This document shows, piece after piece, positions 1 to 38,997 of a DNA stretch of 38,997 bases; the first letter of the stretch is position 1, and every line of letters begins with the position of its first letter. A model generated the notes under the pieces. That model was not told where the DNA came from. It did no database searches and was given only the letters and a program-made list of their open reading frames with translations. Location of the stretch: positions 300,628 through 339,624 of the forward strand of contig NZ_BMLV01000003.1 of NCBI RefSeq assembly GCF_014645495.1, given 5' to 3'. This DNA is from Cloacibacterium rupense. Its GTDB lineage: Bacteria; Bacteroidota; Bacteroidia; Flavobacteriales; Weeksellaceae. The translations under genes and the position numbers were made by a program.

Positions 1-1
1 T

Positions 2-412
2 GGTACAGCAGATGTAGGACAAGGAATAGGCGATTCTCTGGATAATACCCTCAATTCTTGTAAATGTTACAAACTGCCCTCTACAGATAGCAATACTTAC
101 CCTACCCAACATGGTATTACTGCCTTTAATAGAGCGGGTGCAGATAACCAAAACTGGCCAATGGTAAGACAAAGCGGATGGACAGCTTTGGAAGCAAGCA
201 CCAAAGGTTTTGTGATTAACAGAATGCCAGCAAGTACCACTGGAGGAAACGCTGGCGAACCTGTAGATGGTTCTGGTACAGCAGTAATTACTTCTCCAAT
301 TGCAGGAATGATGTTTTATGACACCACCAACGATTGTCTTAAAATAAATGTAGATGGCACAAGAAGCGGTTGGAAATGTTTCAATAATCAATCTTGTCCA
401 GATGAAAATTAA
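2..412 (+). CDS. Secreted/surface-type hypothetical protein, C-terminal part (5' end outside window)
   Basis: The frame is open from base 2 to a TAA at 410-412, so this is the C-terminal ~136 residues of a longer protein that starts before the window. The end carries a pattern familiar from flavobacterial secreted proteins: a Gly-Met-Met-x-Tyr-Asp turn, then a short strand and an Asn/Asp-Gly...Trp motif (SPIAGMMFYDTTNDCLKINV, then GTRSGWKC). Two Cys pairs (CKCY near the visible start; C..C at the end) could form disulfides. The next gene ends with the same GMMVYD...NG..W pattern, which suggests the two belong to one family or share an assembly. No enzymatic motif is visible. Function is unknown; a surface or adhesin-like role is inference from the repeat style and neighbour. 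Confidence 0.6.
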   Translation, partial: GTADVGQGIGDSLDNTLNSCKCYKLPSTDSNTYPTQHGITAFNRAGADNQNWPMVRQSGWTALEASTKGFVINRMPASTTGGNAGEPVDGSGTAVITSPIAGMMFYDTTNDCLKINVDGTRSGWKCFNNQSCPDEN

Positions 413-434
413 CACTCATTTAAAAGAAAAAATA

Positions 435-1013
435 ATGAAAACGAAATATTTCTCTATACTCAGTGTAATGATGGCTTCTTTATCTTTTGCTCAGGTAGCC
501 ATTGGCAAATCTAGTATCACTAGTAACAGCACCAGTATTTCCTTAGAATTTGGAACAGGCAATAAAGGAATTATTCTGCCTTGGGCTACCACTGCTGCTG
601 GAGTTTCTTTGTCACCAACCGCTAATGCAAAAGGAGGGGCTTTCATTTTGGATGTGGCTGACCGAAAGGTGAAAATAAGCAGAAACAACGGAACATGGTT
701 TGACCTTAGTGTTCATAATATAGAAAAACCAGCAACAGGAGGTAATGTGGCCATTAATAATGCTTTACAAACCAATGCTTCATTTCCAGAAAAAGCAGAT
801 GCTAAGACGATGATTGGAGGCAATCCTACAACAGATTCTACCCCCGGAATTCTAGTTTTGGCAGATACAGACAAAGCGATGATTCCCCCTTTGGTAACAG
901 ACCCTGCTAGTAACATCAAGAATCCAGCGCCTGGAATGATGGTTTATGACCCTAGCAAGAAGCTGCTCGCCGTTTATAATGGTACTGTTTGGACATACTG
1001 GAGACAGCCTTAA
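435..1013 (+). CDS. Secreted hypothetical protein with GMMVYD/NGxxW repeat-type domains
   Basis: 192 residues. The ATG at 435 is chosen because it opens a clean signal peptide (MKTKYFSILSVMMASLSFAQ, cleavage likely after the Ala-Gln region); an in-frame start further upstream would run through the end of the preceding gene. The mature part has two similar segments: one ending in RKVKISRNNGTWFDLS and one with GMMVYDPSKKLLAVYNGTVW near the C terminus. Such GMxxYD...NGxxW units are common in flavobacterial exported proteins of unknown function. It lies 22 bases after the preceding gene, which shares the motif, so the two are probably co-transcribed; a strong hairpin terminator follows. No catalytic residues recognised. 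Secretion is well supported; the role is unknown. Confidence 0.75.
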   Translation: MKTKYFSILSVMMASLSFAQVAIGKSSITSNSTSISLEFGTGNKGIILPWATTAAGVSLSPTANAKGGAFILDVADRKVKISRNNGTWFDLSVHNIEKPATGGNVAINNALQTNASFPEKADAKTMIGGNPTTDSTPGILVLADTDKAMIPPLVTDPASNIKNPAPGMMVYDPSKKLLAVYNGTVWTYWRQP

Positions 1014-1037
1014 ATTCTTATAAATTTAAATATTTTT

Positions 1038-1070
1038 AATCCGATTCTTCTTTTTGAATCGGATTTTTTA
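1038..1070 (+). terminator. Rho-independent terminator
   Basis: A 10-bp perfect stem (AATCCGATTC / GAATCGGATT, 1038-1047 and 1056-1065) with an 8-base loop is followed by a T run. It closes the unit of the two secreted-protein genes. Confidence 0.85.
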
Positions 1071-1081
1071 TTTTAAAATGA

Positions 1082-1094
1082 TAAATTTTGTAAC
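1082..1094 (+). promoter_or_regulatory. Possible promoter, TAAATTTTGTAAC
   Basis: TAAATTTTG resembles the flavobacterial -7 element TAnnTTTG with one extra base. The identical 13-mer occurs at 12648-12660, also ahead of a + strand exported-protein gene, which is the main reason to list it. No clear -33 TTG at the right distance. Confidence 0.3.
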
Positions 1095-1116
1095 TTCACT
1101 TCGTAAAATAATAACA

Positions 1117-1608
1117 ATGAAAAATTTCTTAAAAGTTCTTTTAGCTGCATTCATTATTCTTCAATTTTTTAGAATAGATAAGACTAATCCTCCAGTAGAT
1201 AAAGACATGGATTTTTTGACCATCAAAAAAACACCAGAGAATCTATCGAAAATGATTAAAAGTGCTTGCTATGATTGTCACTCAAACGAAACCGTATATC
1301 CTTGGTATGCTAATGTACAGCCATTTGGTTGGCTCCTAAAAGACCATATAGACGAAGGAAGACGTGAACTTAATTTTTCTACTTTTGCAACTTATGAACC
1401 TCTGAGACAAGCTAAAAAATTAAATAAAGCAGCCAAAGAAGTTAAAGAAGGTGAAATGCCTCTAGAATCTTACCTCTTGATGCATAAAGAAGCCAAACTC
1501 AGCCAAGAACAAAAAGAATTATTGGTAACCTACCTTCTTACTATGAAAGACATTACAATGATGCAAAATAGTATTTCTGAAGAAGAACTAAAACAAAAAC
1601 AAAAATAA
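1117..1608 (+). CDS. Membrane-anchored haem-binding domain protein (CxxCH)
   Basis: 163 residues. The start at 1117 gives an N-terminal hydrophobic anchor (KVLLAAFIILQFF, residues 6-18). A CYDCH motif at residues 51-55 is the classical c-type haem attachment site and is followed by SNETVYPWYANVQPFGW, typical of the Bacteroidetes haem-binding domain family (Haem_bd). Only one CxxCH is present, so one haem is expected, facing the periplasm. The acidic and basic C-terminal tail looks helical. The gene is followed after 2 bases by a DCC-family thiol-disulfide protein, so the two are probably translationally coupled. A redox or haem-delivery role is plausible; the partner and reaction are not known. 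Confidence 0.8.
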   Translation: MKNFLKVLLAAFIILQFFRIDKTNPPVDKDMDFLTIKKTPENLSKMIKSACYDCHSNETVYPWYANVQPFGWLLKDHIDEGRRELNFSTFATYEPLRQAKKLNKAAKEVKEGEMPLESYLLMHKEAKLSQEQKELLVTYLLTMKDITMMQNSISEEELKQKQK

Positions 1609-1610
1609 CC

Positions 1611-2015
1611 TTGATAGACAAAAATAAATATTACGTTTTTTATGACGGAGACTGCGGTTTCTGCAATTTTTGGGTACAATGGATTCTAGAAAATGATAAA
1701 GAAGACCAATATCTTTTCGCGGCTCTGCAAAGTGACTTTGGACAAAATTTTTTAAAAGAAAGAAGTCTTAAATCCGATGATTTTGACACCATTTATCTTT
1801 GGAAGCCAAATGCTTTCTATCTCACCAAATTAGATGCTATCCTGAAAATAGCAAACACCATCGGAGGAATTTATTATTTTGCGAATATTTCAAAAATTTT
1901 CCCGAAATTCATTAGAAATTTAGGTTATGATTTAATTGCTAAAAATAGAAAAAAATTGATGGAACAGACGTGTATAATTCCTACACCTGAACAGCGAAAA
2001 AAATTCGTAGAGTAG
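1611..2015 (+). CDS. DCC family thiol-disulfide oxidoreductase (DUF393)
   Basis: 134 residues, the usual size of the family. The N terminus has the signature YDGDCGFC (residues 11-18), containing the DxDCxxC dithiol that names the DCC family. No ATG is available between the preceding in-frame stop (1578-1580) and the motif; TTG at 1611, two bases after the upstream TAA, is the only sensible start, and translation is probably coupled to the haem-binding gene. The C-terminal part has conserved aromatic/basic segments (KFIRNLGYDLIAKNRKKL) usual in the family. Members are predicted redox proteins but no substrate is established. Pairing with a CxxCH protein suggests thiol/haem redox work; that is inference. 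Confidence 0.82.
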   Translation: MIDKNKYYVFYDGDCGFCNFWVQWILENDKEDQYLFAALQSDFGQNFLKERSLKSDDFDTIYLWKPNAFYLTKLDAILKIANTIGGIYYFANISKIFPKFIRNLGYDLIAKNRKKLMEQTCIIPTPEQRKKFVE

Positions 2016-2109
2016 TCTATTTTAGAATTTCATCGATATTAAAACTATATTTATTACAAAGAATTCTCAACAAAAAATAATTATCTTTCGCTTCTAAATT
2101 TCTAATCAT

Positions 2110-2117
2110 TATCTTTG
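2110..2117 (+). promoter_or_regulatory. -7 promoter element for the DUF4290-murA unit
   Basis: TATCTTTG matches TAnnTTTG exactly. It ends only 5 bases before the start codon at 2123, so transcription would begin at or next to the ATG. No TTG is found at 17-23 bases upstream. Confidence 0.5.
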
Positions 2118-2122
2118 CAACT

Positions 2123-2755
2123 ATGGAATACAATACAGAAAGAAACCAACTCCTGATGCCAGAATATGGCAGACATATTCAACAATTGGTAGAACATTGC
2201 AAAAGTCTTGTTTCTAAAGAAGAACGCAACGAAATGGCATTGGCAATTGTAGAATTTATGGGGCAGAGAAATCCACACCTTAGAGACGAAGAAAACTATA
2301 AACATAAACTTTGGGATCATTTATATATTTTAGCAAATTATGAGTTAGATGTAGATGCTCCCTATCCTTTTCCTACTAGAGAAGAATTAGCACAAAAGCC
2401 TAAAAAAATGGAGTATCCTAAACTTCAAGGTGATTATAAATTCTATGGAAAAAGTATTCTACAGTTAATTGAAAAAGCAATAGAACTAGAAGAGGGAGAT
2501 GAAAAAGAAGCACTTATAGAAGTGATTGCCAACAATATGAAAAAATCTTATAATGTGTATAATAAAGAACACGTACAAGATGAGGTAATCTTCCGCCATT
2601 TAAAAGAACTTTCAGAAAACAGACTAGACCTTACCGGAATTGATTCTTTAGAAAAAAGCAGAATTTATCATTCTAACAATAAAAATAAAAACCAAAACCA
2701 AAAAAACAATTCTAAAAAGCGATATAACAACCACAACAAAAACAGAAAAAGATAA
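2123..2755 (+). CDS. DUF4290 domain-containing protein
   Basis: 210 residues. The start MEYNTERNQLLMPEYGRHIQ is the conserved beginning of the Bacteroidetes DUF4290 family (from memory), which supports the first ATG. Residues 1-185 are the folded domain, rich in Glu and Leu and predicted helical; the tail from ~185 is a low-complexity Asn/Lys-rich stretch (NNKNKNQNQKNNSKKRYNN) that is probably disordered and basic, as often seen in nucleic-acid-contacting proteins. The TAA stop shares its last A with the murA ATG (2755), so the two are translationally coupled. Function unknown; constant placement before murA hints at an envelope or growth role, which is inference. Confidence 0.85.
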   Translation: MEYNTERNQLLMPEYGRHIQQLVEHCKSLVSKEERNEMALAIVEFMGQRNPHLRDEENYKHKLWDHLYILANYELDVDAPYPFPTREELAQKPKKMEYPKLQGDYKFYGKSILQLIEKAIELEEGDEKEALIEVIANNMKKSYNVYNKEHVQDEVIFRHLKELSENRLDLTGIDSLEKSRIYHSNNKNKNQNQKNNSKKRYNNHNKNRKR

Positions 2756-4068
2756 TGAGCGAAGCATTTCAAATTAGAGGCGGAAAACAATTACACGGCG
2801 AAATAAAACCTCAAGGTGCAAAAAATGAAGCACTCCAGATTTTGTGTGCAGTTTTGCTCACTGGCGAAGAAGTTAGGATTAAAAACATCCCAGATATTCA
2901 CGACGTTAATCGTTTGATAGAAATCTTGGGAGATTTCGGGGTTAAAATCACCGAAAACGCTCACGGAGACTACACCTTCAAAGCCGATAATGTAAATTTT
3001 GATTACATAAAATCCAAAGAATTTAAAAAAGATGGTGCCAGACTTAGAGGTTCTATTATGCTTCTAGGGCCTATGTTAGCCAGATTTGGCGAAGCATATA
3101 TGCCAACACCAGGTGGTGATAAAATCGGAAGAAGAAGGTTAGACACTCACTTTCAGGGTTTTATAGAGTTAGGCGCAGAATTTCATTATGACGAAGAAGA
3201 ATATTTCTATTCTCTAAAAGCTAACGAATTAACAGGTAAATTTATTCTTCTAGAAGAAGCATCAGTTACAGGTACAGCAAACGTAGTAATGGCAGCTGTT
3301 TTAGCCAAAGGAAAAACCAGAATTTACAACGCTGCTTGCGAACCTTATTTGCAACAATTGTGTAAAATGCTCAACAGAATGGGTGCTAATATTTCGGGTA
3401 TTGGTTCTAATTTATTAACCATCGAAGGAGTTTCTCATCTCCACGGAACCGAGCACACTATGCTTCCAGATATGGTAGAAATTGGCTCTTGGATTGGTCT
3501 TGCAGCTATGACAAAATCCGAAATGACCATCAAAAATGTAAATTGGAATCAATTAGGTGTAATTCCTAATACGTTCAGAAAATTGGGAATTCAATTAGAA
3601 CAAAGTGGTGATGATATTTATATTCCTGCACAAGAACATTATAAAATTCAGAAATTTATAGACGGTTCTATTCTTACCGTTTCAGACGCACCTTGGCCAG
3701 GATTTACGCCAGACTTGCTCTCCATTGTTTTGGTAGTGGCAACTCAAGCGAAAGGCACCGTGCTTATTCACCAAAAAATGTTTGAATCTAGGTTATTTTT
3801 CGTTGATAAATTAATTGATATGGGAGCGCAAATTATTCTTTGTGATCCTCACAGAGCAACAGTTGTTGGTCTTAATCACGAATATCCTTTACGTGGCACT
3901 AATATGACTTCGCCAGACATCAGAGCAGGAAATGCCCTTCTGATTGCCGCACTTTCCGCCGAAGGAAAATCCATAATTCATAACATCGAACAAATAGACC
4001 GTGGTTACGAAAATATAGACGGAAGACTGAAAGCTCTCGGTGCTGATATTGAGAGAATCCAGTTATAA
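2755..4068 (+). CDS. murA: UDP-N-acetylglucosamine 1-carboxyvinyltransferase MurA (Asp-type active site)
   Basis: 437 residues, full length. It transfers enolpyruvate from PEP to UDP-GlcNAc, the first committed step of peptidoglycan synthesis, in the cytoplasm. Visible motifs: GAKNEALQIL with Lys23 (equivalent of E. coli Lys22), the PWPGFTPDLLS segment with the catalytic Asp (E. coli Asp305), and DIRAGNALLIAAL with the C-terminal catalytic Arg. The mobile active-site loop reads TPGGDKIGRRRLD: residue 122 is Asp where most MurA enzymes have the Cys that fosfomycin alkylates. Asp at this site is known in naturally fosfomycin-insensitive MurA (for example Mycobacterium tuberculosis and Chlamydia). 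Coupled to the DUF4290 gene by a one-base overlap and followed by a strong terminator. Confidence 0.97.
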   Translation: MSEAFQIRGGKQLHGEIKPQGAKNEALQILCAVLLTGEEVRIKNIPDIHDVNRLIEILGDFGVKITENAHGDYTFKADNVNFDYIKSKEFKKDGARLRGSIMLLGPMLARFGEAYMPTPGGDKIGRRRLDTHFQGFIELGAEFHYDEEEYFYSLKANELTGKFILLEEASVTGTANVVMAAVLAKGKTRIYNAACEPYLQQLCKMLNRMGANISGIGSNLLTIEGVSHLHGTEHTMLPDMVEIGSWIGLAAMTKSEMTIKNVNWNQLGVIPNTFRKLGIQLEQSGDDIYIPAQEHYKIQKFIDGSILTVSDAPWPGFTPDLLSIVLVVATQAKGTVLIHQKMFESRLFFVDKLIDMGAQIILCDPHRATVVGLNHEYPLRGTNMTSPDIRAGNALLIAALSAEGKSIIHNIEQIDRGYENIDGRLKALGADIERIQL

Positions 4069-4075
4069 AATACAG

Positions 4076-4108
4076 AAACGCAACTTTTTACGAGTTGCGT
4101 TTTTTTTA
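4076..4108 (+). terminator. Rho-independent terminator of murA
   Basis: Perfect 10-bp stem AAACGCAACT / AGTTGCGTTT (4076-4085 and 4093-4102), 7-base loop, then an unbroken T run. Confidence 0.9.
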
Positions 4109-4127
4109 TCACAAATTAGAATTTTTT

Positions 4128-4288
4128 GGACAGCTATTTCCGCTCCACTTCGTGGGCAATCTTCAGCAAAAGCTTTGCATTTACTTCGTTTGTGTTCCCG
4201 CTTTTTTTGCCAATTTGCCAAAGCTTTTCCCATCACAAAATTAGCAAAAAGAGCTCCACTCAGGTCAGGCTGCGAAAAAGATTTCGCC
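4128..4288. repeat. Degenerate palindromic intergenic element, copy 1
   Basis: The gap between convergent murA and the DUF1801 gene carries an imperfect inverted repeat: GGACAGCTATTTCCGCTC at 4128-4145 and GAGCTCCACTCAGGTCAG at 4251-4268, with smaller hairpins between and GCGAAA-AAGA-TTTCGC at 4272-4287. The wording matches an element I recall from gaps between genes in many flavobacterial genomes; a related, better preserved copy sits at 38335-38462. Overlapping open frames here are short and unlike proteins. Family assignment is from memory. Confidence 0.5.
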
Positions 4289-4295
4289 TAAAACA

Positions 4296-4754
4296 CTATT
4301 TCTTCAAAAAAGCACTTTCGTACCTTTCAATCCATTGTTCTGGAGTGATTTTACTCGCCAATTCACCAATTAATTGATACGGAATATCTTCTGGCTTTTT
4401 AAATCTCATACAAGATTTCCCCATATCCAATTTCTTTTTAGAGTATTTCGGAAATTCTGTTACAAACCAATTCAATAGATTTTCATCAGCATAAATTCCC
4501 ATATGATAAATATTGATAGAATTTTTCTGCGAAGCCAAACTCAAAAAAGGCAAAGGCAATTCGGGCGTACAATGGTAACCTTTCGGGTAAATAGAATGCG
4601 GAATTACATACCCAATCATTCCGTAGCTCATTTGTTCTTCAAAACCTTTTGGTAAATTTTCTGAAATAATTTTTCTCAAATTTTCTAATGCTTCTCTTCT
4701 ATCTTCGGGAAGTTCTGCAATGTATTCTTCTACAGTTTTTGCATTACTCGTCAT
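4296..4754 (-). CDS. DUF1801 domain protein (YdhG-like)
   Basis: 152 residues. The N-terminal VEEYIAELPEDRREALENLR and the core EEQMSYGMIGYVIPHSIYP are characteristic of the DUF1801 / YdhG-like fold, small cytoplasmic proteins related to the bacterial frataxin-like iron chaperone Fra of Bacillus. The middle has NSINIYHMGIYAD, and the C-terminal half contains GKSCMRFKKPEDIP, the conserved strand-turn of the family. No signal peptide or membrane segment. It is transcribed away from the YiiX-like gene upstream with a 55-base gap and converges on murA. An iron-chaperone role is proposed only for some relatives and is not shown here by specific residues. Confidence 0.8.
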   Translation of the reverse strand: MTSNAKTVEEYIAELPEDRREALENLRKIISENLPKGFEEQMSYGMIGYVIPHSIYPKGYHCTPELPLPFLSLASQKNSINIYHMGIYADENLLNWFVTEFPKYSKKKLDMGKSCMRFKKPEDIPYQLIGELASKITPEQWIERYESAFLKK

Positions 4755-4809
4755 ATTGTTGTAATTTGAAAGGTTTAACTTAGTTGTAATTGTAAATCTT
4801 AGATTACAC

Positions 4810-5448
4810 TTAATTCAATTTTCTTATTTTTAATAACTTCTCAGAACCAGCCAATCCATTAGGATTACATCCCATTTTTCCTTCAGGTACTTCTAAGTTT
4901 TTTTCTTGATAAAATTTCAACCAAAAATCATCTGTCTTTCCCGTTTTAGGATTAATGAAAGTCATCGGCTTTAATTCAAAGATATGATTATTTCTAAAAA
5001 TTCTTTCGATAAAATCTGAGCAATACAAAGATTCATCATTGAGGATATAATTGAAATTATAAGGCTTTCCTAACAGAGAATTAGCTTTCTTAATAGCTTC
5101 TGGAATTGAATATTGAAATTCAGGTTTTAGTCTGTAAAGATAAATTTCTGCATTTCCTTCAGATTGGGTTTTGATAAAACTTTGGAGACTTTCTTTTTGC
5201 GAACCACCTTTTGGAGCAGCGTGAAGTACAAAAATGGTATTTTTATTCTTTTCTATAATGCCAATATGATCATAGTTGTCAGAGGCATTTTTTTGAGTTA
5301 CACGATTAATGGCACCTGATAAATTCTCTTTTTGAGCCGTTACAAAAACCAAATCACCATTTTTTATGTTGTTATATTTCAATGTTTTGCAACTATAAAA
5401 AAGCATTGAAATCAATATTAAAATCCAAATTTTCTTCACAAAATTCAT
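4810..5448 (-). CDS. YiiX/YebB-like permuted papain-fold lipoprotein
   Basis: 212 residues. The ATG at 5448 is chosen because it opens a lipoprotein signal (KKIWILILISMLFYSC, lipid-attachment Cys20); upstream in-frame starts would run into the divergent aminotransferase gene. Family hallmarks are GDLVFV (residues 31-36), DHIGII with His61, and LYCSDFIERIF with Cys143. The His-before-Cys order is that of circularly permuted NlpC/P60 papain-fold enzymes of the YiiX/YebB type. Members are predicted cysteine hydrolases or acyl-acting enzymes of the envelope; the substrate is unknown. The C-terminal NPNGLAGSEK tail is hydrophilic. Divergent from the aminotransferase with about 97 bases between starts. 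Confidence 0.82.
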   Translation of the reverse strand: MNFVKKIWILILISMLFYSCKTLKYNNIKNGDLVFVTAQKENLSGAINRVTQKNASDNYDHIGIIEKNKNTIFVLHAAPKGGSQKESLQSFIKTQSEGNAEIYLYRLKPEFQYSIPEAIKKANSLLGKPYNFNYILNDESLYCSDFIERIFRNNHIFELKPMTFINPKTGKTDDFWLKFYQEKNLEVPEGKMGCNPNGLAGSEKLLKIRKLN

Positions 5449-5521
5449 TTTACGTAAAAGTATAAAATCTATCCCAAAAAATTGCAAAATCTTATATTCT
5501 TTAAATTCCCGAAATAATGTT

Positions 5522-5529
5522 ATTTTTGT
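5522..5529 (+). promoter_or_regulatory. -7 promoter element of the aminotransferase gene
   Basis: TATTTTTG matches TAnnTTTG exactly, 16 bases before the ATG at 5546. No TTG lies at the expected -33 distance, so the promoter is incomplete by sequence. Confidence 0.5.
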
Positions 5530-5545
5530 ACAAATCCTCAATTTT

Positions 5546-6739
5546 ATGCCTAAAATATCAAACAGAGCAGTAAATATGCCTGCTTCGCCCATCAGAAAAT
5601 TAGTTCCTTATGCATTGGCTGCGAAAGCTAAAGGTACCAAAGTTTACCACTTAAATATCGGGCAACCTGATATTGAAACTCCAAAAACGGCACTAAATGC
5701 GCTTAAGAATATCGACTTAAAAGTTCTAGAATACGCTCTTTCTGAAGGTAATTTAGACTACAGAAAACAACTAGAAAAATACTATCATTCTATTGGTTTT
5801 ACAGATTTAACTACTAATAATTTCATCGTTACCAATGGTGGTTCAGAAGCGTTGAACTTCGCACTTTCTGTAGTTTGTGACAGCGGAGACGAAGTCATCA
5901 TTCCAGAACCGTATTATGCCAATTATAATGGTTTTACCAATGCAATCGGTGTAAAAGTAGTGGCGATACCTTCTTCTATTGACACAGGTTTTGCCTTGCC
6001 AAAAATTGAAGAATTTGAGAAAAAAATCACCGAAAAAACCAAAGCAATCTTAATTTGTAATCCGGGAAATCCTACTGGCTATCTTTACACCAGAGAAGAA
6101 TTACAAAAATTAGCCGAAATTGCTCTTAAACACGATATTGTGATTATTTCTGATGAAGTTTACAGAGAATATGTTTACGATGGAGAAAAGCAAGTTTCGA
6201 TGTTAGAATTCCCAGAACTAAAAGAAAATTGTATCATCATCGACTCAGAATCAAAAAGATATTCTATGTGCGGGGTTAGAATTGGTTTTTTAGTAACTCG
6301 TTCTCAATCGCTTCATAATGCGGCAATGTTGTTTGCGCAAGCCCGGCTTTCACCTGTTCTTATCGGACAAATTTTAGCAACAGCAGCTCATAACGATGAT
6401 GCGGAATACATTAATTCTGTTCGTGAAGAATACACCAAACGCAGAAATCTTTTGGTAGAATTATTGAATGAAATTCCGGGTGTGAAATGCCCAAAACCAA
6501 AAGGAGCTTTCTATTGTGTAGCCGAACTTCCTGTAGAAGATGCCGATGATTTCGCGCAATGGATGCTCGAAAGCTTTTCTCATAACGGCGAAACCGTAAT
6601 GGTAGCGCCAGCTTCAGGATTTTATTCTCAACCAGAACTCGGCAAAAAGCAAGTTAGAATAGCTTATGTTTTAAAATCCGAAGACTTAAAACGAAGTGTA
6701 GAATTGCTGAAAATAGCTTTAGAAGAATACAATAAATAA
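5546..6739 (+). CDS. PLP-dependent aminotransferase class I/II
   Basis: 397 residues, normal for fold-type I aspartate-aminotransferase relatives. It should move amino groups between amino acids and 2-oxo acids in the cytoplasm using pyridoxal phosphate. Seen: substrate-loop LNIGQPDIETP, PLP phosphate-binding TNGGSEAL, the aromatic segment EPYYANYNGF, CNPGNPTGYLY with the conserved Asn, ISDEVYREY with the Asp that holds the pyridine nitrogen, the Schiff-base Lys in SESKRYSMCGVRIGF, and a C-terminal Arg in KKQVRIAYV. Substrate cannot be assigned from these motifs; aspartate or another amino acid is possible. It stands alone between its own promoter element and a strong terminator. Confidence 0.93.
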   Translation: MPKISNRAVNMPASPIRKLVPYALAAKAKGTKVYHLNIGQPDIETPKTALNALKNIDLKVLEYALSEGNLDYRKQLEKYYHSIGFTDLTTNNFIVTNGGSEALNFALSVVCDSGDEVIIPEPYYANYNGFTNAIGVKVVAIPSSIDTGFALPKIEEFEKKITEKTKAILICNPGNPTGYLYTREELQKLAEIALKHDIVIISDEVYREYVYDGEKQVSMLEFPELKENCIIIDSESKRYSMCGVRIGFLVTRSQSLHNAAMLFAQARLSPVLIGQILATAAHNDDAEYINSVREEYTKRRNLLVELLNEIPGVKCPKPKGAFYCVAELPVEDADDFAQWMLESFSHNGETVMVAPASGFYSQPELGKKQVRIAYVLKSEDLKRSVELLKIALEEYNK

Positions 6740-6746
6740 ATTTTTG

Positions 6747-6772
6747 AAAACGAACTTCGGTTCGTTTTTTTA
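6747..6772 (+). terminator. Rho-independent terminator with TTCG tetraloop
   Basis: Nine-bp stem AAAACGAAC / GTTCGTTTT closed by the stable TTCG tetraloop (6747-6768), followed by more T residues. It ends the aminotransferase transcript. Confidence 0.9.
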
Positions 6773-6796
6773 TTTTAATTTTGAGAAAAACTTACA

Positions 6797-7339
6797 ATGA
6801 ACGAACAAGAATTAGAACAACTAAAATATCCTATCGGAAGATTCAAAAACCCAGAAAACTTTACTCCAGAATTTTTAGAAAATTGCATTTCAGTTATTGA
6901 AAATTTTTCAGAAAATTTAAGAAGAGAAGTTATAAATCTCACAGACAATCAACTAGATACACCTTACAGAGAAAATGGTTGGACAGTGAGACAAGTTGTG
7001 CATCATTGTGCGGACAGTCATATCAATAGTATTTTGCGTTTCAAATTGGCTTTAACCGAAGAAAAACCCACCATAAAACCTTATTTTGAAGACAGATTTG
7101 CAGAATTAATAGACTCGAGAAACTTTCCAATCGAAGCTTCTTTACAGATGTTAGATGGAACACACAAAAGATGGACTGCACTTTTAAAATCCCTTTCTGA
7201 TGAAGATTTACAAAAAACATTTATTCATCCTGAACATAACAAAGAATTTACTTTGCAAACCAATATTGCCATTTATGCTTGGCATTGCAATCATCATTTA
7301 GCGCATATTACTTCGCTTAAAAAAAGAATGAATTGGTAA
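6797..7339 (+). CDS. YfiT-like DinB-superfamily metal-dependent transferase/hydrolase
   Basis: 180 residues. The opening ELEQLKYPIGRFKNPENF is the YfiT subgroup start. The family's three-His metal site is well represented: VRQVVHHCADSH (His69, His70, His75) and AWHCNHHLAHI (His163, His166, His167, His170), forming the four-helix-bundle metal centre. Bacillus YfiT relatives are annotated as bacillithiol S-transferases (BstA), which conjugate the thiol bacillithiol to electrophiles; many Bacteroidetes make bacillithiol, so this is plausible but not proven here. It is cytoplasmic, with no signal or membrane segment. It lies alone between the aminotransferase terminator and a repeat-rich gap before murB. 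Confidence 0.85.
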   Translation: MNEQELEQLKYPIGRFKNPENFTPEFLENCISVIENFSENLRREVINLTDNQLDTPYRENGWTVRQVVHHCADSHINSILRFKLALTEEKPTIKPYFEDRFAELIDSRNFPIEASLQMLDGTHKRWTALLKSLSDEDLQKTFIHPEHNKEFTLQTNIAIYAWHCNHHLAHITSLKKRMNW

Positions 7340-7360
7340 AGTTTAAAAAAAATGTATTGA

Positions 7361-7403
7361 GCCGCGAAGTGGCGATTTAATAAAGGATAGGATGCAGTCC
7401 TAT
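7361..7403. repeat. REP-like double hairpin
   Basis: Two adjacent hairpins: GCCGC-GAA-GTGGC (7361-7373, one G-T pair) and ATAGGA-TGCAG-TCCTAT (7387-7403). Paired short hairpins in a gap between genes resemble REP/BIME elements mobilised by RAYT transposases; no transposase gene is in the window. Confidence 0.5.
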
Positions 7404-7450
7404 TAAGAAGAATGATGTTTTTCAGAAATTTTAAGGTTAATTAATGATTA

Positions 7451-7506
7451 CACCCCGTCAAAAATTCTCCAAATTTTTGCCACCCCTCTAAAAGAGGGGA
7501 ATTTTT
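7451..7506. repeat. CACCCCGTC... intergenic element with terminator-like hairpin
   Basis: CACCCCGTC is followed by a small hairpin (AAAAATT-CTCC-AAATTTTT) and then a perfect 7-bp hairpin CCCCTCT-AAA-AGAGGGG (7483-7499) with AATTTTT after it. I recall similar wording between genes in other flavobacteria. It may also terminate transcription of the upstream DinB gene. Confidence 0.5.
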
Positions 7507-7509
7507 CCG

Positions 7510-7517
7510 TAAATTTG
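7510..7517 (+). promoter_or_regulatory. -7 promoter element of murB
   Basis: TAAATTTG matches TAnnTTTG, 37 bases before the murB ATG, directly after the repeat hairpin. There is no TTG at the expected spacing. Confidence 0.5.
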
Positions 7518-7554
7518 TAAAAATAAATTGCACTTAGAAACACGAATCTCATCA

Positions 7555-8565
7555 ATGAAAATTCAAGAAAATTTTTCTTTAAAAAAATACAATACATTTG
7601 GTGTAGAAGCCAAAGCCAAATATTTCGCAGAAGTAAATTCCGTAGAGGAACTTAAGGAAACGCTACAATTCTCTTATTCGCCTATTTTAGTTCTTGGTGG
7701 AGGAAGTAATGTACTTTTTACCAAAGATTTTGATGGATTGGTAATTAAACTCAATTTAAAAGGCATTTCAGAAAAAATTTTAGATGAAAACCACGTTTTA
7801 GTCACCGCAAAAGCTGGTGAAAACTGGCACGAATTTGTGCAATTTGCCATTTCAAAAAATTACGGTGGTTTAGAAAATCTTTCGCTAATTCCAGGAAATG
7901 TAGGAACTTGCCCGATTCAAAACATTGGAGCTTACGGCACCGAAATTAAAGACCATTTTATTTCTTGCAAAGCTTTAAACACCGAAACTCTCAAAGTGGA
8001 AACCATTGATTTAGAGCAATGTAAATTTGGATATAGAGATTCTATTTTTAAAACTTCTGCCAAAGGAAAATACATTATTTTGGAAGTTACCTTTAAATTA
8101 ACTACCAAAAATCATCACATCAAAACTGAATACGGCGCTATTTCTACAGAATTGAAAAATTTAGGAATAGAAAATCCTACGATTCAAGATGTTGCAAAAG
8201 CGGTAATCAATATCAGACAAAGTAAATTACCAAATCCAGCGGAAATTGGCAATGCTGGAAGTTTTTTCAAAAATCCAACTATTACTTTAGAACAATTTGA
8301 AAATTTAAAACAAAAATTTCCTGAGATTCAAGGTTATGCCAATGGAGATTTTGTGAAAGTTCCTGCGGGTTGGCTCATAGAAAACGCTGGTTGGAAAGGT
8401 AAACAAATCGTGAATGTAGCTTCTCATAAATTACAAGCTTTAGTAATTATCAACGCAACTGGCAACGCAACAGGAAAAGAAATTTATGATTTCTCAACAA
8501 TGATTATTGATGCGGTAAAAGAAAAATACGGAATTGAATTAGAAAGAGAGGTGAATATTATTTAA
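7555..8565 (+). CDS. murB: UDP-N-acetylmuramate dehydrogenase MurB
   Basis: 336 residues, type I length. The FAD enzyme reduces UDP-GlcNAc-enolpyruvate to UDP-MurNAc with NADPH, the step after MurA. The ATG at 7555 begins MKIQENFSLKKYNTFGVEAK, the usual start; a TTG nine codons upstream is less likely. Seen: FAD-binding LVLGGGSNVLF, SLIPGNVGTCPIQNIGAYG, GYRDSIFK with the conserved Arg, GNAGSFFKNP with the catalytic Ser that protonates the flavin intermediate, and the C-terminal Glu in YGIELEREV. The presence of the Tyr-containing domain 3 loop fits type I. murA lies 3.5 kb upstream on the same strand but in a separate unit. Confidence 0.96.
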   Translation: MKIQENFSLKKYNTFGVEAKAKYFAEVNSVEELKETLQFSYSPILVLGGGSNVLFTKDFDGLVIKLNLKGISEKILDENHVLVTAKAGENWHEFVQFAISKNYGGLENLSLIPGNVGTCPIQNIGAYGTEIKDHFISCKALNTETLKVETIDLEQCKFGYRDSIFKTSAKGKYIILEVTFKLTTKNHHIKTEYGAISTELKNLGIENPTIQDVAKAVINIRQSKLPNPAEIGNAGSFFKNPTITLEQFENLKQKFPEIQGYANGDFVKVPAGWLIENAGWKGKQIVNVASHKLQALVIINATGNATGKEIYDFSTMIIDAVKEKYGIELEREVNII

Positions 8566-8571
8566 AATAAT

Positions 8572-9225
8572 CTAAACATCAATCGCCATTACCAAAATGC
8601 TTATTTTATTGCTAGGATTTTTTAGAATTTCCCAAACGATGGTATTCATCGTATTTCCTGTGGTAAAAACATCATCTATTAACAAAAAGTGTTTTCCGTG
8701 GAGGTTTTCTGTGACGGAAAAATCATATTTGGTTTCTAATCTGTGAAGTTTATCTTTTCTGGCTTGTGCTTTTTGATAGGAATTTCTTTTCAAAAATTTT
8801 TGATGATGAGGAATATTCCAATGTTTAGAAAGTGTATTTGCATAAAGATGCAATTGGTTATAACCTCTTTTCTTTAATTTTTTAGGATGAAGCGGAACAG
8901 TTACCAAAATATCGGGTTTTTCTTCGGAAAATTGTAATCTTTCAGCGGTCCAATCAGCTAGAATTTTCCCAACTTTTTCTTGAGAATGATATTTGAGTTG
9001 ATGAATAATTTTTCTACTGAGTCCTTCTTGTTCAAATTCCATCAGCGCAAAAGCATTTTCTACAGGAAAAAGCAATTTACAACGGTTTTTCAAAGGATTT
9101 TCTTCGTAGAAATTATAGTGTGAAAATTTAATTTGAGGAACACAAATTTCGCACACCAATTCGTCTTTAGAAATAATAGAATTGCAATGCAGACAACGAT
9201 TCGGGAAAAGTAAATCCAAAAGCAT
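8572..9225 (-). CDS. ComF family phosphoribosyltransferase-like protein
   Basis: 217 residues. The start at 9225 (MLLDLLFPNRCLHC) is the family start; an in-frame extension to 9426 would run across a repeat and overlap the next gene. The N-terminal zinc ribbon has Cys11/Cys14 (CLHC) and Cys25/Cys28 (CEIC). The middle has the typical LKYHSQEKVGKILADW and VPLHPKKLKKRGYNQ segments, and the C-terminal PRPP-loop motif LLIDDVFTTGNT. Relatives (ComFC, GntX) act in DNA uptake during competence or gluconate use; in Bacteroidetes the role is usually unassigned, though ComF is linked to natural transformation. It converges on murB with 6 bases between stops. Confidence 0.88.
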   Translation of the reverse strand: MLLDLLFPNRCLHCNSIISKDELVCEICVPQIKFSHYNFYEENPLKNRCKLLFPVENAFALMEFEQEGLSRKIIHQLKYHSQEKVGKILADWTAERLQFSEEKPDILVTVPLHPKKLKKRGYNQLHLYANTLSKHWNIPHHQKFLKRNSYQKAQARKDKLHRLETKYDFSVTENLHGKHFLLIDDVFTTGNTMNTIVWEILKNPSNKISILVMAIDV

Positions 9226-9309
9226 GAAAATGGTTTTTAGTTTTAGAAAACTAAAATAATGAAAAATAATAAACCACTCCGCTTTTATAAGTGATTTTGA
9301 TGATTTTTT

Positions 9310-9366
9310 CTCGCAGATTTGGCTGATTATGCTGATTTTATCTGCTAAATCTGCTTTATCAGCGAG
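9310..9366. repeat. CTCGCAGATTTGGCTGATTA-type imperfect palindrome
   Basis: The ends CTCGC (9310-9314) and GCGAG (9362-9366) are complementary, and the interior repeats GCAGATTT, GCTGATT, TCTGCT and AATCTGC in opposed orientation, giving a long imperfect hairpin of about 57 bases. This resembles the GCAGATT/AATCTGC intergenic palindromes I recall in other flavobacterial genomes. Confidence 0.55.
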
Positions 9367-9373
9367 ATATTCT

Positions 9374-9823
9374 TTAATTTTTCGTTTTAAAACTCCAAGT
9401 AAATGCAAATTTAGAAACCACGTCACCTTTTTCGTCTTTGCCTTCAGAAAACATCGTTAATGTTTGTCCTGCTCCAGTTTCTATCGCTTTTTGCAAAATA
9501 GCGTCTAATTCTTTGCCTTGATTGCAAGAAAAAGTAATTCTTCCGACTGCTTTTTTGGTAAATTCGGCTTCATTTTTTACGACGAGCATTGAGATTTTTT
9601 TACCAGATTTTCTAATTTTTTCAGCACAAAGAAATCCTGTGGAAAATTCTGCCGCCATTCCTTGAACTGCCCAAAACATAGACTTAAAAGGATTTTGATT
9701 GAGCCAACCAAATTTTACTTTGGTTATGCAAATATCATCGTTTAATTGTTTCAAACGAACACCAGCCAACCAAGAAATTGGGATTTTTGTAAAAAGATAT
9801 AAGTGAAATTGAGTTTTATTCAT
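9374..9823 (-). CDS. DUF4442 domain protein (hotdog-fold thioesterase-like)
   Basis: 149 residues. The sequence follows the DUF4442 pattern: N-terminal helix, LKQLNDDICITKVKFGWLNQ, then NPFKSMFWAVQGMAAEFSTG and a C-terminal strand with SKFAFTWSFKTKN. DUF4442 proteins are related to PaaI-type hotdog thioesterases, in which the NPxxSM(F)xxxxxxxAE segment corresponds to the central hot-dog helix with an acidic residue. An acyl-CoA or acyl-ACP substrate is plausible but unproven. It is cytoplasmic, with no signal peptide. It reads in the same direction as the ComF gene downstream, but a palindromic repeat lies between, so co-transcription is uncertain. Confidence 0.8.
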   Translation of the reverse strand: MNKTQFHLYLFTKIPISWLAGVRLKQLNDDICITKVKFGWLNQNPFKSMFWAVQGMAAEFSTGFLCAEKIRKSGKKISMLVVKNEAEFTKKAVGRITFSCNQGKELDAILQKAIETGAGQTLTMFSEGKDEKGDVVSKFAFTWSFKTKN

Positions 9824-9883
9824 TTCACAAATCTAAATATTTTAAGTTTTCGGGCAATAAAAATTTGTATGAAATGAATAGTT

Positions 9884-10243
9884 TTATCTTAAATTCAATT
9901 CGAAACAACAATTGTAATAAATATAACCTGCTGTAACTAATGTTGCTACTGTTAATCCTGAAATTTTTAGTAATGAAAGTTTTTGAGTCTTTACATTTTG
10001 AATGTCTTTAATAGATATTTTTTCTGTATGTTTTTTAGTTTGCATATCAATATTATAATCATAATATCTAACTTTAATGCTGTCATTTTCAATACTTAAA
10101 ACTTTTATTTCTTTTTCTGTGTTATTATGAATAATCTTATAATTATTATTCTTTTCAAAATTTTTAAAATCAACAGTTGCTTGTTTATAACTGTAACAAC
10201 TTGTCATAACAGATAAAATTGTAATTAAAAATATATTTCTCAT
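9884..10243 (-). CDS. Small putative lipoprotein of unknown function
   Basis: 119 residues. The N terminus MRNIFLITILSVMTSC is a lipoprotein signal with lipid-attachment Cys16. The middle (KEIKVLSIENDSIKVRYYDY, then KHTEKISIKDIQNVK) looks like a small beta-rich domain. Near the C terminus a hydrophobic stretch (ISGLTVATLVTAGYIYY) could be a membrane helix, followed by a Cys-Cys pair. I do not recognise a family. The layout is common among small flavobacterial lipoproteins with a domain about KxxxxI/V strands. It is flanked by the DUF4442 gene (60 bases) and the broken M3 peptidase, with a terminator in between. Very AT-rich, similar to neighbours. Confidence 0.65.
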   Translation of the reverse strand: MRNIFLITILSVMTSCYSYKQATVDFKNFEKNNNYKIIHNNTEKEIKVLSIENDSIKVRYYDYNIDMQTKKHTEKISIKDIQNVKTQKLSLLKISGLTVATLVTAGYIYYNCCFELNLR

Positions 10244-10299
10244 GGCGTAAAATTTTAAACAAATTTAGTCCTTACAATTTTCAAAAAAATTGATTGAAA

Positions 10300-10341
10300 T
10301 CAATAAAACAAAAAAACCACCGAAAAAAAATTCAGTGGTTT
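10300..10341 (-). terminator. Terminator downstream of the M3 peptidase locus
   Basis: Stem AAACCACCGAA / TTCAGTGGTTT (10314-10324 and 10331-10341, one mismatch); on the minus strand the hairpin is followed by a T-rich run. Confidence 0.75.
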
Positions 10342-10378
10342 AAATATTCAGACTTCCGTCTCCTAACTTCGGTCTCTA

Positions 10379-12517
10379 CTATTTCACAAATCCTTTGTCC
10401 TTTAAAAGAGGTGTAATTTCTGGATCTTTTCCTGTGAAGTCTCGAAATGCTTGGTTAAGATCTACAGAATTTCCAACAGAAAGTATGTATTTTCTAAATC
10501 GATCTCCGTTTTCTCTGGTCATTCCGCCATTGTTTTTAATCCAATCCCAAGCTGCAGAATTCAGCATGTCGCTCCACATATAAGCGTAATAGCCAGCTGA
10601 ATAACCACCTCCCCAAATATGTGCAAAGTATGGCGAATGATACCTAGGCGGGACTTGCGGAAGCGTAAATCCGTATTTCTGTAAAACGTCTTTCTCGAAT
10701 TCTAAAGTGGGTTTAAATTGGTTTTCAGAAGTTACAGAATGCCAAGCCATATCTAGTGTAGCCGCAGAAACCAGCTCTGTAGTGGCATAACCTTGGTTGA
10801 AGGTTGCAGCTTTTTTTATTTTTTCTACCAAAGCAGTTGGCATGGGTTGTTTGGTCTCGTAATGAAGTGCATAATTTTTAAGAACGGCTGGTTCTAGAGC
10901 AAAAAATTCATTGATTTGAGAAGGGAATTCTACGAAATCTCTTGGCACATTAGTTCCAGAAATGGTTACATATTTTTGGTTGGCAAAAAGTCCGTGAAGT
11001 GTATGTCCGAATTCATGGAACATAGTAGAAACATCATCATAAGAAATAAGCGATGGTTTTCCTGGGGCTGGTTTTTGGTAATTAAATACGTTTACAATTA
11101 CAGGTTTTGTATTGGTAGTAAAAGATTGTTCTACAAAATTACTCATCCAAGCGCCACCGTTTTTGTTATCTCTGGTGTAGAAATCTAGATAATAAATGGC
11201 TAGGGATTTCCCGTCTCTGTCAAAAACTTCATACGCTACTACATCTGGATGATAGACTGGCAAATCTTTTCTTTCTTTGAAGGTAATTCCGTAGAATTTT
11301 TCGGCTGCGAAGAAAACGCCTTTTTCTAAAACAGTAGAAACTTCAAAATAAGGCTTAATTTGGTTTTCGTCTAGGTCATATTTTGCTTTTCTCACTTGCT
11401 CTGCATAGAAATTCCAATCCCAAGGTTCTAACGAAAAACCACCTTTTTGTTCGTCTATTAATTTCTGGATATCATCTGATTCTTTTTTGGCTTGTGCTAC
11501 AGCAGGATTGGCTAATTGAGAGAGAAGTTTCAAAGCATTCTCTGGTTTTTTTGCCATTTGATCCATCAGATTAAGTTCTGCATAAGAAGATTTTCCCATC
11601 AAGTGAGCCTTATCCATTTTTAGTTTAGCCGTTTTTTCTAGGATTGCTCTGGTATCATTTTCGTCACCTTTTTCGGCTCTGTACCAAGACGCTTTGAAAA
11701 GTTTTTCTCTAGTAGCTCTATTTTTAAGATTTTGCAAAAGTGGTTGTTGAGTGGTATTTAATAAAGTTAAAAGATATTTGCCTTCTTACCCTGCATTTTT
11801 AGCATCGGTAGCAGCCGCAGCAATTTCGTCAGCAGAAAGTCCGTCTAATTCTTTTACATCATTAATTAAAACCGCTCCTTTTTTTCTAGCTTCCAGAAGT
11901 TTGCTGGTAAATTGGGTAGAAAGCGTTGCTAATTCTGCATTAATGGCTTTCATTTGTTCTTTTTGTGCATCTGTAAGATTAGCACCAGCCAACTCAAATC
12001 TTTGTTTGTAAACTTCAATTAATCTTTTGTCTTCAGAATCTAATCCCTCTGTTTTAATGTCTTTGATTCTGTTAAAAATTTTAGAATTAAGATAAATTTT
12101 ATCTGAATGCGAAGCAAAAATAGGTGCATATTCTTCTTCTATTTTTTGAAGAGTAGGATTGGTATTAGAACCTGTAAGATTGTAGAATACAATTTGAGCT
12201 CTTTTTAGAACTTCTCCACTTTTCTCTAGTGCCAACACAGTGTTTTCGAAGGTTGGAGTTGCTGTATTATTGGCAATTTTTTCAATTTCTGCAAGATTTT
12301 GCTTTAATCCAAAATCAAAAGCAGGCTTAAAATGTTCATCTTTAATTTTATCAAATTCTGGAGCTTGATATTGCAGTGAGCTCTTCTTCATAAAAGGATT
12401 GTTGGCTAATGCAGCATCTACAATCTGGTCTTTTGGGGTTTCTGTATTTTTCATAGAGGTACAAGCAATGTTGAAACTTAAAGTAGAAATCAACACAATA
12501 GATGTAATATTTTTCAT
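10379..12517 (-). pseudogene. dcp: M3 family peptidyl-dipeptidase (Dcp-like), interrupted by an in-frame stop
   Basis: One reading frame of 713 codons from the ATG at 12517 to the stop at 10379, broken only by TAA at 11786-11788. Both sides are in the same frame, so this is a nonsense change and not a frameshift. The first part has a lipoprotein-like signal (SIVLISTLSFNIACTS) and typical Dcp helices (FDKIKDEHFKPAFDFGLKQN); it stops after ATDAKNAG, and the frame continues EGKYLLTLLNTTQQP, the conserved Dcp segment. The second part holds the zinc site HEFGH (composite residues 501-505) and FVEFPSQINEFF with the third ligand. Full length would be ordinary for Dcp, which releases C-terminal dipeptides. 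The short product would lack the active site. Sequencing error or stop read-through cannot be excluded. Confidence 0.85.
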
Positions 12518-12563
12518 TGTACAGTTGTTGTAAGTATAATGGGATAAAGATACGAAATTTGTG

Positions 12564-12595
12564 GGAAGTTGGAAGTCGGAAGTTGGAAGTCGGAA
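12564..12595. repeat. GGAAGTY heptamer tandem repeat
   Basis: Four units of GGAAGTT/GGAAGTC alternate without interruption, then GGAA (equivalently GAAGTTGGAAGTCG twice). It lies upstream of the Dcp start. A looser, oppositely oriented relative (GACTTCCGTCTCCTAACTTC) is at 10352-10371, beyond the 3' end of the same gene. Confidence 0.75.
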
Positions 12596-12647
12596 TTTGA
12601 AAATTTTTCAAAACACCTCAAACAATCCCAAACACGATTTCTAATAT

Positions 12648-12660
12648 TAAATTTTGTAAC
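12648..12660 (+). promoter_or_regulatory. Possible promoter, TAAATTTTGTAAC
   Basis: Second exact copy of the 13-mer at 1082-1094, 40 bases before the GIN-domain lipoprotein ATG. It resembles TAnnTTTG with one extra base; tentative. Confidence 0.3.
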
Positions 12661-12700
12661 ATTTTGAGAATCAAATCGTCTAATTATAAAAAATGAAATT

Positions 12701-13528
12701 ATGAAAACATCTATTATTTCTATGTTGGCAATGAGCGTTGTACTGACTTCTTGTGTATATGTAAGTCCTGGTAAAAATGGGGAAAATGGCAACGATGGAT
12801 GGAATGTTTTTTCAGGTAACGAAGGAACAGGACCAGTCACAGATAAAACTTATACGGGTAATATAGACCAAATTCAGGTTTCTACTTCCATTAATGCAGA
12901 AGTGATAAAATCTGATACTGAAAAAGTTGTAATTTCTGCGCCATCTGATATTATGGAATTTGTGAAAGTAGATAATAATGGAGGAAAAGTGAAAGTTTAT
13001 GTAAATTCAGGATATGGTAATGGAATCTCTACCAAAAACGTAAAAGCTAAAATCTATGTTAAGGATTTCACACAATTAAGTGCAAATTCAAGCGCAGATA
13101 TTAAGGTAAATGATACCTTTACCCAAGATAAAGTAGAAGTGTATGTTTCTAGTTCGGGCTCTATAGATGCTTCCAATTTAGAAGCCAATGATTTTAAAAT
13201 AGATGTAAGCAGTAGCGGAGATTTTTCTGGTAAAATTTGGGCCGTAAACCTTAATGCTTATGCATCATCATCTGGTGATGTAAATATTTATGGAAAAGCT
13301 AAAAATGCGACATTAGACGCCAACTCTTCTGGAGACATAAAAGCGACTGAATTAATGATAGAAAATGCAAACTTATCTGCTTCTAGCAGCGGAAATGTAA
13401 CAACCTCTGTGAGCAGAAGCCTTACTGCAAATGCTAGTTCTTCTGGTGATGTTACGGTTTACAAAAAAGGAAATTTAGAGCAATCTAAAATCCAAAAAGG
13501 AAGTGGTGGAGATGTTTATATCAAATAA
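12701..13528 (+). CDS. GIN-domain (DUF2807) lipoprotein
   Basis: 275 residues. The signal MKTSIISMLAMSVVLTSC has lipid-attachment Cys18, then a Gly/Asn-rich linker (SPGKNGENGNDGW). Residues ~50-275 form a repetitive beta structure: the unit [SA]SSSGD/N recurs (VSSSGSID, VSSSGDFSG, ASSSGDVNI, ANSSGDIK, ASSSGNVT, ASSSGDVTV), about 20 residues apart, the pattern of the head-GIN domain, an anti-parallel beta-helix. Such proteins are common putative envelope lipoproteins of Bacteroidetes, with no known activity. It stands alone: the divergent Dcp gene lies upstream and a strong terminator follows. Confidence 0.88.
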   Translation: MKTSIISMLAMSVVLTSCVYVSPGKNGENGNDGWNVFSGNEGTGPVTDKTYTGNIDQIQVSTSINAEVIKSDTEKVVISAPSDIMEFVKVDNNGGKVKVYVNSGYGNGISTKNVKAKIYVKDFTQLSANSSADIKVNDTFTQDKVEVYVSSSGSIDASNLEANDFKIDVSSSGDFSGKIWAVNLNAYASSSGDVNIYGKAKNATLDANSSGDIKATELMIENANLSASSSGNVTTSVSRSLTANASSSGDVTVYKKGNLEQSKIQKGSGGDVYIK

Positions 13529-13562
13529 TACATTCATTATAATTTTCATATTAAGTTAAAAG

Positions 13563-13592
13563 AAAAGCAACCGAAAAATTTTGGTTGCTTTT
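13563..13592 (+). terminator. Rho-independent terminator
   Basis: Ten-bp stem AAAAGCAACC / GGTTGCTTTT (13563-13572 and 13583-13592) whose loop GAAAAATTTT can pair further; the 3' arm ends in T residues. Confidence 0.85.
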
Positions 13593-13644
13593 GTATTATA
13601 AAGAACTGCTTTTAAAAATATTTTCAGCCTCCAAAAAATATCAA

Positions 13645-13652
13645 TAAATTTG
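13645..13652 (+). promoter_or_regulatory. -7 promoter element of upp
   Basis: TAAATTTG matches TAnnTTTG, 20 bases before the upp ATG; no TTG at the -33 spacing. Confidence 0.5.
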
Positions 13653-13672
13653 TATCATTAACATAACTACCA

Positions 13673-14323
13673 ATGGTCATAGAACTCTCTCAAAATTTTT
13701 CTCTTGTTAATTCTTGGATTAACGAACTAAGAAACATTGACACTCAAACCAACAGAAATAACTTCAGAAGAAATATGGAGCGTATCGGTGAAATTGCTGC
13801 TTACCATATTTCTCAAGATTTAGAGTACAAAGAAATAGAAATTACTACACCTCTAGATAAAATTGTGGTAAAAGAAATTGCTGTACAACCTGTTCTAACA
13901 ACCATTTTGAGAGCCGGAGTCCCTCTTTTTCAAGGCATCCTTAATTATTTTGATAAAGCAGATTGTGGTTTTGTAGCAGCATACAGAAAACACGACGCCA
14001 ATGATTATTTCTCTATAAAACAAGATTATCTAACTTGCCCTAATGTAGACGGAAGACCATTAATCGTAGCAGACCCAATGTTAGCAACTGGCGCATCTTT
14101 GATAGAAGCATTAAAAGATTTATTAAACCACGGCACACCATCTCAATTGCATATTGTAGCGGTAATTGCCAGTCAACACGGAGTAGATACCATTCAAAAC
14201 GCTTTCCCAAAAGCTAAAATTTGGGTAGGAGCCATAGACCCAGACCTTACCCCGAAAGGTTATATTTCTCCAGGATTAGGAGATGCCGGAGATTTAAGCT
14301 ACGGACAAAAACTTCAAAACTAA
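13673..14323 (+). CDS. upp: Uracil phosphoribosyltransferase
   Basis: 216 residues. It salvages uracil: uracil plus PRPP gives UMP and pyrophosphate. The PRPP-binding loop is ADPMLATGASL, preceded by the beta strand GRPLIV. The uracil-recognition C-terminal segment is seen as KGYISPGLGDAGDLSYG, with the typical GLGDAGD. The N-terminal helix contains RNNFRRNMERIGEIAAYH, like the family's conserved arm, and LRAGVPLFQG matches the conserved catalytic-region turn. No signal peptide; cytoplasmic. It has its own promoter element and lies 109 bases upstream of ribBA, which has a separate promoter. Confidence 0.95.
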   Translation: MVIELSQNFSLVNSWINELRNIDTQTNRNNFRRNMERIGEIAAYHISQDLEYKEIEITTPLDKIVVKEIAVQPVLTTILRAGVPLFQGILNYFDKADCGFVAAYRKHDANDYFSIKQDYLTCPNVDGRPLIVADPMLATGASLIEALKDLLNHGTPSQLHIVAVIASQHGVDTIQNAFPKAKIWVGAIDPDLTPKGYISPGLGDAGDLSYGQKLQN

Positions 14324-14380
14324 ATTAATTTTTTTATAGATTTTCCCTTTCATCAGCATAGCTTTTGAATAGAGTGTTTA

Positions 14381-14413
14381 TTGGTATTTTCTCAAAATAA
14401 ACCTTTATCTTTG
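14381..14413 (+). promoter_or_regulatory. Promoter of ribBA
   Basis: TTG (14381-14383), 22 bases, TATCTTTG (14406-14413), within the 17-23 base spacing of flavobacterial promoters; 19 bases before the ATG. No FMN riboswitch-like structure is apparent in this short leader. Confidence 0.6.
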
Positions 14414-14432
14414 CGCAAAAATAAAAAGTAAA

Positions 14433-15554
14433 ATGTCTGATATTAAACTCAATACAATTCCTGAAGCCATAGAAGACCTCAAAAACGGTAAAGTAATCAT
14501 TGTTGTAGATGATGAAAACCGCGAAAATGAAGGAGATTTTCTGTCGGCTGCAGAACTTACCACACCTGAAATTATCAATTTTATGACCATCCACGGGAGA
14601 GGACTTATCTGTACTCCACTTCCCGAAAAAAGATGTGATGAATTAGGTTTAGAAGCGATGGTTTCTAGAAGTACAGACCCAAAAGAAACTGCTTTCACCG
14701 TTTCTATAGATTTATTAGGTGAAGGAGTTTCTACAGGAATTTCGGCAAGTGATAGAGCCAAAACCATCTTAGCATTAATGGATGAAAACACAAAACCAAC
14801 AGCATTTATGCGCCCTGGTCATATTTTCCCATTAAGAGCCAAAACTGGAGGTGTACTAAAAAGAGCTGGGCATACCGAAGCCGCTATTGATTTAACCAAA
14901 TTAGCCGGACTAAAAGAAGGTGGTGTAATTTGTGAAATTATGAATGAAGACGGAACTATGGCGAGATTACCAGAATTAGTAGAATTGGCTAAAAAATTAG
15001 ATTTAAAAATTGTTTCTATAGAAGATTTAATCAATTATCAACTCAAAAAAGGAGATTTGGTGAATGAAATCGAGCATAGAATGGTTACTACTAAATTTGG
15101 TGAATTTGAGTTTCACGCTTTTCAAGAAAAACACACAGACCAAATTCACTTTGCGCTAACCAAAGGAAGTTGGGAATTCGAAGAACCTGTTTTGGTAAGA
15201 GTACAGTCTTCTAATGCGTATTTTGATGTTTTCAGTAGATTGATTAATGGAGAGGAACCTCAACTACAACGCATTACCAACATGATTAACCAAGAAGGCA
15301 AAGGTGCTCTTATTTTCATCAATAACGTTTCTAATGCAGAAATTACGATGAGAAAACTTCAACAGTTTTTGAATTATCAAGACGGACAAGTTGCCAGACC
15401 TACTCTTTCAGCCAATTTTGTAGAATATGGTATTGGAACTCAAATTCTGAAAAAACTTGGTATTACTAAATTTAGAGTAATTACTAAAAACCCTAACCAA
15501 AAGCCCGTGCTCTCTGGTTATGGTGTAGAAGTTACAGAAATGGTACAATTGTAA
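14433..15554 (+). CDS. ribB: RibBA-type protein: intact DHBP synthase, degenerate GTP cyclohydrolase II domain
   Basis: 373 residues. Residues 1-205 are 3,4-dihydroxy-2-butanone 4-phosphate synthase (ribulose 5-phosphate to the four-carbon riboflavin unit), with its key motifs: VVDDENRENEGD (metal and substrate site), IHGRGLICTPL, RAGHTEAAIDLTKLAG and EIMNEDGTM. Residues ~206-373 align in position and length with GTP cyclohydrolase II but lack its hallmarks: where active enzymes have RVHSEC...CDC, this one reads RVQSSNAYFDVFSRL (residues 256-270) with no Cys, and the catalytic RQEGRGIGL region is replaced by INNVSNAEITMRKLQ. Only the C-terminal GITKFRVITKNPNQK strand-turn is kept. So the second half is probably not a zinc enzyme; a separate RibA is expected elsewhere in the genome. 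Confidence 0.93.
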   Translation: MSDIKLNTIPEAIEDLKNGKVIIVVDDENRENEGDFLSAAELTTPEIINFMTIHGRGLICTPLPEKRCDELGLEAMVSRSTDPKETAFTVSIDLLGEGVSTGISASDRAKTILALMDENTKPTAFMRPGHIFPLRAKTGGVLKRAGHTEAAIDLTKLAGLKEGGVICEIMNEDGTMARLPELVELAKKLDLKIVSIEDLINYQLKKGDLVNEIEHRMVTTKFGEFEFHAFQEKHTDQIHFALTKGSWEFEEPVLVRVQSSNAYFDVFSRLINGEEPQLQRITNMINQEGKGALIFINNVSNAEITMRKLQQFLNYQDGQVARPTLSANFVEYGIGTQILKKLGITKFRVITKNPNQKPVLSGYGVEVTEMVQL

Positions 15555-15580
15555 AATATTTAAATTACCTTTTTTAATAT

Positions 15581-15608
15581 AGCGTAGTAAATCTCTACGC
15601 TTTTTTTA
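15581..15608 (+). terminator. Rho-independent terminator of ribBA
   Basis: Seven-bp stem AGCGTAG / CTACGCT (15581-15587 and 15595-15601) then a seven-T tract. Confidence 0.85.
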
Positions 15609-15632
15609 TATTTATACTTAAAGAGTAGATTT

Positions 15633-16214
15633 ATGAAACCAATATTTTTTCCAACAAAAGAAAATTTCAGAAAATGGCTAAAAGAAAATCATTTGTCTTC
15701 TGCTGAAATTTTGGTTGGTTTTTACAAAGTATCTACTAAAAAACCTAGCATGACTTGGAGTGAATCTGTAGACCAAGCATTGTGTTTCGGATGGATAGAC
15801 GGTGTAAGAAAATCTATTGACGAAGAAAGTTATCAAATAAGATTTACGCCCAGAAAACCAAACAGTATCTGGAGCGCTGTCAACATTAGAAAAATAGAAG
15901 AACTCATCAAAAAAGAATTAATGTTTCCCGCAGGAATTGCTGCTTTTGAGAAAAGACAAGAACACAAATCAAAAATATATGCTTTCGAAACGCAAGCAAT
16001 GCAACTTCCCGAAGAATTTTTAAAAACATTTAAGTCAAATTCCATTGCTTGGGAATATTTTGAAAACCTTGCTCCATCTTATAAAAAAACATCAATTCAT
16101 TGGGTAATGAGTGCTAAACAAGAAGCAACTCAACAGAAAAGACTTCTACAATTAATCTCTGATTCTGAAAACCAAACCAACGCTTGGAAAGACAATAGAT
16201 ATCAAAAAAAATAA
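15633..16214 (+). CDS. YdeI/OmpD-associated family protein
   Basis: 193 residues. The start MKPIFFPTKENFRKWLKENH and the core SWSESVDQALCFGWIDGV-like segment (here TWSESVDQALCFGWIDGVRK) plus RFTPRKPNSIWSAVNIRK are the family hallmarks. Relatives include E. coli YdeI and the Bacteroidetes 'bacteriocin-protection' proteins; the molecular function is not established, and the OmpD link is by association only. No signal peptide, so probably cytoplasmic. It is convergent with fmt (stops 8 bases apart), has no clear promoter element of its own, and may depend on leakage through the ribBA terminator or a weak start site. Confidence 0.85.
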   Translation: MKPIFFPTKENFRKWLKENHLSSAEILVGFYKVSTKKPSMTWSESVDQALCFGWIDGVRKSIDEESYQIRFTPRKPNSIWSAVNIRKIEELIKKELMFPAGIAAFEKRQEHKSKIYAFETQAMQLPEEFLKTFKSNSIAWEYFENLAPSYKKTSIHWVMSAKQEATQQKRLLQLISDSENQTNAWKDNRYQKK

Positions 16215-16221
16215 CGTAAAA

Positions 16222-17169
16222 CTACGCTATTTCTATATTTTCGAAGCTGTGAAATCCGTTTAAGAAATCTTTCACATTCATTCTCTTTTTACCTTCAAGC
16301 TGAACTTCTGTTGGGCAATAAAAACCGTCTTTGGTGTAAATTTTAAAAACATTTTTACCAATTTCTAGAGTTCCTGCTTCTTTTTTATTTTCAGAAATTT
16401 CAAAATTTCCTGCATAGATTTTTAAGCCTTTTACCTCATCACTGATTTTCAAAGAAGTAAAAGCACAAGGATACGGCGACATTCCTCTCACGAAATTGTG
16501 AATCTTCTGCGTTTCTTGATTCCAATTAATACGGGTATCTTCTTTAAATATTTTAAAAGCATTTTTGGGGTTTGCAACTTGTGGCTGAGGTTGTTCTGTA
16601 ATAGAATTTTCGGCTAAACCGTCTAAAGTTTTCACCACTAGTTTCGCACCCATTTCCATTAATCTATCGTGCAGACTTCCAGCATTTTCGTTTGATGAAA
16701 TTGGTAATTCTTCTTGTAAAAGAATGTTTCCTTCGTCTATTTTTTCGTTGATAAAAAAGGTGGTTGCTCCAGTTTTTTCTTCTCCGTTGATGATGGCAAA
16801 ATTAATAGGAGCAGCGCCTCTATAATCAGGTAACAAACTTGCGTGAAGGTTAAAAGTCCCAATTTTAGGCATTTCAAAAAGAATTTTGGGCATCATTCTA
16901 AAAGCAACAACCACAAAAACATCAGCATCTAAATTTCTGATTTGTTCTAAAAATTCAGGATTTCTTAATTTTTCTGGTTGGAAAACCGTCAAATTATTTT
17001 CTTCTGCATATTTCTTTACGGGAGACTCTGTCAGTTTTTGACCTCTTCCGGAAGGTTTATCTGCTACTGTAACCACACCTACCACTTGGTGATTAGATTG
17101 ATGAATTGCGGCTAAACTTTCTTTAGCAAAATCTGGCGTTCCGAAGAAAACTACTTTTAAACTTTTCAT
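16222..17169 (-). CDS. fmt: Methionyl-tRNA formyltransferase
   Basis: 315 residues, normal length. It formylates the initiator Met-tRNA from 10-formyl-tetrahydrofolate. Seen in order: N-terminal VVFFGTPDFAKESL, the loop KPSGRGQKLTESPVKKYA, NLHASLLPDYRGAAPINFAI with the folate-site SLLPxYRG signature and the catalytic Asn/His (conserved NLHAS), and GEEKTGATTFFINEKIDEGNIL with the catalytic Asp. The C-terminal domain has NWNQETQKIHNFVRGMSPYP and ends in the tRNA-binding strand region (GKKRMNVKDFLNG). The recQ gene lies upstream on the same strand, separated by about 100 bases of repeat-like sequence. Confidence 0.96.
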   Translation of the reverse strand: MKSLKVVFFGTPDFAKESLAAIHQSNHQVVGVVTVADKPSGRGQKLTESPVKKYAEENNLTVFQPEKLRNPEFLEQIRNLDADVFVVVAFRMMPKILFEMPKIGTFNLHASLLPDYRGAAPINFAIINGEEKTGATTFFINEKIDEGNILLQEELPISSNENAGSLHDRLMEMGAKLVVKTLDGLAENSITEQPQPQVANPKNAFKIFKEDTRINWNQETQKIHNFVRGMSPYPCAFTSLKISDEVKGLKIYAGNFEISENKKEAGTLEIGKNVFKIYTKDGFYCPTEVQLEGKKRMNVKDFLNGFHSFENIEIA

Positions 17170-17170
17170 T

Positions 17171-17265
17171 ATACTTTTTCGCTCCTACGGAGCTCATTTT
17201 TAAATTCAGATTATTTTATTACAAACTTTTCGCTTCCCTAAACTGGAAAAAGTTCTACGAACTCT
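17171..17265. repeat. Intergenic pair of TAC-loop hairpins
   Basis: GCTCC-TAC-GGAGC (17181-17193) and AGTTC-TAC-GAACT (17251-17263) are both 5-bp perfect hairpins with the same TAC loop, joined by TTACAAACTTTTCGCTTCCC-like sequence. The first resembles the CGCTCCTACGGAGC element I recall in other Bacteroidetes genomes. It fills the fmt-recQ gap. Confidence 0.5.
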
Positions 17266-17271
17266 AGAATA

Positions 17272-19173
17272 CTATTTAATTGTATAAGTCCTAAAATCTA
17301 ACATCTTTATTTTCCCCAATTCTAGTAAAAAGATAAGATGGTCTTGTAAAGCTTCTCTTTGATGGAAATGGAGCATAATCGCCAATTCATCTATGGTAGC
17401 TGCTCTTTTGGTTAAAGCTTCTAAGATTTGTTTCTCTAAACTTTGTTGGTTATTGGTCGGATTTTTTTCGGTACAAACATAGCAATTTCCACAATTTTTA
17501 GCATTTTTTTCACCAAAATAAGTGAGGATAAGTTTCATTTTACAGAAATCCTTATTCCTAGTATAGAATTTCATTTCTTCCCATTTCTGGAGTTTGTTTT
17601 TTTGAATTTGCTCGAAAAGATTCCACCATTTCCCTTCGAAAGTTCGGTCTTCCCTTTGCTTCAAAAATCGAATGCTATCTAGACTACCATCTAAATAATC
17701 TACAAAACCTTTTTTATGAATTTCTCTAAGTCTAGCTTTTAGTTCTTTGGATTCTACACCAAGTTTTTTGCAAAGATTAGCTTCGCTGAAAGGTGCCTTA
17801 TGAGAAGACAATCCATCAATATTTCTTAAAAGAAGTTCAATGAAATAACTTTCTTTTTTGGGTAAATTCTCTAAATCATAGACTTCAAATTTAAGCTCAA
17901 GAGTAGATAAATTTTTAGAAGTGTTGAGATAAATAAGTTCTTGATTATGCATAAAATTGAGCACATTCTTAATCTTTGCCTGAGAAATCTTGGTAAACTC
18001 CTGAATTTTCGAAATACTCAACTCAAAAATCTGTTCTGGAAGTTCGTTTTCCCCAATCATAAACTTAGAATAGAGATAAGAAATTGTCCTCAGAAATTCT
18101 TTTTTACTTGGCGTTTGATTTTGAAAAACTTGGTCTAGATTCAGCAATTCTTGTTCATTCCAAAGTAAGAAAGCGTAGCTCTTTTCTCCATTTCTACCTG
18201 CTCTACCAATTTCTTGATAATAATTTTCTAATGAAGCTGGAGGAGAAAAATGAATTACAAATTGTACATTATCTTTATCAATCCCCATTCCGAAAGCATT
18301 GGTAGAAATCAATACATTTTGGTTGCTTTTCAACCATTTTTCTTGTTTTTGATGCTTTTCTTTGACTGATAAACCTGCGTGAAAAAAATCTACATTTTGT
18401 AACTTTTTTCCTTGTAAAAAGTAAGATAAATCTTCTGCATCTTTTCTGGTTCTCACATAAATAATTCCCGATGAGTTGGTATTTTTTAACAAATCAAAAA
18501 TATATTGATATTTATCTGAAACCTCATCGATAAAAATACTGATATTATCTCTTTTAAAACTTTTCTTAAAAATCAAATACTGATTAAAGCCTAATTTGAC
18601 TTTGATGTCATCAATCACTTTCGGCGTAGCTGTAGCGGTAAGTGCCAGACAAGGAACGCTTTTAAACTGATTTCTAAAATTTTTGATATTTTGATAACTC
18701 GGTCGGAAATCTTGTCCCCATTCCGAAATACAATGCGCCTCATCTACTGCGATAAATGAAATGGAAATTTCCTCAATCCTTTCTAAAAAATTTTTATTTT
18801 GTAATCTTTCAGGAGAAACATAGAGCAATTTGGTGAGACCTTCTATGCATCTTCCGTAGATTTCTTCTTCTTGTGCTTCGTCTAGTTCAGAGCTAAGGTA
18901 TTCTGCTTCTATTCCTTTTGATTTCAACTGTTGAACTTGGTCTTTCATTAAAGCTAAGAGCGGCGAAATTACCAAACAAGTTCCTTCTAGAACTAATGCT
19001 GGCAGCTGATAACAGAGTGATTTACCACCACCTGTTGGCAAAAGAGCAATGGTATCTTTACCAGAAATGATAGTATTAATAATATCTTCTTGTGAATCTC
19101 TAAAAGAATCATAGCCCCAAAAATCTTGAAGGGTTTCTGTAATGATTTTAGAAATTTGAATAGAGGATTGCAT
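17272..19173 (-). CDS. recQ: RecQ-type ATP-dependent DNA helicase
   Basis: 633 residues from the ATG at 19173 (an in-frame TTG nine codons earlier is less likely). It unwinds DNA 3' to 5' in recombination and repair. Helicase motifs: Walker A LLPTGGGKSLCYQLPA, ISPLLALMKDQV, the DEAH box with the RecQ aromatic loop VDEAHCISEWGQDFRPSY, LTATATPKV, and motif VI IGRAGRNGEKSYA. A zinc-binding site is seen at DFCKMKLILTYFGEKNAKNCGNCYVC (written in two parts: the first Cys in DFCKMK, three in NCGNCYVC). After it comes a short winged-helix-like tail (LEKQILEALTKRAATIDEL). There is no HRDC domain, so it is a shorter RecQ of a kind common in Bacteroidetes. Confidence 0.93.
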   Translation of the reverse strand: MQSSIQISKIITETLQDFWGYDSFRDSQEDIINTIISGKDTIALLPTGGGKSLCYQLPALVLEGTCLVISPLLALMKDQVQQLKSKGIEAEYLSSELDEAQEEEIYGRCIEGLTKLLYVSPERLQNKNFLERIEEISISFIAVDEAHCISEWGQDFRPSYQNIKNFRNQFKSVPCLALTATATPKVIDDIKVKLGFNQYLIFKKSFKRDNISIFIDEVSDKYQYIFDLLKNTNSSGIIYVRTRKDAEDLSYFLQGKKLQNVDFFHAGLSVKEKHQKQEKWLKSNQNVLISTNAFGMGIDKDNVQFVIHFSPPASLENYYQEIGRAGRNGEKSYAFLLWNEQELLNLDQVFQNQTPSKKEFLRTISYLYSKFMIGENELPEQIFELSISKIQEFTKISQAKIKNVLNFMHNQELIYLNTSKNLSTLELKFEVYDLENLPKKESYFIELLLRNIDGLSSHKAPFSEANLCKKLGVESKELKARLREIHKKGFVDYLDGSLDSIRFLKQREDRTFEGKWWNLFEQIQKNKLQKWEEMKFYTRNKDFCKMKLILTYFGEKNAKNCGNCYVCTEKNPTNNQQSLEKQILEALTKRAATIDELAIMLHFHQREALQDHLIFLLELGKIKMLDFRTYTIK

Positions 19174-19207
19174 TTGGTAAAAATAAGAAATCTGTTTCAA
19201 AAAACCA

Positions 19208-19237
19208 CATAAAAAAAGCTACGACTAGCGCAGCTTT
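19208..19237 (-). terminator. Terminator after the OmpA tandem pair
   Basis: Stem AAAAGCTACG / CGCAGCTTTT (19213-19222, 19228-19237; one G-T pair on the minus-strand RNA), 5-base loop, then T residues on the minus strand. It separates the ompA genes from recQ. Confidence 0.75.
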
Positions 19238-19271
19238 TGAAATGAATTTTATTAAATTTATTGAACTAAAA

Positions 19272-20732
19272 TTAGTTTAATGCTTTTACTTCAACTTTTC
19301 TATCTTGTAATCTTTCTGCATCAGAAGCAGATTCTGGAACTGTAGCTTCAGCTTCACCAACACCTTTTGATTTCAATTGGCTAGGCGCTACACCTCTTTT
19401 CACTAATTCTTTTACTACTTCTGCAGCTCTTAATTGAGAAAGTCTCAAATTAGCAGCGTCATTTCCTTTTTTATCAGTATGCCCAATGATTAAGAAAGAA
19501 CCTCCATTTGTAGATTTTATTAGATTAGCAGCAAGGTCTAGTTTAGAAACAGATTCTGGTCTTACAGTACTTTTACCAAGATTAAATAACAAATCTTTAA
19601 GTGCAGCTTGAATGTCTGATGCTACTTGGGTATTGTCAATTGGAGCTACTGGAGCAACAGCTATAGGACAACCATCATTTTCTACAGGACCTGGCACAGT
19701 TACACATTTGTCTCTAAGATCTATTACACCATCTAAGTCTGCGTCTAGGGCTACACCAGCTCCATCTACTCTAGCACCTGCAGGAGTATCTAGTTGTCTA
19801 TCCCAATCATCACAAACACCATCATTATCTGTATCTCCTTTTTTGCAAACTTCTACATCTACATTTTTACTTTCTAATACGTCTAGTCTATAGTAAATTT
19901 CTTGCAATGGATCGTGCCACATTAAGTGAGACTCATGTTTACCTAATTTAAGAGTAATACCTAAACTTGCATTAAAGAAATTATCAGAATATTGTTCTTC
20001 TCTAGAGTTTAAAGATACATTAGGACTAGGATTAAGGACATATACATTTCCACTTCCACCATCAAAGTTATCATCCCCAGTAACTACATACATTACTCTA
20101 CCTTCAATGTCTAATCTTCTATTGACATTAAATTTAAGCCCAGCACCTGCTTGACCAAATAGAGAAAGTTTTTTCAGGAATTTAACATCAGTAATAAGAT
20201 TTTCCCCAAGTTTATTACTAGGATTTAAAAGGTCTTCGTCTTGTCTATACGCTTTATATCCTAATGTACCTACACCTGCATAACCATGTAATGCCCATCT
20301 GTAAGGAGAACGGTTATCTGATCTTCTTAATAAATTAGAAAAATTGATATCCCCGATAAGAGATAAAGCTTGATATTGAGTTCTAGCTCCTAGACCAGCG
20401 TCTTTTTTAAGATTTACATTACCTTGCTTAGTCTCTCCCATTTCATATTGAAGATTCAATCCAAATGCATGGGTAATTGCTTTATCTACACTAAGATAAG
20501 CAGAATAACCAAACAAATTTTTACCGTTTCCGTTTTTAATTGAGGTCATGTCTGCAGATTGTAGCAAAGGAACTCCAACCCCGGCAGAAATAGCCCAATC
20601 ATTAAATTTTTTATCCTCTTGTGTGAAAGGATTAGCCTTATCTCCTGAGTAGAATTTATCATTACTTTGCGCAGAGACAGTTGCTGGCAAAATAGCTGTA
20701 AATAATGCTAATGTTGCTAAATTTATTTTCAT
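19272..20732 (-). CDS. OmpA family outer-membrane protein (paralogue 2)
   Basis: 486 residues. Signal peptide MKINLATLALFTAILPATVSAQ. Residues ~45-275 are a beta barrel of alternating strands (FNDWAISAGVGVPLL, RWALHGYAGVGTLGYK, ASLGITLKLGKH). Then comes a linker with thrombospondin type-3 calcium repeats (GDTDNDGVCDDWD, DADLDGVIDLRDKC, ENDGCP) and a C-terminal OmpA peptidoglycan-binding domain: FNLGKSTV, LIIGHTDKKGNDAANLRLS, RAAEVVKELVKRGV. The Asp in HTD and the Arg in LSQLRAAEV match the diaminopimelate-binding pair of OmpA. It should anchor outer membrane to wall. It lies 24 bases after its paralogue, in the same order and orientation, probably by tandem duplication and co-transcribed. Confidence 0.92.
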   Translation of the reverse strand: MKINLATLALFTAILPATVSAQSNDKFYSGDKANPFTQEDKKFNDWAISAGVGVPLLQSADMTSIKNGNGKNLFGYSAYLSVDKAITHAFGLNLQYEMGETKQGNVNLKKDAGLGARTQYQALSLIGDINFSNLLRRSDNRSPYRWALHGYAGVGTLGYKAYRQDEDLLNPSNKLGENLITDVKFLKKLSLFGQAGAGLKFNVNRRLDIEGRVMYVVTGDDNFDGGSGNVYVLNPSPNVSLNSREEQYSDNFFNASLGITLKLGKHESHLMWHDPLQEIYYRLDVLESKNVDVEVCKKGDTDNDGVCDDWDRQLDTPAGARVDGAGVALDADLDGVIDLRDKCVTVPGPVENDGCPIAVAPVAPIDNTQVASDIQAALKDLLFNLGKSTVRPESVSKLDLAANLIKSTNGGSFLIIGHTDKKGNDAANLRLSQLRAAEVVKELVKRGVAPSQLKSKGVGEAEATVPESASDAERLQDRKVEVKALN

Positions 20733-20756
20733 CTTTTTGTATTTTTATTTTTAAAA

Positions 20757-22220
20757 CTATTTAATTAACTCGAAATATACTCTTCTGTTAGCTTCGTTTT
20801 TCCATTCAGGACATTTAGTAGCTGGTTCACATTCTGGATATTTCAAATCTTTTTCACCTCTACCTTCACCAATCAACATTTTAGCATCTACTCCTTTAGA
20901 GATTAAGTATTTGATAACTGACTGAGCTCTTCTATTAGACAATTCTAAGTTATAAGACTCAGACGCTCTGGTATCTGTAGCTGCAATAACAAGATATCTT
21001 GCATTTTTATTTGATTTTTTAAGAATATCTGCTGCTATATTTAATTTTTCAATAGATTTTGGAGTAAGAGTAGCTTTATCTAAATCAAACACAATTCCTT
21101 CGAAGAATTTTTTAGTATTTTCATCTACAATTACTAAGGTATTTTCATCAATGTATGGACAACCGTTATTTTCTACTAAACCTGGAACTGTTACACATTT
21201 ATCTTTAAGGTCAATAACTCCATCAAAATCCATATCTAGTGCTTTACCAGATCCATCTACCCTAGCACCAATAGGTGTATTGAGTTCTCTATCCCAGTCA
21301 TCACACACCCCATCATTATCTGCATCTCCTTTTTCACAAACCACAAAATCAGATGATTTAGAGGCCAATGCACTTAATTTATCAAGTGCTGTATTATAAG
21401 AATCGTACCACGCCAAATGCTGGTTGTGTTTGCCTAGTTTAAAAGTAATCCCTAGATTAACAGTAACTAAATTATCAGATACATTTTTAACAATTTGGTT
21501 GTAGCCTGGCCACTCTCTTACATCTTCACCTCCTCCATCAAATTCATCATCACCAGTAATGATGTACATCACTCTACTTTCTAAGTCTATTCTTTTAGAA
21601 AGGTTATATTTCAAACCTAGGCCACCTTGATAAAAAAATGATTCTAAACCCAATTTTTGAGTAAAGTCTTTATTTGCTTCTTGCCTAGGATGCTCATCTC
21701 GTCTTTCGTAAGAATACCCTTGAAAACCAATCCCTGCATAACCATGTAAAGCCCATCTAAAAGGTGAATAATTATCTATTCTTCTAAAAAGGTTAGAAAA
21801 GTTAAAATCTCCTAGCAATGATATTTGGTCATACTTTGTTGTAGCATTCGCTAAACCGTGAACTAAGGGTGATGCTCCATATACATTTTGTCCTAATCTC
21901 CCAGTCTGCTTAGTTTCTCCTTTTTGGTATTGAAGAATTAGCCCAAACTTATCAGAAATTTGTTTCCCTAATTCAGCATAAGCAGTCCATCCAAAATGTT
22001 TTCCATCTTTATTAAATGAGGTCAAATCAGAATTATGCAAAAAAGCAGTACCCCCACCAAGAGATATCGACCAGTCATTAAATCTTCTAGCCTGATTATT
22101 AAACTTTTCAACTTTGGCAGAACCAGAGGTAAAAGTATTAGAATCGTTAGTTCCTTTGTTATCTTGGCTATAGAATAAAGCCGGAACAGACAACATTAGA
22201 GTAAATAAACCTAATTTCAT
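20757..22220 (-). CDS. OmpA family outer-membrane protein (paralogue 1)
   Basis: 487 residues; same architecture as the next gene: signal peptide MKLGLFTLMLSVPALFYSQ, a beta barrel (FNDWSISLGGGTAFL, RWALHGYAGIGFQGYS, VNLGITFKLGKH), TSP3 repeats (GDADNDGVCDDWD, DMDFDGVIDLKDKC, ENNGCP), and an OmpA-like C-terminal domain (VFDLDKATLTPKS, TDTRASESYNLELS, RRAQSVIKYLISKGV). The conserved HTDxxG turn of the paralogue has drifted to ATDTRAS, though the Asp and the Arg remain. The C terminus adds a Cys pair (PECEPATKCPEW) absent from the other copy. It follows folK by 24 bases, so an operon folK-ompA-ompA is plausible, though an internal promoter cannot be excluded. Confidence 0.92.
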   Translation of the reverse strand: MKLGLFTLMLSVPALFYSQDNKGTNDSNTFTSGSAKVEKFNNQARRFNDWSISLGGGTAFLHNSDLTSFNKDGKHFGWTAYAELGKQISDKFGLILQYQKGETKQTGRLGQNVYGASPLVHGLANATTKYDQISLLGDFNFSNLFRRIDNYSPFRWALHGYAGIGFQGYSYERRDEHPRQEANKDFTQKLGLESFFYQGGLGLKYNLSKRIDLESRVMYIITGDDEFDGGGEDVREWPGYNQIVKNVSDNLVTVNLGITFKLGKHNQHLAWYDSYNTALDKLSALASKSSDFVVCEKGDADNDGVCDDWDRELNTPIGARVDGSGKALDMDFDGVIDLKDKCVTVPGLVENNGCPYIDENTLVIVDENTKKFFEGIVFDLDKATLTPKSIEKLNIAADILKKSNKNARYLVIAATDTRASESYNLELSNRRAQSVIKYLISKGVDAKMLIGEGRGEKDLKYPECEPATKCPEWKNEANRRVYFELIK

Positions 22221-22244
22221 ATTTGTGTTTTATATTGTGCGTTT

Positions 22245-22658
22245 TTATAATTCTTTTAGTAGATTTTTTGAAAATTCTCTCTCATACGTATGCTTATGAT
22301 GAGGAATTTCAAGTAGCTTTGATAAAAAATTAATATTTTCATATTTTACAATATCAATGTCAATTATTCTATCTATATACCCTCCTACTACAAAAGAATC
22401 TTGAGCTCTACCCATCTCTTTTTCAATATTTTTAATTTCTTTCAACAAGGAAAAAGGCGAAATATTGGTATATAAGCCTAATGCAATATTACGAAAAATA
22501 TTATTACTAACAAACTCCACAGGCATAGTTTCTAACATTTCTGATGACTTAACAATTTTTCCGATACGACTTTCAATTTTAGTAATTGCTATTTCTAAAT
22601 TTTTTTTGGTATCACCCATATTACTTCCTAGTAACAAAACCACATGATTTGACGACAT
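22245..22658 (-). CDS. folK: 2-amino-4-hydroxy-6-hydroxymethyldihydropteridine diphosphokinase
   Basis: 137 residues, slightly short. It transfers pyrophosphate from ATP to 6-hydroxymethyl-dihydropterin in folate synthesis. Seen: the strand LLLGSNMGD, the middle helix LLKEIKNIEKEMGR, and YIDRIIDIDIVKY, the counterpart of the family signature with Arg and two Asp, which bind ATP/Mg2+. The residue before that Arg is Asp, where Pro, Ser, Ala or Glu is usual. The C-terminal IPHHKHTYEREFSKNLLKEL corresponds to IPHPR..ERxFVL. Divergent from sppA with 27 bases between the starts. Followed by the OmpA pair. Confidence 0.88.
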   Translation of the reverse strand: MSSNHVVLLLGSNMGDTKKNLEIAITKIESRIGKIVKSSEMLETMPVEFVSNNIFRNIALGLYTNISPFSLLKEIKNIEKEMGRAQDSFVVGGYIDRIIDIDIVKYENINFLSKLLEIPHHKHTYEREFSKNLLKEL

Positions 22659-22685
22659 ATTGTGAAAATTATATTTTTAATAATT

Positions 22686-24437
22686 ATGAGAAATTTTATA
22701 AAAAATGTTCTTGCAAATATAGTAGCCATTCTTATACTATTAATGGTAATATTTGGTTTTTTCATTTTAATGATTTTTGCAAGCGCTATAAATGGGGAGC
22801 AAAAGCCATCAATTAAAAAGAACTCTGTACTTGTTCTCAATTTCAAAAATCCAATTTTAGATTCCTATACCGAGGCAGAATCTAGTATTTTTGATTTAGG
22901 AGACACTAAAAATGTACTTCTTACCGATGTTTTAAATGCAATTCAAAAAGCAAAAACTGATGAAAACATAAAAGGAATTAGTATAGAAGTTGATGAACTG
23001 CAAGCTGGAACTACGCAAGCCGATAACATAAGAGACGCTATTGAAGATTTCAAAAAAAGTGGAAAATTCGTTTATGCTTATGGTAATAATATGTCTCAAA
23101 AATCATATTATCTAGCCACCATAGCCGATAAAGTTTTTTTAAATCCCGTAGGAATGATTGAACTAAAAGGCATGTCTACTGAGGTAACTTTTTTCAAAGA
23201 TTTTGCTGACAAATACGGTGTAGGTATAGACATCATCAGACATGGAAAATTCAAAGCTGCTGTAGAGCCTTTCATGAGAAACGAAATTTCACCAGAAAAC
23301 AAAGAACAACTCTCTACCTTACTGAATGACATCTGGGGAAATATTTCCAATAAAATTAAAACAGCTAGAAAATTAGACGAAAACAGTTTCAAAACAGCCG
23401 TAGACAGCTTATACGGCTACATTCCAGAACAAGCTATCAAGAGTAAATTAGCCGACCAACTTGTTCAAAAATCTGAATATTATAATTTCATAAAGAAAAA
23501 TTTAAAAATTGACACTGATAAAGATTTCAATCAAATTTCTATAGGTAAATATATAAACACTCTAGACAATAAAAATAATGACAATAATGAAATAGCAGTT
23601 TTGTATGCTTCTGGAGAAATTTTCAATGGAGATGAATACAGTAACATTCATTCTGATAAATATGTTAAATACATTAAAGACTTAGCAGATGATGACAATG
23701 TAAAAGCAGTCGTTTTGAGAGTAAACTCACCTGGCGGAAGTGGAAATGCTTCAGATGAAATACTATTTGAGCTTCAACAATTGAAAAAGAAAAAACCTTT
23801 AATTGTATCTTTCGGAGATTACGCAGCTTCTGGTGGTTATTATATCTCAATGGCAGCAGATAAAATTTACTCTGAACCCAATACACTTACTGGCTCTATA
23901 GGCGTTTTCGGGATGATTACCAATTTTAAAGAATTAGCCAACAGAAACGGAATTAGAAGTGATATTGTTTCCACTAATGCTAATTCTCAATTTTATTCTC
24001 CAATTTCTGGCGCTGCACCAGGCACTATCCCTATGCTTACGAAAAGTGTAGAAAGCACCTATAAAAGATTTGTTTATTTTGTAACTCAAAACAGAAAAAA
24101 ATCTTTTGAACAAATAGATGCAATTGGTGGCGGAAGAGTTTGGAGCGGCACCAGAGCAAAAGAACTAGGCCTTGTAGATGAATTAGGAAGCATACAACAA
24201 GCCATTAACTTTGCTGCTTCTAAGGCAAAACTTAAAGATTTTAACGTACAAAATTATCCTGCAAAGATGAGTAAGTTTGAAGAGTTTTTCAAAAACACTC
24301 AAGAAGAAGAAATAGCCGCAAAAGTAATTTCTAAAAAAATAGGTAAGGAAAACTATACAATTTTTGAAAAAGTAACTAATCCTAAATTTAACAATGGGGT
24401 ACAGATGTCGCTTCCTTATAAAATTACAATTAAATAA
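22686..24437 (+). CDS. sppA: Signal peptide peptidase SppA (long, two-domain type)
   Basis: 583 residues. The ATG at 22686 is preferred over a GTG eight codons upstream that reaches almost to the divergent folK start. A membrane anchor spans residues ~8-34. The N-terminal repeat carries the catalytic Lys190 in RHGKFKAAVEPF, and the C-terminal repeat the nucleophile Ser382 in DYAASGGYYISMAADKIY, as in E. coli SppA, in which the dyad is formed between repeats. PGGSGNASDEI and LTGSIGVFG are family motifs. It is a tetrameric periplasm-facing serine/lysine protease that degrades cleaved signal peptides in the membrane. A bidirectional terminator follows. Confidence 0.94.
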   Translation: MRNFIKNVLANIVAILILLMVIFGFFILMIFASAINGEQKPSIKKNSVLVLNFKNPILDSYTEAESSIFDLGDTKNVLLTDVLNAIQKAKTDENIKGISIEVDELQAGTTQADNIRDAIEDFKKSGKFVYAYGNNMSQKSYYLATIADKVFLNPVGMIELKGMSTEVTFFKDFADKYGVGIDIIRHGKFKAAVEPFMRNEISPENKEQLSTLLNDIWGNISNKIKTARKLDENSFKTAVDSLYGYIPEQAIKSKLADQLVQKSEYYNFIKKNLKIDTDKDFNQISIGKYINTLDNKNNDNNEIAVLYASGEIFNGDEYSNIHSDKYVKYIKDLADDDNVKAVVLRVNSPGGSGNASDEILFELQQLKKKKPLIVSFGDYAASGGYYISMAADKIYSEPNTLTGSIGVFGMITNFKELANRNGIRSDIVSTNANSQFYSPISGAAPGTIPMLTKSVESTYKRFVYFVTQNRKKSFEQIDAIGGGRVWSGTRAKELGLVDELGSIQQAINFAASKAKLKDFNVQNYPAKMSKFEEFFKNTQEEEIAAKVISKKIGKENYTIFEKVTNPKFNNGVQMSLPYKITIK

Positions 24438-24464
24438 ACTTCAATCATCTTTCATATTAAAAAG

Positions 24465-24496
24465 AAATCCCGTTTCGATTTTAGAAACGGGATTTT
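24465..24496. terminator. Bidirectional terminator between sppA and the GlsB-like gene
   Basis: Twelve-bp perfect stem AAATCCCGTTTC / GAAACGGGATTT (24465-24476 and 24484-24495), 7-base loop; T run on the + side and T residues on the - side. It lies between convergent genes and can serve both. Confidence 0.85.
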
Positions 24497-24517
24497 TATA
24501 TGTAATATATTTTCTGA

Positions 24518-24775
24518 TTATTTTTTTGCAATAAATTTAGAGTAAATAAACAGCAATAACACAGCTCCTGCAATGGAAACAATCCAATTCATAGGACTCC
24601 AAAAACTGTCCGCTACGGAAATACCTATTAAATCTGCAATAAATTTACCTACAACAGAACCAAGAATACCAATTAGTATGGTTATTAACCAACCACTAGG
24701 ATCTGCACCTGGCCTTAAAGCTTTAGCAATTGCACCTGCAATTAAACCGAAAATAATGTAAGCTAACCAACTCAT
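24518..24775 (-). CDS. GlsB/YeaQ/YmgE family stress-response membrane protein
   Basis: 85 residues. Three hydrophobic segments: LAYIIFGLIAGAIAKAL (4-20), WLITILIGILGSVVGKFIADLIG (29-51) and MNWIVSIAGAVLLLFIYS (62-79), with the family-typical GLIAGAIAK and ILGSVVG turns. The family (transglycosylase-associated) is a small inner-membrane protein often induced by stress; no activity is established. It stands alone, convergent with sppA, and no TAnnTTTG promoter is visible upstream. Good match over the full length. Confidence 0.88.
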   Translation of the reverse strand: MSWLAYIIFGLIAGAIAKALRPGADPSGWLITILIGILGSVVGKFIADLIGISVADSFWSPMNWIVSIAGAVLLLFIYSKFIAKK

Positions 24776-24851
24776 AGTTTTAAAATTTTAAGTTAATAAT
24801 TTTGTTAATTTGACTTTATAAAGTTATAACTTTTTTTAAATCAACAAAATA

Positions 24852-25808
24852 TTAATTCCTTTTTTTAAAAAAAGAGTCTACAAACTCCTCTCCATTGAAA
24901 AGTTGTAAATCTTCCATTTTCTCGCCTACACCTATATATTTTACGGGAATTTGAAATTGGTCTGAGATACCGATTACCACACCTCCTTTGGCAGTTCCAT
25001 CTAATTTGGTTACCGCTAGAGCAGTAACTTCTGTAGCAGCAGTAAATTGCTTTGCTTGTTCGAAAGCGTTTTGCCCTGTAGAGCCATCTAAAACCAATAG
25101 AACTTCGTGTGGAGCATCTGGCAAAACTTTTTGCATCACTCTTTTAATTTTCGAAAGTTCGTTCATCAGATTCACTTTATTGTGCAATCTTCCTGCGGTA
25201 TCTATAATTACTACATCTGCATTTTGGGCTACTGCACTTTGTACTGTATCAAAAGCTACAGATGCCGGGTCGCTCCCCATATTTTGCTTTACAATAGGCA
25301 CGCCTACCCTTTCACTCCATATCACCAATTGATCTACTGCAGCCGCTCTGAAAGTATCTGCAGCGCCTAAAACCACTTTCAAACCTTGAGATTTGAACTG
25401 ATGAGCTAGCTTCCCTATGGTTGTAGTTTTTCCTACACCATTTACGCCAACCACCATAATTACATAAGGTTTTTTGGTTTCGTCTATATTTTTGGATTGA
25501 GAATGAGGATTTTCTAGCAGTAATCCAGAAATTTCTTCACGGAGAATCTGGTCTAGTTCTGCGGTATTTACATATTTATCGCGCTCTACTCTAGCTTCTA
25601 TTCTTTCAATAATTTTAACTGTGGTATTTACCCCAACATCAGAAGCTATTAGAACATCTTCTAGATCATCTAAAACCTCATCATCAACTTTGGATTTACC
25701 AACTACTGCTCTAGAAATTTTATCAAAAAAACCTTGACTAGATTTTTCTAAACCTTTATCTAAAGATTCTTTTTCTTCTTTTTTAAAAATATTTTTAAAC
25801 CAACTCAT
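24852..25808 (-). CDS. ftsY: Signal recognition particle receptor FtsY
   Basis: 318 residues: the NG domain only, with a short N-terminal part (no long acidic A domain, as usual in Bacteroidetes). It receives SRP-ribosome-nascent-chain complexes at the inner membrane; both SRP GTPases hydrolyse GTP together. Seen: G1 VVGVNGVGKTTTIGKLAHQF, GAADTFRAAAVDQL (the insertion-box region), G3 IIDTAGRLHNKVNLM, G4 VTKLDGTAKGGV, and the closing KYIGVGEKMEDLQLFN. It lies downstream of rpmB-rpmG-DUF4295 on the same strand, but a terminator with a 140-base gap separates it from the ribosomal genes, so coupling of expression is partial at best. Confidence 0.97.
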   Translation of the reverse strand: MSWFKNIFKKEEKESLDKGLEKSSQGFFDKISRAVVGKSKVDDEVLDDLEDVLIASDVGVNTTVKIIERIEARVERDKYVNTAELDQILREEISGLLLENPHSQSKNIDETKKPYVIMVVGVNGVGKTTTIGKLAHQFKSQGLKVVLGAADTFRAAAVDQLVIWSERVGVPIVKQNMGSDPASVAFDTVQSAVAQNADVVIIDTAGRLHNKVNLMNELSKIKRVMQKVLPDAPHEVLLVLDGSTGQNAFEQAKQFTAATEVTALAVTKLDGTAKGGVVIGISDQFQIPVKYIGVGEKMEDLQLFNGEEFVDSFFKKRN

Positions 25809-25889
25809 ACTATGATTTGAAATTTGACATTTGAAATATATTCACGATTTTAAGTTATACTAAAGGCTCGTGAATTGAAGGCACAAAGA

Positions 25890-25926
25890 TAACAAAAAAA
25901 CTACCCAAAATAAATTGAGTAGTTTT
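25890..25926 (-). terminator. Terminator after the rpmB-rpmG-DUF4295 genes
   Basis: Stem AAAACTACCCAA / TTGAGTAGTTTT (25897-25908, 25915-25926, one mismatch), loop of six, followed on the minus strand by seven T residues. Confidence 0.8.
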
Positions 25927-25949
25927 ATATATTTACAAAAGTCTAATGA

Positions 25950-26105
25950 TTATTTTTTCAAATAACCGTCTACTTCGTCTGCGTTCATTACTTTTTCTTC
26001 GAAAACGTAAGCTCCAGTTTTAGGAGACTTTACCATTTTGATTACTTTGGTCATTTTTTTAGATCCTGCTCCACCTTGTAGCGTTGCAACAACTTTCTTT
26101 GCCAT
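25950..26105 (-). CDS. DUF4295 family small protein
   Basis: 51 residues: MAKKVVATLQGGAGSKKMTK, then VIKMVKSPKTGAYVFEEKVM and a short acidic end (NADEVDGYLKK). This is the Bacteroidetes DUF4295 family, always short and encoded beside rpmG. Basic N terminus and position among ribosomal genes suggest a ribosome-associated role, as inference; no function is established. It starts 19 bases after rpmG and is followed by a terminator. Confidence 0.88.
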   Translation of the reverse strand: MAKKVVATLQGGAGSKKMTKVIKMVKSPKTGAYVFEEKVMNADEVDGYLKK

Positions 26106-26124
26106 CTTTAATTATTTTATAAGA

Positions 26125-26307
26125 TTACTTAATTTCTTTGTGAACTGTGTACTTTTTAAGAACCGGATTGTACTTTTTAAGTTCTAATCTTTCCGTAGTG
26201 TTCTTTTTGTTTTTGGTGGTAATGTATCTAGACATACCAGCTACACCAGTTTCTTTGTGCTCAGTGCACTCAAGAATTACTTGAACTCTATTTCCTTTCT
26301 TAGCCAT
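26125..26307 (-). CDS. rpmG: Large-subunit ribosomal protein bL33
   Basis: 60 residues, full length. Seen: [37 protein letters not shown] and the basic C terminus [14 protein letters not shown]. It has one Cys (Cys14) and no CxxC pair, so it is the zinc-free (C-) form. It is a small basic protein near the E site of the 50S subunit. Eight bases after rpmB, same operon. Confidence 0.96.
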
Positions 26308-26315
26308 TTTCTTAA

Positions 26316-26552
26316 TTATTTAATAAATCCGTTTCTAGTTGCTCTTTCTATTGCTTCTTCGATACCAATTTTATTGATAACTCTCAAACCATGAGCAGAA
26401 ACTCTTAAAGTAACGCTTTTTTCTTGCTCTGGAAGATAAAATTTCTTCTCTAGTAAATTAATTTCAAAACGTCTTTTCGTTTTGTTATTCGCGTGAGAAA
26501 CATTGTTTCCTACCATTGCACGCTTACCTGTTATTTGGCAAATTCTAGACAT
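26316..26552 (-). CDS. rpmB: Large-subunit ribosomal protein bL28
   Basis: 78 residues. Seen: [40 protein letters not shown], and [19 protein letters not shown], the standard bL28 segments. The N-terminal Cys5 stands alone, with no zinc set. First gene of the rpmB-rpmG-DUF4295 unit, behind a promoter with near-ideal spacing at 26597-26627. Confidence 0.96.
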
Positions 26553-26596
26553 ATCTCGATGTTCTTTTTTACTACTATGTATTTATTTTGAGTGTG

Positions 26597-26627
26597 CAAA
26601 ATTATGGATATTTTTTTTAACTCACAA
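26597..26627 (-). promoter_or_regulatory. Promoter of the rpmB operon
   Basis: On the minus strand: TTG (26627-26625), 20 bases, TAATTTTG (26604-26597). The leader to the rpmB ATG is about 40 bases, room for regulation, but no clear hairpin is seen. Confidence 0.7.
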
Positions 26628-26684
26628 GTTTTCTAAGAAATTAATTTCTATTTTTTTGAAATTATTTTCCTAAACTTTTTGCAC

Positions 26685-28310
26685 TTACTTTTTAGAGGCA
26701 ATTTTCTCACCAAAATGATAGATGAGTAAAAATCCGAGCACAAAGATAGCAATTCTGGAGATTAAATCACCCGTTTTTGTATAAATAGATTTTTCTTCTA
26801 GTAAATTAGCTGTAACCGCTAGTGCTGTTTGGTCACCATAAAAAGTATCTTCTACAATATCTCCTCTTGCATTAATATGCGCTGAAATCCCGCTATTAGC
26901 AGCTCTAACGATTTCTCTGCGTGTTTCTATAGCTCTTAATCTAGCATAAGATAGCAATTGTTTATGTCCTTCGGAATTATCCCACCAAGAATCATTGGTC
27001 ATAATCGCGAGAAGATTAGCTCCGTTTTTCACATAATCGGTTACAAATTCTCCGTAGATACTTTCATAGCAGATAATTGGGGCTACTTTTGCTTTGTTAA
27101 ATTTATTGATGAATACTTTTCTCTCCTTATCTATTCCTAAAGAAGTAGTTGCGCCACCAAAATCTAACATAGCATCTCCTAAAATAGGTTTTAAAAATCT
27201 AATATAAGGGAAAATTTCTACACCAGGTACCAATTTACCTTTATGATAGACTTCCACATTTTGATTGGGAATAATCTGCAATGCCGAATTGTAAGAATTC
27301 ACCCAAAGTCCATCTTGTATTTTTACAGAATAATTTTCTGTTTCGCTTTCATTAAACAAATATTTATGCGTAGAAGCGCCCGTCATTAATATAGATTGAG
27401 GATGTTTTATTAAAAATTCTTTTGCAATATTAATAGAAAGACTTTTATTAAATCCATTTTCACTAAGACTACCTCTTCCAGGGAATGCTGTTTCTGGCGC
27501 TATGTAGAAATCTACTTTTCCTTTCGAATTTTGTTCAGCCAAAGTCAATAGTTCATCTAAAATTTGCAAAGAATCTTTAGAATATTTTTCATTATAAGGA
27601 TCTAATTCTGGCTGAAGCAAAACTACATTTACATTGCCAACAGATCTTTCTTGATAACTATTGTATTTATAGATAGAAATTAGAATCGGGAGAAAAATAA
27701 CAGCCATCAAAATTGATACATTTTTAATTAAATCTTTTCTAATTCTGCCCGCTTCCCAAATTCTGATGGTATAAAAGGTAAAAACATTAATCAATAAAAT
27801 CCAGAAACTACCACCTGTTGCGCCGATTGTATCATACCATTGAATGACTTTAGGATACTCAGAAAAAACATTTCCTAAATTTAACCAAGGCCAAGTAAAC
27901 TCCCAACTGAGGTGAAATCTCTCAAAGCTCAACCAAATTGCAACAAAAAACACCAATCCGAAATAGGTACCTCTTACTTTTTTGTACCAATAATATAGTT
28001 GAAAAGTAGAACTCATCAACAAAGAATTGGCAAATAACGGAATAGTAACCGCCAATAAAGAATTGCTACCATCAGGATTTTTGGCATAGTACAACCAACC
28101 TGTTGTTACCAAATTCCAGATGAAAAATGTAAAATAACTCAAGCCAAAAACAGCCCAACCTTTTCTTTTGATTTTTGAGAATTTAGAAATCTCTTGCTCC
28201 ATCAATAATAGCGGAACAAAAGCAAAAAATATAAAAAACGGAACACCATAGGTAGGCCAAGACACGCTAAAAAGCAAAGCCGAAATTGCTGCAAGAATAA
28301 TATATTTCAT
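26685..28310 (-). CDS. lnt: Apolipoprotein N-acyltransferase
   Basis: 541 residues from the ATG at 28310; an in-frame extension upstream has no support. Lnt adds a third acyl chain to lipoproteins in the inner membrane. Residues 1-200 are six or so hydrophobic segments; then a periplasmic nitrilase domain with the catalytic triad: Glu in IAPETAFPG, Lys in YHKGKLVPGVE, and Cys in IICYESIYGEF. A final hydrophobic segment (ISRIAIFVLGFLLIYHF) anchors the C terminus. This window encodes at least five lipoproteins that would be its substrates. Terminator not identified; the gene runs up to the rpmB promoter region. Confidence 0.94.
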   Translation of the reverse strand: MKYIILAAISALLFSVSWPTYGVPFFIFFAFVPLLLMEQEISKFSKIKRKGWAVFGLSYFTFFIWNLVTTGWLYYAKNPDGSNSLLAVTIPLFANSLLMSSTFQLYYWYKKVRGTYFGLVFFVAIWLSFERFHLSWEFTWPWLNLGNVFSEYPKVIQWYDTIGATGGSFWILLINVFTFYTIRIWEAGRIRKDLIKNVSILMAVIFLPILISIYKYNSYQERSVGNVNVVLLQPELDPYNEKYSKDSLQILDELLTLAEQNSKGKVDFYIAPETAFPGRGSLSENGFNKSLSINIAKEFLIKHPQSILMTGASTHKYLFNESETENYSVKIQDGLWVNSYNSALQIIPNQNVEVYHKGKLVPGVEIFPYIRFLKPILGDAMLDFGGATTSLGIDKERKVFINKFNKAKVAPIICYESIYGEFVTDYVKNGANLLAIMTNDSWWDNSEGHKQLLSYARLRAIETRREIVRAANSGISAHINARGDIVEDTFYGDQTALAVTANLLEEKSIYTKTGDLISRIAIFVLGFLLIYHFGEKIASKK

Positions 28311-28337
28311 TGGATAAATTTCTGTTAAGAATAATCG

Positions 28338-28345
28338 CAAATTTA
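28338..28345 (-). promoter_or_regulatory. -7 promoter element of lnt
   Basis: TAAATTTG on the minus strand, 27 bases before the lnt start; no TTG at the right distance. Confidence 0.45.
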
Positions 28346-28467
28346 ATATTTTGAAAACAAATAAAGGTTTTATGAAGATTAAATAATTAAATATTTTCGA
28401 CCTTTAGAATAAAACCTATATTAAAAAAATAAAAAATTAAATACTGTAAATCAATCTATTAAAAATA

Positions 28468-28490
28468 TTATTTAAAATTATTCTAAATAA
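28468..28490 (+). promoter_or_regulatory. Fur-box-like palindrome, upstream operator of the siderophore receptor
   Basis: Arms TTATTTAAA and TCTAAATAA around a 5-base centre (ATTAT), 23 bases in all, with seven outer bases per arm perfectly complementary. It ends 2 bases before the -33 TTTG. The regulator is presumed iron-responsive (Fur family) from the downstream gene; not shown by sequence alone. Confidence 0.6.
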
Positions 28491-28492
28491 AT

Positions 28493-28523
28493 TTTGAGGA
28501 TAAAAATATCCTTTTTATTTTTG
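28493..28523 (+). promoter_or_regulatory. Promoter of the siderophore-receptor operon
   Basis: TTTG (28493-28496), exactly 19 bases, TATTTTTG (28516-28523), a complete flavobacterial promoter; start expected near 28529-28531, within the downstream operator. Confidence 0.75.
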
Positions 28524-28528
28524 CGTTG

Positions 28529-28551
28529 TTATTTTTAATAATTCTAAATAA
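28529..28551 (+). promoter_or_regulatory. Fur-box-like palindrome, downstream operator of the siderophore receptor
   Basis: Arms TTATTTTTA and TCTAAATAA around ATAAT, 23 bases. The right arm is identical to the upstream box at 28468-28490; the centres are 61 bases apart (about six helical turns). It covers the expected transcription start and ends 6 bases before the ATG. Confidence 0.55.
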
Positions 28552-28557
28552 ATATTA

Positions 28558-30783
28558 ATGAAAAAGATTATTTTTTCCGCTGCTCTTATTTCATCAGTTT
28601 TAAATGCTCAAAAAAAAGAACAAGATTCTCTTAATACAAGAACCATAGAAGATGTAAAACTGCATAAAACAGGCAATCCCAATAAAGCCAAGCTTTTTAC
28701 TACCAAATCTAATCTAAATCCAATGGAAACTCCACAGGCGATTGCTGTGGTAACACACGAGGTAATAGAACAACAGCAAGCACAACAATTGTCTGATGTG
28801 GTAAGAAACGTAAACGGCGTTTATCTAACCTCCGCTAGAGGTAGTTCACAAGATAATTTCGGGGCTAGAGGCTACACTTTTGGCAATGAAAATATTTTCA
28901 AAAACGGAAACAGAATAAATTCTGGAATTTTCCCAGAAGTTTCTGGCCTAGAACGTGTAGAAGTTTTAAAAGGTAGCGCAGCTATTCTTTACGGAAATGT
29001 AGCACCAGGAGGTATTGTAAATATGGTTACCAAAAAACCATTATTCACTTTCGGTGGAAATGCAGCCCTTAACTACGGCAGCTGGAACAATATAAAACCT
29101 ACAGTAGATGTATATGGTGCATTGACCAAAAATTCTGCTTTTAGAGTAAACGGAAGTTATGAATACAAAGACAGTTTCCGAGATGTAGTAAATTCTAAAA
29201 AACATTATTTCAACCCAAGCTTTTTATTTAATATTTCTGATAAAACCCAAATTATTTTTGAGGCAGATTATCTTAAACATCATTTTACCCCAGATTTTGG
29301 ATTGGGAAGTATCATGGATCAACAAACAGGAATTTCAAGTTTTGACACTGGTCTTTCTAGAAATGCTTTCATAGGCGCAAACTGGCAATACAATATTGCA
29401 CAAATGGCAACTTCTACCATTACTGTAAACCATCAAATCAATAGCAATTGGAACTTCAACTCTGTTGTATCCTATCAAAACTATACCAGAGATTATTTTT
29501 CAACAGAAAGAATTCAATGGTTAGTAAACACTACTAATGATGCTGTAAACCCAGAAAGAAGTTTTTATCAATCAATCAATAGAACTTACAATGAACAAAA
29601 TTATGGCGCTTTGCAATTTAATGTGAACGGAGAATTCAAAACTGGAAAAATAAAACATAAACTATTGACTGGAGCTGATACTGATTACAACAAAGCAGAT
29701 GCTTATACTTTTACAACTTCAGATGGTAAGAAGTCTTTCCCTTTTAATAATACCTCTGTTACATATCTAGATCGCCCAGAAACTTGGAACAATGTGCCAA
29801 AAATAGATTCAAAAACAAAAGAGGTGACCATAATTCCGACACAAAGATTTGGAGCTTATGTACAAGACTTACTAGACTTTGGAAAAATAAAATTCTTAGC
29901 AGGAGTTAGGTTCAACTATTTAGAAACAAAAGAAAGAACCGTTAAAAACTATATCAATAATACAGAAACAAAACTCAACACTAATAAATTAGTAGAAAAA
30001 GCTTTTTCACCAAGATTTGGTTTTGTCTATGAAATTAATGATAAAATGATGGCCTTTGCGAGTTACGCCAATTCTTTTACGCCAAACAACACTGGTTCTA
30101 ATACAGATATCTATGGAAACCCATTAGAATCTTCCGTAATAGACCAATATGAAGTAGGATTAAAAACAAACCTTATTAAAAACACTCTATCCTTAAACTT
30201 TACTGCATACCAAATAGATAACGACAACCTAGTCTCTACAGCAATTTACGATAAAGACGGTAACATCAATAGCAACACCAATCTCAAAATACTAGGCGGA
30301 AAAGCGAGAAGCCGAGGAGCAGAATTAGACATTACAGGAAATCCTACTCCTAATTTATCTTTAATTGGGGGCGTTTCTTACAACCATGCAGAATACGTGA
30401 AAACACCTGACACAAAAGGAAGCTTCATAGAAGGTGAAAGAATCGTAAGAACACCTGCTGTTACTGCAAATGCTTCTATTTTCTATACTTTATCTCAATA
30501 TGTAAAAGGCTTAAGACTAGGAATTACTGCATTTTACACTGGTGATAGATTAGCTGGCTGGAATAACACCAAATATCCTGCAGCTAATCAACAAAATAGA
30601 ATTGTTAAATTAGATGATTTCACGACAGTAGATTTTTCAGTAGGCTATCAATTCAACAAAATCTCAATCATGGGAAAAGTAGGTAATATATTTGATGTGG
30701 TAGATTATAATGTACACGAAAATTACTCTGTAAACCCTATTACACCAAGAAATTTCTATTTAACACTTAGCTATAAACTTTAA
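28558..30783 (+). CDS. TonB-dependent siderophore receptor
   Basis: 741 residues. Signal peptide MKKIIFSAALISSVLNAQ. Plug domain ~35-190: NPMETPQAIAVVTHEVIEQQ, LSDVVRNVNGVYL, FGARGYTFGNENIF, GLERVEVLKGSAAILYGNVA and GGIVNMVTKKP, the standard TonB-receptor plug signatures of the siderophore (FhuA/FoxA) class. Then a 22-strand beta barrel ending NFYLTLSYKL with a terminal aromatic-alternating strand. It imports a ferric siderophore using TonB energy; the siderophore is unknown. It has no N-terminal carboxypeptidase-like or signalling domain, so it is not a SusC or FecA-type. Iron control is suggested by the two operator-like palindromes around its promoter. Followed by a PepSY-type protein. Confidence 0.95.
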   Translation: MKKIIFSAALISSVLNAQKKEQDSLNTRTIEDVKLHKTGNPNKAKLFTTKSNLNPMETPQAIAVVTHEVIEQQQAQQLSDVVRNVNGVYLTSARGSSQDNFGARGYTFGNENIFKNGNRINSGIFPEVSGLERVEVLKGSAAILYGNVAPGGIVNMVTKKPLFTFGGNAALNYGSWNNIKPTVDVYGALTKNSAFRVNGSYEYKDSFRDVVNSKKHYFNPSFLFNISDKTQIIFEADYLKHHFTPDFGLGSIMDQQTGISSFDTGLSRNAFIGANWQYNIAQMATSTITVNHQINSNWNFNSVVSYQNYTRDYFSTERIQWLVNTTNDAVNPERSFYQSINRTYNEQNYGALQFNVNGEFKTGKIKHKLLTGADTDYNKADAYTFTTSDGKKSFPFNNTSVTYLDRPETWNNVPKIDSKTKEVTIIPTQRFGAYVQDLLDFGKIKFLAGVRFNYLETKERTVKNYINNTETKLNTNKLVEKAFSPRFGFVYEINDKMMAFASYANSFTPNNTGSNTDIYGNPLESSVIDQYEVGLKTNLIKNTLSLNFTAYQIDNDNLVSTAIYDKDGNINSNTNLKILGGKARSRGAELDITGNPTPNLSLIGGVSYNHAEYVKTPDTKGSFIEGERIVRTPAVTANASIFYTLSQYVKGLRLGITAFYTGDRLAGWNNTKYPAANQQNRIVKLDDFTTVDFSVGYQFNKISIMGKVGNIFDVVDYNVHENYSVNPITPRNFYLTLSYKL

Positions 30784-30805
30784 CTTTAAAATAAAAAATG
30801 AATCT

Positions 30806-30829
30806 AAAAGTGGAAATTATTCCACTTTT
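30806..30829 (+). terminator. Intergenic hairpin, possible attenuator
   Basis: Perfect 10-bp stem AAAAGTGGAA / TTCCACTTTT with an ATTA loop. No T run beyond the arm itself, so it may only reduce or protect the transcript between receptor and PepSY gene. Confidence 0.5.
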
Positions 30830-30860
30830 GGTGTTTAAATCAACAAAAAATTAATTTAAA

Positions 30861-31367
30861 ATGAAGAGTACAAGAACTACAATGAGACTTCTACACCGTT
30901 ACATCGGTTATTTTATGGCAGGAATTATGGCTGTTTATGCGATAAGCGGCGTTTTATTAATCTACAGAGATACCGATTTTCTGAAAAAGGAGAAAAAAAT
31001 TGAGAAAAAGATTGATGCTAACATTCCTTTAGACAAACTAGGAAAAGAATTAAAAATAAAAGGGCTAGAAGTAAAAGAACAAAAAGGAGATGTAGTTATT
31101 TTCAAAGAAGGAACATACAATTCTAAAACTGGCGAAGCAAAATATACAAAAAAAGAACTACCTTTTTTCTTAAAAAAAATGACAGAACTACACAAATCTG
31201 ATTCTAAACATAAACTTTCTTTACTAAATACAATATTCGGAATTTCCCTCCTATTCTTCGTGGTTTCCTCGTTCTGGATGTTCAATATAAAGTCAAGAAT
31301 TTTCAAGAACGGAATGATTATCACTGCAGTAGGAATCATTTTGGCATTGTTTTTGATTTTAGTATAA
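30861..31367 (+). CDS. PepSY-associated transmembrane protein
   Basis: 168 residues. The N-terminal TTMRLLHRYIGYFMAGIMAV with helix YFMAGIMAVYAISGVLLIY (17-35) matches the PepSY-associated TM family, which includes the His of the HRYIG motif that may ligate haem. A periplasmic segment of ~35-105 is lysine-rich with IDANIPLDKLGKELKI, PepSY-like. Then a second His (TELHKSD), and two more helices (LLNTIFGISLLFFVVSSFWMF and MIITAVGIILALFLILV). Larger relatives (PiuB, FoxB) reduce or strip iron from siderophores at the inner membrane; this is a short version next to a siderophore receptor, so a role in iron release is likely but inferred. Confidence 0.82.
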   Translation: MKSTRTTMRLLHRYIGYFMAGIMAVYAISGVLLIYRDTDFLKKEKKIEKKIDANIPLDKLGKELKIKGLEVKEQKGDVVIFKEGTYNSKTGEAKYTKKELPFFLKKMTELHKSDSKHKLSLLNTIFGISLLFFVVSSFWMFNIKSRIFKNGMIITAVGIILALFLILV

Positions 31368-31397
31368 TTGTAAAATCAGCAATATAATATTGATTTA

Positions 31398-31427
31398 TTG
31401 CAAATTAAATAAATATTACTATCTTTG
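31398..31427 (+). promoter_or_regulatory. Orphan promoter of the candidate small RNA
   Basis: TTG (31398-31400), exactly 19 bases, TATCTTTG (31420-31427). No + strand reading frame lies downstream before the next terminator, so it is not a promoter for an evident protein gene. Confidence 0.7.
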
Positions 31428-31433
31428 CAAAAA

Positions 31434-31618
31434 ATTTTACTACACTTTATAAGTGATTGAAAAATTGATTATTAAGTATTTACAAACATACCACTAATCA
31501 ATTTAACAAGATTTAAGTATTTTTAATAAAAATTAAATATATTTAATATAATTTAACATTTTTTCATTTGTGTTTTTGGGCGGGATAAGATATTTAATAT
31601 TTTGTCTCGCCATTTTTT
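31434..31618 (+). ncRNA. Candidate small RNA, promoter-to-terminator unit
   Basis: About 185 bases between the orphan promoter and a strong intrinsic terminator, with no ATG in any + strand frame; the longest alternative is a 14-codon GTG frame. Structure seen: hairpin CACTT-TAT-AAGTG (31443-31455); a 10-bp perfect stem AAATTGATTA / TAATCAATTT (31462-31471 and 31495-31504) with a 23-base loop; a 16-base palindrome ATTAAATATATTTAAT (31532-31547); and the terminator. It fills the 305-base gap between the PepSY gene and the ABC-F gene. I do not recognise the family; flavobacterial 6S RNA (6S-Flavo) and Flavo-1 are candidates that I cannot test. Confidence 0.6.
31579..31618 (+). terminator. Intrinsic terminator of the candidate small RNA
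   Basis: A 15-bp stem (31579-31593 with 31597-31611; begins GGCGGGAT, ends GTCTCGCC, with three G-T pairs and a TTA loop) then ATTTTTTAT. On the minus strand no T run follows, so it acts on + transcripts. Confidence 0.85.
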
Positions 31619-31621
31619 ATA

Positions 31622-31650
31622 CAAAAAAATCCGACTTTAAACGCCGGATT
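31622..31650 (-). terminator. Terminator of the ABC-F gene
   Basis: Stem AATCCG / CGGATT (31628-31633, 31645-31650); on the minus strand the hairpin runs into seven T residues. Confidence 0.75.
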
Positions 31651-31672
31651 ATCTTTATATAAATGTATAAAA

Positions 31673-33613
31673 TTACTCTATCTGCATCGCTACTTCTTCC
31701 CAATCTTGCATGGTTGCTGTCAATTCCTTTTTAAGAGCTTCATACTTTTCTAATTCTTGTTGAGAAGGGTTGGTTTTGCCAAAAATTTCTTCTAACGAGG
31801 CAATTTCTCTTTCATAATCAGAGATTTTTTCTTCTAATTTTTTTAATTTATTTTGAAGATTTTTTTGCTCTTTACTTATAAAGTTTGATTGGGTTTGGTG
31901 TGGTTTCACATCGTTTGAATGAGTTTGATTTTGTTTTTCAATTTTTGGCTCAACTTCATTTTGGCTCAGTTTAGATTTCTCCGCAGAAATTTCTCTGATG
32001 GTTTCTTTTTGTCGATATTCTAAGTATTCATTAATATTCCCTAAAAACTCCTTCATAGAACCATCTCTAAACTCGAAAATCTTATCGCATAATCCTTGCA
32101 AAAATTCTCTATCGTGAGAAATCACAATCACCGTTCCTTCAAATTTCTGAAGAGCAATTTTGATAATTTCTTTAGATTGAATATCTAAGTGATTGGTAGG
32201 TTCGTCCATAATCAAAGTATTGAACGGACGAAGTAATAATTTACAAAGCGCCAAACGGTTTCTCTCACCACCAGAAAGCACTTTTGTCTTTTTTTGCACC
32301 GCTTCACCTGTAAAAAGGAAACTTCCGAGCAAATCTCTTACTCTAGGTCTGGTTTCTTCTGTAGCAGCATCTTCGGCTTCTTGCAGTACGGTTTTATCTG
32401 GCGTAAGAACTTCCTCTTGATTTTGTGCAAAATAACCAATATTTACATTGTGACCAAGATTCCATTCACCTGTATAATCTTTTATATCACCTGCTAAAAT
32501 TTTGGCTAGCGTAGTTTTACCTTGTCCGTTTTGCCCAAGAAGTGCAATTCTGTCGCCTCTTTGCACAAAGAAATCTACATTGTCAAAAACCTGATGATTT
32601 CCGTATTTTTTACCTAATTTGTTAGCTTCGAAGATTACTTTTCCAGGAACTACACTCTGCACAAAACGGATATTAAATTTAGAAACATCATCATTCTCTA
32701 CTTCAATTCTTTCAATCTTATCCAATTTTTTAATCAAAGACTGTGCAAAAGCAGCTTTAGTAGCACTCGCACGGAATTTATTGATGTTATCTTCCATCTG
32801 CTTAATTTCCGCATCCTGATTTTTCTTCGCCTGAATTAGTTTTTCTTTTCTATCTTTTCTTAGCTCTAGATATTTGGTATAATTGGCTTTATAATCATCT
32901 ACTTTTTTATTGTTAATATCAAAAGTTCGGTTACAAACCGCAGTCATAAACTGCTTATCGTGACTTACCAAAACAATAGCGCCGTTATAATCCTTCAAGA
33001 AATTTTCTAGCCAAATGATAGATTCCATATCCAAGTGATTGGTAGGCTCATCTAAAAGGAGTAAATCATTATTTTGAAGGAGCAGTTTCGCCAATTCTAT
33101 TCTCATTCTCCATCCGCCAGAAAACTCATCGGTAACTCTATCAAAATCTGCCGCTTTGAAACCCAAACCTAGCAAAACTTTTTCTACATCACCTTCTAGA
33201 TTATACGCATCGTGATGATGAAGAATATCATTTAGGTCGGTCATTCTATGGATTAAATCATGGTAAGCATCAGATTCATAATCTGTTCTGGTTGCTAATT
33301 GATGGTTAACATCTTCCAATTCTTTTTTCCAAGCATTAATTTGCTCAAATGCTTGTAATGTTTCATTCCAAACGGTTCTACCTTTTACAAAATCTAAATC
33401 TTGCTTTAGAAAACCAATCGTAATGTTCCCTTCTGGCACAATATTCCCTTCGAAGAAAGTAATTTCTCCGGAAAGCATTTTGAGAATAGTAGATTTACCT
33501 GCACCATTTTTACCAACAAGACCTACTTTATCATCTTTTTTGATAGTGAAATTTACATCTCTAAAAAGATAATTTCCTGAATGGTGAAGACCAAGACTTT
33601 GAACTGAAATCAT
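31673..33613 (-). CDS. ABC-F family ATPase (Uup/YdiF-like)
   Basis: 646 residues. Two ATP-binding domains: the first with GLVGKNGAGKSTILKM, EFSGGWRMRIELAKLL and LLLDEPTNHLDMESI; the second with ALLGQNGQGKTTLAKI, LSGGERNRLALCKLLL and LIMDEPTNHLDIQSK. Between them is the P-site tRNA-interaction linker (KDRKEKLIQAKKNQDAEIKQ, KAAFAQSLIKKLDKIE). After residue ~555 comes a charged, Gln/Lys-rich spacer and a C-terminal coiled coil (NKLKKLEEKISDYEREIASL). No membrane helices: ABC-F proteins act on the ribosome. Some relatives protect against antibiotics, others help translation of difficult mRNAs; the Uup-like layout favours the housekeeping kind. Upstream on the strand is tRNA-Gln. Confidence 0.94.
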   Translation of the reverse strand: MISVQSLGLHHSGNYLFRDVNFTIKKDDKVGLVGKNGAGKSTILKMLSGEITFFEGNIVPEGNITIGFLKQDLDFVKGRTVWNETLQAFEQINAWKKELEDVNHQLATRTDYESDAYHDLIHRMTDLNDILHHHDAYNLEGDVEKVLLGLGFKAADFDRVTDEFSGGWRMRIELAKLLLQNNDLLLLDEPTNHLDMESIIWLENFLKDYNGAIVLVSHDKQFMTAVCNRTFDINNKKVDDYKANYTKYLELRKDRKEKLIQAKKNQDAEIKQMEDNINKFRASATKAAFAQSLIKKLDKIERIEVENDDVSKFNIRFVQSVVPGKVIFEANKLGKKYGNHQVFDNVDFFVQRGDRIALLGQNGQGKTTLAKILAGDIKDYTGEWNLGHNVNIGYFAQNQEEVLTPDKTVLQEAEDAATEETRPRVRDLLGSFLFTGEAVQKKTKVLSGGERNRLALCKLLLRPFNTLIMDEPTNHLDIQSKEIIKIALQKFEGTVIVISHDREFLQGLCDKIFEFRDGSMKEFLGNINEYLEYRQKETIREISAEKSKLSQNEVEPKIEKQNQTHSNDVKPHQTQSNFISKEQKNLQNKLKKLEEKISDYEREIASLEEIFGKTNPSQQELEKYEALKKELTATMQDWEEVAMQIE

Positions 33614-33660
33614 TTTTTCTTATTTGAATTAAGTATTTAAAATTACCAAAAACTACATTT

Positions 33661-33695
33661 AAACAAAAAAGCCTTCCGAAAACTCAGAAGGCTTT
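33661..33695 (-). terminator. Terminator of tRNA-Gln
   Basis: Nine-bp perfect stem AAAGCCTTC / GAAGGCTTT (33668-33676, 33687-33695); on the minus strand it is followed by a T run. It begins directly after the tRNA 3' end. Confidence 0.85.
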
Positions 33696-33698
33696 ATG

Positions 33699-33772
33699 TG
33701 GTAGACTCACAGGGATTCGAACCCCGACAGACGGTACCAAAAACCGTAGTGCTACCGTTACACCATGAGTCT
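33699..33772 (-). tRNA. tRNA-Gln (anticodon TTG)
   Basis: The minus strand folds into a complete cloverleaf of 74 bases: acceptor arm AGACTCA / TGAGTCT, anticodon stem ACGGT / ACCGT around loop TTTTGGT (anticodon TTG, read as Gln), T arm CGGGG-TTCGAAT-CCCTG, discriminator A, and an encoded CCA (33701-33699). It reads as a single-tRNA unit with its own promoter and terminator. Confidence 0.96.
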
Positions 33773-33790
33773 ATACCGTTTTTGGTGGTG

Positions 33791-33820
33791 CAAATTTAAA
33801 ACTTTTTTTTCTATTTGCAA
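33791..33820 (-). promoter_or_regulatory. Promoter of tRNA-Gln
   Basis: Minus strand TTG (33820-33818), exactly 19 bases, TAAATTTG (33798-33791), 18 bases before the tRNA 5' end. Its ideal spacing calibrates the other promoters in the window. Confidence 0.75.
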
Positions 33821-33941
33821 GACATTAAACAAAAAAAAATCAAAAAAAAATCTATTTCACTGAATTTCAAAGCATTTTTTTCATTCTCTCCTTCAATAAT
33901 TCTCATAAAGAAACCACGACTTTCTTCTTCTACAAAATTTG

Positions 33942-33949
33942 TATCTTTG
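33942..33949 (+). promoter_or_regulatory. -7 promoter element of the HMG-CoA reductase operon
   Basis: TATCTTTG, 21 bases before the ATG at 33971; no clear TTG upstream. It lies inside the longest possible N-terminal extension of the gene, arguing against that longer start. Confidence 0.55.
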
Positions 33950-33970
33950 AGCATCAAAAAAATAATTTCT

Positions 33971-35305
33971 ATGAATCACAAACCAGTAGAAGGTTTTTCT
34001 AAACTTTCTAAACAAGGGAAAATAGACTGGCTCATTACAGAATACCTAGAAGGAAACCAAGAATATCAACAGATTCTTCAGCAATATTGGAACGAAAATC
34101 CTGCGCTACAAAAACTACACGAAGAATTTTCTGAAAATACCATTTCTAACTTTTATATGCCTTACGGAATTGCACCCAATTTCCTTATTGATGGAAAACT
34201 GATGGCTTTACCAATGGCTGTAGAAGAAAGTTCTGTGGTGGCTGCTGCGTCTAAATCTGCTAAATTTTGGATAGAAAGAGGCGGTTTCAAAACGACGATT
34301 ATTAACAACGAAAAATTAGGACATACGCATTTTATCTTCAAAGTAGAAGCTCATAAATTATTGCATTTTTTTAATTTTACTTTAAAGAAAAAACTCTTTG
34401 AAGCTACCCAAGATATTACCGCTAATATGCGAAATCGTGGTGGCGGAATTCTAGACATTAAATTGATAGACAAAACCTCTGAACTAGAAAATTACTATCA
34501 ACTGAAAGCAAGTTTTGATACAGTAGATTCTATGGGCGCTAATTTCATTAACTCTTGTCTAGAACAATTCGGGAAAACTTTAAAAGAAGAAGTTGCCCAA
34601 TCTACAGATTTTTCACAAACAGAAAAAGATTCACTGCAAATTGTAATGAATATTCTCTCTAATTTTACTCCAGATTGTATTGTAAGAGCCGAAGTTTCTT
34701 GTAAAATTGAAGATTTGAAAGACGACAGCGGAATTTCTAATGAAGAATTCGCTTGGAAATTTAAACAAGCCGTTACTATTGCAGAAATAGAACCTTATAG
34801 AGCAACTACGCATAACAAAGGCATTATGAACGGTGTAGATGCGGTGGTAATTGCCACAGGAAATGATTTCCGTGCTACCGAAGCTTGTGCACACGCTTAT
34901 GCAAGTAAAGATGGTAAGTACAAATCGCTTACGCATTGTACTACAGACAACGGAATTTTCAGATTTTGGATAGATTTGCCAATTTCTGTGGGAGTTGTTG
35001 GTGGTTTAACGCAGCTTCATCCTTTGGTTAAATTTTCTTTGGCACTTCTTGGAAAACCATCTGCACAAGAATTGATGAGTATTTTGGCTGTTTCTGGTTT
35101 AGCTCAAAATTTTGCAGCACTTCGTTCTTTGGTGACTACAGGAATTCAAAAAGGACATATGAAAATGCATTTGTTCAATATCTTAAATCAATTTGGCGCT
35201 ACGGAAGAAGAAAAACAATATTTTGTAAATTATTTTAAAGACAAAACCGTAAGTCATCACGAAGTGATTTCGGAATTGGAAAAGATAAGAAAAATACAAT
35301 CATGA
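33971..35305 (+). CDS. Hydroxymethylglutaryl-CoA reductase (class II-like)
   Basis: 444 residues from the ATG at 33971; the longer frame to 33815 would run through the tRNA promoter and is Lys/Ser-rich junk-like. It reduces HMG-CoA to mevalonate, the committed step of the mevalonate route to isoprenoids used by many flavobacteria. Seen: VEESSVVAAAS with the catalytic Glu, GANFINSC (the DAMGAN-like substrate motif reads DSMGAN), THNKGIMNGVDAV with the catalytic Lys, IATGNDFRA with the Asp, SVGVVGGLTQLHP, and GHMKMH with the His that protonates CoA. No membrane anchor, as in class II enzymes. Its stop overlaps the next ATG by four bases (ATGA). Confidence 0.94.
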   Translation: MNHKPVEGFSKLSKQGKIDWLITEYLEGNQEYQQILQQYWNENPALQKLHEEFSENTISNFYMPYGIAPNFLIDGKLMALPMAVEESSVVAAASKSAKFWIERGGFKTTIINNEKLGHTHFIFKVEAHKLLHFFNFTLKKKLFEATQDITANMRNRGGGILDIKLIDKTSELENYYQLKASFDTVDSMGANFINSCLEQFGKTLKEEVAQSTDFSQTEKDSLQIVMNILSNFTPDCIVRAEVSCKIEDLKDDSGISNEEFAWKFKQAVTIAEIEPYRATTHNKGIMNGVDAVVIATGNDFRATEACAHAYASKDGKYKSLTHCTTDNGIFRFWIDLPISVGVVGGLTQLHPLVKFSLALLGKPSAQELMSILAVSGLAQNFAALRSLVTTGIQKGHMKMHLFNILNQFGATEEEKQYFVNYFKDKTVSHHEVISELEKIRKIQS

Positions 35306-36048
35306 AATATTTATATTTAATCAATTTATTTTTATTGGGAAGTTTGTTTGTTGGTGCGCAAGAAAGAGCAATTATTGACAAAGAAGTTTCAGAAATTTAT
35401 AAAAATTATAGTAATAAAGTTGAAAATTTACAGAAAAAAAGTTTTTCTGAAATAGATGCTCAATATAAAAAAACGAAATCCGAAAAAAAATTAGAAGAAT
35501 TAGATGAAAAATACATTAAGATTCGAGAAGTTTTTTTAGTTGATCAAGAAAAATTTCAACAAGAAAAGTTACTTAAACTAAGAAATCTAGTGGACGAAGT
35601 AAAAAAACGTTATCCATTAATAGGAAAAGTAGCATCAGCAAAAAATGAAAATGAGAAAACAGAAAATTATCCACCACCTCCTACTTCCGGACAAAAAATT
35701 ATTCAAAATGGTGTAAAAGGGCATCTTATTAAATCTCCAAGTTACGATTTAAATAAATCTGACGAATTAAAACTTGAAGAAAAGGATAAAATTAGGAAAA
35801 ATTTTTCTGAAAACTTTAGAATTGATTACATTAATACTAATGATGATATTTTGAAAACAAGATTACTAATCAATGTGGATTCTGATGGAAGTTTAAAAGA
35901 TATTACTGCAGAAGGCGTCAATGAAGAAGTAAACTTACTTTCAATTTTAACCATTTATAGTTTAAATATCAAATTGGAACCTTATGAAAATGGCGGATAT
36001 TTTTTAGTAAGAAAATTTACATTGCCAATATCATTAAATTTTGAATAG
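35302..36048 (+). CDS. Secreted protein with coiled-coil and TonB-C-like end
   Basis: 248 residues. Signal peptide MKYLYLINLFLLGSLFVGAQ. Residues ~25-105 are a Lys/Glu-rich coiled coil (NKVENLQKKSFSEIDAQYKK), then a Pro-rich spacer (NYPPPPTSGQ). Residues ~165-248 look like a TonB C-terminal domain: FRIDYIN, LLINVDSDGSLKDITAEGVN, and the closing RKFTLPISLNFE, a pattern of flavobacterial energy-transducer-like proteins that end in FxxPIxxxFE. The protein lacks a typical TonB membrane anchor, so it is secreted or periplasmic rather than a canonical TonB. Overlaps HMG-CoA reductase by ATGA, so it is translationally coupled to it, with no evident functional link. Confidence 0.65.
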   Translation: MKYLYLINLFLLGSLFVGAQERAIIDKEVSEIYKNYSNKVENLQKKSFSEIDAQYKKTKSEKKLEELDEKYIKIREVFLVDQEKFQQEKLLKLRNLVDEVKKRYPLIGKVASAKNENEKTENYPPPPTSGQKIIQNGVKGHLIKSPSYDLNKSDELKLEEKDKIRKNFSENFRIDYINTNDDILKTRLLINVDSDGSLKDITAEGVNEEVNLLSILTIYSLNIKLEPYENGGYFLVRKFTLPISLNFE

Positions 36049-36052
36049 AAAT

Positions 36053-36439
36053 ATGAAAAACCTAACCTTAATAATCGGCGCATTCTACGGAATGCTTTCA
36101 GTAATTCTAGGCGCTTTCGGAGCGCACGCTTTTAAGAAAGTTCTTTCTATAGAAAGATTAACCAGTTTTGAAACTGGTGTTAAATACCAAATGTACCACG
36201 CATTATTATTACTTATTATCGGTTTTTTCTTTAAGTTTGATACAGGAATAGAAAAATGGGCTTCTTGGTGCATTATTTTGGGAGTTATTTTCTTCTCTGT
36301 TAGCATCTATTTCCTGAGTTTTCAAGAAGTTTGGGGTGTAAGTCTAAAGTTTTTAGGCCCAATTACCCCAATTGGCGGACTGCTTATGATTATAGGATGG
36401 ACGTTATTAATATTAATATTCATCAAAAATAAATTTTAA
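36053..36439 (+). CDS. DUF423 family membrane protein
   Basis: 128 residues from the ATG at 36053 (the in-frame TTG at 36041 is less likely). The start LTLIIGAFYGMLSVILGAFGAHAFKK is the family signature with GAFGAHA. Four membrane helices: 3-25, 50-65 (YHALLLLIIGFFF), 73-93 (ASWCIILGVIFFSVSIYFLS) and 104-125 (GPITPIGGLLMIIGWTLLIL). Conserved FxTGVxYQMYHAL matches YgdD-like relatives. No activity is known. It begins 4 bases after the preceding stop and ends 4 bases before the next gene, so it sits in the middle of an operon. Confidence 0.88.
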   Translation: MKNLTLIIGAFYGMLSVILGAFGAHAFKKVLSIERLTSFETGVKYQMYHALLLLIIGFFFKFDTGIEKWASWCIILGVIFFSVSIYFLSFQEVWGVSLKFLGPITPIGGLLMIIGWTLLILIFIKNKF

Positions 36440-36443
36440 AACA

Positions 36444-36995
36444 ATGAAAAAAAAATTCACCTTATTAGCGTTTTTAATGATTTCTGGTTTTTTATTTTCA
36501 CAACAGATTAAAGAAGAAATAGTAGGAAATCCTTTCAAAATTTCTTATCCTAGTAATTACGTAAAGACTTATGATTTAAATGATTCTGCTTCTTTGCAAA
36601 TTATGAATGGTATTCAAGAAAAATTTACAATTATTATACAAGATAATATTGAAGCTTTAGATGCACTTAAAATGAATTTTGCCAGTACAGAAGAAGCCAT
36701 CAATTTTTATGCTAAAGAACTTATTTCTGGCTTAGAAGAAAACAATTTAAAAAAAATATCTGCCCCAAAAAATTTCCTTATCAACGGTTATAACAGTACC
36801 GAAATAACAATCGAAGGTCAAACTACAGATGGAGAAACCAAAGAAAAAATAGAGTTTTTCTATCTCTATACTGTTATTAAAACTCCTTATAATTATTATC
36901 AAATCTTATCTTGGAGCAGCTTAGACAACAAAAAACAATTTGAAGAAGAATTTAGAAACATCGCAAAATCTTTCAAAGAAATTGCTGTAAAATAA
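36444..36995 (+). CDS. Secreted protein of unknown function (PsbP/DcrB-like fold possible)
   Basis: 183 residues. Signal peptide MKKKFTLLAFLMISGFLFSQ. The mature part starts GNPFKISYPSNYVKTYDLND, followed by strands and amphipathic helices (EEAINFYAKELISGLEEN) and FLYTVIKTPYNYYQILSWSS, ending KKQFEEEFRNIAKSFKE. The alternation of edge strands and a final helix resembles the PsbP/DcrB fold seen in many small exported proteins, a weak resemblance only. I recognise no active site. Last gene of the HMG-CoA reductase operon; sucC has its own promoter downstream. Confidence 0.7.
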   Translation: MKKKFTLLAFLMISGFLFSQQIKEEIVGNPFKISYPSNYVKTYDLNDSASLQIMNGIQEKFTIIIQDNIEALDALKMNFASTEEAINFYAKELISGLEENNLKKISAPKNFLINGYNSTEITIEGQTTDGETKEKIEFFYLYTVIKTPYNYYQILSWSSLDNKKQFEEEFRNIAKSFKEIAVK

Positions 36996-37024
36996 CAGAT
37001 ATACAATTTTAGCAATTTTTATAA

Positions 37025-37053
37025 TTTGCTCCCATTATTTTTTCATATTTTTG
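37025..37053 (+). promoter_or_regulatory. Promoter of sucC
   Basis: TTTG (37025-37028), 17 bases, TATTTTTG (37046-37053); 36 bases before the ATG. Confidence 0.6.
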
Positions 37054-37089
37054 TGAAAACTAACTTTTAAATAAAATTTTAGAAATATT

Positions 37090-38280
37090 ATGAATCTTCA
37101 CGAGTATCAATCAAAAGAGATTTTAGCTTCTTACGGCGTTAGAATCCAACGTGGTTTTGTAGCAAACAACGTAGAGGAAGCTGTAGCAGCTGCTGATAAA
37201 TTAAAAGAATTGACCGGAAACGAAGGTTGGGTAGTTAAAGCCCAAGTTCACGCTGGTGGTAGAGGTAAAGGTGGCGGTGTAAAATTTTCACCAAACTATG
37301 ACAAACTAAAAGAAAATGCTCAGAACATTATTGGGATGAGATTAGTTACCCCTCAAACTTCAGCAGAAGGTAAATTGGTAAACTCTGTTTTGGTTGCAGA
37401 AGATGTATATTATCCTGGCGAAACTGAAACTAAAGAATTCTATGTTTCTATCCTTTTAGATAGAGCTTTAGGTAAAAATACGGTGGTTTATTCTACAGAA
37501 GGTGGTATGGATATTGAGCACGTAGCAGAAGTTACACCTCACCTTATTCACAAAGAAGTTATTGATCCTACTTTAGGTTTACAAGGTTTCCAAGCTAGAA
37601 AAATCGCTTTCAACCTTGGTTTATCAGGTGATTCTTTCAAAGAATTTGTAAAATTCATTGATGCACTTTACAAAGCGTATGTAGGAATAGACGCATCTTT
37701 ATTCGAAATCAACCCAGTTCTTAAAACTTCTGACAATAAAATTATTGCTGTAGATGCTAAAGTAACTTTAGATGACAATTCACTTTTCCGTCACAAAGAT
37801 TTAGCAGAACTAAGAGACAAAAGAGAAGAAGACCCTATGGATGTAGAAGCTGGGGAAGCTGGTCTTAATTTCGTGAAATTAGACGGTAACGTAGCTTGTA
37901 TGGTAAACGGAGCTGGACTTGCTATGGCTACTATGGATATCATTAAACTTTCTGGTGGTAATCCAGCCAATTTCCTAGACGTTGGTGGTACTGCAGATGC
38001 ACAAAGAGTACAAACCGCTTTCGGAATTATCTTAAGAGACCCAAATGTAAAAGCAATTCTTATTAATATTTTTGGAGGAATTGTACGTTGCGACAGAGTA
38101 GCTCAAGGTGTAGTAGACGCTTACAAAGCAATGGGAAGCCTTCCAGTTCCTTTAATTGTACGTCTTCAAGGTACAAACGCTGTAGAAGCGAAGCAATTAA
38201 TAGACGATGCAGGTTTACCAATTCACTCAGCAATTACTCTAGAAGAAGCCGCAAACAAAGTATCAGAAGTTTTAGCATAA
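37090..38280 (+). CDS. sucC: Succinate-CoA ligase (ADP-forming) beta subunit
   Basis: 396 residues, full length. With the alpha subunit (SucD, not in this window) it converts succinyl-CoA, ADP and phosphate to succinate, CoA and ATP in the TCA cycle. Seen: start MNLHEYQSKEILASYGV, ATP-grasp loop VKAQVHAGGRGKGGGVKF, FEINPVL, DAKVTLDDNSLFRHKDL and the C-terminal CoA-ligase domain motifs ANFLDVGGTADAQRV and INIFGGIVRCDRVAQG. The last half holds a power-helix like segment in the domain that meets SucD. Codon use is richer in G/C than neighbours, typical of a highly expressed gene. It is followed by a strong terminator. Confidence 0.97.
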   Translation: MNLHEYQSKEILASYGVRIQRGFVANNVEEAVAAADKLKELTGNEGWVVKAQVHAGGRGKGGGVKFSPNYDKLKENAQNIIGMRLVTPQTSAEGKLVNSVLVAEDVYYPGETETKEFYVSILLDRALGKNTVVYSTEGGMDIEHVAEVTPHLIHKEVIDPTLGLQGFQARKIAFNLGLSGDSFKEFVKFIDALYKAYVGIDASLFEINPVLKTSDNKIIAVDAKVTLDDNSLFRHKDLAELRDKREEDPMDVEAGEAGLNFVKLDGNVACMVNGAGLAMATMDIIKLSGGNPANFLDVGGTADAQRVQTAFGIILRDPNVKAILINIFGGIVRCDRVAQGVVDAYKAMGSLPVPLIVRLQGTNAVEAKQLIDDAGLPIHSAITLEEAANKVSEVLA

Positions 38281-38302
38281 AAAAACTTCACTTCAAATAA
38301 TC

Positions 38303-38334
38303 AAATCCGTTCTATTTTAGGACGGATTTTTTTT
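38303..38334 (+). terminator. Rho-independent terminator of sucC
   Basis: Stem AAATCCGTTC / GGACGGATTT (38303-38312, 38320-38329, one G-T pair), 7-base loop, then a T run. sucD is therefore not transcribed as a direct continuation here. Confidence 0.9.
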
Positions 38335-38462
38335 GGGCAATCCCTCATTCCAAAGCAATGCCAACGCTTATTCGGGTCGGGCTATCCGTTACAATCTTTT
38401 TTTTCAAACGCTATTCCTAGCAAAAAAAAGGATTTCCACTACTATCCCTATTGCAAAGTGAC
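38335..38462. repeat. Palindromic intergenic element, copy 2
   Basis: After the sucC terminator: GGTCGGGCTATCCGTTACAA with TCTTTTTTTT (38375-38404) faces AAAAAAAAGGATTTCCACT and ACTATCCC (38422-38447) as an imperfect inverted repeat around TCAAACGCTATTCCTAGC. It matches, in wording, an element I recall from many flavobacterial intergenic regions, and it is related to the weaker copy at 4128-4288. Both copies directly follow a terminator between convergent genes. Confidence 0.6.
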
Positions 38463-38478
38463 CAGAAAATAAGAACAA

Positions 38479-38823
38479 TTACTTCACATAAGTATGTTTT
38501 CTATCTCCATCATAGCAAACCCATTCGTGAGCAATTATAGTATCTTTCTTATGAATATAAAATACTAATTCTCCTTTCTTTTTTACAATAGTATCACCTA
38601 CTACAATTTCTTTCTTATATTCATCCCACCATCTATTTTCATTATCACAAAATTTCACTTTTTTACTTATAGGATCATAACCTTTGGTTTTGAATAAATT
38701 AGGGTATTCCGACGGTGGAATTATTACAACCAAATTAAATTCATCTTCTAAAATATAATTTCTAGATCTATCACAATCAACACAAGATATGATAAGAAAA
38801 CATAAAGATAAAACAGATTTCAT
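38479..38823 (-). CDS. Putative lipoprotein of unknown function
   Basis: 114 residues. The ATG at 38823 gives the signal MKSVLSLCFLIISC with lipid-attachment Cys14; a longer in-frame reading to 38979 would extend through the rRNA terminator and into 5S rRNA, so it is rejected. The mature part is short and acidic then basic (NLVVIIPPSEYPNLFKTKGY, KVKFCDNENRWWDEYKKEI, KKKGELVFYIHKKDTIIAHE). I do not recognise a family. It sits between sucC and the rRNA operon, on the minus strand, separated from both by repeats and terminators. Confidence 0.7.
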   Translation of the reverse strand: MKSVLSLCFLIISCVDCDRSRNYILEDEFNLVVIIPPSEYPNLFKTKGYDPISKKVKFCDNENRWWDEYKKEIVVGDTIVKKKGELVFYIHKKDTIIAHEWVCYDGDRKHTYVK

Positions 38824-38895
38824 CAGAAATAACAGTATTTCATCTACTATTCCAATTACAAAAACATCAAACGCCAAGCATCTAGCAAAAGTACA

Positions 38896-38934
38896 AAAAC
38901 AAAAAAAGCTCATCAACGTTGTTGATGAGCTTTT
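38896..38934 (-). terminator. rRNA operon terminator
   Basis: Perfect 14-bp stem AAAAGCTCATCAAC / GTTGATGAGCTTTT (38904-38917, 38921-38934), 3-base loop; on the minus strand a T run follows. It lies just past the 5S 3' end. Confidence 0.9.
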
Positions 38935-38942
38935 AATAAAAA

Positions 38943-38997
38943 CTGGCGGCGACCTACTCTCCCGCGTTAGCAGTACCATCGGCGCTAGAGGGCTTAA
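38943..38997 (-). rRNA. rrf: 5S ribosomal RNA, 3' part
   Basis: On the minus strand the sequence ends with GGTACTGC...GCGGGAGAGTAGGTCGCCGCC, the conserved 3' half of Bacteroidetes 5S rRNA. About 55 of ~110 bases are present; the rest and the 23S and 16S genes would lie beyond the window's right edge, transcribed towards it from the right. The exact 3' end is approximate. Confidence 0.9.

Follow-up and report, generated by a model that had tools for sequence, protein, structure and literature searches.

Introduction

In Bacteroides thetaiotaomicron, GibS and the 14 FopS small RNAs (sRNAs) pair with sequence close to start codons and are associated with RbpB, an RRM-1 protein (PMC7366714, PMC11697453) reported to prefer single-stranded regions of noncoding RNAs (PMC11697453). 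The sRNAs are intergenic Bacteroidota sRNAs (14 paralogues in the case of FopS) with one conserved single-stranded seed, situated in the 5' part, and a Rho-independent terminator (PMC11697453, PMC7366714). Rfp18 of Flavobacterium psychrophilum is a flavobacterial sRNA whose predicted mRNA-pairing region is its third stem-loop (PMC9723704).

Post-transcriptional regulation in the Flavobacteriales is otherwise little mapped. To our knowledge Bacteroides lacks Hfq, and the genus studied here shows none. In enterobacterial sRNAs, the 3' module bound by Hfq has a U-rich stretch immediately ahead of the terminator hairpin with its U tail.

Here we analyse a locus in a stretch of 38,997 nucleotides from Cloacibacterium rupense (the window). 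Like the GibS and FopS genes, it would specify an intergenic sRNA with a single conserved seed and an intrinsic terminator; by contrast, its conserved U-rich stretch abuts the terminator and is also found in mRNA 3' UTRs. Compared by description, GibS and FopS may be the known systems nearest to it in mode of action; their seed lies at the opposite end of the RNA. The position directly 5' of the terminator recalls the enterobacterial Hfq module, but here the sequence is fixed and none of the seven genus genomes examined has an Hfq match. Rfp18, also compared by description, belongs to another genus and differs in the placement of its pairing region. A conserved seed occurring in free-standing sRNAs and 3' UTRs across many genera of one family, together with its complement, would constitute a regulatory code that is concrete and cheap to test, and the module is a candidate ligand for a single RRM protein.

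Results

A probable transcription unit with conserved ends and a drifting body

The preliminary description had proposed a free-standing sRNA, reaching from a promoter to a terminator with no ATG between them, in a gap of the window. The gap lies between a PepSY-like gene (30861–31367, plus strand) and an ABC-F-like ATPase gene (31673–33613, minus strand; ABC-F is the name we presume for it), the latter having a separate terminator-like site at 31650–31628. The proposed signals are present: TTG at 31398–31400 is separated by exactly 19 bases from TATCTTTG at 31420–31427, the plus strand is free of ATG from 31428 to 31618, a perfect 10-bp stem encloses a 23-base loop, and a 15-pair stem with a 3-base loop (31579–31611) is followed by T6. 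The features are as follows, the 5' end of the RNA near 31433 being placed from the position of the promoter.

31398..31427, plus strand: promoter (TTG, 19-base spacer, TATCTTTG); from sequence, and as TTG-N19-TAnnTTTR in 7/7 genus genomes
31433..31618, plus strand: proposed sRNA of about 185 nt; from promoter and terminator positions and synteny in 7/7 genomes
31433..31504, plus strand: fast-evolving 5' part, including the 10-bp stem 31462–31471 / 31495–31504; identity 0.52, alignment columns 80–140
31532..31547, plus strand: 16-base palindrome, a weak hairpin with paired changes between two clades; from the alignment, by eye
31559..31577, plus strand: U-rich module TTTTTTCATTTGTGTTTTT, proposed seed; invariant in 7/7 genomes, with TCATTTGTGTTTTTR recurring before terminators in the family
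31579..31618, plus strand: intrinsic terminator (15-bp stem, loop of 3, T6); from a sequence scan

Between 30900 and 32000 there are three terminator-like sites, as against a mean of 0.3 in shuffled sequence. Sigma-70-type promoter matches in the same interval are at chance level (8 vs 6.2, sd 3.1), the model used being one that does not cover the type of promoter claimed. The fold of 31429–31618 is more stable than dinucleotide shuffles (z −5.1), and z falls to −2.2 when the terminator is left out (31433–31577), so that much of the folding signal belongs to the terminator.

The unit is present in synteny in all seven genus genomes examined, its own included; two of these fit the public records of Cloacibacterium normanense IMET F (G005) and the metagenome-assembled genome UBA1937 (G004), and we refer to the group as Cloacibacterium-like. 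The promoter ends in TTTG in six of them and in TTTA in one. Mean pairwise identity among the seven starts at 0.68 ahead of the promoter, rises to 0.85 within it, drops to 0.52 in the 5' part, recovers to 0.74 in the middle and reaches 0.97 at the 3' end (columns 201–271), within which the module is invariant. When the whole unit was used in a DNA search, 147 of 296 family genomes gave a match at E ≤ 0.001; only the seven genus genomes reached E ≤ 6.6e-26, the next best value being 5.1e-8, and the matches listed outside the genus are short pieces covering the promoter, the AT-rich middle or, in a few cases (e.g. G083), the module.

The internal hairpins, offered earlier as signs of a folded RNA, exist in the sequence and yet do not form a conserved core. 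By eye, the 10-bp stem has a shorter version with a paired change in G004 only and is absent from the other five relatives. The palindrome reads TTAAAT/ATTTAA here and TTAGAT/ATCTAA in most of the other clade, with G004 deviating; its hairpin potential appears from the alignment to be maintained by paired changes. As judged from these sequences, the conserved core is the U-rich module together with the terminator, and the fast-changing 5' part probably serves as a spacer or contributes to stability or specificity.

A free-standing sRNA is the best explanation of this pattern because the promoter and the 3' end are conserved in 7/7 genomes while the part between them drifts. At the sequence level, the unit has what is expected of an sRNA gene, namely a promoter and an intrinsic terminator of its own, both conserved. 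We consider it very probable that 31433–31618 is a real sRNA gene, and the comparison of genomes supports the proposal of a free-standing sRNA.

Comparison with known RNA families

The earlier suggestions of 6S-Flavo and Flavo-1 were not borne out. 6S-Flavo (RF01685), likewise a flavobacterial noncoding RNA, gave no covariance-model match at the locus; instead, each of the seven genomes has a single match to this family at a different locus, scoring 50.7–56.1 bits, below its cut-off of 85. In the genome of the window, that locus is the only match at E ≤ 1, and one of 14 control genomes also had a below-cut-off match. At these scores, the 6S-Flavo RNA of the genus would be missed by annotation at the Rfam cut-off. 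Flavo-1 (RF01705) matches the window only at 38371–38456 on the minus strand. This RNA has 25 matches in the genome from which the window comes, and over 100 in two of the 21 family genomes searched.

No Rfam 15 family reached its gathering score in the gap, the best weak match being 19 bits (E 3.1). Among the matches listed in a search of titles and abstracts of the open-access literature on flavobacterial small RNAs, no description of this RNA family was found, and the letters of the motif occur in the open-access literature in unrelated context only.

The 3' end is a portable module found before terminators in the Weeksellaceae

The conserved 3' end amounts to a portable module, UUUUUUCAUUUGUGUUUUU, placed directly 5' of a terminator. 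With a covariance model of the 69 bases at the 3' end, 29 of the 296 family genomes gave matches (E ≤ 0.01). The better ones outside the genus keep (U)CAUUUGUGUUUUU with a different hairpin behind it, and some of the weakest lack (U)CAUUUGUGUUUUU; terminator stems vary while the module is constant.

In 60 family genomes, TCATTTGTGTTTTTR has 106 matches (summed by hand, in 37 genomes) as against one for the reversed pattern. A terminator follows 70 of the 103 sites examined, compared with 37 of 5000 random positions in the same loci; the figure is 68/101 once identical contexts are removed and 7/15 at further family loci. The terminator test is a simple stem search that misses long loops (L413, L422 and L437, which by eye resemble A-rich sRNAs). 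Elsewhere in the order, 128 genomes from other families contain the 15-base pattern 22 times and its reverse 4 times; of the 22 sites, 20 were examined, and none is followed by a terminator.

Immediately 5' of the motif, TTTTTTCA is found at 55 of the 70 terminator sites and at 2 of the 33 others, giving the terminator class a longer consensus of a T-rich run and then CATCATTTGTGTTTTTR. The RNA at 31433–31618 represents a minority form in which TT replaces CA. A search of 84,980 species genomes for TTTNNTCATTTGTGTTTTTRGGC, which may omit genomes very near the window, returned 18 stretches: 13 from Chryseobacterium, 2 from Bergeyella and 1 each from Cruoricaptor, Cloacibacterium and UBA1937, all of which we take to be Weeksellaceae. 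Only 12 of the 18 passed the terminator test.

Exact copies number 0–8 per genome. Protein genes, too, can have the module at their 3' end, as clpB does (L127, Pfam ClpB_D2-small), and among 20 other motif loci the only Rfam 15 matches at gathering score are two tRNAs. Spread by phage was considered and rejected: 59 viral stretches carry TTTNNTCATTTGTGTTTTTR and 38 its reverse, with a terminator at 1/59 and 0/38, respectively. The one viral motif stretch with a terminator behind it by the stem test is L297 (IMGVR_UViG_2645727825_000001).

A putative second group of sRNAs ends in the module

What looks like a second group of free-standing sRNA genes has a promoter-like TA..TTT, a short 5' hairpin, the module and a terminator. 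We chose 28 of the 70 terminator sites by eye as its representatives, each from another genome; at least four more (L124, L146, L151 and L187) resemble them. In the alignment of the 28 loci, 22 consecutive bases over the module show no variation except in a single column, itself nearly invariant, and compensatory changes are seen at 13 of 17 predicted pairs.

At E ≤ 0.001, a model built from this alignment has matches in 148 of 197 family genomes, including the 28 that supplied it, and in 23 of 33 genera, with up to eight matches per genome; the other 49 genomes have none. The weaker matches may be other RNAs that have the module alone in common. G000 has one match, distinct from the RNA at 31433–31618. 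The group member in L137 gave 15 weak Rfam matches, the best at 25.3 bits and none at its gathering score.

The complement of the module and its predicted pairing

The exact complement of the module core, AAACACAAATGA, occurs 116 times in the seven genus genomes, a count that includes U-type loci read on the other strand, and the reversed control twice. G000 has 124 AMMMMMAAATGA sites and 61 of the reversed class. By hand count, 15 of the first 100 have the AAACACAAATGA form, while the other nine two-C forms total 21; seven of these 15 are U-type terminator loci, leaving eight against a mean of 2.3.

At 157 distinct sites of the 12-base core (loci gathered by motif, the core-only ones from G000, G006 and G001), the U form precedes a terminator in 90 cases and the A form in 15, and the remaining 52 show neither arrangement. 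The corresponding backgrounds are 47 and 97 of 4000. Some A-form sites resemble, by eye, small RNAs with promoter-like sequence (L404, L413/L422/L437, L424, L425/L431). In L410, L421 and L438, from three genus genomes, AAACACAAATGA lies a few dozen bases past a common GCTTTTCTTCGCCATTTTTCA-like stretch. A frame of at least 60 codons opens at the motif ATG at 8 of 33 non-terminator sites, as compared with 3 of 70 terminator sites. Inspection by eye of the start-codon matches revealed no recurring target gene, the loci of G000, G006 and G001 beginning different-looking proteins.

For 14 A-rich sites selected for complementarity, predicted duplexes with the seed region have energies of −16.8 to −21.1 kcal/mol. 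Compared with 200 mononucleotide shuffles, the mean was beaten in 14/14 cases and the best in only 9/14. The seed is only partly open in the predicted fold: its mean unpaired probability is 0.55, as against 0.40 for the whole RNA, and three of its bases lie at 0.05–0.15.

As regards protein partners, each of the seven genus genomes has one match to RRM_1 (PF00076) and none to Hfq (PF17209). In terms of protein presence only, this is the constellation of the GibS and FopS systems, an RRM-1 protein without Hfq. The single RRM_1 protein also raises the strongest alternative to pairing, in which the module is bound by a protein, such as this one or an RNase, with a role in protecting or processing 3' ends, its complementarity being incidental. 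The U-rich composition of the module, its constant placement ahead of terminators, both in sRNAs and in 3' UTRs of unrelated mRNAs, and the reported preference of RbpB for single-stranded regions of noncoding RNAs (PMC11697453) would all suit such a site. Nevertheless, a protein site alone does not predict that the exact complement should be over-represented and stand before terminators at 15 of 157 sites, and we regard this alternative as rather unlikely, if worth keeping in mind.

Discussion

We lean towards the view that the sRNA acts by base pairing through the module. A noncoding RNA of about 185 nt would be transcribed from the locus, and the module at its 3' end would serve as the seed. 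Its partners in annealing would be A-rich sites with the pattern AAAACACAAAUGA(UG)AAA, lying at translation starts and within complementary small RNAs. Annealing would block ribosome loading or, in the reverse direction, the seed RNA would itself be titrated; the RRM-1 protein, rather than Hfq, would assist pairing. On balance, the reading that best fits the data is a group of base-pairing sRNAs and 3'-UTR RNAs, not described before, that is widespread among the Weeksellaceae and has a common terminator-proximal seed. A more speculative extension, which we put forward tentatively, is a network that has a single short sequence and the complement of that sequence as its building blocks. The seed would stand before the terminators of U-rich sRNAs and 3' UTRs, and A-rich small RNAs, some with promoters of their own, would carry the exact complement before theirs as decoys of translation starts, setting seed, decoy and mRNA start codons in competition with one another.

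Since 70 of 103 sites stand directly before terminators, the module could be imagined to be a special terminator or a DNA-level signal with no regulatory role as RNA. This is improbable, because exact copies are few in any genome (0–8) and because the carriers include free-standing genes with promoter-like sequence and a covarying 5' hairpin.

More improbable still is that the RNA is the leader or attenuator of an mscS-like gene that follows it in relatives, retained here after the gene was lost. A plus-strand ORF of about 182–206 codons (counted from start to stop or from stop to stop) does lie downstream of the terminator in 5/7 genomes, and the one tested, that of L004, matches MS_channel_2nd. 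However, the gene is missing behind the RNA in G000 and G004, where the RNA is retained with its 3' end nearly unchanged, and many other transcripts end in the same module.

A short peptide, whether read from a non-ATG start or on the minus strand (a 26-codon frame opening ATGGCGAGACAA, by eye), is a scarcely credible product of the locus: a minus-strand ATG frame crosses the conserved end in G000 and G004, and the plus-strand frames of G001 and G005 have the same nine terminal residues, but by eye the five other relatives have ACG in place of the minus-strand ATG, the terminator and its T run are oriented to the plus strand, and no plus-strand frame of at least 12 codons is common to the seven genomes, four of which have none at all, so that we reject a conserved peptide.

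The motif also occurs in other arrangements. In L238 (G080:C3:835326-837600), at about 990–1240, four exact copies form a tandem array at intervals of 76–77 bases, with near-copies (TCATTTGTGCTTTTAGAATTCTC) in between and no terminator found by the stem test; similar repeats are present in L159 (G058). In L119 (G006:C1:2140025-2142039), one copy of the motif core precedes the terminator and a second lies within the terminator stem, 8 bases past the stop codon of a 76-codon frame.
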